From the NCBI RefSeq assembly GCF_001436695.1, contig NZ_AYZG01000051.1, positions 86,211 to 150,210 on the forward strand: a stretch of DNA of 64,000 nucleotides, read 5' to 3'. Below are positions 1 through 64,000 of this stretch, piece after piece; the stretch's first letter is position 1; every line of letters starts with the position of its first letter. Source of the stretch: Lactobacillus taiwanensis DSM 21401 (lineage in GTDB: Bacteria; Bacillota; Bacilli; Lactobacillales; Lactobacillaceae). Below the pieces are notes generated by a model that worked only from the letters and a program-made list of their open reading frames with translations, was not told the DNA's origin and did no database searches. Position numbers and translations under genes: made by a program.

Positions 1-1
1 T

Positions 2-286
2 TGGGCAATTACAGAACAAAATGCAAAAAAATTTGATGAAAAAGATAATTTGAATGCACAAGCAGCTTACGAAAATGATTCATTTTGGAAAGCTGATACT
101 AGGATAAGCGATAAAACACCAGCTATTGTTATTACAGAGAAGTACCGTGAAAATGAATATAAGCGGTCAGAGTATGCTTCAAATAATTCGAAATCTAAAG
201 TCATAACATTGGGTAATTCGCATTATATTCATTTTGAATATCCAAAGAAAATTGCAGAAATAGTTGAAGAGGTTATAGATTTTTAA
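2..286 (+). CDS. alpha/beta hydrolase, C-terminal fragment
   Basis: The frame is open from the left edge of the window to TAA at 284-286, so this is the 3' part of a gene that starts outside. A TTG at 50 is internal to the open frame and is not needed as a start. The tail contains GNSHYIHFEYPKKIAEIV, the pattern around the catalytic histidine and last helix of alpha/beta hydrolases (x-x-H-Y-I-H followed by a helix). Nucleophile and acid lie outside the window, so substrate is unknown. It sits 25 nt before the MFS gene, same strand, and may share its transcript. Confidence 0.6.
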   Translation, partial: WAITEQNAKKFDEKDNLNAQAAYENDSFWKADTRISDKTPAIVITEKYRENEYKRSEYASNNSKSKVITLGNSHYIHFEYPKKIAEIVEEVIDF

Positions 287-311
287 GAAAAAATAATAGG
301 AGTTGATGATT

Positions 312-1505
312 ATGAGGTTAAAGAGTGTAAGCTTTAAAATTGTAGTTTTATTTTTAGTTTTTACAGCAGTTTTTACACTTTTCCGATCATCAATGTCAGG
401 AATTTTTTCATTATTTTATGCTAAAAATGGAATCCCAAATGCAAATATTAGTTCAATAAAATCTTTTCAAAACATCGGTATTATGTTTGGGCTTCTTCCA
501 GCCGGATATTTGGCGGATAAAGTTGGAAGATTGAAAGTTCTAGCTTTATCATCTTTAGTTATTGCCACGAGTTTTTTCATTCTAATTCTATTTAGAAACT
601 TCTTTTTCTTTTCAATGGCAGAGCTTTTATATGGTATTGGCTTGGCACTTAATTCAGGTACTTTGCTTGCTTACATAACTGATTTACAGGAACAAAATGA
701 AATTGCTCCTAGTAGCAAACTAATGGGGATGCAAGTAATCGTTTTGAATTTAACTACTTTAATTGGTGGAAATATTGGTACTTGGCTATTTGGAATTAAA
801 GACACTGCACCGATATGGTTTGCAATGCTTGGACTTGTGTTATACCCAACCCTTATTTGGTTCATGATAAGTTTCTTATCCTTTTCAGATAATAGAGCTT
901 CTAGTAAAAAGAAAGATAAATATAATATTAAAAATATTGTTGGCTTTTTTAGAAAAAGAAACTTTTGGATATTATTGTTGCTGAATGTGGGCTATGATTG
1001 TGGAACGCAATTTATCCTTATCTATTGGTCAATTATTTATGTTGAGAAATTAGGCTTTAATCTTTCACTGGTTTATACGTTATTTATGTGTGCACTAATT
1101 CTAGGTTCGGTTTTATTTAGTAGAATTTCTACTTTCCTTAATTCAAAAGGAATTACTTTGTTAAATACTGGAAGTATGATTGGAGCATTTATATTAAGTG
1201 GGACTCTAAAAAATAAATATTTACTGCTTTGCCTTTTTCTATTAATTGAATTATTAATGGGAATGATGTCAGGACAAATTTCAGCTACTAGTAATGAAGC
1301 TATTTATGGAGAAAGCAATAAGTCGACTATGCTTTCAACTGTTTCATTTATTGCAGAGATCTTAGTTAGTATTTCATTATTTATAAGCAATAGTATTATG
1401 AAAGTATTTGGAGATTTAAAAGTAATGTTTTTTGTCTCCGCAGTGTATTTTGGTGTTGTTTTGCTAACAATACCTTTAATAAAGGAAAAACAAAATGTTA
1501 GATAA
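312..1505 (+). CDS. MFS transporter
   Basis: Membrane protein of about 397 residues with roughly 12 hydrophobic segments. The loop after TM2 reads GYLADKVGRLK, the major facilitator signature (G-x-x-x-D-x-x-G-R-[RK]), so it is a secondary transporter of the drug/metabolite efflux type. I choose ATG 312 because the ribosome site AGGAG (298-302) lies 9 nt upstream; TTG 303 and ATG 306 are too close to it. The 3' end overlaps the cytidine-deaminase-like gene by 11 nt, so the two are translationally coupled. Substrate unknown. The neighbouring deaminase and CofE-like ligase suggest a small nucleoside- or cofactor-like compound (inference). Confidence 0.85.
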   Translation: MRLKSVSFKIVVLFLVFTAVFTLFRSSMSGIFSLFYAKNGIPNANISSIKSFQNIGIMFGLLPAGYLADKVGRLKVLALSSLVIATSFFILILFRNFFFFSMAELLYGIGLALNSGTLLAYITDLQEQNEIAPSSKLMGMQVIVLNLTTLIGGNIGTWLFGIKDTAPIWFAMLGLVLYPTLIWFMISFLSFSDNRASSKKKDKYNIKNIVGFFRKRNFWILLLLNVGYDCGTQFILIYWSIIYVEKLGFNLSLVYTLFMCALILGSVLFSRISTFLNSKGITLLNTGSMIGAFILSGTLKNKYLLLCLFLLIELLMGMMSGQISATSNEAIYGESNKSTMLSTVSFIAEILVSISLFISNSIMKVFGDLKVMFFVSAVYFGVVLLTIPLIKEKQNVR

Positions 1506-1890
1506 AACTTGGCAAAAGATGTATGAAGAAGCTAAAAGTGTACAGGGATTTAGACAAATATCTGATCATCTAGAAGCAGGCGGAGTAGCAGCTGCTGTTT
1601 TGAGTAATACAGGAAAAATTTATACAGGGGTTTGTATTGATACCGCTTGTACTTTAGGAGTGTGTGCAGAACGCAATGCTTTATTCAGCATGATCACTTG
1701 TGGTGAAAATCATTTCAAGAGAGTCTTAGCCATCATGTCTAATGGAAAGAATGGCGCACCGTGTGGAGCTTGTCGTGAATTTATGGTACAGCTTATGGAA
1801 AAAGACTATAAAAATATTGAAGTATTGATGGATTACGACAGGGAAGAAATTACTACTCTGGGCAGGTTAACACCTGATTGGTGGTTATAG
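1495..1890 (+). CDS. cytidine deaminase-like protein
   Basis: 131 residues, usual size for a homotetrameric zinc-dependent cytidine or blasticidin-S deaminase. The zinc/catalytic signature is intact: CAERNA (first Cys ligand and catalytic Glu) and later PCGACR (two further Cys ligands). The N-terminal part has A-A-V-L-S-N-T-G-K-I-Y-T-G, as in the nucleoside-binding strand. It overlaps the MFS gene upstream by 11 nt and abuts the CofE-like gene downstream, so it belongs to a three-gene unit. It could be a housekeeping pyrimidine salvage Cdd, but pairing with an exporter and a ligase-family protein makes a special substrate (a cytosine nucleoside antibiotic or analogue) a real alternative. Confidence 0.8.
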   Translation: MLDKTWQKMYEEAKSVQGFRQISDHLEAGGVAAAVLSNTGKIYTGVCIDTACTLGVCAERNALFSMITCGENHFKRVLAIMSNGKNGAPCGACREFMVQLMEKDYKNIEVLMDYDREEITTLGRLTPDWWL

Positions 1891-1892
1891 TC

Positions 1893-2606
1893 ATGATTAC
1901 AATTGAAGCATTGCATAATTTCCCTAAGATAGAGAAAAATTGCAATTTAGGTACAGAAATAATTAAAACAATCAAAAATGAAAATTTTATTCTTCATAAT
2001 AATGATGTTTTATGTATTGCTTCTAAGTTGATTTCTAAATCTGCAGGTCTGTTTATTGATTTAAAATCTATTAATCCAAGTCAATTAACCTTACGTTTGC
2101 ATCAGCAAATACCCAGAAAAGATCCAAGACTAATTCAGGTTATAATTGATCAAACCGAAGATAAGAATGGTAAGAAACTACAGATATCTAAGAACTTTAT
2201 TGGTGGGTGGCTGCCGAATGGGTTGTTTTTAACCAGTGCAGGAGTAGATAAACTTGATGCGAATACTGCAATGGTTTTACCCCGAAATTGTGATGAAATT
2301 GCTAAGAAAATTAGTGAAGATATTTTTGATCAATTAAAAGTCAGAGTAGCTATCATAATTACCGATAGTGATGGGAGAATTGATAAAAAAGGTGCTACTC
2401 AAGTAGCAGTTGGACTGTATGGTATTTCTGGCTTAAGAAAAAGTCGGTATGAAGATAAAACTAATGTTGAAACTATCTGTGATATGTTAGCGGGTTCTGC
2501 AGGCTTATTGATGGGGCAAAGAGGGAAAAGGCTGCCTATTGTTAAAATTCACGGTATGGATTATGTGTTTGGCAAGACTGCAACAGTTAAAGATGCAGTG
2601 AACTAA
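1893..2606 (+). CDS. CofE-like (F420-0:L-glutamate ligase family) protein
   Basis: About 237 residues, close to the single-domain CofE length. Family landmarks appear in order: LCIASKLISKSAG near residue 45, a TSAGVDKLDAN block near 115 (family N-A-G-I-D), IIITDSDGR near 155 (family I-T-D-T-x-G-R, metal/GTP site), and a C-terminal ADxLAxxAxLxMGxxxxxxPxxxxxG pattern, here DMLAGSAGLLMGQ then LPIVKIHG. CofE adds glutamate to F420-0 with GTP. Lactobacilli are not known to make F420, so the substrate here is probably another carboxylate. ATG 1893 is chosen rather than TTG 1878, which lies inside the deaminase gene; ATG 1893 follows its TAG directly. Confidence 0.7.
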   Translation: MITIEALHNFPKIEKNCNLGTEIIKTIKNENFILHNNDVLCIASKLISKSAGLFIDLKSINPSQLTLRLHQQIPRKDPRLIQVIIDQTEDKNGKKLQISKNFIGGWLPNGLFLTSAGVDKLDANTAMVLPRNCDEIAKKISEDIFDQLKVRVAIIITDSDGRIDKKGATQVAVGLYGISGLRKSRYEDKTNVETICDMLAGSAGLLMGQRGKRLPIVKIHGMDYVFGKTATVKDAVN

Positions 2607-2620
2607 TTTTTTATCATATA

Positions 2621-2653
2621 TAAAAAGATCAACTTCTAATTGAAATTGATCTT
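2621..2653 (-). terminator. intrinsic terminator of the toxin-antitoxin operon
   Basis: Inverted repeat at 2625-2653: AAGATCAA...TTGATCTT outer arms and TTC/GAA inner arms with a TAATT loop. On the minus strand it is followed by TTTTTA, right after the toxin stop codon. The plus-strand side ends in CAAAG with no T run, so it is directional. Confidence 0.75.
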
Positions 2654-3000
2654 CAAAGTTTATTATTTAATAGTGTCTTTGGCTTATGTTTAGTAAGAAT
2701 TTCATGATTGCCTGTAGAAACTAAGGTAAGTATTAATTTGTTTTTTGAAAAAGTATAAATTACAATCCATTGATCATAATTCAGATTACTATTAGAACTT
2801 AAACGTCCAGGATGAAATTCGTTAAATCCCTTCCAATTTCCTTGCAGAGAATGGTGCTTAATTTTCTTTAGAATTTTATTATCTTGAGCAATTATTGCTT
2901 TTAAACACTGGGTAATTAATTTAATTGGATAGTTTTTCTTTTTTAGTTTTTTTAATTCTTTTTTATAAGTTGGAGAAAAATAGACTTCTACTTGTTTCAT
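2653..3000 (-). CDS. yafQ: YafQ-family mRNA interferase toxin
   Basis: 115 residues of the RelE/YafQ ribosome-dependent endoribonuclease fold. It keeps the histidine-rich landmarks: HHSLQGNWKG (H-x-L-x-G), then EFHPGRL, then W-I-V-I-Y and TGNHEIL near the C-terminus. Compared with typical YafQ (about 92 residues) there are about 11 extra residues (SSNSNLNY and neighbours) between the second His and the D-x-W of the active strand. ATG 3000 overlaps the antitoxin stop (ATGA arrangement), the usual coupling. Expected to cleave mRNA in the ribosome until bound by the antitoxin encoded just upstream. Confidence 0.85.
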   Translation of the reverse strand: MKQVEVYFSPTYKKELKKLKKKNYPIKLITQCLKAIIAQDNKILKKIKHHSLQGNWKGFNEFHPGRLSSNSNLNYDQWIVIYTFSKNKLILTLVSTGNHEILTKHKPKTLLNNKL

Positions 3001-3266
3001 AAGTTATCCATCCATTTATCTAGATCGTCTAAAGAACCTATTTTTTCAATATTGCCATTTTCTACTTCAGATTTTCCTTGTAAAGCTTCTGGTGTATCGA
3101 GAAAATTAAGTAACTCAATATCATCATCAGCAGCTTTTCCAACTGCGAATCTTAGAAATTCTGAAAGTGTTATTCCTCGTTTAGCTAAATTCTTTATGGC
3201 CTTATCTTTAACAGATTTTGATACACGAGTAGATGCACTACTGTTTCTTACTATCATATTATCCAT
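2997..3266 (-). CDS. dinJ: DinJ/RelB-family antitoxin
   Basis: 89 residues. The N-terminal half is a ribbon-helix-helix DNA-binding domain (STRVSKSVKDKAIKNLAK, then GITLSEFLRFAV), typical of RelB/DinJ. The acidic C-terminal half (D-x-L-D-K-W) would wrap the toxin. The ATG at 3266 has AAGGAG 8 nt upstream. It is the first gene of the pair and should autoregulate through the palindrome at 3284-3303. Confidence 0.88.
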   Translation of the reverse strand: MDNMIVRNSSASTRVSKSVKDKAIKNLAKRGITLSEFLRFAVGKAADDDIELLNFLDTPEALQGKSEVENGNIEKIGSLDDLDKWMDNL

Positions 3267-3283
3267 AAAATCATCTCCTTATT

Positions 3284-3303
3284 TGTAATACCATTGTATT
3301 ACA
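3284..3303. promoter_or_regulatory. probable DinJ operator palindrome
   Basis: Perfect inverted repeat TGTAATAC-CATT-GTATTACA with 8-bp arms, 18 bp upstream of the dinJ start codon and just upstream of its AAGGAG. Position and symmetry fit the operator of a ribbon-helix-helix antitoxin. Binding is inferred. Confidence 0.65.
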
Positions 3304-3350
3304 TTTATTAAATATATCAAAATTATTTAATTATTGTGAAGGGAATTCTA

Positions 3351-3851
3351 ATGATATCAAAACTAATTATAATTCGTGGAAACTCTGGCAGTGGCAAAAC
3401 TACATTGTCTAAAGAAATTCACCATCGATTGCCGCACAATACACTATTGATTCCGCAAGATACAGTTAGAAGGGAAATGCTGAATGTTAAAGACGGAGAA
3501 AAGACATTTGCTTTGCCATTATTAGAAAACTTGCTTGAATACGGTTATCATCACTGCTCTTACACTATCTTAGAAGGAATCCTAAATGCAAAATGGTATG
3601 CTGACTTATTTAAAGAAGCACAAGAACTTTTTGGTAGCCAAATTTATGCCTACTATTTTGATATTCCATTTGAAGAAACAATGAAGCGGTATCAAACACG
3701 GCATGAATATTCTTTTGGTAAAGAAAAAATGCGCTCATGGTGGAATGAAAAAGATTATATTGGCTTTATTCCAGAGTATGCTTTTACTAGTCAGATACAT
3801 TTAGCTGATGAAATCTCAATTGTAATGAATGACATTCAAGCAGGAGACTGA
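3351..3851 (+). CDS. P-loop kinase (AAA_33 / zeta-like small kinase)
   Basis: 166 residues. The Walker A motif GNSGSGKTT is at residues 10-18, followed by PQDTVRREML, a strand ending in an acidic residue (TILEGIL) as Walker B equivalent, and a lid-like stretch with R-Y-x-T-R-H. This is the nucleoside/small-molecule kinase arrangement (uridine kinase, chloramphenicol phosphotransferase, zeta), so it phosphorylates a small hydroxylated substrate. ATG 3351 follows GAAGGGA; the upstream GTG 3336 would place the ribosome site inside the gene. First gene of a tight run of five (2-nt gaps to the next two). Confidence 0.75.
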   Translation: MISKLIIIRGNSGSGKTTLSKEIHHRLPHNTLLIPQDTVRREMLNVKDGEKTFALPLLENLLEYGYHHCSYTILEGILNAKWYADLFKEAQELFGSQIYAYYFDIPFEETMKRYQTRHEYSFGKEKMRSWWNEKDYIGFIPEYAFTSQIHLADEISIVMNDIQAGD

Positions 3852-3853
3852 GA

Positions 3854-4669
3854 ATGATTTTGATTGAAAAATTAAATCAAAAATTACAAAGTAATCTGAA
3901 GCCAATCGATCATGAATCTCTTAATAAAACTTTTATTGGGTATAGTAATTTGTATCATGAATCGGTTTTTGTAAAACAATTTGCTAAAGAGCAAGGATGT
4001 TATACAGAAGAAATAGTTACAAAACAAATGAATGATCGAATGATAACGACTTTTTCAATTGATAATAAATATATTTTAGTATTAAAAGACGTTGAACCTA
4101 GAGACATTTCCTCCATTATTGATCAAAATTTAGCTTTCAAAATGGGACAAGTTTTAGGTAAGTTTCATATGCAAATTAAACCATTTCCTAAAATTAAGAT
4201 TGTACGAAATCAATTTGATGACTATCTGTCAGAGATAGATACTTTTCAAGATTCTTTCTATAGAAATCAGTTAAATAAAGTAGCAAAAAAATTTATGACG
4301 CATAAAAATGAAATTCAAAAAGATCTGAAAAACAATTCACATTTTGTTTTACATGGGGATGTAGGAATCAGAAATTATAAGTATATCGGTGGGAAGTTGA
4401 CTTTAATTGATTTTGAAAAAGCACGTCTTGGTCCCGTATATCAAGACTTTATCAAATTGTTTTATCAAGATTTCTCATTGAATCCAGATTTAATTGACTC
4501 ATTTTTAAAAGGATATTCTACTAAAAACTTGAACTATCAATTATTGAGTTTGACTAAACAATATCTAATTTTCACAACAGCAATTGGAATATTTAATTAT
4601 ACTGAAAAAATTGAAGATCTGGCTTTTAAAAAAGTTGGTGAGCGAATGCTCGCCAGTATAGAGGACTAG
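3854..4669 (+). CDS. APH/choline-kinase-family phosphotransferase
   Basis: 271 residues with the protein-kinase-like phosphotransferase signature: Brenner box HGDVGIRNY (catalytic Asp and Asn) and, about 14 residues on, LIDFEKA (Mg-binding D-F-E in place of D-x-D). The N-terminal lobe is divergent. The family phosphorylates aminoglycosides, choline, homoserine, thiamine or nucleosides. The intact catalytic loop says it is an active kinase; the substrate cannot be read from sequence. It starts 2 nt after the P-loop kinase and ends 2 nt before the Nudix gene, so the three are certainly co-transcribed. Confidence 0.75.
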   Translation: MILIEKLNQKLQSNLKPIDHESLNKTFIGYSNLYHESVFVKQFAKEQGCYTEEIVTKQMNDRMITTFSIDNKYILVLKDVEPRDISSIIDQNLAFKMGQVLGKFHMQIKPFPKIKIVRNQFDDYLSEIDTFQDSFYRNQLNKVAKKFMTHKNEIQKDLKNNSHFVLHGDVGIRNYKYIGGKLTLIDFEKARLGPVYQDFIKLFYQDFSLNPDLIDSFLKGYSTKNLNYQLLSLTKQYLIFTTAIGIFNYTEKIEDLAFKKVGERMLASIED

Positions 4670-4671
4670 CA

Positions 4672-5136
4672 ATGACTCAAGACTACATTAAAACTTTACG
4701 CAAAAAAGTTGGTCATGAACCAATTATTTTAAATTTTTCCGGTGGAATTTTGACTAATAATCAGAATGAAATCTTACTTCAAAAAAGATCAGATTTTAAT
4801 GCATGGGGCTTACCTGGTGGTGCTTTAGAATTTGGAGAATCAGCCCAAGAAGCATGCGTTCGAGAATTTTTAGAAGAAACTGGCTTAAAAGTAAGAACTA
4901 AATCATTATTAGGCCTTTCAACTAATTTTATCCAATATTATCCAAATCAAGATGTAGCACAGGCAGTAACTATTGAATTTATTGTTGAACTAGTAGAAAA
5001 AACATCAAAAGAAGTCAGCTCTGAAACTCTTGACTTGAAATATTTTTCTAAAGATAAATTACCCAAGATTTTTAACAAGCAACATCAGCTTTTTATTGAT
5101 CATTACTTTAATGGCGACTATCCATTTATTGATTAA
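4672..5136 (+). CDS. Nudix hydrolase
   Basis: 154 residues. A complete Nudix box G-x5-E-x7-R-E-x-x-E-E-x-G is visible: GGALEFGESAQEACVR, then EFLEETGL. The preceding W-G-L-P-G-G is also typical. The family removes nucleoside diphosphates linked to other groups, needing Mg2+. In this operon it lies between two kinases and two nucleoside phosphorylases, so a nucleotide substrate is likely (inference). Confidence 0.88.
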   Translation: MTQDYIKTLRKKVGHEPIILNFSGGILTNNQNEILLQKRSDFNAWGLPGGALEFGESAQEACVREFLEETGLKVRTKSLLGLSTNFIQYYPNQDVAQAVTIEFIVELVEKTSKEVSSETLDLKYFSKDKLPKIFNKQHQLFIDHYFNGDYPFID

Positions 5137-5155
5137 GGAGGGGGAGAGGGTATAC

Positions 5156-5917
5156 ATGAATGAACAACCATTTATTTTAGATATTGATTTAAATAAACAA
5201 GCTGTAATAGAACCTGGAGTCGAAAATTTACAGTATAAGTTTCATGAAAAATTGCTTTTTGCATTTGTTCCAGATGATGAAATTAAATCTTTTTTAGATA
5301 GACACTCTCATAAGACTTTGGGCAAATTTAAAACTGTTTCGTTTAGGCCTAAGGTATATGAAGTGGAAATCAATAATCAACTAATTACGTTATGTCAAGC
5401 CCCAGTGGGAGCATCAGCTTCAACTAAATTTTTGGATTGGTTGATTAATTATGGAGTTAAACAAGTTTTATCTGTTGGAAATGCAGGGGCACTGACTGAT
5501 CTGCCTGAAAACACGATATTTGTTCCACAAAGAGCGATTCGCGGAGAAGGTACATCCTTTTATTACAAAGAACCAAGTAAGATGATTACATTAAATGAAA
5601 AGTTTGTGCGAAGCGTTGAAAGTGAAATAAAGAAATTAGGTCTTAAATATGAAGAAGGAATAACTTGGACAACCGATGGCTTTTTTAGAGAAACACCCAA
5701 GCAAGTTTTACAAGCCAAAGAATTAGGTGCAAAAACTGTCGAAATGGAGTGCTCAGCTTTAGCTGCTTGTGCAGAATTCAGAAACATAAATTTTGCGCAA
5801 ATTTTGTTTACTGCCGATAGTTTGGCTGATATGGATAATTATGATAAACGTAACTGGGGCCATGATTCATATAGTGTTGGTTTGAATATTGGATCTCAGG
5901 TATTAGTGAATTTATAA
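5156..5917 (+). CDS. nucleoside phosphorylase (PNP/UDP family), copy 1
   Basis: 253 residues of the PNP/uridine phosphorylase superfamily. Evidence is GNAGAL (phosphate/ribose site near residue 110), TTDGFFRETP near 175, and VEMECSALAACA near 200, whose M-E binds the ribose. It cleaves N-glycosidic bonds with phosphate. ATG 5156 is preceded by GGAGGGGGAGAGG, one of the strongest ribosome sites in the window; the alternative start at 5096 is inside the Nudix gene. It is followed after 29 nt by a close paralogue beginning with the same eight residues (MNEQPFIL), a tandem duplication. Confidence 0.82.
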   Translation: MNEQPFILDIDLNKQAVIEPGVENLQYKFHEKLLFAFVPDDEIKSFLDRHSHKTLGKFKTVSFRPKVYEVEINNQLITLCQAPVGASASTKFLDWLINYGVKQVLSVGNAGALTDLPENTIFVPQRAIRGEGTSFYYKEPSKMITLNEKFVRSVESEIKKLGLKYEEGITWTTDGFFRETPKQVLQAKELGAKTVEMECSALAACAEFRNINFAQILFTADSLADMDNYDKRNWGHDSYSVGLNIGSQVLVNL

Positions 5918-5946
5918 TATTTCAACTAAAAATGGAGTGGAAAACT

Positions 5947-6711
5947 ATGAATGAACAACCATTTATTTTAGACTTTGACAAAAATCCGCATGCTGTTCTT
6001 GAACCAAATCACGATCAAGAACCATTTCATTTTCATCCAAGATTGCTTTACGCGTTTGTGCCAGAAAAAGAAATTAAAGCATTTTTAGATCAACATCTTC
6101 ATCGCACTTTAGGCGAATTTGAATCATGCTCTTTTAATCCAAAAATCTATGAAGTTCAAATTGATAATGAATTGTTTACTTTGTGTCAGGCACCCTTAGG
6201 AGCACCAGCAGCTGTGCAATTGCTTGAATGGTTAATTGCTTATGGCGTAAAAAAAGTTTTAACGTTTGGTACTTGCGGTGCCTTGAATGACTTACCAGAA
6301 AATGAGATGCTTTTAGTTAAAAGAGCGATCCGGGATGAAGGAACATCTTTTCATTACATGGAGCCAGGACAGTTTGTTGACTTAGATCGTGATTTTTTGA
6401 ATCAAGTAGAAGGCGTATTATCTGAATTAAGTTTGAAATATGATGAGATCACTACTTGGACAACTGATGGTTTCTTTAGAGAAACGCCTAAAAAAGTAGC
6501 ACAATTTCGTCGGCTAGGAGCAGCAACTGTTGAAATGGAATGCGCTGGGTTGGCAGCATGTGCGAAGTTTAGAAAAGTGGATTGTGCGCAAATCCTATTT
6601 ACCGCCGATACCTTAGCTGATATGGAAAATTATGATGAACGTGATTGGGGCAGTGAATCACATAGCCTTGGTTTAGAAATTGGATCTAAGGTTCTGACTA
6701 AGATCAAATAG
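5947..6711 (+). CDS. nucleoside phosphorylase (PNP/UDP family), copy 2
   Basis: 254 residues, colinear with the preceding phosphorylase and sharing its main motifs: GTCGAL where copy 1 has GNAGAL, TTDGFFRETP, VEMECAGLAACA, and a D-W-G-S-E-S-H-S-L-G tail against N-W-G-H-D-S-Y-S-V-G. The motifs are intact, so both copies are probably active, and the Asn to Thr/Cys changes near the phosphate site may alter specificity. ATG 5947 follows TGGAGTGG with 6 nt spacing; the ATG at 5932 lies before that ribosome site. Last gene of the five-gene run, closed by the strong hairpin at 6721. Confidence 0.82.
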   Translation: MNEQPFILDFDKNPHAVLEPNHDQEPFHFHPRLLYAFVPEKEIKAFLDQHLHRTLGEFESCSFNPKIYEVQIDNELFTLCQAPLGAPAAVQLLEWLIAYGVKKVLTFGTCGALNDLPENEMLLVKRAIRDEGTSFHYMEPGQFVDLDRDFLNQVEGVLSELSLKYDEITTWTTDGFFRETPKKVAQFRRLGAATVEMECAGLAACAKFRKVDCAQILFTADTLADMENYDERDWGSESHSLGLEIGSKVLTKIK

Positions 6712-6720
6712 TAGTTTGTT

Positions 6721-6752
6721 AAAAAGGTTTGGAATTAACTCCAAACCTTTTT
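6721..6752 (+). terminator. intrinsic terminator after the phosphorylase operon
   Basis: 13-bp perfect arms AAAAAGGTTTGGA / TCCAAACCTTTTT around ATTAAC, then more T residues (to 6760). The core TTTGGAATTAACTCCAAA is nearly repeated at 6770-6787 in front of the next gene. Confidence 0.85.
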
Positions 6753-6769
6753 ACTTTTTTTGGTCATTA

Positions 6770-6814
6770 TTTGGAGTTATCTCCAAATTGCATGTTAATA
6801 TTTAGATATATAAT
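6770..6814 (+). promoter_or_regulatory. promoter with overlapping palindrome (ASCH gene)
   Basis: Palindrome TTTGGAG-TTAT-CTCCAAA (6770-6787) ends where a weak -35 (TTGCAT, 6788-6793) begins. The -10 TATAAT is at 6809-6814, spacer 15 bp. The GGAGTTA(A/T)CTCC core resembles MerR-family operators as I know them. No MerR gene is in the window. Confidence 0.45.
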
Positions 6815-6859
6815 GTATACTATACAAAAGCTAAATTTAATTGGTTATTGGTAGATTTA

Positions 6860-7309
6860 ATGAGTGAACAAATAAAACAATATTGGCATGGATTTTGTCG
6901 AAGCCATAATTTAGACTATGAAACTCCTGTTGAAGCTTGGGCTTTTGGAGCAACACAAAAAGATGCTAATGAACTAGCTTCTTTGGTAGATAAAGGCATT
7001 AAGACGGCTACTACTTCAGCATATGAATTGTATAGTAAAGATGAAGCAGTTCCTAAGGCAGGCGAATGGAGCATTATTTTAGATGGAAACCAGCAGCCAG
7101 TTTGCGTAATTAGAGAGTGCTGTGTAGAGATTATCCCTTATAATTTAATTTCGAAAGAACATGCTTATCATGAAGGCGAAGGAGATCGTAGTTATGAATA
7201 TTGGCGCAGAGTTCATGATGATTTTTTTACGCGTGAATATAAGGAAATAGGGAAAGAATTTTATCCGCAAGCACCAATGGTGTGTGAAGTTTTTGAGAAG
7301 GTAGAATAA
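6860..7309 (+). CDS. ASCH-domain protein (YhfF-like)
   Basis: 149 residues. The hallmark G-x-K-T-x-T appears as KGIKTATTSAYELY near residue 50, and the conserved EGEGDRSYEYWRRVH follows near 105. ASCH proteins adopt a PUA-like RNA-binding fold; some members are ribonucleases or N4-acetylcytidine amidohydrolases, so a nucleotide/RNA role is reasonable. ATG 6860 is used; the in-frame TTG at 6848 gives no better ribosome site and neither has a strong one. The stop overlaps the next ATG (TAATG), coupling it to the broken phosphatase gene. Confidence 0.8.
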   Translation: MSEQIKQYWHGFCRSHNLDYETPVEAWAFGATQKDANELASLVDKGIKTATTSAYELYSKDEAVPKAGEWSIILDGNQQPVCVIRECCVEIIPYNLISKEHAYHEGEGDRSYEYWRRVHDDFFTREYKEIGKEFYPQAPMVCEVFEKVE

Positions 7310-7905
7310 TGAAGCTTTTAATTATCAGACATGGTGAAAGTGAAGCGGATATTTTAAAAGTTTGTGAAGGATGAGCAGACTTTAGTTTAACTCCACGTGG
7401 ACATAAACAAGCTGAAGCAATGAGCAAATATGTGTCAAAACATTATCATGTAGATAAAATTTATACAAGCTCCTTAAAAAGAGCGTGTCAAACTGCACAA
7501 TATTTAGAAAAATTGACTGGTCTTAGTGCAATAAAAACAGATAAACTAAAAGAATTTAATAATGGACTTCGCGCAGGTTTACCATATGATGAAGCATATA
7601 AAAAGTATCCGAAAGTCGAGCTTCCAATTCATGCTTCACATTATGGACAAGAAAGTAAATTAAATTTTAGAATGAGAATAGAATCTATTTTATCTGAAAT
7701 TCTTAGCCAAAATTCTGATGATCAAACAATCGTAATTGTTACGCATGGTGGAGCAATTACGCAGCTATATCATACATTATTAAAACTTCCCATAGATTCT
7801 AAAATCAAATTTGGAAGTGGAGATGCCTGTGTGCATGAATGGACAATAGAAGGAGATAAGTATTATATAAATTTTGCTAATTATTGTCCCTATAACAACA
7901 GCTAA
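7309..7905 (+). pseudogene. histidine phosphatase (phosphoglycerate mutase family), in-frame stop
   Basis: From ATG 7309 the protein begins MKLLIIRHGESEADILKVCEG, with the catalytic R-H-G-E, then hits TGA at 7372-7374 and resumes in the same frame with ADFSLTPRGHKQA. Family members have EGRxDxxLTxxG here, so a CGA (Arg) to TGA transition explains the break. The rest is intact to TAA 7905: second catalytic His in VTHGGA, total 198 sense codons. An internal ATG at 7420 would lack R-H-G and be inactive. Either a recent pseudogene, a sequencing error, or readthrough. Confidence 0.8.
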
Positions 7906-7929
7906 AAGCAATAGTAAATACATAATATG

Positions 7930-7957
7930 AAAAAAGCAGGAGGGCTCCTGCTTTTTT
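7930..7957. terminator. bidirectional intrinsic terminator
   Basis: AAAAAAGCAGGAG-GG-CTCCTGCTTTTTT: T run on both strands. It serves the phosphatase gene on plus and the acetyltransferase gene (stop at 7959-7961) on minus. Confidence 0.88.
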
Positions 7958-7958
7958 G

Positions 7959-8768
7959 CTATAAATTATTATCTTTTCGTCTAAACCAAGTTTTAGCAAA
8001 ATCTACTAATGGTTTTACATTAATAGATTTAATAAAGCCATTATTTAAATTGACTTGTCTAAATTCACTAGAATTATGTGTTTCAAAAGCTAAACCTAAA
8101 TCATTAAAGTCATCATATATATCCATATCAATATTTTGATAGCTTGTCCAAATTGTTTTACCATCTTGGTCTATTCCCGTTGCTGCAGTATACGTTTCTG
8201 TTTTTCTTTCAATTATTGATTCAGCATAATGGAGCATTGTACAAGTTTCATAATTAGTTCCCAGAAAGAGGATTTTACCATTATTTTGGTACAGATAATC
8301 TAGCGGACTATTAATACCATAAGGTAGGTCAAGTGGCTGTTTTTTAGCAATTTTATCTTTATCCTTACCCCAAATAGCGATAGGTAGATAGGGATGAGGA
8401 CTGCGAACTACATCTGGTAATTTTCGAAAGTATTCTGGCGTGATACCTAAACCTTCACTTGGAGAAGTATCAGGGTTATATGGAGGCATATTGTCACGAA
8501 CTACTTGAATTAAATCTTTTCTAACAGGAGGATATTCCCAACTTGCTGGATCACAGTTAGTACTGACTTCTGATGGCATCATAATTGTGCCTTGAGTTAT
8601 TACTCCTTTTAGCGCCTGAACTAAGCTTTCAGGGCCACCAGGCACATAGTAAAATTTACTTAAAGCAGTATGGACGATAACCTTGTCAGTTGAGCTAATA
8701 TTAGCAGCAATCAAAGCTTTTTCAAAGTCATGTTTTGTTGTAATAGTAGTAATTATATCTTGAGTCAT
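7959..8768 (-). CDS. AAC(3)-family N-acetyltransferase
   Basis: 269 residues, standard AAC(3)/YokD size. Family blocks are in order: VIVHTALSKFYYVPGG (acetyl-CoA loop), GTIMMPSEV, SPSEGLGITPEYFRKLP, RSPHPYLPIAIWG, and INSPLDYLYQNNGKILFLG followed by TCTMLHYAE with the catalytic His/Glu region. It would transfer acetyl from acetyl-CoA to an amine. Resistance to aminoglycosides cannot be assumed, since many chromosomal homologues act on other amines. It is the last gene of a minus-strand group after a 24-residue ORF (25-nt-scale gap) and an MFS remnant, so self-made peptide or metabolite is an alternative substrate (inference). Confidence 0.8.
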   Translation of the reverse strand: MTQDIITTITTKHDFEKALIAANISSTDKVIVHTALSKFYYVPGGPESLVQALKGVITQGTIMMPSEVSTNCDPASWEYPPVRKDLIQVVRDNMPPYNPDTSPSEGLGITPEYFRKLPDVVRSPHPYLPIAIWGKDKDKIAKKQPLDLPYGINSPLDYLYQNNGKILFLGTNYETCTMLHYAESIIERKTETYTAATGIDQDGKTIWTSYQNIDMDIYDDFNDLGLAFETHNSSEFRQVNLNNGFIKSINVKPLVDFAKTWFRRKDNNL

Positions 8769-8796
8769 GATTTTCTCTTTTCTTAAATTTAATTAA

Positions 8797-8871
8797 TTAT
8801 TGACTAGGACGATATGTAACTACTCTTGTTTTAATTTCCGCATTATTTGTTTTATTTTTCTTATTACTCAT
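8797..8871 (-). CDS. small ORF, 24 residues, unknown
   Basis: ATG at 8871, TAA at 8797-8799. GGAG (8881-8878) lies 6 nt upstream of the ATG, a good ribosome site. The peptide is polar and basic, starting MSNKKNKTNN and ending TRVVTYRPSQ. It lies 44 nt after the MFS remnant and 28 nt before the acetyltransferase, same strand. I do not recognise it. The strong ribosome site and fit between genes argue that it is translated; it could be a peptide substrate, a regulatory leader or a remnant. Confidence 0.45.
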   Translation of the reverse strand: MSNKKNKTNNAEIKTRVVTYRPSQ

Positions 8872-8914
8872 TTTTAACTCCATATATTATTCAATTTAAG
8901 TGTTTAGAAAAGAA

Positions 8915-9505
8915 TTATGATTTATTTTTTTGTTTTATAAAGAGAACCAAATAGAAAAATGCCGTTATTACTTGAGCAATTCCTTCAAGAATAATAGATG
9001 GTCGTGCACCAAAGTCCTTGATGATAATCCCATCTAAAAAAGATCCCACGGGAATCATGCAATTAACAATACTGCTAACTTTAGTTAATTTTTATTTTTT
9101 TACAATAATAGGTAATATTTTATCTTCAGCTGAATAGATTAAGGTTGGGCCAATAGTAGATAAAATGTAGACAACAATTAAAAGAAAAATTGCAAAAGTA
9201 TGTAATTTTTGATCGTTTAATAAAGGAACAATTGCCAGACTAAGTCCTACTTGAATAATAGTTATTATCTGAAGTGATTTTTTAATATCTACTCGATCAA
9301 TTATCGGACCAGAGTAAATGAAAACATATCAATTGTTGATCCCGCAATGAAAATTATTGAGAGCAACATTGGTGAATGAAAATGACTTTTGAAATACCAA
9401 AGAATTGCCATGTAAAAAAGTGAATCTACAATATTTGTTCCAATTCGGCCAATAAGTAAATTAACAATCGTAAAATCATTTTTCTTAGTTAAGTTTTTTA
9501 AACAT
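8915..9505 (-). pseudogene. MFS transporter remnant (frameshifts and stop)
   Basis: No single long frame, but joined frames spell an MFS N-terminal half. It starts at ATG 9505 (MFK) with one extra A in the A6 run at 9499-9494, then NDFTIVNLLIGRIGTN and IVDSLFYMAILWYF. One T is missing near 9320, after which SGPIIDRVDIKKS continues the loop after TM2. An in-frame TAA falls near 9095 (after LPIIVKK), then GSFLDGIIIKDFGARPS follows to TAA at 8915-8917. About 197 codons remain, so the C-terminal half of a normal 400-residue MFS is absent. Two lesions lie in homopolymers, so assembly error could account for part, not for the truncation. Confidence 0.7.
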
Positions 9506-9564
9506 TTTCCATTTCCTTTTGAATACTTATTTTTTTGTATTTTGAAAGTTCAGGGAAAAATTAG

Positions 9565-9687
9565 CTATTTAGTTAACAATCCCCCCAAACCTTCATCAAA
9601 TTTGGGGATGTTTATTAAATACAGCTTAATAACTGAAAGAAAAGAATTCAGTTTTAAGCTTAATCCTAAGTTATTTAGAATAAACAC
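9565..9687 (-). CDS. small ORF, 40 residues, unknown
   Basis: GTG at 9687, TAG at 9567-9565. AGGTG of a GAGGTG box lies 8 nt before the GTG. The peptide is hydrophobic in its first two thirds (MFILNNLGLSLKLNSF then LSVIKLYLIN) and ends IPKFDEGLGGLLTK. Its 3' part coincides with a hairpin (CCCCAAA 9583-9589 / TTTGGGG 9601-9607), so it could be a leader peptide controlling the MFS/acetyltransferase genes downstream, or a small secreted/pheromone-like peptide. It may also be chance. Its own likely promoter is the extended -10 at 9721. Confidence 0.4.
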   Translation of the reverse strand: MFILNNLGLSLKLNSFLSVIKLYLINIPKFDEGLGGLLTK

Positions 9688-9720
9688 CTAGTTTTCACCT
9701 CGATTTTTTTAGATAAAGTT

Positions 9721-9729
9721 AGTATACCA
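9721..9729 (-). promoter_or_regulatory. extended -10 promoter for the minus-strand small-ORF operon
   Basis: Minus strand reads TGGTATACT (TGN plus TATACT). Transcription from here would run into the 40-residue ORF 34 bp on. No convincing -35 is seen, which extended -10 promoters tolerate. Confidence 0.4.
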
Positions 9730-9751
9730 TAGTACAAAGTAGCTTAGAATT

Positions 9752-9781
9752 ACCGCTTAGTTAAAAAATATTACCACTTAA
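9752..9781. promoter_or_regulatory. phased direct repeats, LytTR-operator-like
   Basis: ACCGCTTAG (9752-9760) and ACCACTTAA (9773-9781): 9-bp repeats starting exactly 21 bp apart, two helical turns. A third looser copy, GTAGCTTAG, is at 9739-9747. Two 9-bp direct repeats with about 12 bp between is the operator layout of LytTR-type response regulators of Lactobacillus bacteriocin regulons. The pair ends 10 bp before the -35 of the ABC operon. No regulator gene is in the window. Confidence 0.5.
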
Positions 9782-9791
9782 AAAAATATGA

Positions 9792-9819
9792 TTGAAAATT
9801 AAAAAAGTATTAGTAAAAT
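9792..9819 (+). promoter_or_regulatory. promoter of the ABC transporter pair
   Basis: TTGAAA (9792-9797), 16-bp spacer, TAAAAT (9814-9819), leaving a short leader to the GGAGG ribosome site at 9839-9843. Confidence 0.55.
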
Positions 9820-9850
9820 TAATAATAACTAAAGCGAAGGAGGAAAAATA

Positions 9851-11434
9851 ATGACATTTAAAGAATTAATAAAAAGTAATATTCCACGTTCAATCTTAAT
9901 CATTGCTTTATATATTCTTTATGCCATTGCAGGTGCATTAGGAGAATATCTATTTAAAAATTCATTGAATAATATACTTAAGGGAAATTTGAATGGGTAT
10001 ATTTATTGGACTTTTATTCAAGCAGGGATGGAAATAGGAGCCGCAATTTTACTACCAATTGCAACAATTGCCTTTACTAAACAAACACAGAGCTATTTAC
10101 ATCATATTAGAGAAGATATTATGCAACATTACTATAATACTAGTAATGATGAAAAGGTTTCTGAAATGCAGAATCAGTTAACAGGAAACTTAAAAATGTT
10201 AACGACTGATTTTGCTACTCCTTGGGTGTCTATTTTAAGTGGAGTGCTTGAAATGTTTATTTCAATAGGAATTTTACTTAAGATGAATTGGAGTTTGGTG
10301 TTAGTTAGTGCAATATTGTTAGGGATTAATTTTCTAATTCCTAAGATTATGGAAAAGAAAACTGCACAGGCTGCTAAGAAAGTTAACGTTAAAAATGAGA
10401 AATTACTCAATGCGATCGAGCATTGGCTTGGCGGTTTGCAAGAATTAAGACGCTTTAGTGCTTATGGACGGTTAAAAAAACAACTTCATCAAACGAGTGA
10501 TGATTATGTTAAAGCAAGTAAGGAAAGCTGTAAGTATAATACGATTTCGTATCTTTTAAATGGCTGGGCAAATGCCCTAGCACAAGTAGGTTTGTCTTTC
10601 TTTGCTGGAATTTTGTTTATAAATCGTGCACTTTCTTTTGGTGAATTTGCGGTTGCTGGATCATTTGGATTTACAGTTTTTTCAGCTATTTGGGAAATTA
10701 CTAGTGCAATCACACAAATTAAGTCAACAAAAGAATTACGTCAAGAAATTTCTGAATTACGTCGCAATAAGAAGCGACCAGTCAAAGCAAGCGCATATGG
10801 TGTTTCAGTAAAAAATCTGAAGACTTCATATGACCAAGGTGAAACCATTTCTTATCCTGACTTTACAATTAAGGCTGGAGAAAAAGTGTTACTGACTGGT
10901 GATTCAGGAACTGGTAAGTCTACATTATTTAAAGTTTTGCTTGGAAAGTTGAAGGCACAAAATGGAATTGTTACTTACTTAGACAAAAATAATCAGCCAC
11001 TTGAAAATGCTACAGTAGGTTATCTGCCACAAGATCCAATAGTTTTTCCAGTTTCAATTAAGGAAAATATTACGATGTTTGCTAAGAAGTTTGAACAACA
11101 AATACTTAATGTAGTTAATAAAGTTCAACTAAGTACTGATTTAGCTAAAATGCCAGCTGGAGTTGACACAATTGTTGATTTGAAAAATGAAAATTTATCA
11201 GGTGGACAAAGACAAAAAGTAGTTTTAGCAAGAAGTGAAATACATCGTCAGCCATTTGTTCTGATGGATGAGGTAACGAGTGCGATCGATCAAAAGGCTA
11301 CTGAAAAAATTATTGATGAGCTGCTAAATACTGATCAAACAATTTTAATGATTGCACATAATTTCACGCCAGAATTAAAGGCTAAATTTGATCATGAAAT
11401 AAAACTAGAAAAGAAAGGAGTGCCAAGAAAATGA
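9851..11434 (+). CDS. ABC exporter half-transporter (TMD-NBD), subunit 1
   Basis: 527 residues. An N-terminal membrane domain of about six segments (residues 10-290) is fused to a nucleotide-binding domain: Walker A GDSGTGKST, Q-loop in LPQDPIVFP, signature LSGGQRQKVVLAR, Walker B VLMDEVTS, H-loop IAHN. No C39 peptidase domain is present, so it does not itself cleave leader peptides. It resembles exporter halves of the bacteriocin/multidrug type. The next gene is a paralogue of identical length overlapping by 4 nt, so they should form a heterodimer. GGAGG precedes ATG 9851. The upstream phased repeats suggest quorum-type control. Confidence 0.85.
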   Translation: MTFKELIKSNIPRSILIIALYILYAIAGALGEYLFKNSLNNILKGNLNGYIYWTFIQAGMEIGAAILLPIATIAFTKQTQSYLHHIREDIMQHYYNTSNDEKVSEMQNQLTGNLKMLTTDFATPWVSILSGVLEMFISIGILLKMNWSLVLVSAILLGINFLIPKIMEKKTAQAAKKVNVKNEKLLNAIEHWLGGLQELRRFSAYGRLKKQLHQTSDDYVKASKESCKYNTISYLLNGWANALAQVGLSFFAGILFINRALSFGEFAVAGSFGFTVFSAIWEITSAITQIKSTKELRQEISELRRNKKRPVKASAYGVSVKNLKTSYDQGETISYPDFTIKAGEKVLLTGDSGTGKSTLFKVLLGKLKAQNGIVTYLDKNNQPLENATVGYLPQDPIVFPVSIKENITMFAKKFEQQILNVVNKVQLSTDLAKMPAGVDTIVDLKNENLSGGQRQKVVLARSEIHRQPFVLMDEVTSAIDQKATEKIIDELLNTDQTILMIAHNFTPELKAKFDHEIKLEKKGVPRK

Positions 11435-13014
11435 GTTTAAAGGAACTTATAAAAACTAATCCAGTTAGGTTTTGGCTTTTTATAATTATTACTATCTTAA
11501 CTCCTATTACAATAATTAGTAGTACGACTCTAATTCAGCTTGAAACAGCAATTCTTCTTTCACGTAATTTACGTAATTTTTTGATTATCTCAGCAGTAAG
11601 CTTAGTAGTTTTTGCTTTGGGCTATGTATTTATAAATATCAGTCAATATTTGATTACTTATCAAGCACAAGACTTAAATAATTCAGTTAGAGATAAGATT
11701 GTTAAGCACTATTTTTACGATGGCAAAAAACATCAAGTTCCTGAAATGCAAAATAGACTAACTAATGATTTACAAATGGTTAATGAAAACTATATTGGTG
11801 CTATTTTTAATTTACTATATGGTAGTGTTATGATCATTTCAATTGTCATATACTTAATTATGTTAAATTGGATTTTGTTACTTACGATTTGTTTAATTGT
11901 GGCAATTACTTTAATTCTTCCAAAACTAATTGAGAAACCACTACAAAAAGCAAATCAGCTTATTTCTGATAGCAATCAAGTTTATCTAGATACTTTGAAT
12001 AATTGGCTTCAGGGGTTAGAACAATTAAGACAATTTGCTGCTGGAGCAAAGTTATTTTCAGTTTCTCAGTTAGCAAGTAAAAAACTTGAAGATGCAAATG
12101 TTAAACAGACCACTTATACTAAATTACTTAATGCCATTACTGGGATTGCCTCCGCAATTTTTGGCTTAATTATCTTTTTATTGTCAGGTGTTTTAGTTAA
12201 GAATGGTTTATTAGAGATCAGTGCACTTATGGTTGTTGGTAATTTTAGATTTTATCTAAATCAAGCTATTAATCAGATTTCTAATGCTCGAGGTCAGATG
12301 AAAGGAGTTAAAAATTTAATTACAGAAATAGATGAATCTACAAAGCCAGTACAAAATTTGCGTAAAAGTGGGTTTACTACTCCTGCAACAATAAAAACAA
12401 AAGGTTTAGGTCTGCAGTTTTCAAATGGAGAGAGTCTATCTTATCCTGATCTACAAATTAATCAAGGTGAAAAAATACTATTAACTGGTGATTCGGGTGC
12501 TGGAAAATCAACATTGTTTAAGTTAATTCTTGGAGACATAAAACCAAGCAGAGGGGAAATAATATTTGAAGATAAAGATGGAAATGAAATTGTTCCTGAT
12601 TTAAGGAAGATAGGATATCTTCCTCAAGATCCGGTAGTTTTCCCAGCTTCAATTTTAGATAATGTCACAATGTTTAATGAAAAACTAGATAGTAGAGTAG
12701 GTAAGGCAGTTGAAGAAGTGAATTTGGCTTCGGATCTTGAAAAGTTTGATGAAGGTCTAAAGAAGAAAATTGATTTGGATAAGTTAAATATTTCAGGAGG
12801 TCAAAGACAGAAGATTGTTTTAGCTCGTGCTAAAGTTCATGATAGCGACATTATTTTGATTGACGAAGGAACCAGTGCAATTGATCAAAAGGCGACAATG
12901 GATATCCTACATAACTTATTGAAGAGTAAAGCAACTATTGTATTTATAGCTCATAACTTTAATACCAAAATGAGAGAACTATTTGATCGAGAAATTCATT
13001 TAGTTAAGGAATAA
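11431..13014 (+). CDS. ABC exporter half-transporter (TMD-NBD), subunit 2
   Basis: 527 residues, paralogue of the preceding protein with the same order of parts: about six membrane segments, Walker A GDSGAGKST, LPQDPVVFP, signature ISGGQRQKIVLAR, Walker B IILIDEGTS, H-loop IAHN. Both partners keep Walker A and signature residues, and the acidic residue after Walker B is present in both, so both ATP sites could work. Starts at ATGA overlapping the first subunit's stop. Cargo unknown; peptide export or self-protection is the likeliest use given the control region. Confidence 0.85.
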   Translation: MSLKELIKTNPVRFWLFIIITILTPITIISSTTLIQLETAILLSRNLRNFLIISAVSLVVFALGYVFINISQYLITYQAQDLNNSVRDKIVKHYFYDGKKHQVPEMQNRLTNDLQMVNENYIGAIFNLLYGSVMIISIVIYLIMLNWILLLTICLIVAITLILPKLIEKPLQKANQLISDSNQVYLDTLNNWLQGLEQLRQFAAGAKLFSVSQLASKKLEDANVKQTTYTKLLNAITGIASAIFGLIIFLLSGVLVKNGLLEISALMVVGNFRFYLNQAINQISNARGQMKGVKNLITEIDESTKPVQNLRKSGFTTPATIKTKGLGLQFSNGESLSYPDLQINQGEKILLTGDSGAGKSTLFKLILGDIKPSRGEIIFEDKDGNEIVPDLRKIGYLPQDPVVFPASILDNVTMFNEKLDSRVGKAVEEVNLASDLEKFDEGLKKKIDLDKLNISGGQRQKIVLARAKVHDSDIILIDEGTSAIDQKATMDILHNLLKSKATIVFIAHNFNTKMRELFDREIHLVKE

Positions 13015-13017
13015 ACG

Positions 13018-13050
13018 AAAAAAGCTTTCGCAAAGTGTGAAAGCTTTTTT
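13018..13050 (+). terminator. intrinsic terminator of the ABC operon
   Basis: AAAAAAGCTTTC / GAAAGCTTTTTT arms with a 9-nt loop, four bases after the stop codon. Confidence 0.85.
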
Positions 13051-13104
13051 GTTACAAAAAATATAGCAATGTAATTGTTACTTTAACATCAATATTAAAA
13101 TAAA

Positions 13105-13137
13105 CCAAAAAAGGATGGCTGCATACGCAGCCATCCT
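13105..13137 (-). terminator. intrinsic terminator of the mevalonate operon
   Basis: AGGATGGCTGC-ATAC-GCAGCCATCCT, 11-bp perfect GC-rich arms; on the minus strand followed by TTTTTTGG. It lies 10 bp beyond the end of fni. Confidence 0.85.
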
Positions 13138-13147
13138 AGAAACAGCA

Positions 13148-14173
13148 CTAATTATAAATTTGTTTAGTAAAATTGTATAGATCAATATCTAAATAATATT
13201 TAATTTCATCAGCCTCAGCAATATTATCTATACCGAAAAGAGCAGTTAGAAGACTTAATTCATATTTTAGATTTTGAATAGCGACAATTAATGAGTCTAA
13301 ATCTTGGCTAGCAAATTGCAAAAAGTAATTTGCTATACCAACATATTTAGCACCTAGAACTAAAGATTTAAAAACATCGAGAGCATTCGTAATTCCACCG
13401 GCTGCAATAATGGTTTTATTAACTGGAATAGTTCGAGCCGCAAGGAGAGTTTTTACTGTAGAGAGTCCAATATCTTCTAAAAACATTAGTTTTTGATTTT
13501 TACGTCTCTCATTTTCAATCTGAGCAAAATTTGTTCCGCCACTTCCACCTAAATCAATAATTGAAAAGTCATTAATAAGAAGGGTACGTAAAGATTCTGG
13601 ATCAATACCCATTCCAACTTCTTTAATGATAATTGGAACATCAATTACTTCACGAATTGCTTTTAGATTATCAAGCCAGTGAAAATCACGATCTCCTTCA
13701 GGCATTACAGCTTCTTGAACGCTATTCAGGTGAATTTGCAGTGCATTGGCATCTAATGCACCAACAATTTCCTTAGCTATTTTAGGATTTGTAGTTGGAT
13801 TTACGTTAGCAAAAACTAATCCATCTGGATTTTCTTGACGTGCAATTTTGAAACTCTTTATTTGATCAACTTCTTTTTCAAGGATACTAGCAGAACCTAG
13901 AGCCATCGGAATATTTTCTTTAGCAGCAGCTTGAGCTAAACGTTTATTGATTGTATAAGAAGAAGTTGAACCTCCAGTCATAGCATTAATAAAGAATGGA
14001 GCACTAATTTTTTTGCCAAACATTTCAGTTACAATACTATTTTCGCTTACTGCACTTTCTGGAAGAGCAGGACGAATAAGGTGGATATGATTAAAATCAT
14101 TGGTTTTATTACTATTAAAAAACATCTTAGCTAATGCTAGATGTTCTTCTTTTCTTTGAGATCGTTGTGACAT
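13148..14173 (-). CDS. fni: type 2 isopentenyl-diphosphate delta-isomerase
   Basis: 341 residues, FMN-dependent IDI-2, which interconverts IPP and DMAPP. Motifs: MTGGSTSSY near the N-terminus (FMN/substrate loop), ALGSAS, QIHLNSVQEAVMPEGDRDF (catalytic Gln and metal-binding Glu region), IIIKEVGMG, DLGGSGGTNFAQIE, and AAGGITNALDVFK with phosphate-binding glycines. It is the last gene of the mevalonate operon and completes the route to both C5 units. AGGAA lies upstream of ATG 14173. Confidence 0.93.
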   Translation of the reverse strand: MSQRSQRKEEHLALAKMFFNSNKTNDFNHIHLIRPALPESAVSENSIVTEMFGKKISAPFFINAMTGGSTSSYTINKRLAQAAAKENIPMALGSASILEKEVDQIKSFKIARQENPDGLVFANVNPTTNPKIAKEIVGALDANALQIHLNSVQEAVMPEGDRDFHWLDNLKAIREVIDVPIIIKEVGMGIDPESLRTLLINDFSIIDLGGSGGTNFAQIENERRKNQKLMFLEDIGLSTVKTLLAARTIPVNKTIIAAGGITNALDVFKSLVLGAKYVGIANYFLQFASQDLDSLIVAIQNLKYELSLLTALFGIDNIAEADEIKYYLDIDLYNFTKQIYN

Positions 14174-14199
14174 ATATTGTTTCCTAGTATTTAAATTTA

Positions 14200-15273
14200 T
14201 TAGGCAATTGAGTGCACTAAAAAGTTTAAAGGCATAATTCCATTTTTACGCCAGTTATTTTTCATTTCTTCAATGTCTGTTTGTTCATCAGCAATTACAA
14301 TTCCACAATCACCATTTCCGGCGCCAGAAGTTTTAGCTGCACCATTGAATTGCTCAGCAATATTAATTAATTTTGTTAGGCGTGGAATTTCGATAGCAAT
14401 ATGATTGAGACTAGCAAATTCTTTCAGTAATTGACGATTTAAACGAATTTGCTTTTGAATTAAAGCAATATTCTTCTCATTAAATCCTCTGATCATGTCA
14501 AGAACGCATGCTCGCGATTCCTCTAAGAAGGTATCATATTGATTTTTGATAAACTTTTTCTTAGCGTTAGTTTTATCAACTAATTGAGAAGTAGAAGCGG
14601 GTTTTTGACTCCAACCAATTACTAAGTTCAAGCCTTCAGGTGGTGTTAATAATTGAATCTTAAGACCAGGCCATGCCTCATTTAATACCTCGCTAAGAGA
14701 TTTAGTAGCTAATTCTTGCTTAAGCCATGCTTTATCAAAAGTCTGGTAAGCTAACCAACCACCATAAACGCTTGCTGCAATATCGCCAGCAGACCCGTTT
14801 CCTTGAACACTATAGTGTGAGATTGCAGAAAGTTTAAAAATAAGGTCTTTAGTACAATTTAAACCATAGAAATTAAGAATAGCTTTAACGGTAGCTACAG
14901 TAACTGCTGCTGAAGAACCAAGACCATATTTTTTACCATCTGCTGAATCAAGGTCAGAATTAACATGTAAGTCATATAAAGACATCGGAACTTTTTGTTC
15001 TAAGCAAAAACGTTCAGTAAATTTAATAGCTGACAAAATATATTCAAATGGATTATCACGATTATCAATAACCATTTGATTGCCTTTACGAATCCAGTGA
15101 ATAGAATCTTGAGAGTATTGCTTAGAGTGAATTAAGCCACGCGAACCTGTGCTTTTTGCAATAGAAACACGTACGAATTCATTTACTGCAACTAAAATGG
15201 CAGGGCAGTTTTGCTCAAGAACTGCATATTCTCCCGCAATATACAACTTTCCTGGTGCTTGTTCTGTAATCAA
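14200..15273 (-). CDS. mvaK2: phosphomevalonate kinase
   Basis: GHMP kinase of about 357 residues that phosphorylates mevalonate 5-phosphate. Motifs: APGKLYIAGEYAVLE at the N-terminus (substrate loop), KYGLGSSAAVTVATVKA (P-loop), and KTSGAGNGDCGIV near the C-terminus. I choose TTG 15273, with AGAGG 8 nt upstream, because it starts right before ITEQAPGK. The longest frame opens at 15342 inside mvaD and adds 23 residues unlike the family. Gap to mvaD is 34 nt. Confidence 0.9.
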   Translation of the reverse strand: MITEQAPGKLYIAGEYAVLEQNCPAILVAVNEFVRVSIAKSTGSRGLIHSKQYSQDSIHWIRKGNQMVIDNRDNPFEYILSAIKFTERFCLEQKVPMSLYDLHVNSDLDSADGKKYGLGSSAAVTVATVKAILNFYGLNCTKDLIFKLSAISHYSVQGNGSAGDIAASVYGGWLAYQTFDKAWLKQELATKSLSEVLNEAWPGLKIQLLTPPEGLNLVIGWSQKPASTSQLVDKTNAKKKFIKNQYDTFLEESRACVLDMIRGFNEKNIALIQKQIRLNRQLLKEFASLNHIAIEIPRLTKLINIAEQFNGAAKTSGAGNGDCGIVIADEQTDIEEMKNNWRKNGIMPLNFLVHSIA

Positions 15274-15307
15274 CGAATATTCCTCTAATCTTTTTATTTT
15301 CAAATTA

Positions 15308-16273
15308 CTAAAGCAGAGTAACGCCTGGGCCGAAACTCGCAACGACTATTTTAACATTAGACAATGTTTTCTGAACAGCTGAAATGATTTCTTTTCTATT
15401 TCTTAAGGTACAGAGAATTTTGACATTCGGACCAGCATCAATTGTGTAATAACATTCGATACCTTTTTTTCTTAAATCTTCAACTAGTTTAATAGCTTTA
15501 ATTGTCTCTGGTTCAAAATAAGTGAAGGGTTCTTTTGCTGTTAAATTGCAAGCATGCATTTCATTGGCGCTCAGCTCACTTAGTTCTCCAATTTTGGTAA
15601 AGTCTTTGTCAGAAATAGCTTGTTTAATTTCAGCAATTTCTTGCTTATTTCTTTTAATCCAAGGCTCATAGAAAGGGGAAGTTTGTGCTAATTTCATTCC
15701 TTCTGTTGAAGAAATTTTCTTTTGTTTAGTATCAACCTCAAGAGCTAAAAGTGAAAGATCAAGATCAGGATGTTCATCAATTGGAATAGCATAAGAACTT
15801 GCATCATCATTTCCTTTTTGCCATTCAACAAAGCCCCCATAAATTGATCTAGTTGCTGAACCAGAACCCAGTCGAGCCAATCTTGAAAGTTCTTTTTTTG
15901 AAAGATCTAAATCATAACTTGCTGCAAAGCTTGTAGCTAGAGCTGAAAAGGCGGAAGCAGATGAGGCAAGACCTGCAGAAGTAGGGACGTGGTTGGTAGA
16001 TTCAATTGTAAAATGATCATTAAAACCAAAGCGATCTTGCAATAAATGAATATAATTAAAAACTCGTTTACTAGCTTCTGGTGTCTGCTTTTTGCCATTC
16101 AAAATAAAAGTATCTTCAATAAGAGATGAATCGTGGTTAAAAGTAGTATCAGTATAAAAAGCATCTAGAGTCATTGATAGACTAGACATCAATGGCGTTT
16201 TAAGTGCAGAATTTGCTTTACCCCAATATTTAATTAATGCAATGTTTGTGTGCGCACGTGCAGTTTTTTTCAT
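15308..16273 (-). CDS. mvaD: diphosphomevalonate decarboxylase
   Basis: 321 residues, GHMP superfamily, converting mevalonate diphosphate to IPP with ATP. Motifs: ARAHTNIALIKYWGK at the start (diagnostic of MvaD), SLSMTLDAFYT, VPTSAGLASSASAFSALA (P-loop, catalytic Ser), GSGSATRSIYGGFVEW, and IDAGPNVKIL with the catalytic Asp. ATG 16273 has AGAGGA upstream, and mvk ends 11 nt before it. Third-from-last gene in a minus-strand operon. Confidence 0.95.
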   Translation of the reverse strand: MKKTARAHTNIALIKYWGKANSALKTPLMSSLSMTLDAFYTDTTFNHDSSLIEDTFILNGKKQTPEASKRVFNYIHLLQDRFGFNDHFTIESTNHVPTSAGLASSASAFSALATSFAASYDLDLSKKELSRLARLGSGSATRSIYGGFVEWQKGNDDASSYAIPIDEHPDLDLSLLALEVDTKQKKISSTEGMKLAQTSPFYEPWIKRNKQEIAEIKQAISDKDFTKIGELSELSANEMHACNLTAKEPFTYFEPETIKAIKLVEDLRKKGIECYYTIDAGPNVKILCTLRNRKEIISAVQKTLSNVKIVVASFGPGVTLL

Positions 16274-16284
16274 TAAATAATCCT

Positions 16285-17202
16285 CTAAATTTCCTCAATC
16301 CAGTAGTTATCAAAATTAGCACTAGCCTTTTTAGCAATTTCTTGGGCAGTTTTTTGGTCAGGACATAATGCAATAACAATTCCGCCAAGACCACCACCTG
16401 ATAATTTAGCACCTAAAGCGCCATTTTCATTAGCAATTTTACAAATATTATCAATTCTTTTAGTAGAAAGTTTGAAAGATGCTAATATACTTTGAGCTTC
16501 ATCGAATATTTTTCCTACTTCTTCAGCATTTTGTTTAAGCCAATTTGTCTGAGTTGCAGTAGCAAGTTCACCAAGACGGGCAATTTGCTTCTTTTTAGAT
16601 TCACTTTCATCCATCTGCTTTTTTACTGATTGAACTGCAATTTTGGTGTTGCCAAGTTCACCGGTATCCATAATTAGAAGAGTAGCACCTAATTTTTGTG
16701 ATAATTGTTTCGGTCCATCTTGTTTATTGAAGAAAACTAAATAATTGGAATTTACTGTAGCAGCATCCAGTCCGGAAGCCTTACCATGATTGATCATTTC
16801 TGCATGATTTGTGATTTCCATAACCTCATCTTGCGTGAGATTTAATTCTAAAAATTGTGATAGAGCTTTTGTAGTGCTTAAAGCTACCACAGCACTAGAA
16901 CCTAATCCGCGTTCCATAGGAATTTCACCGGTATAAGTAATTTTAACGTTAGGTGCATCTTCTACTTTTTCAAGTAGCGTTTTAACGATGTATTTAATAC
17001 CATCATATTCACTTGGAGCATCAAAAAAAGCACCATGGTAATGATTTGTGTCCATCCAAGTAGCTCCATCAGTTTGTTCAACAGTAGTGGTAATATTTAA
17101 GGCTTGAATTGGAAGAGCCAATGCATTATATCCATAAACTACTGAATGTTCGCCAATAAGAATTACTTTTCCATGTGCTTTAATTTCTGTTTTTTTATTC
17201 AC
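16285..17202 (-). CDS. mvk: mevalonate kinase
   Basis: 305 residues. Motifs: AHGKVILIGEHSVVYG (GHMP motif 1), MERGLGSSAVVALSTTKA (ATP-binding motif 2), HGKASGLDAATV (catalytic Asp), and KLSGGGLGGIVIAL (motif 3). It phosphorylates mevalonate and is usually feedback-inhibited by isoprenoid diphosphates. The start is GTG 17202, with AGGAAAG upstream. It is the first gene of the operon and diverges from rexB over an 86-bp gap; a minus-strand -10 TATAAT is at 17223-17218. Confidence 0.94.
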   Translation of the reverse strand: MNKKTEIKAHGKVILIGEHSVVYGYNALALPIQALNITTTVEQTDGATWMDTNHYHGAFFDAPSEYDGIKYIVKTLLEKVEDAPNVKITYTGEIPMERGLGSSAVVALSTTKALSQFLELNLTQDEVMEITNHAEMINHGKASGLDAATVNSNYLVFFNKQDGPKQLSQKLGATLLIMDTGELGNTKIAVQSVKKQMDESESKKKQIARLGELATATQTNWLKQNAEEVGKIFDEAQSILASFKLSTKRIDNICKIANENGALGAKLSGGGLGGIVIALCPDQKTAQEIAKKASANFDNYWIEEI

Positions 17203-17288
17203 AATTATCTTTCCTATATTATAAATTTCATTAGTCTATTTTGTTTTGCTCCATATGCTAAAATATTTGCTAAGGAGACACGAGACTT

Positions 17289-20200
17289 ATGATTAATGTA
17301 ATTACTGGTAGACAAGTAGACAACTTGCAAAATGAAATAATTGATCAAGCTGTTAGGTCATATTACCAAGATAAAACGCACGATGTATTTATTATCGTGC
17401 CAAACCATATTAAGTTTACCACAGAAGTACGCGCACTTAGCAAGCTCTCTGTTTTAACAAATAAAAAACAAGTAGCAGTTAATAAATTGCATATTCTTTC
17501 ATTTTCACGATTAGCTTGGTATTTCTTAAAAGATGAAGCAATTAGATTGCCTCAAATTCTTGATGATGCCGCTAGTGTAATGCTTTTAGAACAAATTGTT
17601 ACTGACTATCAAGATGAATTAAAGTTGTTCCAGAATAAAACACAAATTACATCTGGTGCATTAAAACAAATGTATGAGGCTATTCTATCTGTTAGAGCCG
17701 GAAATATTGAACTAGATAATATTGATAATGAAAAATTAAATGAAGAAATGCGTTACAAAATTCATGATCTTCAAATTGTTTATGATGAATTTATCGAACG
17801 ATTATCAGAAAAATTTGCTACAAAAGATGAAATGCAGTTATTACTTAACGAATTTTTAGCTAAAAGTAATAATTTAAGTAAGATGGATTTCTATTTTTCT
17901 GACTTTTCACACTTTTCTCTACAGGAATTAACCTCAGTGCGGTTAATTTCAAAAAAGGCTAATAATACTACTTTAGCTTTTAAAACAAAAATTGGAAAAA
18001 TAAATACAAATACTGAACCAGGAGATTATGATTACGTAGTTCAACGGACAATTAAACAATTAGAACATTTTTGGCAAAATCAGGAATTAGATTATCAATG
18101 TCAAGAATTCCCATTATCTTCATCTAGTCCAAGTTCTTTATTAAACGGAATTTGGACTAAAACCGGTAATTTTGATGAACAAGTAAGTAAGTTTTTACAG
18201 CCAGTTAAGGCAGATTCACGTTATGCAGAAGCTTATTTCGTGGCTCGAACAATCTATCAACAAGTAGCTTTAAATAATTATCGCTATCAGGATTTTTTAG
18301 TTTTGGCACCTAACTTAAGTGAATATGAAACATATCTAACACCGATTTTACGTCAGAATAATATTCCATTCTTTAATGACTTACAAAAAGAGATGAAATA
18401 TCATCCCTTAGTGGTTGCTGTTGAAAATTTACAGCAAATCTTTAATCGCGGATTTCAAACTGATAATGTAATTGCTTTAATGAAAACGCAGCTTTTCATC
18501 CCTGAATGGTATAAAAGTTCTGCGCGCTTTCAAAATGATGTTGACTTACTTGAAAATTTTGTTTTAGCACATGGAATTAAAGGTACTCTCTGGACAAAAC
18601 CACTAAAGAACTTTGTTGATGCCAATGTAATTGCCTTAGATAAATCTGAACAAGAAGTAGAGGAACTAGATCACTTAAGAAAATATTTCGTTGATATTTT
18701 AAGTACTTTCTTTAAAAATTTAGAAGACGAAAAAGATCCTCAGACAGCAGTTACAATCTTTTGGAACTTTTTAATAAAAAATCGAGTAGCTAAAAGACTA
18801 GAAGCCTGGCGAAAAGAAGCAAACGATGCTGGAGATTTGCAACTTGCTCAGCAGCCAGAACAAGTTTGGTCAACTTTAAATGATTTATTGAAAGATTATC
18901 TATTAGTAGCAAAAGAATTTTCATTAGATCAGTTCTTTGAATTGCTAATTAGTGGTTTTAGCGAAGCAAACTTCTCACAAATTCCATCTACGCTTGATGC
19001 AGTTAATATTTCTGAATTAGGAATGGTTCAAGGGCAAGATTATAAACAAGTCTTTATTATTGGTGCAACTAGTAGTAATTTACCGCAAATTGAAAAAATA
19101 CCTGGTTTCTTTAGTTCAGAAAACTTAGAACAATTAAACGATGGAATTAATGCTAGTGGTTATTTAGAAGATCAGCAGAAAATTAATAATTTAGATCAGA
19201 ATTATCAATTTGGAAATGCTTTAAGTTTAGCTAGCGATAAAATTTATATTTCCTATCCCGTAATTAATACAGCTAACGAACAATTGGAACCTTCTATTTT
19301 TTATAGACAGCTCTTAAGATTAACGAAGGCGGAAGAATTTGCACAGCATGATTTACCAACTAATAGTGATGATGTGCTAACGTTTATGACTAATCCTGAG
19401 GCAAGTCTAGGCTATCTAACCTATTTAAAGGGCAAAGAGGATGTAAATGTAGATTCTCTGTTAGATTTGACTGAGAAAAAAATAGGCAAAGTGACACAAA
19501 ATGTAGTTGAAGGCAGCAATTTTAAAAATGTTCCTGAAGATTTATCTCCAGAGTTAGCTCAAGAATTATATGGAAATAGAATTGAAACTTCAGTTTCTCA
19601 GTTAGAAACTTATTATCAAAATTCTTTTGAATATTTCTTGAATTATGGCTTGCATCTAAAGAAACGTTTTGAAAATGAGCTAGATGTAATTCAAGCTGGA
19701 AATTATTATCATGAAACTTTTGATTATCTGGTTAAAAAGATAAAAGAAAAAGATTTAAATTTTGCTGATTTAACCGAAGAAAAGCTAGCAGAACTATTAA
19801 TTGAGGTAAGAGAGGAGTTAAAAGAAAAGGGAAGATATCGGCAACTTTTGAATGATCCTTTTAATAAATATCTGTTCCATAAGCTTGACCAAACAACTTC
19901 TAATGTTGCGTATTATTGGCACAGTAATGCAAATAAAACAGCCTTTAGACCGCAATATTCGGAATTAAGTTTTGGTAAAAATCAAAGAGTAGAAGGTCTC
20001 TCTTATGACTGGAAAGATGATAATAATGAAAAGAAGGTTGTCGATCTTCGTGGAAAGATGGATCGTGTTGATTTAGCCAAAGTAAATAACCGCGTTTTAG
20101 GAGAGGTAATTGATTATAAATCTTCTGCTAAGAAATTTGATTTAGGTTTATTTGCAAATGGAATTTCAATGCAGATGATTTCTTATCTTGAAGTTTTAAA

Positions 20201-20765
20201 AAAGAATAATAAGTTTTTTGCTCAAGGTAAAGATTTAGACGTTTTAGGTGCCTTTTACCAGAATATAACTAGTAGCTTAGATCGTTTAAGTAGCGACAAA
20301 ATGATCTTAAGTAACTATCAAATTAAGGACTTAATCAAAGAAAGCACTAAGAAATTAATGTATAACGGAATTTTAATCGCAGATGAAGAAATGCTTGATT
20401 TGATTGAACCAGGAATGGAAAAGGATCGAGCAACTTCTGAGCTATATAATAGTGTTAAGCGAAAAGCAAACGGTGATATTAGTTGGCCACGAAATCAAAG
20501 CTTTACTCCTGATCAACTTGAATTATTGTTAGCTTATAATTCTTACCTAATTAAAAATGCAGGTAGTGAGATTTTATCAGGTAAGATTAAACTTGATCCT
20601 TACGCTTATGGTCAACAGACATCCCTTACTTATTCTGACTTTAAAGATATCTTCTTTTTTGATGCCATGTTAAAAGAAAATAATTACCATAAAATTAAAG
20701 CAATTGATAAAAAGACCTTATTGAACTTAATTAAAGAAAAACTAAATTTGGATGGTGATGAATAG
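17289..20765 (+). CDS. rexB: ATP-dependent helicase/nuclease subunit RexB
   Basis: 1158 residues, the AddB/RexB partner in double-strand-break processing and recombination. The C-terminal RecB-type nuclease motif is visible as GEVIDYKSSAKKFDLG (D-x-K). The N-terminus, MINVITGRQVDNLQN, lacks a Walker A, as in RexB of lactic acid bacteria. The region that in AddB carries an iron-sulfur Cys (family C-P-F-x-x-F) reads YYQNSFEYFLNYGL, so the cluster is missing. AAGGAGA precedes ATG 17289. Its stop TAG is directly followed by the rexA GTG. Confidence 0.92.
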   Translation: MINVITGRQVDNLQNEIIDQAVRSYYQDKTHDVFIIVPNHIKFTTEVRALSKLSVLTNKKQVAVNKLHILSFSRLAWYFLKDEAIRLPQILDDAASVMLLEQIVTDYQDELKLFQNKTQITSGALKQMYEAILSVRAGNIELDNIDNEKLNEEMRYKIHDLQIVYDEFIERLSEKFATKDEMQLLLNEFLAKSNNLSKMDFYFSDFSHFSLQELTSVRLISKKANNTTLAFKTKIGKINTNTEPGDYDYVVQRTIKQLEHFWQNQELDYQCQEFPLSSSSPSSLLNGIWTKTGNFDEQVSKFLQPVKADSRYAEAYFVARTIYQQVALNNYRYQDFLVLAPNLSEYETYLTPILRQNNIPFFNDLQKEMKYHPLVVAVENLQQIFNRGFQTDNVIALMKTQLFIPEWYKSSARFQNDVDLLENFVLAHGIKGTLWTKPLKNFVDANVIALDKSEQEVEELDHLRKYFVDILSTFFKNLEDEKDPQTAVTIFWNFLIKNRVAKRLEAWRKEANDAGDLQLAQQPEQVWSTLNDLLKDYLLVAKEFSLDQFFELLISGFSEANFSQIPSTLDAVNISELGMVQGQDYKQVFIIGATSSNLPQIEKIPGFFSSENLEQLNDGINASGYLEDQQKINNLDQNYQFGNALSLASDKIYISYPVINTANEQLEPSIFYRQLLRLTKAEEFAQHDLPTNSDDVLTFMTNPEASLGYLTYLKGKEDVNVDSLLDLTEKKIGKVTQNVVEGSNFKNVPEDLSPELAQELYGNRIETSVSQLETYYQNSFEYFLNYGLHLKKRFENELDVIQAGNYYHETFDYLVKKIKEKDLNFADLTEEKLAELLIEVREELKEKGRYRQLLNDPFNKYLFHKLDQTTSNVAYYWHSNANKTAFRPQYSELSFGKNQRVEGLSYDWKDDNNEKKVVDLRGKMDRVDLAKVNNRVLGEVIDYKSSAKKFDLGLFANGISMQMISYLEVLKKNNKFFAQGKDLDVLGAFYQNITSSLDRLSSDKMILSNYQIKDLIKESTKKLMYNGILIADEEMLDLIEPGMEKDRATSELYNSVKRKANGDISWPRNQSFTPDQLELLLAYNSYLIKNAGSEILSGKIKLDPYAYGQQTSLTYSDFKDIFFFDAMLKENNYHKIKAIDKKTLLNLIKEKLNLDGDE

Positions 20766-23700
20766 GTGACAAATTTTACTAGAGAACAAAATCAAGCCGT
20801 TAATGATCATGGAAGAGATATCTTAGTTTCTGCATCTGCTGGATCTGGTAAAACTACAGTTTTGGTTGAACGAGTTTTGAGACGTATTCTTTCAGGTACG
20901 CCAGTTTCATCGCTTTTAATCATTACGTTTACAAAAGCTGCTGCTCGTGAGATGAAGGAGCGTATTAAACAAAAAATAAGTGATCAGCTTGAAATAGAAC
21001 CTGACAATCAGTTTTTAAGAAATCAATTATTAGACATTGATACCGCTAATATTTCAACGATTGATTCTTTTTGTTTAGACATAATTAGACGCTTTTATTA
21101 TGTTATTGATCTTGATCCACAATTTAGTGTTTTGACCGATGAAACACAAGCTGAACTTTTAAAAGAGCGTGCATTGCGTGAGCTAGAAAGTGAATATTTG
21201 GAAGAGGATAATCAGGACTTTCAAGACTTCTATGATAATTTTTCAGGCGATCGAGACGCAGAAGGTGCTAGAAACTTATTGTTGCAACTTTATAACACTG
21301 CCACTTCTGAACCCAACTATGAGAATTTTCTTAATAACTTAGCAAATTATTACCATGTAAAAGATAAGTTAGTTGAATCTTCATTATGGCAAACACAAAT
21401 AAAACCTTTGCTGATCAAAGAAGTCAGTGATTTGAAAGATGAGGTTAAAAAGTTATTTACTTTTCCAGAAATAGATGGAGCCGATTTAAGTAAGGTAAAA
21501 GAAAATTATGATATATTTGCTAATAGATTAGATGAATTTTTAAAAGCTTTAGAAGATGATTATTCTTATAATGAAATTCGTGCTAGCCTGATGAACTGCA
21601 AATTTGAAAAAACTGTTCGAAAATCAAAAAAATGGTCAGAAGATAGTATTGCCGTTTATCAAGAAAGTCAAGATCTAAAATCAGATTTGAATGATCAATT
21701 AAAGAAGATTTTTGCTAGTTTTTTTGTAGTAGAGGAAAAAGAGCAAATAAAAGTTCTCAAGAAGTCTGAAAAGCTAGTTGAAACGATTATAGGAGTAGAG
21801 AAGAAACTTATTAAAAAATTTAGTCAATTAAAAAGAGAGCAGAATTTAATTGATTATAGTGATATGGAACAGTTCGCTTTTAATATTCTAACTACTGATA
21901 CCTCTAATGCACATCTTGCGCGAGAATATTATCAAGAAAAATTCAATGAGATTTTGATTGATGAATATCAGGATGTGAATGCTCTGCAAGAAAATATCAT
22001 TAGGGCTATCAAGAAAAAAGGACAGAACACTTTATTTATGGTTGGGGATGTGAAGCAATCAATATATGGTTTTAGACAAGCACGTCCTGATCTATTTTTG
22101 AGTAAATACCATGCTTACGGACAAGATGAAAATAGTGAACGAATTGTTTTAGCAGATAATTTCAGGTCAACAAAGAGAGTAACTGAGACAGTTAATGTAC
22201 TATTTGATCCAATTTTAACAACGAATTTTGGTGGAATAGATTATAAAAAAGAAGGTCAATTGCAATTTGGTGCTGATTATTATCCTGCTGATTTACCAAC
22301 AGCAAGTGAGTATATTTTTAGTGATAAGAAGCGTACACAATCTGCTTATGAGGAGAAATATGGGGATGAAATAGATTTTAGCGAAATTCAGATGGTTATT
22401 GCTAGAATCAAACAATTAAAGAAAGAAAATTTTCAAATTTGGGATCGAAGAACTCAGCTTAAGCGTCCTCTGGAGTACTCTGACATTGCTATTATTACAC
22501 GAACTAGAAGCGACAACTTACAAGTAATGCAGGAGTTTGCAAAAGCTGATTTACCATTATTTGTTACTGATGCTCAAAACTATTTTCAAACTTTTGAGTT
22601 AATCATGATTATGAATTATTTAAGATTAATTGATAATCCTCAACAAGATATTCCTCTAGTAGCAGTTTTAAGATCACCGCTTTTTAATTTTAAAGAACCT
22701 GAACTCGCCCAAATTCGAGTTAAAAGCAGAAGTGGTAATTTCTATACTGCGTTAGCAAGTTTTGCTTCAGTTAATTCTGATCTTGGTAAAAAATGTAAAG
22801 GATTTTTACAACAGCTTGAAACTTTAAGAAATTTTGCGGCAACGCATAGAATTTCTGAATTAATTTGGAGTATTTATGAAAAAACACATCTATTAGAGAT
22901 CGTTACAGGATTGCCAAATGGGCAACAACGTAGAGTTAATCTGGAATCTTTGTATGAAAGAGCAACTTCTTATGAAAGTGCAGGGTTTAAAGGGTTATAT
23001 CAGTTTATTAGCTTTATTGAAAGAATGAGAAAAAATCAGAAAGATTTAGCTCAGCCACTTTTAAGTGATAAGGCAGATAACGCTGTAAAATTAATGACAA
23101 TACATGCATCTAAAGGATTAGAATTTCCAGTTGTTTTTGTTATGGGTTTAGGCCATAAATATCAAACTAGGGATTTAAGTGGTAATTTTACTATCGGTAA
23201 AGATTCGCTAGGCCTGACAGTAAAGGAAAAAGATTATCGCATTGATTCTTTGGTTAAGTCTGTTGCCGATGTAGAGAAGCGACAACAAATGCTGGAAGAA
23301 GAAGCAAGAATTCTGTACGTTGGTTTAACTAGAGCGCAGCAGAAACTAATTTTGGTTGCAAGTGTTAATGATCTTGAAAGCAAACAGAAGAAATGGTTAA
23401 GTGAAATTGATCAACGCACTAATACTCTGCCTTTGGTTAAAAAAATTAATGCTCAATCTCCTTTAGACTTTTTAGGACCAAAATTAGAACAAAAGCATGA
23501 ATTTGATCAAAAAATTGATGATATGACTTTGGCATTAGAAGAACAAGATAGATTATATTATTTGAAATTTAATCTTGATTTTAAGTTAGAAGAGATAAGG
23601 ACCCATAATGAGGATACTCAAGAGTTAAGTTCTAAAATAAACACGGTAGTTAAAGATCTTTATGACTTTTATTATCCATTTGGGGATGCAACAAAAACGA

Positions 23701-24380
23701 CGGCTTATCAATCAGTTTCTGAAATAAAAAAGGTTTTCAATGATCCGATGGACACCGAACTTGAAAACTCAAGATTGATTTCCTCAAGTAATCGCTATCT
23801 ACAACCAATTGATGAAACGCCTACTTTTTTAGAAGAACAGAAGTTTACTGGAGCAGAAATTGGTACCGCAATGCACTTGGTTTTACAATATTATAATTAT
23901 GAAGGCAGTAAAAACGAGAAAAATCTAGAAGAAGAGATCAAAAAGCTTGTTGAACTAGGTAAGCTAAATCCACTAATGGTACCTTATTTATCTAAAGACG
24001 CTTTAAATTGGTTTGTAATGAGTGAGTTCGCTAAAGATTTTTGGAAAAAACCAGCTAACCTACATCGAGAAAGTCAGTTTTCTAGTTTAGTTAATGCGAG
24101 TGAATTATTTAATAACTTCTCCGATCCTGCGGCAAAAATTTTAGTCCACGGGACAGTAGATGGATATTTTGAAACAGATGAAGGACTGATTTTGTTTGAT
24201 TACAAGACTGACTTTGTTGATAAAAAGCATGAAGAACAAGCAATCAAAAAAATTAAGCAAAAATATACTGGTCAATTGCGTTTATATGAACAAGCCTTAA
24301 ATGAAATGACGGATAGTAAAAAGGTTATAGGAAAATATTTAATTTTGCTTGACGCAAAGAAAGTAGTCCCAGTAGACTAG
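20766..24380 (+). CDS. rexA: ATP-dependent helicase/nuclease subunit RexA (AddA type)
   Basis: 1204 residues, the UvrD-like motor and nuclease of the RexAB complex. Motifs in order: Walker A SASAGSGKTTVLVER; LITFTKAAAREMKER; Walker B FNEILIDEYQDVN; FMVGDVKQSIYGFRQA; ADNFRSTKRV; KLMTIHASKGLEFPVVF; ILYVGLTRAQQKL; and C-terminal nuclease VHGTVDGYFETDEGLILFD with YKTD. It starts at GTG 20766 with no gap after rexB; the ribosome site GGATGGTGA lies inside the rexB end, implying coupled translation. Confidence 0.94.
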   Translation: MTNFTREQNQAVNDHGRDILVSASAGSGKTTVLVERVLRRILSGTPVSSLLIITFTKAAAREMKERIKQKISDQLEIEPDNQFLRNQLLDIDTANISTIDSFCLDIIRRFYYVIDLDPQFSVLTDETQAELLKERALRELESEYLEEDNQDFQDFYDNFSGDRDAEGARNLLLQLYNTATSEPNYENFLNNLANYYHVKDKLVESSLWQTQIKPLLIKEVSDLKDEVKKLFTFPEIDGADLSKVKENYDIFANRLDEFLKALEDDYSYNEIRASLMNCKFEKTVRKSKKWSEDSIAVYQESQDLKSDLNDQLKKIFASFFVVEEKEQIKVLKKSEKLVETIIGVEKKLIKKFSQLKREQNLIDYSDMEQFAFNILTTDTSNAHLAREYYQEKFNEILIDEYQDVNALQENIIRAIKKKGQNTLFMVGDVKQSIYGFRQARPDLFLSKYHAYGQDENSERIVLADNFRSTKRVTETVNVLFDPILTTNFGGIDYKKEGQLQFGADYYPADLPTASEYIFSDKKRTQSAYEEKYGDEIDFSEIQMVIARIKQLKKENFQIWDRRTQLKRPLEYSDIAIITRTRSDNLQVMQEFAKADLPLFVTDAQNYFQTFELIMIMNYLRLIDNPQQDIPLVAVLRSPLFNFKEPELAQIRVKSRSGNFYTALASFASVNSDLGKKCKGFLQQLETLRNFAATHRISELIWSIYEKTHLLEIVTGLPNGQQRRVNLESLYERATSYESAGFKGLYQFISFIERMRKNQKDLAQPLLSDKADNAVKLMTIHASKGLEFPVVFVMGLGHKYQTRDLSGNFTIGKDSLGLTVKEKDYRIDSLVKSVADVEKRQQMLEEEARILYVGLTRAQQKLILVASVNDLESKQKKWLSEIDQRTNTLPLVKKINAQSPLDFLGPKLEQKHEFDQKIDDMTLALEEQDRLYYLKFNLDFKLEEIRTHNEDTQELSSKINTVVKDLYDFYYPFGDATKTTAYQSVSEIKKVFNDPMDTELENSRLISSSNRYLQPIDETPTFLEEQKFTGAEIGTAMHLVLQYYNYEGSKNEKNLEEEIKKLVELGKLNPLMVPYLSKDALNWFVMSEFAKDFWKKPANLHRESQFSSLVNASELFNNFSDPAAKILVHGTVDGYFETDEGLILFDYKTDFVDKKHEEQAIKKIKQKYTGQLRLYEQALNEMTDSKKVIGKYLILLDAKKVVPVD

Positions 24381-24404
24381 AGACAGAATAGAAGGGAGAT
24401 TATT

Positions 24405-27221
24405 ATGAAAAAAGCCTTTACAGATGATGTTTTTGCTGTGGTCGATTTAGAAACTACAGGCACGCAACGTAACCAAGGCGATCATATTATTCAATTTGGC
24501 TGTGCGATCATCAAAAAGCGTAAGGTAGTAAAAACATATTCATTCTTAATCAATCCTCATCGTGAGATCCCTCCTGCTGTTGAAAATTTAACTCATATTA
24601 GTAATGAAGATGTAGCTGACGCTCATGATTTTCGTTATTATGCGCCTAAAATTCGTAAAATTTTAGAAAACACGATTTTTGTTGCTCATAATGTAAATTT
24701 CGATCTTCCATTTCTAAACTATGAACTAGTTAGTGCAGGATTAGAGCCTTTCACTGGAAAAGCAATTGATACAGTTGAATTAGCCCAAATTGCTTTTCCA
24801 ACTTTTCCTTCGTATAAATTAAGAGACCTTACTAGTCGCTTAAAAATTAAACATTTGGATCCTCACCGCGCTGACTCAGATGCCTTAGTGACGGCTAAAT
24901 TATTATTAAAAGTAATTAAAAAGTTGGAAAATCTTCCTCAGGCGACTCTTAATACTTTAACGTCATTATCAAAAGGACTTTTAAGAGACACAGATTATAT
25001 TTTTCATGAAATAGGTCAGGTTGCTCGTCAAACAAAAAGGCCATTAGACAAAGATCTGATTCAGGTAAAGCATTTGATTTTAAAACGGCAAAATATAGCT
25101 GTTCGTAATAATGAAGCTGTAACTAAGGGCTCATTTCCTCAAAGTGACGATGAAAAGAAGGAGTTGTTCAAGAAGCACCTACGTTTTAGGCGTGGTCAAG
25201 TTAGTTTAATTAATAGACTACATGACTTTGTATATAGCGATTCTGATGATTCATTAGTTGTTGAAGCGCCTAATGGGAGTGGAAAAACTTTTAGTTATTT
25301 GATGGCATATGCCTATGAGCTTTATTCTGGTCGAAAATTAGTAGTAGCTACCCCAACTAAGGTTTTACAAGAACAAATTTTAAAGCAAGAAGTTCCGCAA
25401 CTTTTAAGAATTACGCATCTAGATTTAGATGCTCAAATTGTTAAATCAAGTAGTCATTATCTAGATTTAGATGGTTTCTATAATTCTCTTTATCAAACTG
25501 ATAATCCTATTCAGCAAACATTAATCCTGCAAATGGGGATATTAATTTGGCTAACTGAGACTGAAACTGGTGACTTAGACGAATTACAATTAACTAATTA
25601 TCAAGCTCCATTATTTACGTCAATTGAACATCCTGGAGATGCAAGAATTGGAACAGCTTTTGCAGACTATGATTTTTGGAATTTAGCTCGCAGTCGTCAA
25701 GAACAAGCAGATATTTTAATTACCAATCATGCCTATCTTGCTAATCATTATATGGATTCAATTTGGGGACAAAATCCATTTCTAGTAGTTGATGAAGCCC
25801 ACCGATTTGTAGAAAATGTTGCAAGTTCTAGAAATGATTCGCTGCAATTTGAAAGTTTTTGGGGTATGTGCAGTCACTTACGTAATTTACTTTTTTATGC
25901 TGATGATAGTGCTAAGGTTAGGTTTGGAAATAAATTAGAATTCAAGTTAATTCTAGATAAACTGGAAGATCATACTACCGATTTAATTCATGCCATAAAT
26001 AATGTTCAGAATGCACTTTATGACAATCGACGTTTTGCGACAAGTAGGGAAGAAAACCGCCAAAATGCTATCAGCTTAGGTTTTCAAGGTAAAGATTTAT
26101 TCAGGGACATCCCTCAATTTAGGCATTTGTTAAATCAAATGCAGGATAATATCGAATTAGTACGCCAAGAAACAAACCAAATTTTATTTTTACTTTATCA
26201 TCAACAAAAGAATTTATTGACTAGCGATGATGTTTTAATAAAAGATTTGCAAGATGAGGTTGATCATCTCGATTATTATTCAGAACAGAATTACTTATTG
26301 CTAGATCAACTAAGTGAACCTAAAAAACTAGATCATAAGGGCTTTGTCTTGGAAATAAGTAATAAAGACGATCCTTTGTCTACAAATTTAACTTGGTTAA
26401 TGCTTGATCCTGAAGAGGAAGTTCAACAACTATATCATTATTTCAACAAAAAATTATTTATTTCGGCTACTTTAGCAGAACAAGATAATTTCTCTTACAC
26501 AATTAAAAATTTATATTTAGATCCTAAAAAGACACTAACTTATCGAGCAAAACCCTCTTTTAAAGTAGAAAAGCATTTAAAAATTTATGCTCTTTCTGAT
26601 ATTAATGCTCCTGAAAATCCAAATAGTCCTGAATATGAAGAATTTGTAAGTAATTTGCTGACTAAAATTAAAAATTATGATCATATTTTAGTATTATTTA
26701 CAAACTTAGATGTGATTAGAGACGTCTTTAGTAGATTAAGTGAAGATACTGATACTTTGAAGGATTATGAAATTTTAGCTCAAGGATTAACTGGTTCTAA
26801 CGAAAAAATAGCTAAACGATTCGGAATAGCAGAAAAAGCACTATTACTTGGAGCAAATAGTTTTTGGGAGGGAATAGACTTTAAGCACAATGGTGTTGAT
26901 TTAGCTATTGTTACGCGTCTTCCATTTGAATCGCCTGATCAGCCAGAAGTAAAACTACGAACTGAGTCGTTGAAAAAAAAGATAGGAGCCGATAAAATTT
27001 TTGATGCTGACACTCTTCCGCGTGCCATTTTACGATTTAGGCAAGGATGTGGTAGATTGATTAGAAATGAACGTGATCATGGGACCTTTGTGGTTTTAGA
27101 TCAACGTGTTTGGAATAAGTCATATGGTGAACAATTTTTAGCAGGTCTTCCTGTGAGCGCTAAAAAGGTAAGCCAGCAACAATTACTAAATATTTTAAGG
27201 AATAGCAAACAAAATGAATAA
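24405..27221 (+). CDS. dinG: DinG-type exonuclease/helicase
   Basis: 938 residues, two domains. Residues 1-165 form a DEDDh exonuclease (AVVDLETTGT, FVAHNVNFDLPFL, HRADSDALVTA). The rest is an XPD/DinG-like helicase: Walker A EAPNGSGKTFSYL, VVDEAHRF (D-E-A-H), LGANSFWEGIDF, GCGRLIRNERDHG. The stretch between Walker A and the DEAH box, where E. coli DinG carries four iron-sulfur cysteines, has no Cys (KSSSHYLDLDGFYN). Gram-positive DinG proteins with this layout act mainly as 3'-5' exonucleases. GAAGGGAG precedes ATG 24405. Overlaps the next gene by 8 nt. Confidence 0.9.
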   Translation: MKKAFTDDVFAVVDLETTGTQRNQGDHIIQFGCAIIKKRKVVKTYSFLINPHREIPPAVENLTHISNEDVADAHDFRYYAPKIRKILENTIFVAHNVNFDLPFLNYELVSAGLEPFTGKAIDTVELAQIAFPTFPSYKLRDLTSRLKIKHLDPHRADSDALVTAKLLLKVIKKLENLPQATLNTLTSLSKGLLRDTDYIFHEIGQVARQTKRPLDKDLIQVKHLILKRQNIAVRNNEAVTKGSFPQSDDEKKELFKKHLRFRRGQVSLINRLHDFVYSDSDDSLVVEAPNGSGKTFSYLMAYAYELYSGRKLVVATPTKVLQEQILKQEVPQLLRITHLDLDAQIVKSSSHYLDLDGFYNSLYQTDNPIQQTLILQMGILIWLTETETGDLDELQLTNYQAPLFTSIEHPGDARIGTAFADYDFWNLARSRQEQADILITNHAYLANHYMDSIWGQNPFLVVDEAHRFVENVASSRNDSLQFESFWGMCSHLRNLLFYADDSAKVRFGNKLEFKLILDKLEDHTTDLIHAINNVQNALYDNRRFATSREENRQNAISLGFQGKDLFRDIPQFRHLLNQMQDNIELVRQETNQILFLLYHQQKNLLTSDDVLIKDLQDEVDHLDYYSEQNYLLLDQLSEPKKLDHKGFVLEISNKDDPLSTNLTWLMLDPEEEVQQLYHYFNKKLFISATLAEQDNFSYTIKNLYLDPKKTLTYRAKPSFKVEKHLKIYALSDINAPENPNSPEYEEFVSNLLTKIKNYDHILVLFTNLDVIRDVFSRLSEDTDTLKDYEILAQGLTGSNEKIAKRFGIAEKALLLGANSFWEGIDFKHNGVDLAIVTRLPFESPDQPEVKLRTESLKKKIGADKIFDADTLPRAILRFRQGCGRLIRNERDHGTFVVLDQRVWNKSYGEQFLAGLPVSAKKVSQQQLLNILRNSKQNE

Positions 27222-27708
27222 ATATGTGAAAAAGAGTCTTAAAATTACAGGAATTGTAGTCGGAGTAGCTGCAGTAATTTATTTATTTATCTGTATTATT
27301 TTTTACTTTGCAACTAAACCTATGAGCGATAGTATTAAGCAAACAAATGATATTGCCCTTCAAAAAACGCCAATTACAACAATTACTAAAAATTATCATC
27401 TAAGTCGCAGCGTTGAAAGTAATAGCTTAGTCGGTACTAGTGAAAAAGGTAAAAAGTATTACTTTATCTATCTTCCTCATAGTAAAAAAGCCTATCTTTA
27501 CCAAGCAAGTAAAGGTAAAAGTGAAGAACAAATAAAGGAAATTTTTAATGACGCTCATCCAGGGCACAGTAAAGTTAAGTGTGAACTAGGCTGGTATAAA
27601 GGAGTACCTGTATGGGAAATAACATATAAAAAGGAAAATGGAAATTATGGGTATGTTATTTACGACTTCAAAACTGGAAAAGAATTAGTCTATGCAGACA
27701 ATTTATAA
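27214..27708 (+). CDS. ypmB: YpmB-like membrane-anchored protein (DUF5590)
   Basis: 164 residues. One N-terminal membrane segment (about 10-33, ITGIVVGVAAVIYLFICIIF) is followed by an extracellular domain with two PepSY-like strands (KYYFIYLPHSKKAYLYQ and GNYGYVIYDFKTGKEL). The name rests mainly on position: it sits between dinG and asnS, as in Bacillus. No enzyme motif is seen; function unknown. ATG 27214 overlaps dinG by 8 nt. Confidence 0.7.
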   Translation: MNKYVKKSLKITGIVVGVAAVIYLFICIIFYFATKPMSDSIKQTNDIALQKTPITTITKNYHLSRSVESNSLVGTSEKGKKYYFIYLPHSKKAYLYQASKGKSEEQIKEIFNDAHPGHSKVKCELGWYKGVPVWEITYKKENGNYGYVIYDFKTGKELVYADNL

Positions 27709-27776
27709 ATTTGTTAAACTAAAGAGTGATTTTTTAGTATAATAAAATTGAATTTAATTAAAAAGGTTGGTAAGTA

Positions 27777-29075
27777 ATGACAGAATTAATCTCAATTAAA
27801 GATTCTTCTAAACATGTAGACCAAGAAGTTAAAATGCATGTTTGGTTAACTGATAAACGCTCAAGTGGTAAGATTATCTTCTTACAATTACGTGATGGAA
27901 CAGCATTTTTCCAAGGCGTTATTCGTAAGAATGATGTTTCTGAAGAAGTTTTCGAAGCTGCTAAATCTTTGCGTCAAGAAGCTAGTTTTTATATCACTGG
28001 TACTGTTCACGAAGATAAGCGTTCCCACTTCGGCTATGAAATTCAAATTTCAGATTTAGAAATTGTTTCTAACAACGAAGGTTACCCAATTGGTAATAAG
28101 GAACATGGTGTTGACTTTTTACTTGATAATCGTCATTTATGGTTAAGATCTAAGCGTCCATTTGCTATTATGCAAATTAGAAATACTATGTTTAAAGCAA
28201 CTATTGATTTCTTCGAAAAAGAAGGATTCATTAAGTTTGATGCTCCTATCTTTATGCACTCTGCTCCAGAAGGCACCACTCAATTATTCCATGTTGAGTA
28301 CTTCAACAATGACGCTTACTTGTCACAATCCGGTCAATTATATGGTGAAGCTGGTGCTATGGCGTATGGAAAGATCTTTACTTTTGGACCAACATTCAGG
28401 GCAGAAGAATCTAAGGGACGTCGTCATATGACAGAATTCTGGATGATGGAACCAGAAATGGCATGGATGCATCAAGATGAATCTTTAGATATCCAAGAAA
28501 GATACTTGGCTTATATGGTTAAACAAGTCCTTGAAAATAATGAGTACGAATTAAAGATTTTAGGTAGAGATCCTGAAAAATTACGTCCAACAACAGAAGG
28601 TAACTTTACTCGTCTTTCATATGATGATGCTATTAAAATGCTTCAAGAAGCTGGCCGTGATATTAAATGGGGCGATGACTTCGGTGCACCTGATGAAGGA
28701 TACATTTCAGACCAATTTGATCGTCCAGTCTTCATCGTTAACTACCCAACCACAATTAAGCCTTTCTACATGAAGAAGAATCCTGATAATCCTAAAGAAT
28801 ACTTATGTGCTGATGTAATTGCACCAGAAGGATACGGTGAAATTTTCGGTGGTTCTGAACGTGAAGGTAACTACGAAATCTTGAAGCAACAAATTGAAGA
28901 AGCTGGCTTAGATCTTAAAGATTATCAATGGTATCTTGATCTTCGTAAGTTCGGTGGTGTTCCTCATTCAGGATTTGGTATGGGATTTGAACGTACTATT
29001 GCCTGGGTATGTCACCTTGATCATATTCGTGAAGCAATTCCATTCCCAAGACTAATTAACAGAATGCAACCATAA
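27777..29075 (+). CDS. asnS: asparaginyl-tRNA synthetase
   Basis: 432 residues, class IIb. The N-terminal OB-fold anticodon-binding domain (residues 15-100, VHVWLTDKR type, here [20 protein letters not shown]) is followed by the class II core: motif 2 [20 protein letters not shown], and motif 3 [16 protein letters not shown] near the C-terminus, ending [12 protein letters not shown]. It charges tRNA-Asn directly. Codon use is clearly more biased to translation-optimal codons than its neighbours. Preceded by an isolated -10 (TATAAT, 27738-27743) and followed by the hairpin at 29091. Confidence 0.96.
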
Positions 29076-29090
29076 TTTAATATAATTTAG

Positions 29091-29121
29091 AAAGTTGAAC
29101 TAAGTTAGTTCAGCTTTTTTT
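29091..29121 (+). terminator. intrinsic terminator of asnS
   Basis: AAAGTTGAACTA-AGT-TAGTTCAGCTTT (one G-T pair) running into seven T residues. Confidence 0.8.
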
Positions 29122-29135
29122 GAAAGGAAAATCAT

Positions 29136-29780
29136 ATGGCATCTTTTGCCACTATTCAAAAAGAAGGCTTTACAGTTATTTCTAATAGTCTTTTACGATA
29201 TTACCCGACTTTAAAATTATCTGAAATCGAAGCTATGCTTTTATTGCAATTAGAAGCTTTTAAACAGGCAAATAATTTTTTCCCTAGTGATAATGAATTG
29301 TCTGAACGAATGAACTTATCTCCTGTTGAGATTTCTCAAATAATTCAAGATTTAATCGATAAGGAAATAATTGAACTAGGTCAAAAAAGGGATAAAGAGG
29401 GTAGGATTACTAATTTTTATGATTTAAATCTCTTGTATCAAAAATTAGATAAAATTATTGATGAAAATGACGCAAATAATGACGATCAATTTAATCTAAC
29501 TTCTGACGTGGAAGAAAAAAGAAAAGTAAATCCTCTTCAAGAATTGGTTAGACAATTTGAAATTGAATTTGGACGACTTTTAAGCCCAATAGAAAAGCAA
29601 GAAATCGCAGCGTGGCTTAATATCGACCACTATAATCCCGAAATTGTAAAATTAGCACTTAGAGAGGCTATTTTGGCTCAAGTGTATAATTTTAAATATG
29701 TTGATCGAATTTTATTGAATTGGCAACGTCATGGTCTTAATACACCAGATCAAATTAAGAACTTTCTTCAACGAAACTAG
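29136..29780 (+). CDS. dnaD: DnaD replication initiation protein
   Basis: 214 residues in the DnaD layout. An N-terminal winged-helix domain (residues 15-100, with LSERMNLSPVEISQIIQDL as the recognition region) and a short linker lead to a C-terminal DDBH2 domain with IEFGRLLSPIEKQEIAAWL and YNFKYVDRILLNWQRHGL (family Y-x-x-x-I-L-x-x-W). DnaD loads helicase with DnaB and DnaI. Position between asnS and nth matches Bacillus. GAAAGGA precedes the ATG. Confidence 0.92.
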   Translation: MASFATIQKEGFTVISNSLLRYYPTLKLSEIEAMLLLQLEAFKQANNFFPSDNELSERMNLSPVEISQIIQDLIDKEIIELGQKRDKEGRITNFYDLNLLYQKLDKIIDENDANNDDQFNLTSDVEEKRKVNPLQELVRQFEIEFGRLLSPIEKQEIAAWLNIDHYNPEIVKLALREAILAQVYNFKYVDRILLNWQRHGLNTPDQIKNFLQRN

Positions 29781-29788
29781 GTGATTAG

Positions 29789-30418
29789 ATGGAAAAGCTT
29801 TTATCTGATGAAGAGGCACGATTAGTTTTAAAAAGAATTCTTGCACTTTATCCAGACGCAAAAGGTGAATTACACTGGGATACAAAGTTTCATTTGTTAT
29901 GTGCTGTTTTAATGAGTGCACAGACAACTGATAAAATGGTTAACAAAGCAACGCCTAAGTTCTTTAGCGATTATCCAGATAGTGCAAGCTTGGCTCAAGC
30001 GGATATTAAAGATATTGAAGATCATATTCGGACAATCGGCTTATATCGTACTAAAGCTAAGCATTTAAAAGAGACAGCACAAATTATTACAGAAAAATTT
30101 AATGGTAAAATTCCCAAGGATAAAAAAGTTTTAATGACTCTTCCTGGGGTAGGAGAGAAAACTGCAAATGTTGTTTTAGCTGAGGGCTTTAAAGTACCTG
30201 CAATTGCAGTTGATACACATGTTTCCCGTATCTCTAGGCGATTTAAAATAGTGGATGAGAAGGCTACGCCACATGAAGTAGAAAAAAGACTAGAAGAATT
30301 GTTGCCAGAAGATGAATGGATTAGAACACACCATGCCATGATTTTATTTGGTCGGTATACAATGCCAGCTAGAACTAAAAATCAAGATCCATATTCTTTT
30401 TTGCCACCATTAAAATAG
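29789..30418 (+). CDS. nth: endonuclease III-type DNA glycosylase without Fe-S cluster
   Basis: 209 residues. The helix-hairpin-helix LPGVGEKTANVVL with catalytic Lys and the catalytic Asp in AVDTHVSRISRR are intact, so base excision of oxidised pyrimidines is expected. In E. coli Nth the C-terminus carries C-x6-C-x2-C-x5-C for a [4Fe-4S] cluster. Here that region reads LFGRYTMPARTKNQDPYSFL, with every cysteine replaced. Starts 8 nt after dnaD, same operon, as in Bacillus. Confidence 0.94.
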   Translation: MEKLLSDEEARLVLKRILALYPDAKGELHWDTKFHLLCAVLMSAQTTDKMVNKATPKFFSDYPDSASLAQADIKDIEDHIRTIGLYRTKAKHLKETAQIITEKFNGKIPKDKKVLMTLPGVGEKTANVVLAEGFKVPAIAVDTHVSRISRRFKIVDEKATPHEVEKRLEELLPEDEWIRTHHAMILFGRYTMPARTKNQDPYSFLPPLK

Positions 30419-30442
30419 CTTAATTTTAAGTACAAAATAAGA

Positions 30443-30480
30443 AAATACCACAGAAGTTTATTATCGCTTCTGTGGTATTT
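30443..30480. terminator. bidirectional terminator between nth and pbp1A
   Basis: 14-bp perfect arms AAATACCACAGAAG / CTTCTGTGGTATTT with a 10-nt loop, flanked by T-rich sequence on both outgoing strands. Confidence 0.8.
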
Positions 30481-30493
30481 CTTTTGCTATATT

Positions 30494-32878
30494 TTAGTGA
30501 TTATTGGAGTTGCTTTTCTGATTCTGTTGTTGGTTTTGATTGTTGTTTTGATTATTTTGGTTTTGTTGTTGCGAATTGTTGTTATTTTGTTGATTGTCAG
30601 ATCTGTTTTCGTTTTGTTGATTATTATTCTGATTATTAGAATTACGATTTTCAGAAGTAGATGATTGTTTTTGACTAGAAGATTGTTGAGATCTACTTGA
30701 TGATGAAGAGCTAATTTGGGAATGAGATTGTCCCTTAGAAGAAGTATCATCTTCAGTATCAATTCTTGTATCAATGTCATCGTCTTCTTCATCTTTACGT
30801 TTGTCAACAGTTACTTCGCTGTATGGATTACTTGGCGCATGTCCCTTAACAAATAATTGCCAACTAGAGTTACTTGCATTTGGAGAAACAACTTTATCCT
30901 GTGTACCATTAGCAATTCTGCGTCTAACAACTGTACTTGGTTTGTTCCAATCTTTATTAGCTTTGTCTTTCATTAGGTAGGACATCATTTGTTTATATAA
31001 AAGTTGAGCCGATGAGGCACCAACGCCAGATGGTGTACCATCTTTCAAATTATCGTAACCAGTCCAAATTCCTATTGAATAAAGTTTAGTATAGCCAACA
31101 AACCAAGAATCTTTTGGAGAATTCTTATATTGAGGATATCTCACTAATTCTTCATCAGAATATTTAACTGTACCTGTTTTACCAGCTTCATAAAGATTTT
31201 TAATTCGTGCCTGTGTTCCTGAGCCTTTAGTTAAAACGCCTTTCAGCATATCAGTCATTATGTAAGCTGTTGATTCTTTCATAACCTTAGTACCATTGCT
31301 ATCATAATTTCTAGTCAAGCCATCGGGTGTTTCAATTTTAGAAACAAATTGTGGTTTATGGTAAATACCATTATTAGCAAATGCTGCAAATGCACCAGCC
31401 ATTTGCAGAGAAGAAGCATTTGCACCGATCGCAACTGATAAGCCTGAATCAGAGGGAACATTAACACCCATTTTTCTCGCAAATAGTGAGGCACGTGCAA
31501 CACCAACTTTACTTAAAGTTTTAACTGCAGGTACGTTTCTAGATTGTTCTAGGGCGTGACGCATGGTTATTTTTCCCTCGTATTTGTTATCCCAGTCATA
31601 TAGCTGAATATTAGTACCAGGGTAGACATATTTAGAATCATCTAACATGTGAGATGTTGGCCAATTTAAATATTCAATCGCTGGACCATAATCTAAGACA
31701 GGCTTAATAGTAGAACCGGTAGAACGCCCGGTTTGAACCGCACGATTTAAACCTAATTGAACTGATGGAAGTTTACGTCCACCAATAATAGCAATAATAT
31801 GTCCTGTTCTTGGATCAACAATTGTAGCACCAACTTGCATCTTATCGTTTGTAAATGGTACAGAACCATCATTTACTAGATCGTAGAGTTTTTGTTGAGC
31901 ATCTTGATCAATATTGACAGTAATCTTTAAGTTATCGTTATAAGGATTAAATCCTTTACTCTTAACCTCACTAATTACTTCTTTAATATATGGATCATCT
32001 ACTTTTCTTAATTCTGAAGTAGCATTATTTTTTCTAGGTTGTAATCCTTGAGTGATTGGTTCATTAATTGCCTCTTGGTATTGGGCTTTAGAAATCTTAT
32101 CATTTCTAAGCATTGATTTTAAAACAATATCACGTCTATATTTAGCTTTTTCAGGATATACATATGGATCATAAGTAACAGGAGCATTAGGCATGCCTGC
32201 AAGAAGAGCAGTTTGTGCTAAATCAAGATCTTTTAGATCTTTACCATAGTAATAATCTGCGGCAGTTCCCATACCGTAATTACCATAGTTCATATATACT
32301 TTATTAATATAGAATTCTAAAATTTGTTCTTTGCTAAATTCTCGTTCAACCTTCATTGAAAGCCAAGCTTCTTGAGCCTTTCTTCGAAGGGTTCTTTGAG
32401 AAGCAGCTGTAGAGAAGACTGAGAGTTTAACTAATTGCTGAGTAATAGTAGATCCACCAGCGGCTACACCTTTACTTCTAGCATTAACTAAAACTGAACC
32501 GATAATTCTGATGGGATCAAGTCCAATGCCTTCTTTATAAAAACGTCTATCTTCGACGGAAATGATGGCATTTTTAAGTTCTTTAGGAATCTCTTCATTA
32601 TTAACATAAGTTCGTTTTTCAGATCCTAAAGAAAGAAGAAACTTACCATCTCTGGTGTACAGACTACTTGTCCCTCCACTTTGAAGTTGAGCTTGCGAAA
32701 TGCTTGGTGCATCTTTAGCGTAGTATGCAAATAAACCTATGCCAGAAACAACAACTAACATTGCTACAATAAAGAACCACTTAATTACTTGTAGCCAAAT
32801 TCGTTTGCGAGACTTACCTTTATTAGGGTGAAGGTTTGCCATTCTAGAATTAGTTGGCCTTTGATTATTATCTGCCAT
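30494..32878 (-). CDS. pbp1A: class A penicillin-binding protein (PBP1A type)
   Basis: 794 residues. Basic cytoplasmic tail (1-30), one membrane segment (about 33-53), glycosyltransferase family 51 domain (SVEDRRFYKEGIG with catalytic Glu; GGSTITQQLVKL), then transpeptidase with TGSTIKP (active Ser), EQSRNVPAV (S-x-N) and AGKTGTVKYSD (K-T-G). The last ~100 residues are low-complexity Ser then Gln/Asn repeats facing outward. It polymerises and cross-links peptidoglycan. recU ends 12 nt upstream, the recU-ponA operon order of Bacillus. Confidence 0.95.
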   Translation of the reverse strand: MADNNQRPTNSRMANLHPNKGKSRKRIWLQVIKWFFIVAMLVVVSGIGLFAYYAKDAPSISQAQLQSGGTSSLYTRDGKFLLSLGSEKRTYVNNEEIPKELKNAIISVEDRRFYKEGIGLDPIRIIGSVLVNARSKGVAAGGSTITQQLVKLSVFSTAASQRTLRRKAQEAWLSMKVEREFSKEQILEFYINKVYMNYGNYGMGTAADYYYGKDLKDLDLAQTALLAGMPNAPVTYDPYVYPEKAKYRRDIVLKSMLRNDKISKAQYQEAINEPITQGLQPRKNNATSELRKVDDPYIKEVISEVKSKGFNPYNDNLKITVNIDQDAQQKLYDLVNDGSVPFTNDKMQVGATIVDPRTGHIIAIIGGRKLPSVQLGLNRAVQTGRSTGSTIKPVLDYGPAIEYLNWPTSHMLDDSKYVYPGTNIQLYDWDNKYEGKITMRHALEQSRNVPAVKTLSKVGVARASLFARKMGVNVPSDSGLSVAIGANASSLQMAGAFAAFANNGIYHKPQFVSKIETPDGLTRNYDSNGTKVMKESTAYIMTDMLKGVLTKGSGTQARIKNLYEAGKTGTVKYSDEELVRYPQYKNSPKDSWFVGYTKLYSIGIWTGYDNLKDGTPSGVGASSAQLLYKQMMSYLMKDKANKDWNKPSTVVRRRIANGTQDKVVSPNASNSSWQLFVKGHAPSNPYSEVTVDKRKDEEDDDIDTRIDTEDDTSSKGQSHSQISSSSSSRSQQSSSQKQSSTSENRNSNNQNNNQQNENRSDNQQNNNNSQQQNQNNQNNNQNQQQNQKSNSNNH

Positions 32879-32890
32879 TCTTTTTTGTTC

Positions 32891-33502
32891 CTATCTATCT
32901 ATAAAATTATCTATTGCATCCAAGTATGGAAGCGTTGGTTGAAATCCACTCTCAATTTCAACAGAATTATCAATCAATTCTTGAAGGGTCATTGAACTCT
33001 TATGCGGTGTTCTCCAAGCCTCAATTACGAAGCTGGCAGGAGTTACAAAGTAGCGATTAAGAGTTACAAAACGAATAATTGTAAAGCAGATTCCTTTTTG
33101 CTTTAAACATCTTTCAAGATGAATAATTTGATGTTCATGGAAGTTCTTTAAAGGAAACGATCTTTTATTTCTGGTTTCCTTTGCTTCAAAGTCTAAATAT
33201 TTTCCTTGATATACGCCATTATAATCCGTTGTAGAGGCTTGCCGAAAGTATGCTTCTTTAATAACTGCACGGGAGCGTTTAGGATAATCAACTTTAACAA
33301 TCTGAACCGGAGTTGGCTTTTTGTGAACTACAGCAATATCTTCAAGAAGATAATATTTATTTGATTCATTTATTTGCTGTTCAAGGTTCATTCCACGATC
33401 AGAGAATACTACATCTTTGCGATGTTTTTGTTTTCTTGGATGCAAAAGGTCAGTTTGATCTTTAGTATAATGTGTTAAACTGCCTGTTGGATATTTTACC
33501 AT
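32891..33502 (-). CDS. recU: Holliday junction resolvase RecU
   Basis: About 203 residues. Motifs: SDRGMNLEQQINESNKYY near residue 35, and the nuclease site DYNGVYQGKYLDFEAKET followed by SFPLKNFHEHQIIHLE (acidic ligands and E-x-K). RecU cuts four-way junctions in recombination and segregation. ATG 33502 is chosen: AGGAG (33515-33511) is then 8 nt away. The longer frame from 33511 starts inside the ribosome site. Divergent from ypsA. Confidence 0.93.
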   Translation of the reverse strand: MVKYPTGSLTHYTKDQTDLLHPRKQKHRKDVVFSDRGMNLEQQINESNKYYLLEDIAVVHKKPTPVQIVKVDYPKRSRAVIKEAYFRQASTTDYNGVYQGKYLDFEAKETRNKRSFPLKNFHEHQIIHLERCLKQKGICFTIIRFVTLNRYFVTPASFVIEAWRTPHKSSMTLQELIDNSVEIESGFQPTLPYLDAIDNFIDR

Positions 33503-33569
33503 CAACATCACTCCTGTTTAGAATTATAGCAAAGATTTTAAATCATTTTTAGAGAAAGAGGAATCAGTA

Positions 33570-34139
33570 ATGAAGCGTTTGTGGGTTACTGGATATCGTT
33601 CTTATGAATTAAGTATATTTAGTGATAAAGATCCAAAATTAGCTGTAATTAAATATGCACTAAATAATTATTTTAAAAGATTACTTGAAGAAGGAAAAAT
33701 AGATTGGGTAATTAGCGGGGCAAATCTTGGAATTGAACAGTGGGCTTTAGAAACAGCAGTTCAACTACAAGATGAATATGATATTCATACAGCCTTAATG
33801 ACGCCATATCTTGAATTTTCTAAAAGATGGAATGAAAATAACCAAACGAAATATCAAAATTTACTCGAACAAGTTGATTTTACAGCTTCTACGTCGAATT
33901 ATCCTTATATGAGTCCATCTCAATTAAAAAATTATCAGAATTTTATGCTGGGGCATACTGATCGTGCGGTTTTAATCTATGACCCAGAGCATCCTGGTAA
34001 GCCTAAGTACGATTATGATGTTATAGAAAAATATCAAGAACAACATGATTATCCAGTTGATATAATTGATTTTTATGATTTGCAAGAAGCTGCAGAGGAA
34101 TATGAAGAAAATCATCGACAAGAAAATGATTTTTATTGA
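33570..34139 (+). CDS. ypsA: YpsA-like SLOG-family protein
   Basis: 189 residues, DUF1273. Rossmann-type N-terminus (LWVTGYRSYELSIF), then WVISGANLGIEQWALETA (the glycine-rich nucleotide-binding loop), YLEFSKRWNENNQ and LIYDPEHPGKPKYDYD. Bacillus YpsA affects cell division and oxidative stress resistance and is encoded beside GpsB, as here. Ligand not established. Divergent from recU, with GAAAGAGGAA before the ATG. Confidence 0.88.
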   Translation: MKRLWVTGYRSYELSIFSDKDPKLAVIKYALNNYFKRLLEEGKIDWVISGANLGIEQWALETAVQLQDEYDIHTALMTPYLEFSKRWNENNQTKYQNLLEQVDFTASTSNYPYMSPSQLKNYQNFMLGHTDRAVLIYDPEHPGKPKYDYDVIEKYQEQHDYPVDIIDFYDLQEAAEEYEENHRQENDFY

Positions 34140-34342
34140 TTATTTATCGATACTTAAAAATATAAATCTAATATAATAAAAAATCTTTTAGAAAATCTCA
34201 CTATTATTGCTTGAAGAAAGCTTATAACTTATACTAGTTGTATACGATAAAGTGAGTGCCATTGAGCTATAAACTAGTTAACACTTTATCGCCTAAATAA
34301 AAAACAGACAATTGTCTGCAAATAAGGAGTTTGACGAAACAA
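34140..34342 (+). promoter_or_regulatory. structured leader upstream of gpsB
   Basis: This 203-bp gap holds a 10-bp perfect inverted repeat CGATAAAGTG (34245-34254) / CACTTTATCG (34282-34291) and a perfect 14-bp palindrome CAGACAATTGTCTG (34305-34318) just before AAGGAG (34324-34329). Role unknown: operator, leader structure or repeat element. No T run follows either, so they are not terminators. Confidence 0.45.
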
Positions 34343-34786
34343 ATGGCAAGTTTAAATGATATTCAATTAAATCCACAAAGTATTTTAAAAAAACAATTTA
34401 GAACTAAGATGAAGGGCTATGATTCGGACGAAGTTGATTCATATCTTGATACAATTATTTCTGATTATAGTACCTTTGCTACAATTATCGAAGATTTACA
34501 AACTCAAATTAGTGAGTTAAAAGAACAAAATAAGAATAATCAAGCATCAAGTCAAAGTACAGCGCCAAAATTAGACTTTAAAAATGAAGAAATTGAAGAT
34601 GACGTTAAAACTTATACGCCTCACACTGTACAAAAGCCTGCTATCAGTAGTAATACTGATGACAAGGAAACACCAGAATTAACTACCAATGTTGCTATGA
34701 TTCAACGTATTTCTACTTTAGAGCGTAAAGTTTACAATCTTGAACAAAGAATGAATCAACAAGATAGAACTTACCAAGCTAATTAA
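34343..34786 (+). CDS. gpsB: cell-cycle protein GpsB
   Basis: About 147 residues. DivIVA-like N-terminal dimer domain with IQLNPQSILKKQFRTKMKGY then DSDEVDSYLDTII (membrane loop plus coiled coil to ~70), a variable linker (80-125), and a short C-terminal helix (VAMIQRISTLERKVYNLEQR) for trimerisation. GpsB moves between side wall and septum and docks class A PBPs. ATG 34343 is 13 nt after AAGGAG, longish. TTG 34331 is too close to be the start. Neighbour of ypsA and rnpB as in Bacillus. Confidence 0.92.
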   Translation: MASLNDIQLNPQSILKKQFRTKMKGYDSDEVDSYLDTIISDYSTFATIIEDLQTQISELKEQNKNNQASSQSTAPKLDFKNEEIEDDVKTYTPHTVQKPAISSNTDDKETPELTTNVAMIQRISTLERKVYNLEQRMNQQDRTYQAN

Positions 34787-34800
34787 AACTATGATATAAT
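34771..34800 (+). promoter_or_regulatory. rnpB promoter
   Basis: TTACCA (34771-34776), 18-bp spacer, extended -10 TGATATAAT (TATAAT 34795-34800), placing the start of transcription at about 34807, where the RNase P RNA begins. The -35 lies inside the end of gpsB. Confidence 0.7.
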
Positions 34801-34807
34801 AGTTATT

Positions 34808-35183
34808 GCAAATTTCGAGCGATCGCGGTTAACTTATGTTAGCTGAGGAAAGTCCACGCACGCACAAGCTGAGATGCTTGTAGTTTTTGTACTCAGCCCA
34901 ATAAGCTGGGGGACTTGTTTTTAACAAGTTACGGCGGAAAAAGCACTAAATCATTTTTTGACATGTGTGACTATCCTGAAAAGTGCCACAGTGACGAAGC
35001 AGTAAAGGAAACTTTACTGGTGGAACGAGGTAAACCCTGCAAGCGGGCAACCCAAATTTGGTAGGGGCGCTTTTGTCTAAGCAAATGAACTAAAGACAAA
35101 GTCATTTTTATGAAGATAGATGGTCGCTGAAGATAGGATTTAACCGGATCCTGTTGGAACAGAACGTGGCTTATAGAAATTTG
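34808..35183 (+). ncRNA. rnpB: RNase P RNA (type B)
   Basis: Helix P1 is formed by CAAATTTC (34809-34816) and GAAATTTG (35176-35183). Conserved core blocks are present: GAGGAAAGTCCACGC near 34846, ACAGTGACGAAGCAG with GGTGGAACG(A)GGTAAACCC around 34990-35040, GCGGGCAACCCAA, and AACAGAACGTGGCTTATAG near the 3' end. Length of about 375 nt and the internal helices fit the Bacillus type B form. It processes the 5' ends of tRNA precursors with RnpA. Placement between gpsB and ypsC matches Bacillus. Confidence 0.96.
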
Positions 35184-35191
35184 TAGGTTAG

Positions 35192-35218
35192 GGTTGAGCT
35201 TTGGCTCAACCTTTTTTT
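35192..35218 (+). terminator. rnpB terminator
   Basis: GGTTGAGC-TTTG-GCTCAACC followed by seven T residues. Confidence 0.9.
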
Positions 35219-35251
35219 ATAGAAAAGTTTAAGAAGATAGAGAAAATAACG

Positions 35252-36376
35252 ATGAAAGAATATACATTATATGCAACAATGGGAGCTGGTTTTGAGAGCG
35301 TTGTTGCTAAAGAGTTAAATAATTTAGGCTATAAAACAAGTACAGAGAATGGACGTGTCTTTTTCAAAGGAACACAGGAAGATATTGTTAAAACAAACTT
35401 GTGGCTTCGAAGTGCTGATCGAGTAAAAATTTTGCTAAAAGAATTTAAAGCTACTAGTTTTGATCAACTATATGATGAAGTCTATAGTTATGATTGGGCA
35501 GAATTATTACCAGTAGATGCTCAATTCCCGGTAAAAGGAAGAAGTGTACGTAGTAAATTACATTCTGAGCCAGATGTACAATCAATTGTAAAAAAGGCCA
35601 TCGTAGATAAGCTAACAGATCAATATCGTAGACGTGGCTTTTTACCAGAAAGTGGTGCCGAATATCCATTAGATATACATATTTATAAAGATGTGGCACG
35701 TCTAAGCTTAGATACTACTGGACAAAGTTTGTTTAAACGTGGGTATCGTGTTGAACATGGTGGTGCACCTTTAAAAGAAAATTTTGCTGCAGGATTAATT
35801 GAATTAACACCATTTGATGGTACACATCCCTTTATTGATCCAATGACTGGATCAGGAACAATTGCCATTGAAGCTGCTTTAAAAGCTAAGAATGTGGCCC
35901 CAGGCATTTGGAGAAAATTTGCTTTTGATAATTTTGATTGGTTTGATAAAAAACTTCATCCTGAATTAGTAGAAAAAGCAAAAGCTCAAGAAAAGCAAGA
36001 TCATGCACCAATTTTAGCAAGCGATATTGATCAATCAATTTTAGAAATTGCAAAGGTTAACGCTCATAATGCTGGAGTATTACAAGACATTAAATTTAAA
36101 CAAGTTGCTGTAAAGGACTTTTCAACTGACTTAGAAAATGGCGTTATTATTGCTAACCCTCCTTACGGTAAACGACTTAAAGATCGTGAAGCAGCTGAAA
36201 AAATTTATGAAGAGATGGGACAAACTTTACGACGACTTTCTTCGTTTAGCCAATACTATTTAACTTCTGATCCGCAATTTGAAAAGTATTTTGGTGCTAA
36301 GGCCACTAAAAAGAGAAAATTCTATAATGGTAATTTAAGAACGGATTATTATCAATATTGGGCAAATAAGAGATAA
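35252..36376 (+). CDS. ypsC: THUMP-domain RNA methyltransferase (YpsC/RlmL-like)
   Basis: About 374 residues. N-terminal ferredoxin-like plus THUMP domain (residues 1-160) is followed by a class I SAM-dependent methyltransferase: PFIDPMTGSGTIAIEAAL (SAM loop), ASDIDQSILEIA, and the catalytic NPPYGKRL (N-P-P-Y). It is expected to make N2-methylguanosine in 23S rRNA. ATG 35252 is used because the longest frame starts inside the rnpB terminator. The ribosome site is weak (AAGATAGAG). Confidence 0.88.
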   Translation: MKEYTLYATMGAGFESVVAKELNNLGYKTSTENGRVFFKGTQEDIVKTNLWLRSADRVKILLKEFKATSFDQLYDEVYSYDWAELLPVDAQFPVKGRSVRSKLHSEPDVQSIVKKAIVDKLTDQYRRRGFLPESGAEYPLDIHIYKDVARLSLDTTGQSLFKRGYRVEHGGAPLKENFAAGLIELTPFDGTHPFIDPMTGSGTIAIEAALKAKNVAPGIWRKFAFDNFDWFDKKLHPELVEKAKAQEKQDHAPILASDIDQSILEIAKVNAHNAGVLQDIKFKQVAVKDFSTDLENGVIIANPPYGKRLKDREAAEKIYEEMGQTLRRLSSFSQYYLTSDPQFEKYFGAKATKKRKFYNGNLRTDYYQYWANKR

Positions 36377-36378
36377 GA

Positions 36379-37611
36379 ATGTTAACGCAAGATAAAAAGA
36401 CAAGCTTTTGGGTCATTAGCGATACGCATTTAATTGCCGATAGTCTACATGACCATGGGCAAGCTTTTTCACAAATGCAAAAAACTAGTCAGGGTAAAGA
36501 TCTTTATTATCAAGAAATAGCACTCAGCGCTTTTGCAAGAATGGCAGAAGAAAAGAAGCCAGCAGCAATTATTGTTACTGGGGATATAACCTTTAATGGA
36601 GAAAGAGTTTCTGCTGAAAAATTCGCTGAGCTTTTTAAACCACTGACTAAGACAAAATTACTAGTTGTTCCTGGAAATCACGATATTTATGATAGTTGGG
36701 CTAGAGAGTTTCGTGGTAAGAAACAATATTATGCTGGTCAAATAAGTCCTAGAATGTGGCGCAACATTTTTAAGAAATCATATGAAAATGCACTTAGTAT
36801 AGATCGCAATTCGTTAGCTTATAGTGTTCAGCTTAATCCTGATTATTTGCTGATCTTGGCCGATTCTAATGATTACGGAAAAGAAGAATCATCTACTGCA
36901 CCAGCTACAGCAGGTTTTTTAGGTAAGGAACAAAGAAAATGGATTAAAGAACAACTTCAATATGCGAGTCAAAATAATTTACGCGTGATTTTTTGTATGC
37001 ATCACAATCTTTATGCTCATAATCTAGCGGTAAATAAGGGATATGTAGTTGACGATTATCGAGAACTACGTAAATTATTGGCTCAATATAATGTAAAGCT
37101 AGTTTTTTCTGGTCATATTCATGCTCAAAATATTATGCCACCACAAAATTCGTGTCCGGCTACTGAAATTGTCACAGCTAGCTTTTGTTCTAATGATCAA
37201 GGTTATGGTGTAGTTAAGGTTTCTCCTAAAGAAATTAGCTACACTTGCCATCATTTTAAAATGGATGGCTATTTAACTGATAAAGAAAAACAGAACTGGA
37301 CTTTAACTCATTTTCATGATTATTTAGAAAATATTCAGTTGGGAACTATTTCAGCTGAACTCATGCAGAATGAATTGTATCGAAATCACGATGATTTAAT
37401 GACCGTTCGACAAATGGGACGTCTTTTTGGCGAGATGAATTATCATTTCTTTACCGGGAAGAATCATATTGACTTAAAGGAACTGCAAAAACTTAAAAAG
37501 TCTGTAATTTATCGACGATTAATTGCAGAAAATCCACAGTATGAACTCTATTTACAGACTCTCTACGATACGTCTACGCATGATAATTTACATGTGAAAA
37601 TTAGATATTAA
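36379..37611 (+). CDS. calcineurin-like metallophosphoesterase
   Basis: 410 residues. The five dimetal motifs are visible: FWVISDTHL (D-x-H), TGDITFNGE (G-D), VVPGNHDIYDS (G-N-H-D), CMHHNLYAHN and FSGHIHAQN (G-H-x-H). The C-terminal 130 residues are helical and family-specific. No signal peptide, so cytoplasmic; could act on cyclic nucleotides or phosphate esters, but the substrate cannot be told. Starts 2 nt after the methyltransferase stop. Confidence 0.85.
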   Translation: MLTQDKKTSFWVISDTHLIADSLHDHGQAFSQMQKTSQGKDLYYQEIALSAFARMAEEKKPAAIIVTGDITFNGERVSAEKFAELFKPLTKTKLLVVPGNHDIYDSWAREFRGKKQYYAGQISPRMWRNIFKKSYENALSIDRNSLAYSVQLNPDYLLILADSNDYGKEESSTAPATAGFLGKEQRKWIKEQLQYASQNNLRVIFCMHHNLYAHNLAVNKGYVVDDYRELRKLLAQYNVKLVFSGHIHAQNIMPPQNSCPATEIVTASFCSNDQGYGVVKVSPKEISYTCHHFKMDGYLTDKEKQNWTLTHFHDYLENIQLGTISAELMQNELYRNHDDLMTVRQMGRLFGEMNYHFFTGKNHIDLKELQKLKKSVIYRRLIAENPQYELYLQTLYDTSTHDNLHVKIRY

Positions 37612-37653
37612 AAAAGGCGAATACTACATGAGATTTGTAGTGTTCGCCTTTTT
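37611..37653. terminator. bidirectional terminator
   Basis: AAAAAGGCGAA / TTCGCCTTTTT outer arms with inner TACTACA / TGTAGTG, ending both the phosphoesterase gene (plus) and degV copy 1 (minus). Confidence 0.85.
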
Positions 37654-38575
37654 AATCTTTAACTGCCTGAGAATTAACATTTAGAAGTGGTTTACCATTT
37701 TCATCAAAATAGGAATCTAAGTCTCGACACCAAATCATTGCCATTGTGTGTTGACCAACATGAACTCCAACTACTGGACCGATAATACTTTGATCAACCT
37801 TAACTTTAGGAAAACTTGTTTGATAATCGTTAATCCATTCAGCTTCCCTTTCTGCATCATCTGCATGGAAAATTGTTAATTGAATTGGATAAGGCATATT
37901 CGACGTTAGCTTATCAAAGTCCTTTTTAATATGATTGTAGGCACGCTTGTATTGCCTTTCTTTAGCAATTGCAGAAATTTTACCTTCGTTTTGTACATCC
38001 ATTGATAAAATGGGCTTGATTTTTAGAATAGAACCGACAAAGCTAGCCGCATTAGATAAACGACCTGTTCTCTTCAAATGATTTAAGTTGTCTACCATAA
38101 ATCTTACATCTGTAGTGTTTCTTAAGTCTTTTAGGTCATGCATGATTAAGTCAATATCAGCACCAGCTTTTACTAGTCGCCCAGCTAAAATAGCAGCATC
38201 TGCTTCACCCGCACAGGTGATTTTACAGTCAAAGGGATGAATCTTAATCCGTGTTTCTTCATTTGCTACGCTTAATACATTATTGTAAAAACTAGAGATT
38301 CCACTTGAGAGCGTAATAATAATTAAATCTGTGTAACTCTCATCAACATATTTATCAACATACTTTTTAACTGTTCCGACTGAAGGTTGAGACGTAGTAG
38401 GAAGAGTAGTAGATGTATTTAGCTTCTCATAAAATTCATGAAAACCAGTATCAATTAAGTCTAGATATTCTTTTTTGTCCCAGATGATTGGAATCGGTAA
38501 TACATCAATACCGTATTTTTCACATTGTTCTTTAGTTAAATAGGATGAACTGTCAGTTAAAACGCCAATCTTCAT
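37652..38575 (-). CDS. DegV-family fatty-acid-binding protein, copy 1
   Basis: About 307 residues. N-terminus MKIGVLTDSSSYLTKE (DegV signature D-S), TTLPTTSQPSVG (ligand T-S-Q-P), ITLSSGISSFYNN, and DNLNHLKRTGRLSNA (second domain). DegV/FakB proteins hold a fatty acid for phosphorylation by FakA. ATG 38575 is chosen: GGAGG lies 11 nt upstream and the sequence then starts at the conserved first strand; the longer frame from 38608 adds 11 unlike residues. Confidence 0.88.
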   Translation of the reverse strand: MKIGVLTDSSSYLTKEQCEKYGIDVLPIPIIWDKKEYLDLIDTGFHEFYEKLNTSTTLPTTSQPSVGTVKKYVDKYVDESYTDLIIITLSSGISSFYNNVLSVANEETRIKIHPFDCKITCAGEADAAILAGRLVKAGADIDLIMHDLKDLRNTTDVRFMVDNLNHLKRTGRLSNAASFVGSILKIKPILSMDVQNEGKISAIAKERQYKRAYNHIKKDFDKLTSNMPYPIQLTIFHADDAEREAEWINDYQTSFPKVKVDQSIIGPVVGVHVGQHTMAMIWCRDLDSYFDENGKPLLNVNSQAVKD

Positions 38576-38708
38576 AAAGTTATTTACCTCCATATGTTTG
38601 CTTAACATTATAGTCTAGAAAGCCTATTTAAACAAAAACGTAAATTTGCGTTATTATTTGTTACAATAAAGGTAATCAATAAATAGGGTGTGACCTAAAT
38701 TCTAAATC

Positions 38709-39053
38709 ATGAAAAAACATTTTATTTTTTTAGGAGCTCCTGGAGTAATTTATTACTCTTGGCTCTTAGCACTGATTTTTGTAGCCTTTATCATTGGATA
38801 TGAAAGCAATAAATCAATTAGCTATCCTGCAATTATTTTAGGAGCTATTTTTGTGGTTATTGTTATCTATACTTGGCTTAATTCTTACTTTCAAAAAGAA
38901 ACAGATGATTTTTGGGTAAAACTACCGTACCGTCAAAAATTTAAGCTTCAAAGTTTAGAAATTAAATGTCAATGGAAGGCATTCGTAATCTATAAAGCAA
39001 AAAGTAAAATTAATACTTATTTGTTTTTAGCACTTAAAAGAAAGAAGAAATGA
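38709..39053 (+). CDS. small membrane protein, EbsA-like
   Basis: 114 residues, two hydrophobic segments (about 17-36 and 42-60), then a soluble basic C-terminal part ending KRKKK. Size and two-helix layout are like EbsA proteins of lactobacilli, but no firm motif is seen, so the family name is tentative. It overlaps fhs by 4 nt and begins the run ebsA-fhs-lspA-rluD-carA-carB. A plus-strand -10 TACAAT is at 38662-38667. Confidence 0.5.
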
Positions 39054-40729
39054 ATTTGAAGTCAGATATCGAGATCGCACAAAGTACTAAGGAATTACCA
39101 ATTACAGAAATTGCCAAAAAAATTGGCCTTAAGCCTGAAGAAATTGAACTTTATGGCAGCGATAAGGCTAAGATTAGCTGGAGTGGTATTAAGCGAATTA
39201 AAAAAAATAATAAGCTTGGTAAGCTAATCTTAGTCACTTCAATTAGTCCAACTCCTGCTGGTGAAGGGAAGTCAACCATTACTATTGGGTTAGGGGATGC
39301 GATTAGCAACCAACTTCACAAAGATACCTTAATTGCATTAAGAGAACCCTCAATGGGACCTGTTTTTGGGTTAAAGGGTGGAGCTACTGGTGGTGGTTAT
39401 GCGCAAATTATCCCCATGGAAGATATTAACTTGCACTTTACAGGAGATATGCATGCTCTAACTAGTGCTATTGATACTTTAGCTGCTTTAGTTGATAACT
39501 ATATTTATCAGGATAATAGCTTAGAGCTAGATCCAAATCGAATTTTGTTAAAACGTGGAATTGACGTTAATGATCGTACTTTAAGGAAAATCACTATTGG
39601 ACAAGGATCACGTTTTAATGGAATTGAACATGAAGCCAGCTTTGCAATTACAGTAGCTAATGAATTGATGGCTATTTTATGTTTAGCAACTGACATTAAT
39701 GACCTAAAGAAACGAATTGGAAATATTTTAGTTGGCTTTTCTGTTAAAGATGAACCTGTTTATGTTAAAGACTTAGGGTTTGAAGGAGCTATTGCTGCTC
39801 TTTTAGCAACTGCATTAAAGCCTAATTTAGTTCAAACGCTTGAACATACTCCTGCAATTGTTCACGGTGGACCATTTGCAAATATTGCACATGGTGCAAA
39901 TTCAGTTATTGCTACTAATACAGCTTTACATTTAAGTGACTATGTTTTAACTGAGGCTGGCTTTGGCGCAGATCTTGGTGGACAGAAATTTATGGATTTT
40001 GTTTCAAATCACCTAGATAAGCGTCCAGATGCAGTTGTCGTTGTTGCAACTGTTAGAGCATTGAAGTATCAAGCTGAAGGAACAACTGATCACTTAGATG
40101 AAGAAAATATCCCAGCACTAGAGAAGGGATTTGCTAACTTAAAACGTCATATGGAAAATATGGCACACTATGGTGTACCGGTAATGGTGTTAATTAATAA
40201 ATTTGCTAGCGATACTGATCAAGAACTGTCTAAGCTAAAAGAACTTGTTCAAAAGGATGGGTTTGAATGTGAAGTTGTTTCTTATCATGATGAAGGCTCT
40301 AAAGGCGGAATTAAGGCAGCTGAGAAGGTAGTAGAGTTAACTAATAAAGTTGGTGACTTTACCTCCGTTTATCAGTCAGAAGATTCTGTTGAAGAGAAAA
40401 TTAGTAAAATTGCTCATAATATCTATCATGCTAAGGATATTGAATATTCAGATAAGGCTAAGACGCAATTAGCTGAAATTAAGAAAATTGATAAAAATCA
40501 CTTACCAGTAATTATTGCTAAGACGCAATATAGCTTTACTGATAAAAAGAAGATTTTAGGAGCACCAGAAGACTTTACTTTGCATGTTAAAGATCTGGCA
40601 TTAAAAAATGGTGCTGGTTTTATCGTTGTTGCAACTGGTTCAATTTTAGATATGCCAGGATTACCGAAACATCCTGCTGCCTTAGATATTGATGTAGATA
40701 ATGATGGAAAGATTTCAGGATTGTTCTAA
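39050..40729 (+). CDS. fhs: formate-tetrahydrofolate ligase
   Basis: 559 residues, full family length. P-loop [15 protein letters not shown] near residue 65, [53 protein letters not shown], and [17 protein letters not shown] at the end. It makes 10-formyl-THF from formate, THF and ATP for purine and fMet synthesis. Overlaps the upstream small gene (ATGA) and shares one base with lspA. Confidence 0.96.
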
Positions 40730-41193
40730 TGAATAAAGCTAAACAAGCCTTATATTTAATAATTTCTTTATTAGTAGTTATAGCTGATCAGGTTTTAAAA
40801 AGTTATATCGTCTCAAATTTTAAAATCGGTGAAGAAAAAACAGTTATTCCGGGTATTTTATCATTTACTTACTTACAAAATGATGGGGCTGCCTGGAATA
40901 TCTTTAGCGGTCAAATAGTTTTATTCTATTTGATTAGTATCGCTGCAATTGCAGTTGTAATTTATTATCTTTTTAATCCCAGATATAAAAATGGTCTCTT
41001 TGATACTGGTTTAGCCTTAGTCTTAGGCGGAATTATTGGTAATTTTATTGATCGCTTACATCTCAAATATGTAATTGATATGCTGCAGTTAGATTTTATT
41101 AATTTTAATATTTTTAACGTTGCGGATAGTGCGATTACCATTGGAATTATCCTAGTTTTTATCTATTTAATATTTATTAGTGAAAAGGACTAG
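40729..41193 (+). CDS. lspA: lipoprotein signal peptidase II
   Basis: 154 residues, four membrane segments. Catalytic aspartates in GGIIGNFIDRLH and FNVADSAITIG, plus the N-terminal V-I-A-D-Q-V-L-K, all standard. It cleaves diacylglyceryl prolipoproteins. Located between fhs and rluD, the common lspA-rluD pairing. Confidence 0.95.
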   Translation: MNKAKQALYLIISLLVVIADQVLKSYIVSNFKIGEEKTVIPGILSFTYLQNDGAAWNIFSGQIVLFYLISIAAIAVVIYYLFNPRYKNGLFDTGLALVLGGIIGNFIDRLHLKYVIDMLQLDFINFNIFNVADSAITIGIILVFIYLIFISEKD

Positions 41194-41207
41194 AGGACAA
41201 GAATTAA

Positions 41208-42122
41208 ATGACTAAAGATTATAGGTTAGTAATTAACGGAGAAAAGGGACGTTTAGATAAAATTATTGCGGATAAAGTCACCGATTTGAGTCGAACTAAA
41301 ATTAAAGAATTGGTAAATGATCAAAATATTTTAGTTAATGATAAAGCTGAAAAGGTATCTTATAAAGTTCAGTCTGGGGATGTAATTAAGATTACAATTC
41401 CTCCGGTTAAGCCATTGACTTTAGAACCCCAAAATTTGCATCTTGATATTGTATATGAAGATGAAGATGTAATAGTTGTTAATAAGCCTCAAGGGATGGT
41501 TGTTCATCCCTCAGCAGGTCACCCTGATCATACTCTTGTAAATGGTTTGCTCTACCATACCAAAAATTTAGCTGACAGTTTTGAAAGCTTTCGCCCAGGA
41601 ATTGTACATCGAATTGACAAAGATACTTCTGGCTTATTAATGGTTGCTAAAAACGATCGTGCTCGCGAAAGTTTAGAAAAGCAATTGGCTAAAAAGATTA
41701 ATAAAAGAGAATATTTAGCAATTGTACATGGTAATTTTGAAACTAAAAATGGAGTTATTGATGCGCCTATTGGTAGAAATCCTAATAATAGAAAGCAAAT
41801 GGCGGTTAATCCTAAAGGGAAAGCTGCAGTAACGCATTTCACAGTACTAGAACAATTTAAAAACTATAGTCTAGTTAAGTGTATTCTTGAGACAGGAAGA
41901 ACTCATCAAATTAGAGTTCATATGAAATATATTGGGCACCCTCTGGCAGGAGATCCACTGTATGGTCCTAAGAAGACGTTAGCTGGTCATGGACAATTTT
42001 TACATGCTAAAACTTTAGGTTTTTATCAACCATCAACTAACGATTGGCTTGAATTTACTGCACCATTACCAACAATTTTTGAAAAACAATTAGAAAATTT
42101 ACGACAAGAAATGAAGCATTAA
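41208..42122 (+). CDS. rluD: 23S rRNA pseudouridine synthase RluD family
   Basis: 304 residues. N-terminal S4 domain (about 12-75, RLDKIIADKVTDLSRTKIKE) followed by the RluA-type catalytic domain: VVHPSAGHPD, GIVHRIDKDTSGLLMVAKN with the catalytic Asp, GRTHQIRVHMKYIGHPLAGD. It makes pseudouridine in 23S rRNA helix 69 or a related site. Follows lspA by 14 nt and precedes carA by 3 nt. Confidence 0.92.
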   Translation: MTKDYRLVINGEKGRLDKIIADKVTDLSRTKIKELVNDQNILVNDKAEKVSYKVQSGDVIKITIPPVKPLTLEPQNLHLDIVYEDEDVIVVNKPQGMVVHPSAGHPDHTLVNGLLYHTKNLADSFESFRPGIVHRIDKDTSGLLMVAKNDRARESLEKQLAKKINKREYLAIVHGNFETKNGVIDAPIGRNPNNRKQMAVNPKGKAAVTHFTVLEQFKNYSLVKCILETGRTHQIRVHMKYIGHPLAGDPLYGPKKTLAGHGQFLHAKTLGFYQPSTNDWLEFTAPLPTIFEKQLENLRQEMKH

Positions 42123-42125
42123 TTT

Positions 42126-43181
42126 ATGAAACGATATTTGATTCTTGAAGATGGAACAGCTTTTTCGGGACATGGATTTGGTGCACCAATTACTGCAACA
42201 GGTGAATTAGCCATTCAAACCAGTAACTTTGGTTACCAAGAAGCAATTTCAGATCCAGCAAACTTTGGTAAAATTTTAGCTTTTACAACTCCAATGATTG
42301 GCGGTAGTGGAATAAATGCAATTGATTATGAATCGATTGATCCAAGTGTTAGAGGAATAATTGCTAATGACATTGCATTTCATATTTCTGCAAATCCAAC
42401 TTTTCAAGATCTAGACGATTTTTTAAAAGAAAAGAGGATACCAGCAATTTATGGAGTTGATACCCGAGCTTTAGTCCAAAAGTTAAAAAATAAAAGGGTA
42501 ATTAAGGCCTCAATTATGGATACTGACGATGCACATGCCTTCGATCAAATTAAGGCTCTTGTCTTACCCAAAAATAAAACGGCACAAATTTCGACAACTC
42601 ATCCCTATGCGGCACCAAATGTTGGAAAAACCGTAGCAGTTATTGATCTAGGATTAAAGCACTCATTATTACGCTCGCTTTCTTTGCGCAAAATTAACAG
42701 TGTTGTTTTACCGTATAATGCATCAATTTATGACATTATTAGTCTTCGTGCAGACGCTATTGTTATTTCTAATGGACCAAGCAGAGTAGAAGAGATAGCA
42801 CCTTTCTTAAAGCCAGTATTTGATAAATTTTATGGTAAATTACCTATTTTAGGAATTGGGTTAGGCTTTTTAGCTATTAGTAATTATTTGAATTTAGAAT
42901 TATTAGATTTAATTCCCGCTTATAATGGCAGTAATTTCCCAGTTATTGAACAAACTAATAATCGTATTTGGCAAACAGCCATGAATATCGATCAGTTAGT
43001 TGTTCCTGATAGTTTGTCATTAAATTTATCTCGTAAGTATTTTGACCTAAGATCAGATCTTTTAGCTGGCTATTGTATTAAGGAAGATAAAGTATTAGCG
43101 GCTGCGTTTAATCCGGAAGGCTCACCCGGAAATTTTGATGCTGCTAGTATCTATGATCAGTTTATGAATATGATGGAGTAA
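42126..43181 (+). CDS. carA: CarA-like protein with a dead glutaminase site
   Basis: 351 residues, colinear with carbamoyl-phosphate synthase small subunit: N-terminal CPSase domain (GYQEAISDPANFGKILAFT, GVDTRALVQKL), then the GATase domain. The nucleophile motif G-I-C-L-G-H-Q reads GIGLGFL (Cys replaced by Gly245), the H-P-E motif reads FNPEGSPG (His replaced by Asn329), and G-P-G-D is GPSR. Two of three triad residues are lost, so it cannot hydrolyse glutamine. The frame is intact and translation signals are normal. No PyrR-type leader: it starts 3 nt after rluD. Divergent function, ammonia-dependent use or early decay are all possible. Confidence 0.85.
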   Translation: MKRYLILEDGTAFSGHGFGAPITATGELAIQTSNFGYQEAISDPANFGKILAFTTPMIGGSGINAIDYESIDPSVRGIIANDIAFHISANPTFQDLDDFLKEKRIPAIYGVDTRALVQKLKNKRVIKASIMDTDDAHAFDQIKALVLPKNKTAQISTTHPYAAPNVGKTVAVIDLGLKHSLLRSLSLRKINSVVLPYNASIYDIISLRADAIVISNGPSRVEEIAPFLKPVFDKFYGKLPILGIGLGFLAISNYLNLELLDLIPAYNGSNFPVIEQTNNRIWQTAMNIDQLVVPDSLSLNLSRKYFDLRSDLLAGYCIKEDKVLAAAFNPEGSPGNFDAASIYDQFMNMME

Positions 43182-43184
43182 AAT

Positions 43185-46100
43185 ATGCCTTTACATAACG
43201 AAATTAATAAAGTACTTGTCATTGGAGCTGGGCCAAGTATTGTTGGAGAAGTTTCAGAACTTGATATTCTTGCTAAACAAGCCTTAACAGCATTTGCAGA
43301 GAGTAATGTTCAAGTAGTCTTAATTAATCCTAATCCAGCAACTGTTACTACAGATCCTCGAGCTAATGTAAATGTATATCTTGAGCCAATGACGCTACCT
43401 TTTGTTAAGCGGATTATTAGAATGGAAAAACCAGATGCAATTATTCCTGCTTTTGGTGGAAAGCCAGCTTTAAAACTGACTAAAGAACTATTAGAGTCTG
43501 GTATTTTAACTCAAATGAATATTGAGTTGTTAACAATCAATAGTTTAGCTCTTAGCTTATCAAGCCCACATAACTTTTATACTTTTCTTAAGGCTAATAA
43601 GATTTCGGTTGCTAATCAATGGCTTCTTGAAAAAGAAGATGATTTAAAGCGTGTAATTGAACATGCACACTTTCCATTACTTTTGGCAAAAAAACAACAC
43701 TATCGTCCTGATAATACGATTTCATTAGAGAATTTAAAGCAATTAGAACAATATTTTTTGGATGAAGAAAATGACGATCATTTTCAGTGGAAAGATTATC
43801 GTATAAGCGAAGATCTATCAAATTGGGAAGAATTGATCTTTGATATTATTCGAGATAATAATGGTAATTTTTGCTTTGTTGGAAATACTGGAAGCTTGGA
43901 GCCTGTTGGTATCAATTCATCTGACTCGTTATTAGTAACGCCGATTTTAACCAGAAATAATAATCAAATTCAGCGATTAAGAAATTGCTGTCGTAAGATT
44001 GCTAATTGCCTTAATTTACATGGAGCACTGAGTATTCATTTTGCAGTTAAACAAGCAGGTGAGGACTTTAATTTTAAGGTATTAAGCGTAAAACCACGTT
44101 TAACACAAACTAGCTTACTTTCGTATCGAAGTGGCGTATATTCAATTGGGTATGTAACTGCTAAGGTTGCGCTTGGGTATAACTTAAATGAAATTACTGA
44201 TCCACAGTCTGGAATATCAGCAGCAGTTGATCCGATTCAAGATGCTTGTTTTGTAAAACTACCATATTGGTCATTTACTGAGGCTGGTTATAATCACTAT
44301 TTTCTCAATAATAAAACTGCTTCTGGAGGTCAAGCATTAGGAGTAGGACGCAACTTTGAAAGTGCATTTTTAAAAGCTTTGCAAGCTACTACAGGTTTTT
44401 CAAATAATATAAAAACCTTTGAAAAAGAGTGTAAAAAAAGTGAAGAGCAATTATTGCAAGATCTAAGTAAACCTACTGAACTACATTTAATTATTCTTTT
44501 GGCAGCTATTGCTAAAGGAATTAGTTATCATACTTTGCATAAGGTTTTGCATGTGCACCTAGTATTTTTGCAAAAGTTTAATCATATTTTGATTTTACTT
44601 AAGAAATTGCAAAATGATGAACTTACTGCTGATTTACTACTTAAGGTGAAAAAAAATGGCTTTTCTAATCGATTAATTGCTGAAGTAACGCATCAAGACG
44701 AAAAAGACATTTCTAACCTATGTAAAAAATGGTCAATTAAACCAAGTTATATTGAAATTGATGGGACAGCTGGTTTAATTCATCCTAATATTCAAGCTGT
44801 CTATAGTAGTTATGGAATTGAGGATGAAATAAAACCACTTTCTAATGCAAAGAAGTGCCTTCTCTTGGGATTAAAGCCATTTCAGGTATCATTAACAGAT
44901 GAATTTGATTATATGCTTTATCATGCTGCCGAGACTCTAAAAGAGCAAGGAATAAGCCCAGTTATTATTAGTAACAATCCTGAAAGTATTAGTGCAGCAT
45001 ACAATGTATGTGATCGAGTATATTTTGAACCGATTACGCTAGAAAATATCTTAGATGTAGCTAATAAGGAAAATATTAAAGAAATTGTAACTCAATTTTC
45101 TGGTAAACAAATTAATGAGTATCGACTTCAATTACTAGAACATGGATTAGCAATTTTGGCACAAAATAACTTGAATGAGATCTTAAAAGAGGATCATTCT
45201 AATGAAGTATATCAAGCAGGCGTTAAACCAGTTCCTGCACTTCAATGTGATAATGAAGATAAAATTTTTGATTTTGTAAAGCAAATTGGATTTCCTGTTT
45301 TAATTGGCGGTTCAAGCAATGGTAAGAAGCAAAAATCCGCAGTTGTTTTTGATTTACCTGCACTACAAAGATACATTGCTGAAAATGCATTAGAGCACAT
45401 AAGTATTTCTAAGTTTATTGAAGGTAAAAAATATGAAGTGACTGCTATTTCTGATGGAGAAAATGTTACTATTCCTGGAATTATTGAACACTTTGAACAA
45501 ACTGGATCTCATGCCAGTGATTCAATTGCCGTTTATCGTCCGCAAAATCTATCTACTAATGATCAACGTAGATTGAGGGATAGTGCAATTAGTATTGCTA
45601 CTAATTTACATTTAAAAGGACCAGTTAATTTACACTTTTTACTTGCCAATAATCAAATATATTTGCTACAAATAAAAAGCTATTCTGGTCATAATGTTGC
45701 TTTTCTAACTAAGGCATTAAAACGAGATATTACGTCAATTTCTATGCAAGTTTTACTTGGTAAAAAATTATCTGAATTAGAATTATCAAGTGATATTTGG
45801 CCTTCGAATGATTTAATTCATGTAAAGATGCCTGTCCTTTCATATTTATCCTATCAGAGTGAAAATACATTTGATTCTAAAATGAAAACATCTGGTAGTG
45901 TAATGGGACGTGCTAAACATTTACCTACAGCTTTATTTAAAGGTTACGCAGGCAGTGATTTGATGATTTCAACTTATGGAACGGTCTTTATTTCAGTTAA
46001 AGATTCAGAAAAACATAACGCGATTAAAATCGCTGCTAGATTTCATAGATTAGGATTTAAACTTTTAGCAACTGAAGGAACAGCAAATGTATTAGCTGAA

Positions 46101-46349
46101 GAAGGTATTACAACGGGAATTATTGGGAAGGTACAAGAAGGAAGTAATAGTTTGCTTGAAAAGATTAGACAACATCGAATTAATCTCGTAATTAACGTCA
46201 CAAGTCTCTCGGATTCGGCTAGTCATGATGCCATTATGATTAAAGATGCCGCCTTGAGTACACATATTCCTGTCTTTTCTAGTTTACAATCAGCACAAGA
46301 TATCTTAGCCGTTCTAGAAACTTTAGCTATGACTACACAGCCATTGTAA
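43185..46349 (+). CDS. carB: CarB-like protein with degenerate ATP-grasp sites
   Basis: 1054 residues, full length for CPSase large subunit, in the same order: two ATP-grasp halves, an oligomerisation region (~400-545) and a C-terminal MGS-like domain (~925-1054). In half 1 the N-x-Q and E-x-N-P-R motifs are S283-I-H285 and S301-V-K303-P-R305. In half 2 they are N815-L-H817 and Q829-I-K831, with Arg replaced by Tyr833. The glycine-rich R-P-S-x-x-L-G-G loops are also gone (AKKQHYRPDN; GGSSNGKKQ). Metal and ATP ligands are thus missing in both halves, while the N-terminal GAGPSIVG and the MGS fold remain. Carbamoyl phosphate synthesis is unlikely. Confidence 0.85.
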   Translation: MPLHNEINKVLVIGAGPSIVGEVSELDILAKQALTAFAESNVQVVLINPNPATVTTDPRANVNVYLEPMTLPFVKRIIRMEKPDAIIPAFGGKPALKLTKELLESGILTQMNIELLTINSLALSLSSPHNFYTFLKANKISVANQWLLEKEDDLKRVIEHAHFPLLLAKKQHYRPDNTISLENLKQLEQYFLDEENDDHFQWKDYRISEDLSNWEELIFDIIRDNNGNFCFVGNTGSLEPVGINSSDSLLVTPILTRNNNQIQRLRNCCRKIANCLNLHGALSIHFAVKQAGEDFNFKVLSVKPRLTQTSLLSYRSGVYSIGYVTAKVALGYNLNEITDPQSGISAAVDPIQDACFVKLPYWSFTEAGYNHYFLNNKTASGGQALGVGRNFESAFLKALQATTGFSNNIKTFEKECKKSEEQLLQDLSKPTELHLIILLAAIAKGISYHTLHKVLHVHLVFLQKFNHILILLKKLQNDELTADLLLKVKKNGFSNRLIAEVTHQDEKDISNLCKKWSIKPSYIEIDGTAGLIHPNIQAVYSSYGIEDEIKPLSNAKKCLLLGLKPFQVSLTDEFDYMLYHAAETLKEQGISPVIISNNPESISAAYNVCDRVYFEPITLENILDVANKENIKEIVTQFSGKQINEYRLQLLEHGLAILAQNNLNEILKEDHSNEVYQAGVKPVPALQCDNEDKIFDFVKQIGFPVLIGGSSNGKKQKSAVVFDLPALQRYIAENALEHISISKFIEGKKYEVTAISDGENVTIPGIIEHFEQTGSHASDSIAVYRPQNLSTNDQRRLRDSAISIATNLHLKGPVNLHFLLANNQIYLLQIKSYSGHNVAFLTKALKRDITSISMQVLLGKKLSELELSSDIWPSNDLIHVKMPVLSYLSYQSENTFDSKMKTSGSVMGRAKHLPTALFKGYAGSDLMISTYGTVFISVKDSEKHNAIKIAARFHRLGFKLLATEGTANVLAEEGITTGIIGKVQEGSNSLLEKIRQHRINLVINVTSLSDSASHDAIMIKDAALSTHIPVFSSLQSAQDILAVLETLAMTTQPL

Positions 46350-46384
46350 TATTTAAATATTTTTTATTATGTAATATAGATATA

Positions 46385-46431
46385 AAAAATGCTCAAGTAA
46401 CAGAGGCAACTTCTATCACTTGAGCATTTTT
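46385..46431. terminator. bidirectional terminator between carB and rqcH
   Basis: 14-bp arms AAAAATGCTCAAGT / ACTTGAGCATTTTT around a 19-nt loop, with T-rich exits on both strands. Confidence 0.85.
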
Positions 46432-46435
46432 AATT

Positions 46436-48127
46436 TTATATTTTTTTATTTAAAACATCTTGTTCATTTGGTGTAACTTCAATTGAATTTTGACCAGTAT
46501 AAATTACAAAACCAGGTTTAGCACCATTAGGTTTCTTAATCTTTTTAACTTGAACATAGTCAACAGGAATATGACTAGAGTTTTTACCCTTTGAGAAATA
46601 AGCAGCAATTTCAGCGGCTTCAGCAATATCTTTATCGCTTGGATCCCTGTCTTGTAAGATAACATGGGAACCAGGCATATTTTTAACGTGGAACCAGTAA
46701 TCTCGCTTATCGGCTTTCTTTAAAGTTAACCAATCGTTTTGATAATTATTTTTACCAACAAGAACTTTTTTACCATCACTTAATTTAAAGGTATTTAAAT
46801 TCTTTTCATTAATTTTCTTCTTACGACGACGATTATGATTTTGAGATTTTAAGTAGCCTTGATTAATTAACTCGTCGTTTATAGCATCAATATCTTGTGG
46901 ATCTGCATTATCAATAGCAGTTTGAATTGAATCAAAATAGTCTAGGTTTTCATTTGCAAGTTTAATTTGTTCATTAACATGCTTAATAGAATTTCTTAAC
47001 TTTTGATAGCGAGTAAAATATTTTTGCGCATTTCTAGCAGGAGAGAGGGCAGGATTAAGTTTGATACTTAAAGGCTGATTATTTTCGTAATAATTAGGTA
47101 AATCAATACTAGTCATACCTGCCTTTACTTCATGTAAATAAGCATTAAGTAATTCGCCCTTAATGCGATATTCTTCTGAATTTTCTGCTTGATCCAATTG
47201 TTTACGAAGCTTAATAATCTTTTTCTTAAGTTTTTTAATTTCATTATTAACAATATTTTCAATTCGTTTAGATTTTTGTTTTACCCATTCTCGATTAGCT
47301 TGTTCACGATAAAAATCATCAAGAACCTTGTTGACGTCATCATTTGAGTAAATTAATTTTAAGTCAAGATGATATGGTAAATAGGTGTATACACGATCTT
47401 TATGTTTAATAGTCTGTAAAACATAGCCCTTAGGACGTGCAAATTGATTAAAAAATGTCTGCAATGAACTATAAGAAAAATCATCTTCTAAATAGCCAGT
47501 AAATTCTTTTTTATCATCCCCATCTAGTCCATTGAATTGTTTTACAAAGTCCATGGCTTCAGGATATTTATTTTTTAGATCATTAAATTGATCAGCAGAT
47601 AGTTCAAATCCATTAATTCCTGGCAAAAGTGGTGGTAATTCATAAGGTGCATGTGGTAATAACAACCGAGCACGATTCTCATCAGGATTAATTCTTTTCA
47701 GTAAATCAATAATCTTATTATCTTCACTATTATACAAGATAACATTGCTATGCCTACCCATTAATTCGACTGATAAAACAAGTTTCATTTCATCGCCAAG
47801 TTCATTACGATTGGAAAAATAAAAATTAACGATTCGTTCTACACCAACTTGTTCGATCTTTTTAAGAATTGAACCCTCTAAATACTTTCTTAATACCATT
47901 ACAAATGTAGGGGCAACATCAGGGTTAACAATAGAATCATTTGTAAGATAAAAACGAGGTGTTTGAGCATTTGCTGAAATAAGTAAGCGTTGATTTTTAC
48001 GGTCTTTTCGAAAATTCAGAACTAAATCTTGATCAAAAGGCTGGTATATTTTAGTAAGCTTTCCTCCAACTAGGGTAGGAGAGAGGTCTTGTAAAAGACT
48101 ATGAATAAATAAGCCATCAAAAGCCAT
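46436..48127 (-). CDS. rqcH: ribosome quality control protein RqcH (FbpA/NFACT)
   Basis: About 563 residues. NFACT-N at the start (MAFDGLFIHSLLQDLSPTL), paired helix-hairpin-helix and a long coiled coil (about 270-330 and 375-420), then the NFACT-R domain with WLTLKKADKRDYWFHVKNM and PGSHVIL (D-x-W-x-H-x-x-x-x-x-G-S-H). RqcH adds alanine tails to stalled chains on 50S subunits; older names call it a fibronectin-binding protein. ATG 48127, with AAGGAGG 9 nt upstream, is chosen over the frame opening at 48187. Confidence 0.92.
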   Translation of the reverse strand: MAFDGLFIHSLLQDLSPTLVGGKLTKIYQPFDQDLVLNFRKDRKNQRLLISANAQTPRFYLTNDSIVNPDVAPTFVMVLRKYLEGSILKKIEQVGVERIVNFYFSNRNELGDEMKLVLSVELMGRHSNVILYNSEDNKIIDLLKRINPDENRARLLLPHAPYELPPLLPGINGFELSADQFNDLKNKYPEAMDFVKQFNGLDGDDKKEFTGYLEDDFSYSSLQTFFNQFARPKGYVLQTIKHKDRVYTYLPYHLDLKLIYSNDDVNKVLDDFYREQANREWVKQKSKRIENIVNNEIKKLKKKIIKLRKQLDQAENSEEYRIKGELLNAYLHEVKAGMTSIDLPNYYENNQPLSIKLNPALSPARNAQKYFTRYQKLRNSIKHVNEQIKLANENLDYFDSIQTAIDNADPQDIDAINDELINQGYLKSQNHNRRRKKKINEKNLNTFKLSDGKKVLVGKNNYQNDWLTLKKADKRDYWFHVKNMPGSHVILQDRDPSDKDIAEAAEIAAYFSKGKNSSHIPVDYVQVKKIKKPNGAKPGFVIYTGQNSIEVTPNEQDVLNKKI

Positions 48128-48223
48128 AAGTATCCTCCTTAAAAATAGTACATATATTATACTCTTTAATGTAAAGAATTGTTTCATTCAACAATGTGAT
48201 TTCTTCACTAATATTGTTAAATC

Positions 48224-48262
48224 TTCACAAATCTTGTGAAAATTTAAATTATGTCTTAGAAT
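48224..48262 (+). promoter_or_regulatory. marR promoter and operator
   Basis: Palindrome TTCACAA-ATC-TTGTGAA (48224-48240) overlaps the -35 TTGTGA (48234-48239). A 17-bp spacer leads to -10 TAGAAT (48257-48262). Another half site (TCTTCAC) lies at 48202-48208. Layout fits autorepression by the MarR protein encoded 50 bp on. Confidence 0.6.
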
Positions 48263-48311
48263 TATTGTTGAATTAGAAAAATTGGGAAAATAAGTATAGG
48301 TGGTAAATAAC

Positions 48312-48722
48312 ATGAATGTCTTAATATTTAATAGCGTTCGTGAGAATATTAAGCGAGTTATTAATAAAAAGTGTGGGTTAAATCTATCGCAAACTCGTTT
48401 ATTACTCTTCTTCGATCGTCATAAGAATGAAACTTTAACAATGGGAGAATTAGCACAGGCATTAAGTATATCGCTTTCTACCCTTAGTAGACAAATTAAG
48501 CAGAAAAAAACTGCAGCTTTGATTACAGTAGAACGATCAAAAAAAGATTCTAGCAAGTCTTTAAATTTAAATAATGATGGATTGGCTAAGGCACAAGAAC
48601 TGAAAAAAGTTTTAAAACAGATCGAAGAACAAATATTTTCTACGTGGAGCGATGAAGATATTCAGGATTTTGATAATAAATTGCAAGTTATTGTAAATAA
48701 TCTTTCGGCAGAAGAAGTATAA
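48312..48722 (+). CDS. MarR-family transcriptional regulator
   Basis: 136 residues. Winged helix with LTMGELAQALSISLSTLSRQIKQ (recognition helix) and a wing TVERSKKDSSKSLNLNNDG, flanked by dimerisation helices. ATG 48312 follows AGGTGG with 8 nt spacing; the GTG at 48300 lies within the ribosome site. Its regulon is unknown; divergent rqcH and itself are nearest candidates. Followed by degV copy 2 with its own promoter. Confidence 0.85.
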   Translation: MNVLIFNSVRENIKRVINKKCGLNLSQTRLLLFFDRHKNETLTMGELAQALSISLSTLSRQIKQKKTAALITVERSKKDSSKSLNLNNDGLAKAQELKKVLKQIEEQIFSTWSDEDIQDFDNKLQVIVNNLSAEEV

Positions 48723-48756
48723 ATCATCGATTATATTTAAAAATCATTCGTTTTTA

Positions 48757-48808
48757 TGATATAATTTCATTTTGATAAGTAGTATTGCAGCATGCAACTT
48801 AATGCTGC
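48757..48808 (+). promoter_or_regulatory. degV copy 2 promoter and leader hairpin
   Basis: Extended -10 TGATATAAT (TATAAT 48760-48765) followed by a leader hairpin GCAGCAT (48787-48793) / ATGCTGC (48802-48808) ending 30 nt before the GTG start. Only a weak A/T-rich tract follows the hairpin, so attenuation is uncertain. Confidence 0.5.
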
Positions 48809-48838
48809 CATTTTAAATTTTAAGGTAGGTTTTCACAC

Positions 48839-49726
48839 GTGAAGATAGCACTTATTACAGATAGTACTAGTGATATAAGCCCAGAAGAAGCCAAGGCCAA
48901 CGATATTACTGTAGTACCTATTCCAGTTATTATTGGTGATAAACAGTATATGGATGGGGTAGATATGACTGCAGAGAAACTTTTTGAGTTGGAGCGCGAT
49001 GGAGCACCTTTTCCTAAGACTTCTCAACCTAGCCCAGGTACTATGCTTGAGTTATGCCAAAAATTAAAAGATGAAGGATATGAAGCTATTATTGCTATTC
49101 CATTAACATCTGGAATTTCTGGTTTTTATAATAGTTTAGTTACTTTGGCTCATAATCATCCTGAATTTAATTTATATCCTTATGATCCTGCAATGACAGT
49201 TCGTTCTATGGGAAATTTAGTACTTGCAGCTGCTAAAATGATCAAAAATGGATGGGAACCTAAGGAAATCTTAGCCAAATTAGACAAAATTAGAGATACA
49301 ATTGATGTTCTATTTGTTGTAGATGATTTAAATAATCTAGTTCGCGGTGGTCGCTTGAGTAACGCTAGTGCGATTATTGGTACCATGCTTCAAATTAAAC
49401 CTTTGTTAACCTTTAAAAAAGATGATTATCAAATTGTAAGTTTTGATAAGGTTCGTTCAATGAAGCGAGCTGTTAAAAAGGCTGAAAATATAACTATTGA
49501 ACGGATTAACAATTCACCAATTAAAGATAACTTAGCATTAACAGTTTACAATTCAAACGATTTAGATCAAGCTACTAAAGTTAAAGATGACTTCCAAGCC
49601 GCTTTTCCTAATATGACCATTAAGATGTTCAACTTTAGTTCTGTAATTGCCACATATTTAGGAGAAAAATCTCTAGGCATTACTTGGATGGCAGATATAG
49701 ATAAAATGGACTTTAGTAAAAAATAA
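48839..49726 (+). CDS. DegV-family fatty-acid-binding protein, copy 2
   Basis: 295 residues. MKIALITDSTSDISPEEA at the N-terminus, PFPKTSQPSPGTM (T-S-Q-P), IPLTSGISGFYNS, and VVDDLNNLVRGGRLSNA. FakB-like role in loading fatty acids on FakA is inferred from the family. Start is GTG 48839 with AAGGTAGG upstream. It differs enough from copy 1 (about 10 kb away, opposite strand) that the two probably prefer different acyl chains. Confidence 0.9.
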   Translation: MKIALITDSTSDISPEEAKANDITVVPIPVIIGDKQYMDGVDMTAEKLFELERDGAPFPKTSQPSPGTMLELCQKLKDEGYEAIIAIPLTSGISGFYNSLVTLAHNHPEFNLYPYDPAMTVRSMGNLVLAAAKMIKNGWEPKEILAKLDKIRDTIDVLFVVDDLNNLVRGGRLSNASAIIGTMLQIKPLLTFKKDDYQIVSFDKVRSMKRAVKKAENITIERINNSPIKDNLALTVYNSNDLDQATKVKDDFQAAFPNMTIKMFNFSSVIATYLGEKSLGITWMADIDKMDFSKK

Positions 49727-49735
49727 TCATATCAA

Positions 49736-49769
49736 AAATAGGAAGGCTAAAGTTGCTTTCCTATTTTTT
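49736..49769 (+). terminator. intrinsic terminator after degV copy 2
   Basis: AATAGGAAGGC / GTTGCTTTCCTATT imperfect arms followed by a T7 run. Confidence 0.75.
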
Positions 49770-49820
49770 TATAAAGATATACACTAAAAAATGTTAAAGA
49801 TGAGAGTGAACTGTAAATAA

Positions 49821-50933
49821 ATGAAAAGTAAATTTTTAAGGATTTTAGGCTTAGTTGCAGCTGTAGGATTGGGATTAGTAATTGTTTTTCAAGTAATTCT
49901 AACAATGAATACAAATACAATAAAAAACTCAAGTCCAGCAACTGTTAATTCAGCAACAAGTAATAGTAGTGATAAAGAGATAATTGCTGAAGCATTAAAT
50001 ACAGACTTTAAAAGCTATAGGTTTAAAGTTAAAAACTCACCTGGTATTCAGGCAACTCGAACTTGGACGGGAGAATATCAAAATGATCCCTTAAAAGCTC
50101 AAGCTAAAGTTGATAAAACCTCTATGTGGCTTAATGATGACAAAGTATATCAAAAGATGTGGGATAATACTGGTAGTCCTAAATGGAAAGCTTCATCTAC
50201 TATGACTCCTAATAAGGTTGTGAGTCAGTTTGATCCTGCTATTATTCTAAGCGGTAGTAAGGCTATTAAAAGTGATATGAAGCTTAAAAAATCAGGCTCT
50301 ATTTACAAAGTAAGTTACAGCGGCAATAGTTTACGCTTTTGGAATAAAACACATAGTAAGTTGATCAAAAAGCTTAAAGGTAATGCTTCAGGTTTAGACA
50401 ATGAAGGTGCTCTTAAACAATTAAAGGTTGAGTATACCTTAAAAGAGAAAGGTGGACATTTAGTCTTAACTAGCTTTACATTCTATCTTCACTTTGCTTA
50501 CGCTGGTTACGACATTTCTCAAGAAGGTACATACACTCAAATTAATGCTATAAAGGTAAGTACCCCAAGTGCATTAAAATCTAAGACTTCAAAGAAGAGT
50601 CATCGAGTATATCATCCAAAAGCTGATGATAGTTTTGATATTAATATTGACACAGCAAAAGAAAATAGTCAGTCTAGTCAATCATCTAGTTCAAGCTCAA
50701 GTAGTCAGCAATCTAGTTCGACGCAGAGCAGTAAATCTGAAGAACATAAAGATGAAAAACAAGAATCTCAGAGTCAGAGTCAAAGTCAAAGTCAAAGTAG
50801 TACACCAGCGCAGTCATCAGACAATAAAGAATCTAATCAACAACCACAACATAATGAGTCACATACCAATAACAACCAACACCAAGGACAAGCACAGAAT
50901 AATCAACAAGCTTCATCTAGTCAGAGTCATTAG
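49821..50933 (+). CDS. cell-surface protein with Ser/Gln-rich tail, unknown
   Basis: 370 residues. An N-terminal membrane anchor or signal (about 5-29, ILGLVAAVGLGLVIVFQVIL) has no lipobox Cys. Residues 50-245 form a beta-rich domain (TWTGEYQNDPLKAQAKV, FYLHFAYAGYDISQEGTYT) reminiscent of LppX/LolA-like lipid-binding folds, but I cannot assign it. Residues ~280-370 are Ser/Gln then Asn/His low complexity, similar in flavour to the PBP1A tail. No sortase motif at the end (SSQSH). Ribosome site is weak (GAGAGTGA). Confidence 0.65.
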   Translation: MKSKFLRILGLVAAVGLGLVIVFQVILTMNTNTIKNSSPATVNSATSNSSDKEIIAEALNTDFKSYRFKVKNSPGIQATRTWTGEYQNDPLKAQAKVDKTSMWLNDDKVYQKMWDNTGSPKWKASSTMTPNKVVSQFDPAIILSGSKAIKSDMKLKKSGSIYKVSYSGNSLRFWNKTHSKLIKKLKGNASGLDNEGALKQLKVEYTLKEKGGHLVLTSFTFYLHFAYAGYDISQEGTYTQINAIKVSTPSALKSKTSKKSHRVYHPKADDSFDINIDTAKENSQSSQSSSSSSSSQQSSSTQSSKSEEHKDEKQESQSQSQSQSQSSTPAQSSDNKESNQQPQHNESHTNNNQHQGQAQNNQQASSSQSH

Positions 50934-50950
50934 TATTTAGTAATAAAAAG

Positions 50951-51008
50951 GCTTTGAAATTCCAATTTTTGTGGGTTACTACATTTTGGATAATTTCAAA
51001 GCTTTTTT
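50951..51008 (+). terminator. intrinsic terminator
   Basis: GCTTTGAAATT / AATTTCAAAGC with T6 after; the loop holds a further CCAA/TTGG pairing. Confidence 0.75.
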
Positions 51009-51108
51009 AATTTTCTTTTTTTATAGAATTTCGCATTAATTTAAGGAAAAGATTAGCAATATTCGATTTCGTTCAATTAAACTATTTATTTCTATTATTA
51101 TAGTTAAA

Positions 51109-52179
51109 TTAATCAGATAGGTTATACTTATTAATTTTATTTAGAGCAGCTTTCTGTTTTTTCTGATCGACATGAGTATATAGGTCGGTAGCCGTTGTTC
51201 CTTTTTGCCCCAATTGCTGTGCTACTAAAACTTGGTCTTTGGTTACTTCATATAATTCACTAGCTAGTGTGTGTCGCAGTTTATGCGGAGTAAGAGGTTT
51301 TCCAAAAGCAGCTGAATACTTATTGACCATCTTTTCAACGGCATTCGTTGTCATCCGTCTAGTTTTTCCATGCCATCTAGTTAAAAAGAAAGCTACATCT
51401 GCTTTTTCAGCGTGATAACGATCAGCACGTATGTCTTTATATTTTTTCAAATAAGGAATAGTCCAATCAGCAATAGGCACACTATCTTTTTGACCGCCTT
51501 TTCGTATTACGTCAAGCATAGCATCTTTAAGATTGATATTACGTACATTTACGCCAACACATTCAGAAACTCTAATACCTGTTCCTAGAATCAGTGCAAT
51601 TATTGCCATATCACGTTCATGATTTTTTTTAAAAGAAGGTAATGATTGTTTATTACATTTGTGTTCATACTCATTTTCGATAAAGTCTAAAAACTTAAAC
51701 TTTAAATCCCCCATATACATATGTGATTCTAGAACATGAGCTCGATAGTTTAGAGTTTTAGTATCATTTAGTGAGTTTATTTTTAACATTACATTACGAT
51801 CAAAATATGGCTCGCCCTGGTTATTATCAGACGTAATTGTCAAAAACTTATAGAGAGAACGCAACGCATTGATAGATCTATTAATAGTAGTAGGAGAGTT
51901 TAGTCTTCCTTGTTGATTTTTCATATGCTTTAGGTGATGAATATAAAGCATAACATCGTTTCGCTGTAAATTTTCTAAAGTAGACACACTTATTTTCTTG
52001 TTGGAAGAAACTGTAGAAATCCTACTTTCTCTTAACCAATCAAAAAAACGTCGAAGTTCAGTTAAATATTGATATGTTGTAGTTAACGAATGAGTAGTAC
52101 CAAGATTATATTCTTTTACAAATTTTGGCATATTTTCTAATTCTTGATTAATAAGGGATAGGTATCTATTAGTTTCCAA
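51109..52179 (-). CDS. xerS: tyrosine recombinase XerS
   Basis: 356 residues, the usual XerS length. N-terminal SAM-like domain (about 15-115) with YLTELRRFFDWLRESRIS, then GEPYFDRNVM and the catalytic domain: GTGIRVSE (first Arg), RKGGQKDSV (Lys), TPHKLRHTLAS (H-x-x-R), LGQKGTTATDLYTHV (nucleophile Tyr). The H/W position usually L-G-H is L-G-Q. XerS resolves chromosome dimers at a terminus site in streptococci and lactococci. Start is TTG 52179 with GAGGAG upstream. A dif-like site lies about 1 kb upstream. Confidence 0.88.
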   Translation of the reverse strand: METNRYLSLINQELENMPKFVKEYNLGTTHSLTTTYQYLTELRRFFDWLRESRISTVSSNKKISVSTLENLQRNDVMLYIHHLKHMKNQQGRLNSPTTINRSINALRSLYKFLTITSDNNQGEPYFDRNVMLKINSLNDTKTLNYRAHVLESHMYMGDLKFKFLDFIENEYEHKCNKQSLPSFKKNHERDMAIIALILGTGIRVSECVGVNVRNINLKDAMLDVIRKGGQKDSVPIADWTIPYLKKYKDIRADRYHAEKADVAFFLTRWHGKTRRMTTNAVEKMVNKYSAAFGKPLTPHKLRHTLASELYEVTKDQVLVAQQLGQKGTTATDLYTHVDQKKQKAALNKINKYNLSD

Positions 52180-53218
52180 TTTTTCGGTCTCCTCGAACGT
52201 AGGTTTGTATATATTATATCTTATTTGCCAATTCTTTGCTATTATCCCCTAATCTTGGCAAAGTAGGAGAGAGGGGGACGGAGTATGTGTCGTCGGTAGA
52301 TAAATACTGAAAAATGATTCTTAGTAAAGTTTTATCATTGGTCTATGAAGATTTTAAGATAAATTTCTCAAAAATAAGTTTAAAAGTCTTAAATAACTAT
52401 ATAATTAAACAATATATAATAATCATTGATGATTTAATACTTTTTTATGTACTGTGCGAATATAAAAAGTAAAATTAGTTTAGTTTTGCTTATACACAAG
52501 ACTTTAGCTTGTTTTTATTCTCTTATCAGAGAAGGAGAGCCATAATAAAAGTGTATTTTTTCAATTTTACAATAATTTACTGCAATAAATTAATTGATTA
52601 GATTGGTAAAAAATTATTCAAGATAGATCATAGCTTACTTAAAATTTCTGATTTTATATAATTATTTACGAAAATTAACTTTTAAAAGTAAAAGACATAT
52701 AGCTTAAAAAGCTATAATTTCAATAGTATAAGTGTATACCTATCAGTAAAATTATTGTTTTAATGATAGGTACTATTAATGGAATTACTCTTATTTCTAG
52801 TAGTAAAATGTAGATTTTATGGACTTTGTTTGTATTCTACGTCCAGGAATTATATAAGCTATTTAGATAACTAAATTTAGTGATAATAAACTTATGGAAT
52901 ATTATGTGATATTGTCGTTTAATTATTAACTTATTAATCAATAGATGATTTAGAAGCTGTAGAATGGCCGTCTCAGTATGTAATTATTGATAGAGAAATT
53001 ATCATACTCGGTAAAAATAAATTTTAAAAATAATCTATAATACTTAGACTGAACGAAATCAAAATTTTAAATTGTGATTTATAAAAATGCTTCAGTGTAT
53101 TAAAAAATAAATATAAATCAAACCGTTTGTAAGAAATAAAATTAATAATATCTGTATTTAAGTTAAATTGATGATGGTTAAGTATCTTGGTAGTTTGTTC
53201 TCTTCATTTTTATACACT

Positions 53219-53246
53219 ACTTTACATAATATATATTACACGAAGT
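53219..53246 (-). other. dif: dif site (chromosome dimer resolution)
   Basis: 28 bp. Read on the minus strand: left arm ACTTCGTGTAA, centre TATATA, right arm TTATGTAAAGT. This is the 11-6-11 dif layout, and by my recollection 24 of 28 positions equal the Bacillus subtilis dif. The right (XerD) arm TTATGTAAA-T is the most conserved part and is intact. Its place next to xerS and at the switch of gene orientation supports it. Confidence 0.82.
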
Positions 53247-53292
53247 ATATGTAAAGTAATAACCTCTCAATTAAGAATACTTCGCCAATAAT

Positions 53293-53330
53293 AAAAAAAG
53301 TTTTGAGAGTTAAACTTTTACTCAAAACTT
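53293..53330 (-). terminator. intrinsic terminator of the DUF1275 gene
   Basis: AAGTTTTGAG / CTCAAAACTT arms (53299-53308, 53321-53330); minus-strand exit is a T7 run. Confidence 0.82.
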
Positions 53331-53338
53331 CATTAAAT

Positions 53339-54037
53339 TTATTTATTTTCTGAAAATTTAAATTTCTTTCGTTTACTTAATGAAAATGTATAAATAATAT
53401 TAATCACTCCCAAAAGCAAAACTGCAAACCAAATCGTTTTTAAAACAAAAATTTTCTGTAGTAATGCAGACACAATTGCCCCAAAGGCGAAAGCAATTAC
53501 TAAAAACATATAGTTAACGGCTGCGTTATGCTGAGATTTATCCTCACCAAAGAAATATGCGCTCCAAGCAACTACAGATTTTTTTAAATTACCGGTTGTA
53601 AATGCATTATTATAGCCCATACCTTCAATTTTACTAAAGGATGCATTTTGAACAGCTAAGCCAAAAGCAATTACTGGAACCACATAGTAGTTTGGAACAC
53701 TTTTAGGTACAAATCCTACTCCTAAACAAATAAGTAATATTGGAAATAGACAAAATACTCGCCAATAATTACTTTTTACGTATTTATGGAAAAGACCTAC
53801 TAATAAAAGACCTAACGTAAATGCAATAAATGTTGTAGCACGGTTTAACATGCCAGCGACATTATGATCAGCCAATGCTGACGCAAAAAAGATAACGTTT
53901 CCTGTCTGACCCGCAGATAGAGTGTGTCCCCTTTGAATATATGTGTAAGCATCAATAAATCCAGCTGAAAAGGTTAAAGCAGTTGCTAAAATTCTTGATT
54001 CGGATGGACAATATTTATCGTTAAAAAATAGATTCAT
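53339..54037 (-). CDS. YoaK/DUF1275 membrane protein
   Basis: About 232 residues, six or seven hydrophobic segments. The DUF1275 signature is present: GFIDAYTYIQRGHTLSAGQTG near residue 25, and YNNAFTTGNLKKS in the middle (family F-T-T-G-x-L). Transport function is presumed, substrate unknown. ATG 54037 is 10 nt from GGGAGA; the longer frame begins with a GTG upstream of that site. Confidence 0.82.
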   Translation of the reverse strand: MNLFFNDKYCPSESRILATALTFSAGFIDAYTYIQRGHTLSAGQTGNVIFFASALADHNVAGMLNRATTFIAFTLGLLLVGLFHKYVKSNYWRVFCLFPILLICLGVGFVPKSVPNYYVVPVIAFGLAVQNASFSKIEGMGYNNAFTTGNLKKSVVAWSAYFFGEDKSQHNAAVNYMFLVIAFAFGAIVSALLQKIFVLKTIWFAVLLLGVINIIYTFSLSKRKKFKFSENK

Positions 54038-54070
54038 AAAATTAAATTCTCCCACGTTAATGAATCTAAA

Positions 54071-54658
54071 TTAGTCTTCAATATGAATATCTTTAATAAT
54101 TACATCTTCCTTTGGCTTATCGGTTGCCTTATCACGCGGAACTTTTGCAATTTCATCAACAACATCCATACCTTTAATTACTTGTCCAAAAACAGTGTGA
54201 CGGCCATCAAGCCAAGGTGTTCCGCCTTGTTTATATGCTTTAACGACTTCTTTTTGATAGCCTGCTGTATCCATTTCTTTGATCATTCTTTTAGGCACAT
54301 TCTTATTTTGAACAATAAAAAATTGACTTCCATTAGTATTTGGACCAGAGTTGGCCATTGAAAGTGCTCCACGCATGTTGAATAATTTATTTGAAAATTC
54401 ATCTTCAAATGGATGACCCCAAATACTTTCACCACCAGTACCATTACCTTTAGGATCTCCACCCTGGATCATGAAGTCACTGATTACACGATGAAAAGTA
54501 GTGTCATTATAGTAACCCTTTTTTGCTAAACGAACGAAATTTTCAACAGTCATTGGAGTTTCTTTTTCAAATAATTGGACTTCAATATCTCCATGATTAG
54601 TTTGAATAAGAGCTTTGGGGCCTTGTACATTTTCTAAATTTAATTGTGGATATTCCAT
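54071..54658 (-). CDS. cyclophilin-type peptidyl-prolyl isomerase
   Basis: 195 residues with the cyclophilin core: [19 protein letters not shown] (catalytic Arg and F-M-Q region), [19 protein letters not shown], and [17 protein letters not shown]. No signal peptide, so cytoplasmic. Preceded by AGGAGG 5 nt before the ATG. Monocistronic or paired with the DUF1275 gene downstream (33-nt gap). Confidence 0.94.
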
Positions 54659-54718
54659 TTTTATCCTCCTAATTCCATATTACCTTATCTATTTTACCCT
54701 TTATTTGTCTATACTTCA

Positions 54719-56512
54719 TTAATCTATCTTTTCTTTTAAGTAATTTCTTATAGCCATAATCATTATCTGACCATATGCTTTTAATTTTGCCTGCCCTACT
54801 CCTGAAATATTTAAAAATTCTGATTGTGTTTGTGGCTTCTGTAGTGACATCTCCCTTAGAGATTTATCTGAAAAAATATAAAATGCTGGTATTCCTTGCT
54901 TTTTAGCAAGAGATAAACGAATCTCTTTCAGGCGCATGAATAAGTCATTTTCTTTTTCAGCGGAATTAGTAATTCTTTTAGGTATTTTAGTATTCTTAGA
55001 TGTTTTTTGTATTACTTTCTTTTTATCATCTAGTACGTCCCAGCCTGAATTAGTTACATGTACTACAGGATATTGGCTATCAGTTAGAGTAAGATAATTA
55101 TGACTGATTAGAAAATTAATAAGATCAATTACTGACTTTTTACTCCGCTTCAAACTATCATAATGCTTCAAATTTTGAGCATGAATTTCATTCATTCTTT
55201 GATTCTTTGCCCCAGTAACTACATCAGCAATCACTGTTTTACCAAAGCGACTATCTAGTTCATAAATGGCTGAAATTATATTCTTACTGTCATTGGTAAT
55301 ATCTTTCTCTATGAATGTTCCTAAACAGTTTGAACATTTACCACACGGATTACAATTTTGACCAAAATAGCTAACAATAAACTGTTGCAAGCATTCTGTT
55401 GTATTAACATATCTAGTTATCATAGCTAATTTCTGATATTGAATTTTCTTATATTCATCATCTAAATCAGATTGTTCAATGAACCAGCGATATAGTCGAA
55501 TATCCTTTGGATGATAAATCAGTATTCCTTCACAAGGTTCTCCATCTCGCCCGGCTCTTCCCGCTTCTTGATAGTATGATTCTAAGTTTGGTGTACTATT
55601 AGCATGAATAACAAAACGAACATTACTTTTATCAATTCCCATTCCAAAGGCATTTGTAGCAACGATTATTTGAACTTTATCAAATTGAAAAGCATCTTGT
55701 ACATCGGCCCTTTCTTTATTTGATAAACCTGCATGATAACTAGCAGTTAAAATTCCATTTTGTGCAAGATAATCTGTTAATTCTTCTACGTTTTTCCTTG
55801 TACTAGCATAAATAATCCCAGACTGCTTGGAATGCTTTTTGATATAGTCTAAGAGATATAGCTCCGTATTTACCGGATTATCAACTACTTTAAAACTCAA
55901 ATTTGGTCTGGCAAAAGAAGTAATAACATAGTTTTCTGGTGGGATGTGTAGTTGTTCAGCAATGTCTTTTTGTACTGAAGGTGTAGCTGTCGCAGTTAAA
56001 GCCAAAATATTAGGCTTACTTTTAATGGAGTTAACGCCCTCCATTATTTGACGATAGGCAGGTCTAAAATCGTGTCCCCATTGAGAAATACAGTGCGCTT
56101 CATCAACTGCCACTAATGAAATATCTAAAAAGTTCAGTTGATAGCGAAAATATTCCATAGCTAAACGTTCAGGAGTAACATATAAAAGTTTTATTTTTCC
56201 TTCGTAAGCTTGTCTTAAGATAGGATTAACCTCATCTTGAGGTGTAGCCGAATTTAGAGCAGCAGCGCTGATTCCATTTTGCTTTAATGAATCAATTTGA
56301 TCCTTCATTAACGAAATTAAAGGTGAAATTACTAAAGTTAAACCTGGATTAACTAAAGCTGGGATTTGATAGCACATTGACTTCCCGGCACCAGTTGGCA
56401 TTACGGCTAGAATGTTTTTTCTGTTAAGAACCTGATTAATAACTTCTTCTTGCCCTGGTCGAAATGAAGTATAACCAAATACATCTTTTAATACTTCTAG
56501 TGATGATTTCAT
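54719..56512 (-). CDS. recQ: RecQ DNA helicase
   Basis: 597 residues. Helicase motifs: [66 protein letters not shown]. The RecQ zinc-binding C-terminal region has the four cysteines (TECLQQF, then [12 protein letters not shown]), then a winged helix and an HRDC domain ending at [20 protein letters not shown]. 3'-5' unwinding in recombination and fork repair. TAGGAAA precedes the ATG. Confidence 0.95.
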
Positions 56513-56527
56513 TTTTTCCTACTAAAT

Positions 56528-56557
56528 AAAAAAACAAGTATGAAAGATCATACCTGT
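56528..56557 (-). terminator. intrinsic terminator of ppaC
   Basis: ACAAGTATGA-AAGA-TCATACCTGT on plus; minus-strand exit is a T7 run. It lies between ppaC and recQ. Confidence 0.82.
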
Positions 56558-56584
56558 CTTCTCTAAAAACACAACTAATAGCTA

Positions 56585-57520
56585 TTAAGCTTCAAAAGCG
56601 TTAGTTAAAGGCGGAACAACTTGTTTCTTTCTTGAAACAACACCTGGCAATTTAACTTCTGAATCTGATAATTTAGTATTGAATGCTTTTTCAAATTTAG
56701 CTTTTGATTCATCACTACCAACTACTAAAGCTTCAGAATCTGAATCAAGAATATTTGTAATCAAAAGCATAAACATGTCATAGCCTTCACTCTTAGAAGC
56801 AGTATCCATAGCCTTTAAGAAAGCATCTTTACGTTCTAGAGCTTCTGGTAAATCAACAACGTTAATTTGAGCTACGCGAACATTACTACCATTCAATTCA
56901 AAACTCTTAGCATCTAAGTCAATTAAATCTTCTTCTGACTTATCAGCAATGTTAGTACCAGCTTTGAGCATCTTAAGACCGTATTCCTTGTAGTCTACTC
57001 CAGCAATGTTAGCCAAAGCTTCTACAGCTTCTTTATCTTGGTCAGTAGTAGTTGGTGACTTTAAAAGCAAAGTATCTGAAATAATAGCAGATAGCATAAT
57101 TCCAGCAATATCTTGAGGAATTTCAATTTCTTTTTCGTTGTACATTTGCCACATAATTGTGCTAGTACAACCAACTGGAGCAGCACGGTAGTATAAAGGA
57201 TCAGCAGTATTAAAATTCATAATACGGTGATGATCCACAACGTGAGTAACTTTAACCTTGTCAATATCAGAAACACTTTGTTGTGGTTCGTTGTGGTCAA
57301 CAAGCATAACTGCATTAACTTCATTAGAAGCAGTTTTAATTACACGAGGTGCTGTAAAACCAAATTTATTTAAAGCATATTTAGTTTCATCATTAGCTTC
57401 ACCTAAAGCAACTGCTTCCGTGTCGTAGCCTAATTTGTTTTGTAAGTATGAATATGCAATTGCAGTTCCGATTGCATCGGTATCTGGATTTTGATGACCG
57501 AAAATTAACTCTTTTGCCAT
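56585..57520 (-). CDS. ppaC: manganese-dependent inorganic pyrophosphatase
   Basis: 311 residues, DHH family II pyrophosphatase. Metal-binding motifs: [43 protein letters not shown] (D-H-H), and C-terminal [14 protein letters not shown] (substrate R-K-K). It hydrolyses PPi to drive biosynthesis. AAAGGAGC precedes ATG 57520. Codon use looks highly expressed. Confidence 0.95.
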
Positions 57521-57601
57521 TTACATTGAGCTCCTTTAAAAATTATATCTATCTAATATTTTAGATTAAATGTTACACTTAAGCAAATCAATCTCACATT
57601 A

Positions 57602-57633
57602 AAAGCATTGCCTTTTTAACAAAAGCAATGCTT
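57602..57633 (-). terminator. possible terminator of the LysR gene
   Basis: AAAGCATTGC / GCAATGCTT arms with a 13-nt loop just after the LysR stop; the T tract is short, so termination may be partial. Confidence 0.5.
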
Positions 57634-57639
57634 CTTAAT

Positions 57640-58593
57640 TTAGATACTTACTTTAACATTTTTTAAACGACTATCGTAGTCTCTTTCGTCAATAAATTTA
57701 TCCCATTCTTTCAAGAAATTAGCTAATCGAGGTATTTCACTCTTGTTTTTACGATAAATGAAGCAACTTTCAAAATTGGTTTCATCTTTGGTACTTACCG
57801 GTGAAAGTGCTATTTCAGCTTGATGAGCCTTGTAGAAGCTCTTTGAAACATAAGTATCATAATCTGTTTGTTCAGCAAATTTTATTAATTGGTAAGGAGA
57901 AGTAAACGTTACTGGCGTGCTCAACTTACCATCTACAAACTGACCAGCATAGAAACGATGAACAATTTGTGGTAAATAATAGTCTTTAGGATATGCTACC
58001 CATCTATGATGAGTCATCTTATCGAATTTATCTTCAGGATCATGTGTTAAAAAGACAACCGATTCAGAATAGATTTGTTTAGCCATATATTGTTTCATAT
58101 TCTTAACTGTCGCATTGTGATCTGGCAGATAAAGAACTGCTAAATCTAGCTGATTATTATCTAGCTTGTCCCAAAGTTCTGTTCTATTATAAAAGCCGAC
58201 ATGTAATGTAATATCTGGATATTTTTGATTAAATTCAATTAAAAACTGATCAATTACTCTAGCTTCAACAGTTGATAATATACCTAAAGAAATAGCGCCA
58301 GTATCAGATTTAGTATATTGCTGAATACTATCAACTGCATTATTTACCGTTGAAAATAATGCTTTGGCTGTTTCTTCCATCTTTAGTCCAGCATCAGTTA
58401 AGTATAATTTCTTTCCCATTTGACCAAATAAGGGTGAGCCAACTGCTCGCTCTAGTTTTTTAATTTGTTGAGTTAAAGCTGGCTGAGTAATTCCTAATAT
58501 TTGAGCAGCTTGAGTATAGCTCATACTATCAATTAATTGTAGAAAATAACGTAATGATTTTGCGGATAAAACTGCATCAGTATTTGTTTTCAT
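57640..58593 (-). CDS. LysR-family transcriptional regulator
   Basis: 317 residues. N-terminal winged HTH: LRYFLQLIDSMSYTQAAQIL then GITQPALTQQIKKLE, and GSPLFGQMGKKLYLTDAG. A periplasmic-binding-like effector domain (about 95-300) follows (ISLGILSTVEARVID is its first strand). Effector and targets are unknown: nearest genes are ppaC downstream and parC upstream, both housekeeping and same strand. GAGGCATT lies before ATG 58593. Confidence 0.9.
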   Translation of the reverse strand: MKTNTDAVLSAKSLRYFLQLIDSMSYTQAAQILGITQPALTQQIKKLERAVGSPLFGQMGKKLYLTDAGLKMEETAKALFSTVNNAVDSIQQYTKSDTGAISLGILSTVEARVIDQFLIEFNQKYPDITLHVGFYNRTELWDKLDNNQLDLAVLYLPDHNATVKNMKQYMAKQIYSESVVFLTHDPEDKFDKMTHHRWVAYPKDYYLPQIVHRFYAGQFVDGKLSTPVTFTSPYQLIKFAEQTDYDTYVSKSFYKAHQAEIALSPVSTKDETNFESCFIYRKNKSEIPRLANFLKEWDKFIDERDYDSRLKNVKVSI

Positions 58594-58785
58594 GATTGAA
58601 TGCCTCTTATATAAATTTGGAATAATATTTAATAAATATAATTTAAAATGTATGTAATTATTCTCTGATAGCCCTGTATAAAAGCTTACTATTCATCCTA
58701 TACTTCTTATAATAACACCTGTATCTACATAATGAAAATATTTACATAAAATACAAACTATTTTCCTATAATTATTTGTATTATC

Positions 58786-58826
58786 AAAAAAACTATAAAT
58801 AGCTTAAAAATACTATTTATAGTTTT
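58786..58826 (-). terminator. intrinsic terminator of parEC
   Basis: 14-bp arms AAAACTATAAATAG / CTATTTATAGTTTT, minus-strand T7 exit, six bases beyond the parC stop. Confidence 0.82.
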
Positions 58827-58831
58827 GTTAT

Positions 58832-61312
58832 CTAAAACAATTCTTCAGTTTTATCTCTTCCATCTGCTAATGGTCTACCAAGACTTAGTGTTACTGGTGT
58901 TCCATCTGTCATTGGGTCTAATACAAATGATCCATTTGAATAGCGATCCCCTAATGGAAATTCAGAAGTATTAATTTCAATATGACGATCACTTGACGTA
59001 GTTAGATTGAGAATATGATTTTCACCATAACTACTAATTGCCATAATTCGATGAGGTTTAGATTTAAGTTCACGTAATACTAAAACTCCACGTTTCGCAC
59101 GTGTGACTTTATTAATTAATTTAAGTTTTAGCTGTTTAAATGCACCACGTTGAGTAATAATCCCAATATTAATTAAATCAACAAATTTAGAATCAGCAAG
59201 CACATAATTTACGATATAGTCATCAACTTTTAAATTAACTGATCTAACACCTGCAGCTTTTGAACCAGAAGTAGGAATTTCATTAATATCAAATCTTACT
59301 GCATATGCTTGGTTAGTAATTAAAGTGATTTCTTGCTTACTATCTGGTTTAACTTGATCAATTCTTACAACTTTACTGTCATTACTCTTAAGCTTAATAG
59401 CAGTAATGGCACGAGACTTATATGTTCTCGTAGGCTGTAAATCAGCTAATGTAACTTGTTTAATATATCCATCATTTGTAGCAATCAAGAAGTTCAAACT
59501 TGCATTTAAATCATTAACTTCAAATACACGAATAATTTCTTCATCACTATCAAGTCCAATTTCTTGAGAAAGGTGCTGGCCTGTTTCTTTCCATTTTGTT
59601 TCGATTAATTCATGCACGGGACGATAAATTAGATTTCCTTTATTAGTAAAAATATAAAGATTATCCAAAGTAGACATTGTTTTTTCAAAGACAACCTTAT
59701 CACCAGCAGGCAATCCATTCTCTTCATCATCAGTTGATTGGAATGAGCGAAGAGATGAGCGCTTCAAATACCCGTCCTTGCTTACTAGTACTCGTACATC
59801 TTCATCAGCTACAAGAGCTTTTTCATTAATTTCAATTTTAGCTGCTTTAGCAGTGATTTCTGTTCTTCTTGGTGAACCAAATTCTTTCTTTACCGCATTT
59901 AATTCTTTAACTACAACTCTTTCAAGAACCTTGTTATCACTTAATATTTCATTGAACTTTTCGATTTTTTTATTTAAATCTGCTTGTTCCTTTTTAAGTT
60001 GGTTAACATCAGTATTAGTTAAGCGATATAACTGTAAAGAAACTATAGCTTCCGCTTGGTTAGGAGTGAAATCATACTTAGCAATTAAATTCTTTTTAGC
60101 ATCTTTTTTATCTTTAGAAGATCTAATAGTCTTAATTACTTGGTCTAGGATATCTAATGCATGAATAAGGCCTTCAACTATTTCTAGACGTTGTTTAGCC
60201 TTTTTTAGATCAAATTCTGTTCTCTTAGTTACAACATCTTTCTTATGTGCTAAGTAAGAAGATAAGATACGCTTTAATCCAACTTGTACGGGGGTCATAC
60301 GGTCAATAGCCACCATATTGAAATTGTATGAAACCTGTAAGTCGGTGTTTTTAAATAGATAGTTTAAAATGTTTTGACTATCTGCACCCTTTTTAAGTTC
60401 AATTACAATTGAAAGACCGTGACGATCAGTTTCATCTCTTACTTCTGAAATACCGTCAATTTCTTTATTTAAACGAATTTCGTCAATTTTCTTAACCATC
60501 ATTGCTTTGTTTACACCGAAAGGTACTTCAGTTACAACGATTTGCTGACGATGACCTTTAATTTCTTGAATTGTAGTCTTAGATCTAACTTGAATTCTTC
60601 CACGACCAGTTTCATAGGCCTCTTTAATTCCCTTAGTTCCTAAGACGATACCACCTGTTGGAAAATCAGGTCCCTTAACAAACTTCATTAGCTCATCTGT
60701 TGTAGCATCGGGATACTTTAACAAATAAACTGCTGCATCAATTACTTCAGCCAGATTATGTGGCGGAATTTCAGTAGCATATCCTGCGGAAATACCAGTT
60801 GAACCATTAACTAATAAATTAGGAAAATGCGCTGGTAAAACAGTAGGTTCGTATTCAGTATCATCGAAATTCAAGATCATTTGAACTGTTTCTTTATCAA
60901 TATCTTGAAGTAGCAAATTAGAAATTTTGCTTAATCGAGATTCTGTATAACGCATAGCTGCTGGACCATCCCCATCCATTGATCCATTATTACCATGCAT
61001 TTCAATTAATGGTTCACGCATCTTCCAATCTTGAGACAAGTGAACTAAAGCACCATAAATAGAACTATCACCATGAGGGTGAAAATTACCCATGACATTT
61101 CCGACAGCTTTAGCAGCTTTTTTATATGGTTTGTCATATGTATTATTATCTTTATACATCGCATAAAGAATACGACGCTGAACCGGTTTTAAACCGTCTC
61201 GAATATCAGGAAGGGCACGTTCTTGAATGATATATTTCGAATATCGTCCAAAACGTTCTCCCATAACTTCTTCAAGAGGTAATTCTCTAATTCTTTCTGT
61301 TGTTTTTGACAT
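58832..61312 (-). CDS. parC: DNA topoisomerase IV subunit A
   Basis: 826 residues. Breakage-reunion domain with catalytic Tyr in AAMRYTESRLS, QRDR HPHGDSSIYGALVHLSQDW, and a C-terminal beta-pinwheel (about 500-820). In the QRDR the position equal to E. coli/S. aureus Glu84 is Gly87 here; the Ser80 equivalent is kept. It decatenates daughter chromosomes with ParE. The subunit is ParC rather than GyrA because of length, the pairing with parE and the lack of a clear Q-R-R-G-G-x-G GyrA box. AGAGGTTAG precedes the ATG. Confidence 0.93.
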   Translation of the reverse strand: MSKTTERIRELPLEEVMGERFGRYSKYIIQERALPDIRDGLKPVQRRILYAMYKDNNTYDKPYKKAAKAVGNVMGNFHPHGDSSIYGALVHLSQDWKMREPLIEMHGNNGSMDGDGPAAMRYTESRLSKISNLLLQDIDKETVQMILNFDDTEYEPTVLPAHFPNLLVNGSTGISAGYATEIPPHNLAEVIDAAVYLLKYPDATTDELMKFVKGPDFPTGGIVLGTKGIKEAYETGRGRIQVRSKTTIQEIKGHRQQIVVTEVPFGVNKAMMVKKIDEIRLNKEIDGISEVRDETDRHGLSIVIELKKGADSQNILNYLFKNTDLQVSYNFNMVAIDRMTPVQVGLKRILSSYLAHKKDVVTKRTEFDLKKAKQRLEIVEGLIHALDILDQVIKTIRSSKDKKDAKKNLIAKYDFTPNQAEAIVSLQLYRLTNTDVNQLKKEQADLNKKIEKFNEILSDNKVLERVVVKELNAVKKEFGSPRRTEITAKAAKIEINEKALVADEDVRVLVSKDGYLKRSSLRSFQSTDDEENGLPAGDKVVFEKTMSTLDNLYIFTNKGNLIYRPVHELIETKWKETGQHLSQEIGLDSDEEIIRVFEVNDLNASLNFLIATNDGYIKQVTLADLQPTRTYKSRAITAIKLKSNDSKVVRIDQVKPDSKQEITLITNQAYAVRFDINEIPTSGSKAAGVRSVNLKVDDYIVNYVLADSKFVDLINIGIITQRGAFKQLKLKLINKVTRAKRGVLVLRELKSKPHRIMAISSYGENHILNLTTSSDRHIEINTSEFPLGDRYSNGSFVLDPMTDGTPVTLSLGRPLADGRDKTEELF

Positions 61313-61328
61313 TTAAAAATCTAACCTC

Positions 61329-63287
61329 TTAATCTCTACTTGTTTCTAGAATGGAGCCGTCTTCACCCATACGGAACTTAACATTTTCATCAATCCATTT
61401 TCTTCTAGGAGCCACTTTATCTCCCATTAAGGTTGTTACACGCTTTTCAGCAAGTTGAGCATCGTCAATCTTAACTCTAATTAATGTACGAGTTTCTGGA
61501 TTCATGGTTGTTTCCCACAATTGATCAGCATTCATTTCACCCAAACCTTTGAAACGCTGCAGAGCAAAACCTTTACCCATGTCTTTAGAGTCTTCGCTCA
61601 ATTCTTCATCAGTCCAAGCATACTTAATCTTAGCTTTTGCTCCATTACCCTTTTGTAATTTGTATAAAGGAGGTAGAGCAATATATACCCGACCTGCTTC
61701 AACCATTGGACGCATATATCTATAAAAGAAAGTTAAAAGTAAAATTTGGATATGGGCACCATCGGTATCTGCGTCTGTCATAATGATAATCTTGTCATAA
61801 TTGGCATCTTTAATTTGAAAATCTGAACCAACACCAGCGCCAATTGTATGAATCATAGTATTAATTTCTTCATTTTTGAAGATGTCCTGCAACTTAGCTT
61901 TTTGCGTATTCAAAACTTTACCACGTAAAGGTAAGATAGCTTGGAATTTTCTATCTCTTCCTTGCTTGGCAGAACCACCGGCTGAGTCCCCTTCGACTAA
62001 GAATAATTCGTTTTTCTTTGGATTACGTGACTGAGCAGGAGTTAATTTTCCAGAAAGGATTTCCTTCTTACGTCTCTTCTTTCCAGTTCTACTCTCATCT
62101 CTTGCTTTTTTAGCGGCTTCCCGTGCATCCCTAGCTTTTTGTGCTTTTTGAACTAGACTTTGTGCAAATTCTCCGTTTTCCATTAAGTAGTAAGAAAGTT
62201 GTTCATAAACAATACTATCTACCACACTTCTAGCTTGAGGAGTTCCTAGCTTACCTTTAGTCTGTCCTTCAAACTCTAGTAATTCTTCAGGAATTTTAAC
62301 AGATAGAACCGCACTTAGTCCTTCTCGATAGTCGCTACCTTCTAATCCTTTGTCTTTATTCTTAAGAAGTCCTTGCTTTTTAGCATAATCATTAAAAGCC
62401 TTGGTAAATCCACTTCTAGCACCAGCCTCATGACTACCACCGTCAGCAGTACGAACATTATTTACAAATGAAACAAAGTTTTCTGAATAGCCATCATTAT
62501 ATTGACCAGAAAATTCTACTTCAATGCCATTTTGTTTTCCAGAAAAGTAGAAAACATCCCCCATTGTATCCTTATCTTCATTTAGGTAGGACACAAAAGA
62601 CTTAATCCCATCTTCATAAAGAAATTCATCATGATGTTCAGGATCACGTTCGTCAGTTAAAGTAAACTTAACGCCCTTTAGTAAAAATGCTGATTCACGA
62701 ATTCTTTCTTGAATTGTTTCATAATTATAAGTAGTCGTTGAAAAAATAGTTGCATCAGGTTTAAACGTAATGGTTGTCCCATTCTTATCTTTGGTCTTGC
62801 CTAAATGCTTAAGTGTTCCAATTGGATGACCACCATTTTCAAATTCTTCTTCGTATGCTTGACCATCCCTAACAACTCTTACTTTTAAATATGAGGATAA
62901 AGCATTTACAACAGAAGAGCCTACGCCGTGTAATCCACCTGAAGTTTGATAATTTTTCTCAGTAAATTTACCACCTGCGTGTAAAACAGTAAGGATAACC
63001 TCAATAGTGGGGATTCCTGATGCGTGCATCCCTGTTGGCATTCCACGCCCAAAATCTTGAACTGTAACAGAATTGTCTTTATGAATAGTTACATTAATTT
63101 CTTTACCATAACCAGCCATTGCTTCGTCAACAGAATTATCGACGATTTCATAAACTAATTGATTCAAACCATGACGATCAGTTGAACCGATATACATTCC
63201 TGGACGTTTTCTTACTGCTTCTAGTCCATGAAGAATCTGAATCGAAGAATCATCATATGAACTGGTAGTTTTATTTGTTTTAGCCAA
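61329..63287 (-). CDS. parE: DNA topoisomerase IV subunit B
   Basis: 652 residues. GHKL ATPase: YEIVDNSVDEAMAGYG, VQDFGRGMPTGMH, GGLHGVGSSVVNALS. TOPRIM: LVEGDSAGGSAKQGRDRK, IIIMTDADTDGAHIQ. QRDR PLRGKVLNTQKAKLQD and FKNEEINTM look normal. Starts at TTG 63287, with GGAGG 7 nt upstream, giving MAKTNK. parC follows after 16 nt. Divergent from plsY over a 99-bp control region. Confidence 0.95.
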   Translation of the reverse strand: MAKTNKTTSSYDDSSIQILHGLEAVRKRPGMYIGSTDRHGLNQLVYEIVDNSVDEAMAGYGKEINVTIHKDNSVTVQDFGRGMPTGMHASGIPTIEVILTVLHAGGKFTEKNYQTSGGLHGVGSSVVNALSSYLKVRVVRDGQAYEEEFENGGHPIGTLKHLGKTKDKNGTTITFKPDATIFSTTTYNYETIQERIRESAFLLKGVKFTLTDERDPEHHDEFLYEDGIKSFVSYLNEDKDTMGDVFYFSGKQNGIEVEFSGQYNDGYSENFVSFVNNVRTADGGSHEAGARSGFTKAFNDYAKKQGLLKNKDKGLEGSDYREGLSAVLSVKIPEELLEFEGQTKGKLGTPQARSVVDSIVYEQLSYYLMENGEFAQSLVQKAQKARDAREAAKKARDESRTGKKRRKKEILSGKLTPAQSRNPKKNELFLVEGDSAGGSAKQGRDRKFQAILPLRGKVLNTQKAKLQDIFKNEEINTMIHTIGAGVGSDFQIKDANYDKIIIMTDADTDGAHIQILLLTFFYRYMRPMVEAGRVYIALPPLYKLQKGNGAKAKIKYAWTDEELSEDSKDMGKGFALQRFKGLGEMNADQLWETTMNPETRTLIRVKIDDAQLAEKRVTTLMGDKVAPRRKWIDENVKFRMGEDGSILETSRD

Positions 63288-63320
63288 ATAAATGCCTCCA
63301 TTTTTAACAGACGATCAAAA

Positions 63321-63379
63321 TCAACCCCACAGCTATTATAATCTTTGTTAAAATAGCTTTAGATTCTAAATGGGGTTGA
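63321..63379. promoter_or_regulatory. nested inverted repeats in the parE/plsY divergent region
   Basis: Outer arms TCAACCCCA (63321-63329) and TGGGGTTGA (63371-63379). Inner arms AGCTATTATAA (63331-63341) and TTAAAATAGCT (63348-63358, one mismatch). The inner arm holds a minus-strand TATAAT for parE. Could be an operator or a co-regulation element. Function not known. Confidence 0.45.
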
Positions 63380-63386
63380 AAAGTGA

Positions 63387-64000
63387 ATGTCTACGTTGAA
63401 TTATTTACTAATTTTTATTTTAGCATACTTAATAGGGTCCTTTCCTACAGGTGTGTTAATGGGAAAAATATTTTTTCATGAAGATATAAGAAATTTCGGA
63501 TCAGGAAACATTGGAACTACTAATTCATTTAGAGTAATGGGACCAATAGCTGGTAGTGTAGTTTTAATTATTGACGTATTAAAAGGAACACTTGCTACTG
63601 ACTTGCCATTAATTTTCCATTTAAAGGGTCCAAAATATTTATTACTAGTTGCCGGAGCCTGTGCTATTTTAGGTCATACATTCTCAATCTTCCTAAAGTT
63701 TAAGGGAGGAAAAGCGGTAGCCACTAGTGCAGGAGTATTTCTAGGCTATAGTTTAAAATTCTTTGGACTTTGTGCTGTAGTATTTTTACCAATGCTGTTT
63801 ATTACTTCTTATGTAAGCTTATCTAGCTTAATCTCAATAGTAATAATTTTTATCTGTTCTTTTTGGTTTCATGATATTTTCCTCACGACCATTACTGGGA
63901 TTATGATGATTTTACTTTTTGTAAGACACCGTTCTAACATTAAGCGTTTGATTAACCATCAAGAAAACATTGTTCCTTTTGGACTATGGTATTGGTACAA
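63387..64000 (+). CDS. plsY: glycerol-3-phosphate acyltransferase PlsY (3' end missing)
   Basis: Open from ATG 63387 to the window edge, about 204 codons of an expected 205-220. Five or so membrane segments. The three PlsY motifs: AYLIGSFPTGVLMGK (S-x-P), RNFGSGNIGTTNSFRVMG (G-S-G-N-x-G-x-T-N), and LKFKGGKAVATSAG (K-G-G-K-A-x-A-T). It transfers acyl from acyl phosphate to glycerol 3-phosphate, the first step of phospholipid synthesis. Commonly next to parE in Firmicutes. The tail IVPFGLWYWYK is near the normal end. Confidence 0.93.
   Translation, partial: MSTLNYLLIFILAYLIGSFPTGVLMGKIFFHEDIRNFGSGNIGTTNSFRVMGPIAGSVVLIIDVLKGTLATDLPLIFHLKGPKYLLLVAGACAILGHTFSIFLKFKGGKAVATSAGVFLGYSLKFFGLCAVVFLPMLFITSYVSLSSLISIVIIFICSFWFHDIFLTTITGIMMILLFVRHRSNIKRLINHQENIVPFGLWYWY

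Follow-up and report, generated by a model that had tools for sequence, protein, structure and literature searches.

A carbamoyl-phosphate synthase pair stripped of its catalytic residues is conserved across Lactobacillus, very probably as a pseudoenzyme

The closest described relative of the gene pair considered here is the two-subunit carbamoyl-phosphate synthase (CPS) of E. coli, CarA/CarB (PDB 1a9x, 1bxr, 1c30). The pair resembles this enzyme in subunit split, gene order and domain order, in the modelled fold of CarB (TM 0.86–0.87 over 1080–1088 columns against E. coli CPS large chains), in the effector residues of the MGS domain and in the position of the catalytic Glu of CarA (E331), but its CarA lacks the Cys and His and has a changed glutamine pocket (S47T/A, Q273L), and its CarB has neither the metal ligands nor the glycine loops. 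We refer to it as dead, as shorthand for these replacements. A homologous full-length pair, the canonical CarAB of the pyr cluster in the same genome (CarB at C27:49770–52946), differs in possessing its catalytic residues, in lying at another locus and in a CarB only 28% identical to the dead one. Dead CarA with a mostly truncated CarB also occurs in other Lactobacillaceae, sharing the rluD locus, the Cys-to-Gly replacement and the decay of the ATP-grasp domains, but with half-1 residues partly kept and usually with pyrR adjacent. Regulatory pseudoenzymes in general likewise keep a fold and a ligand site while catalysis is gone. We know of no two-subunit CPS pseudoenzyme, and none was described in the titles and abstract openings covered by a literature search.

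In the window, the 64,000-nucleotide stretch of Lactobacillus taiwanensis DNA that was analysed, the CarA-like frame (42126–43181, + strand, 351 codons) and the CarB-like frame (43185–46349, + strand, 1054 codons) are both intact, with 3-nt spacers between rluD and the CarA-like gene and between the two subunits. They follow a tight cluster (39050–42122, + strand) of genes that we take, in line with the original prediction, to be fhs (39050–40729), lspA (40729–41193) and rluD (41208–42122); a convergent gene (46436–48187, − strand), presumably RqcH/FbpA-like, bounds the locus downstream. Tightly coupled, uninterrupted frames in an fhs-lspA-rluD context had been predicted, and the open reading frames and fetched loci bear this out: among 72 fetched Lactobacillus loci, rluD and lspA are each found in 71, fhs in 64 and the rqcH-like gene in 67. 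Four of the five loci without the latter end about 1.5 kb or less past the CarB-like gene; in the fifth (L079) it is truly absent within 6 kb of that gene. A scan for promoter-like sites scored less than shuffled sequence does on average and a scan for terminator-like sites about the same as it, so neither was used in the interpretation.

The CarA-like protein has the N-domain and class-I glutamine amidotransferase domain of CarA (Pfam PF00988 and PF00117, both above cut-off); it passes NF009475 (412.6 bits, cut-off 221) and fails TIGR01368 (240.9 bits, cut-off 307.35). In alignment with E. coli K-12 CarA, Cys269 is replaced by Gly245 and His353 by Asn329; for CarA and CarB alike we assign catalytic roles as in the E. 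coli enzyme. Gly245, Asn329 and the retained Glu331 are each present in 72/72 Lactobacillus rows, and the Gly at position 245 is encoded by every one of its four codons. For comparisons of individual positions we used two alignments (A1, A2) of 41 representatives below 85% identity, drawn from the 72 fetched loci, with 11 canonical rows and E. coli as the reference set. In what we take to be the glutamine pocket, S47 is replaced by T or A in 40/41 representatives and Q273 by L in all 41, while G313 is retained in 5 and N311 in 35; because the pocket is changed in this way, a glutamine sensor acting through dead CarA was dropped as a candidate. The AF2 model of this subunit is modest (pLDDT 77, pTM 0.53), with a low-confidence linker at residues 147–166.

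The CarB-like protein passes NF003671 (671.7 bits, cut-off 599) and fails TIGR01369 (646.9 bits, cut-off 1027). Pfam, AF2 (mean pLDDT 82.7, pTM 0.84) and Foldseek agree on a complete CarB domain order ending in the MGS domain, and alignment to E. coli K-12 CarB places replacements in both ATP-grasp halves: Q285H, E299S and N301K in half 1, Q829H, E841Q and N843K in half 2, with both glycine-rich loops replaced. The lost residues of both subunits, the missing loops and a surviving allosteric domain had all been named in the original prediction, and the alignments to E. coli K-12 CarAB and the Pfam MGS match (residues 946–1031, 2.3e-18) recover the same picture. The MGS domain (45960–46334, + strand; residues ~926–1050, aligned with E. 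coli from 937 on) carries unchanged what we take, from E. coli, to be the effector positions (948, 954, 974, 977, 993, 1015 and 1025 in E. coli numbering): S937, K943, T963, T966, K982, N1004 and D1015 are fixed in 41/41 representatives, and all except S937 were found in 71/71 Lactobacillus rows. The second ATP-grasp pocket, its positions likewise assumed from E. coli, has been remodelled (45294–45695, + strand; residues ~704–837: G708, K749, H776, H817, Q829, K831, Y833, H836), with Lys and Gln now standing where Asn and Glu held metal. H817 and Y833 occur in 69/71 rows, the other new residues tested there in 71/71 and G708 in 41/41 representatives; this pocket is more conserved than the remainder of its domain (p = 0.006), which the half-1 pocket is not (p = 0.17). 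An earlier suggestion of a pyrimidine or ornithine sensor holds only in part: the MGS effector residues and, at the presumed ornithine site, E783, D791 and S792 are retained, but positions 892, 907, 1040 and 1042 are changed. Positions 892 and 1040 also deviate from E. coli in canonical lactobacillar enzymes.

Despite these losses the pair is under strong purifying selection. Across 25 between-species pairs (CarB dS 0.1–1.2, from 59 genomes with all six genes), median dN/dS is 0.032 for the CarA-like and 0.053 for the CarB-like gene, compared with 0.051 for rluD, 0.058 for lspA (22 pairs), 0.039 for fhs (24 pairs) and 0.039 for rqcH. Dead CarB is present in all 60 Lactobacillus genomes at least 90% complete and uninterrupted in 59, G016 being the one broken case. 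Active sites destroyed in a sequence as strictly preserved as a housekeeping gene most likely indicate a non-enzymatic job, and catalytic residues lost under purifying selection across species, in place of relaxed selection and frame breaks, mark the pair very probably as a selected pseudoenzyme rather than a pseudogene. The leading idea of the original prediction, a repurposed pseudoenzyme, is supported by those of its proposed checks that sequence comparison could address: dN/dS far below 1 (between species, not strains), frame breaks rare in sister species and a second, canonical carAB elsewhere in the genome. Its alternative, a very recent loss, is refuted by the same Gly and Asn in 72/72 rows with synonymous turnover. 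CPS activity itself is presumably gone from the pair, although replaced residues alone are no proof of zero activity.

The constraint in Lactobacillus sits in the MGS domain, the CarA N-domain and the remodelled second ATP-grasp pocket. Over the same 27 genomes (351 pairs), identity in the dead versus the canonical enzyme is 0.573 versus 0.902 for ATP-grasp 1 and 0.634 versus 0.844 for ATP-grasp 2, but 0.724 versus 0.755 for the MGS domain and 0.803 versus 0.772 for the CarA N-domain; taken over its full length, dead CarB is the less conserved of the two large subunits (0.614 versus 0.852 for the canonical one). We give about an even chance to the reading that the pair is a conserved pseudoenzyme complex acting as a nucleotide-binding sensor or regulator. 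A vertically inherited CPS pair would have stayed at the lspA-rluD-pyr locus ancestral to Lactobacillaceae, would have lost, judging from its residues, the glutaminase and both ATP-dependent steps, and would have been kept as a non-catalytic, presumably assembled two-subunit complex. Its working part in Lactobacillus is probably ligand-binding, formed by the MGS effector site and the rebuilt second ATP-grasp pocket; UMP, IMP or a PRPP-like nucleotide would be the ligand, and the scaffold made up of the conserved CarA N-domain and CarB would relay the bound state to some partner. Nucleotide binding by the MGS domain is, on the retained effector residues, somewhat favoured, while a regulatory output may exist at rather less than even chances.

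The rluD locus was also read in 28 loci from other Lactobacillaceae genera, a non-random set (8 from dead-CarA search matches, 20 from an rluD listing). Dead CarA occurs in 20 of these, with Cys replaced by Gly in 20/20. Leaving aside Lactobacillus and G100, there are 19 dead loci, and in 17 of them CarB is only 643–901 aa long and has no MGS domain, so that MGS sensing cannot be the function common to all dead pairs; each of these 17 short CarBs ends in a stop codon with no MGS match downstream, and the half-1 residues E215, G241 and H243 on the bicarbonate side are each retained in 16. Dead forms fall in several places of the CarA tree, with a single clade not rejected (AU p = 0.139), and the neighbour-gene tree gives three changes between dead and canonical-operon states by a quick method with some sparse rows. 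A motif scan restricted to the A/GIGLGHE form matched 35 of 395 genomes of the order, all within the 76 Lactobacillaceae (hand count), and none of 319 genomes from eight other families; given that restriction, other dead forms may exist outside Lactobacillaceae. Of 20 matched loci that were read, 19 were CarA-like and one (L178) was not.

A rival reading is that the pair acts with PyrR, the dead CPS modulating it and perhaps sensing bicarbonate or carbamoyl phosphate. Of the 19 dead-CarA loci that belong neither to Lactobacillus nor to G100, 16 have pyrR between rluD and dead carA (directly before carA in 13, with pyrP between in 3), a PyrR RNA element precedes pyrP in L149 and L162 (six sources searched), and the bicarbonate-side residues of the truncated CarBs point the same way. 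A second PyrR of L. plantarum, PyrR2, is reported to answer inorganic carbon (PMC3582564); locus tags gave no placement of its gene at the rluD locus. Against this, pyrR is not at the locus in Lactobacillus (in the window the gap is 3 nt), G100, L157, L160 or L169, and the window contains no PyrR element at gathering score. Moreover, seven good Lactobacillus genomes (G022, G036, G038, G039, G044, G045 and G074) keep both dead genes intact with no PyrR match (presence threshold >170 bits), no canonical CarB and no pyrB above cut-off, the TIGR00670 match of G022 (158 bits, cut-off 236.95) being scored as absence and those of G036, G038 and G074 reaching 112–118 bits. Evolutionary rates are not raised in the six of these seven that could be tested (p = 0.58 and 0.80). 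Because of these genomes an obligate PyrR partnership was dropped as a general role for Lactobacillus; it is a rival for the other genera, and we consider it unlikely overall. A trade-off between MGS and pyrR fails at L157, L160 and L169, which lack both.

It appears improbable that the rebuilt half-2 pocket, lacking the CPS ligands, now catalyses some other reaction. Different chemistry is possible despite residue replacement, G715, K761, H829, Q841, K843, Y845 and H848 (E. coli numbering) are fixed or nearly so, and H788 and the EH.EQ.GSHASDS segment are retained, but the metal-binding Glu/Asn pairs are lost from both halves, and no precedent is known to us. Still less probable is a regulatory or dominant-negative partnership with live CPS through mixing of subunits. 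The two share a fold and subunit make-up and coexist in 45 of the 60 good genomes (hand count), but the other 15 either lack canonical CarB or have it broken (hand count), and the dead pair is intact in 14 of these, G016 being the exception; its rates show no rise in the 13 genomes that were testable. The rate tests covered 56 of 61 genomes with a completeness of at least 90%; membership of the 15-genome and 7-genome sets was compiled manually, and absence of a pyr gene from a draft genome may be an assembly gap. A decaying pseudogene pair or recent loss, which the missing catalytic residues and the broken G016 frame might suggest, is rejected as next to impossible by dN/dS of 0.03–0.05, 59/60 uninterrupted frames and dead residues fixed amid synonymous turnover.

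Two findings go beyond the original prediction: a canonical carAB in the same genome, and conservation of the dead pair genus-wide and across much of the family. Many lactobacilli hold an active-site-destroyed CPS copy beside, and even instead of, the normal enzyme. More tentatively, Lactobacillaceae may have repeatedly converted the rluD-locus CPS into a dead sensor of nucleotide or carbon status, with the same Cys-to-Gly change in every lineage, which in Lactobacillus would stand outside pyrimidine synthesis and outlive the real enzyme. Lactobacillus, whose members live in the gut, in food and in the vagina, thus keeps a whole two-subunit, multi-site enzyme minus its chemistry, which offers a clear test case for pseudoenzymes gaining regulatory roles. 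Both proteins pass one NCBIfam equivalog cut-off each and are named carbamoyl-phosphate synthase by standard profiles, so that metabolic models would credit Lactobacillus species that lost the true enzyme with a carbamoyl-phosphate synthesis that these species most likely do not have.

The CarA-like gene (window 42126–43181, + strand) lies 3 bases after rluD and 3 bases from the CarB-like gene (43185–46349, + strand), and both frames are intact. Alignment to E. coli K-12 CarAB bears out the original prediction that catalytic residues were lost at all three active sites: in the CarA-like protein Cys269 is replaced by Gly (Gly245) and His353 by Asn (Asn329), with the acid E331 retained, and in the CarB-like protein the metal ligands are gone from both halves (E299S and N301K; E841Q and N843K) and both glycine-rich loops are missing. 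The E. coli positions used for this comparison are taken as catalytic. PDB alignment places Gly245 opposite Ser of 1c30_B, a chain titled C269S mutant, and Asn329 opposite Asn of 1a9x_B. The predicted structure of the CarB-like protein has the carbamoyl-phosphate synthase (CPS) fold (pLDDT 82.7; TM 0.86–0.87 vs. E. coli CPS large chains). Elsewhere in the window, RNase P RNA of bacterial class B occupies 34811–35178, and DegV-like paralogs bracket the locus (37652–38608, − strand, and 48839–49726, + strand), as they do in many relatives.

The CarB-like protein was detected in 74 of 75 Lactobacillus genomes searched (G040 and G063 by partial matches only) and in all 60 of good quality (≥90% complete, ≤5% contaminated). 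By hand count, it is full-length and uninterrupted in 59 of these 60, and canonical CarB is missing or broken in 15. A frame break near residue 950 splits the CarB-like protein of G016 (locus L055) into pieces of 966 and 99 aa; this is the sole broken dead CarB among 72 fetched Lactobacillus loci and may be a draft error. Across those loci, the CarA-like gene encodes at least 300 aa in all 72 and the CarB-like gene at least 1000 aa in 71; rluD and lspA lie 5' in 71 and fhs in 64, and rqcH lies 3' in 67, being absent there from L079 although that locus sequence is long enough. Gly245 and Asn329 occur in every CarA-like row (72/72), and Gly245 uses all four codons (25 GGC, 20 GGA, 19 GGT, 8 GGG). 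The low dN/dS anticipated for a retained role was observed, with medians of 0.032 (CarA-like) and 0.053 (CarB-like) over 25 pairs; among the neighbours, rluD gave 0.051, lspA 0.058 (22 pairs), and fhs (24 pairs) and rqcH 0.039 each. Judged from these sequences, purifying selection is acting on the dead pair despite its missing catalytic residues.

A second, canonical CarB, raised earlier as a possibility, does adjoin pyr genes in the window's genome; it scores 1557 bits against TIGR01369 vs. 647 for the CarB-like protein, and the canonical CarA carries the motifs GICMGHQ and HPDATPG. Two PyrR copies, 64% identical, stand on either side of these pyr genes (G000:C27:45769–46299 and 52991–53524, on the contig with canonical CarB). 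Both dead genes are intact in seven genomes (G022, G036, G038, G039, G044, G045 and G074) in which we found neither canonical CarB nor PyrR and in which no PyrB match passes its family cut-off; these are mostly drafts in which gaps are possible, G044 and G074 being single-contig. Relative rates in the six testable genomes of the seven did not differ from those of canonical-CarB carriers (CarA-like, p = 0.58; CarB-like, p = 0.80).

Conservation of dead and canonical proteins was compared within the same 27 genomes. Dead CarB is less conserved overall (0.614 vs. 0.852) and in its ATP-grasp domains (0.573 vs. 0.902; 0.634 vs. 0.844), whereas the C-terminal allosteric MGS domain is almost level (0.724 vs. 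0.755). In dead CarA, the N-domain is slightly more conserved than its canonical counterpart (0.803 vs. 0.772) and the glutaminase (GATase) domain less so (0.681 vs. 0.828). Positions 948, 954, 974, 977, 993, 1015 and 1025, which we take to form the UMP/IMP site, are invariant in all 41 dead CarB representatives (under 85% identity). With an assumed list of pocket positions for both ATP-grasp domains, the second pocket has new residues that are fixed or nearly so and exceeds the rest of its domain in conservation (p = 0.006); the first pocket shows no such excess over its own domain (p = 0.17). Lys replaces the metal-bridging Asn in 41/41 representatives in half 2 and 30/41 in half 1, and might take the place of the metal's charge.

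A dead-CarA profile searched against 301 Lactobacillaceae genomes from 38 genera gave 624–698 bits in all 16 Lactobacillus genomes, 539 in one genome of another genus (G100) and at most 359 as the best match in the remainder. Among 28 rluD neighbourhoods spread over 26 other genera, a non-random draw, six hold a full canonical pyr operon and 20 a Cys-less CarA, in which Gly takes the place of Cys in 20/20 and the His position holds Asn, Phe, Asp, Ser, Glu or Gln. L155 (G106) has an intermediate pair, with CarA Cys kept, His changed to Leu and CarB metal ligands lost in both halves; L173 has no CarAB there. With G100 set aside, 17 of 19 dead loci (L151, L154, L157–L161, L165–L172, L175 and L176) pair the Cys-less CarA with a CarB of 643–901 aa that has no MGS domain and has lost a large part of ATP-grasp half 2. 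A stop codon closes each of these 17 short CarB frames, and no MGS match was found 3' of it (over just 91 checkable bases in L171); CarB is full-length at dead loci L162 and L164. PyrR-binding RNA elements precede pyrP at the dead-CarAB loci L149 (13246–13369, − strand) and L162 (2705–2797, + strand). From the canonical, dead and other loci read across genera, a pyr operon therefore probably once stood at this locus, and its CarAB has since turned dead in most genera read, probably through either a single origin with later replacements or several origins.

Our searches of open-licence literature found no description of a dead CPS pair in lactobacilli, and an earlier description is possible. 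We conclude that the dead pair is a selected pseudoenzyme, probably assembled as a complex. It is predicted most likely to bind a ligand, and nucleotides, via MGS, are the leading candidate for the putative ligand in Lactobacillus. In the other genera, pyrR is a neighbour at 16 of 19 dead loci (G100 set aside), and an inorganic-carbon role is reported for L. plantarum PyrR2 (PMC3582564); these two points together suggest a possible kindred regulatory use of the pair in those genera.
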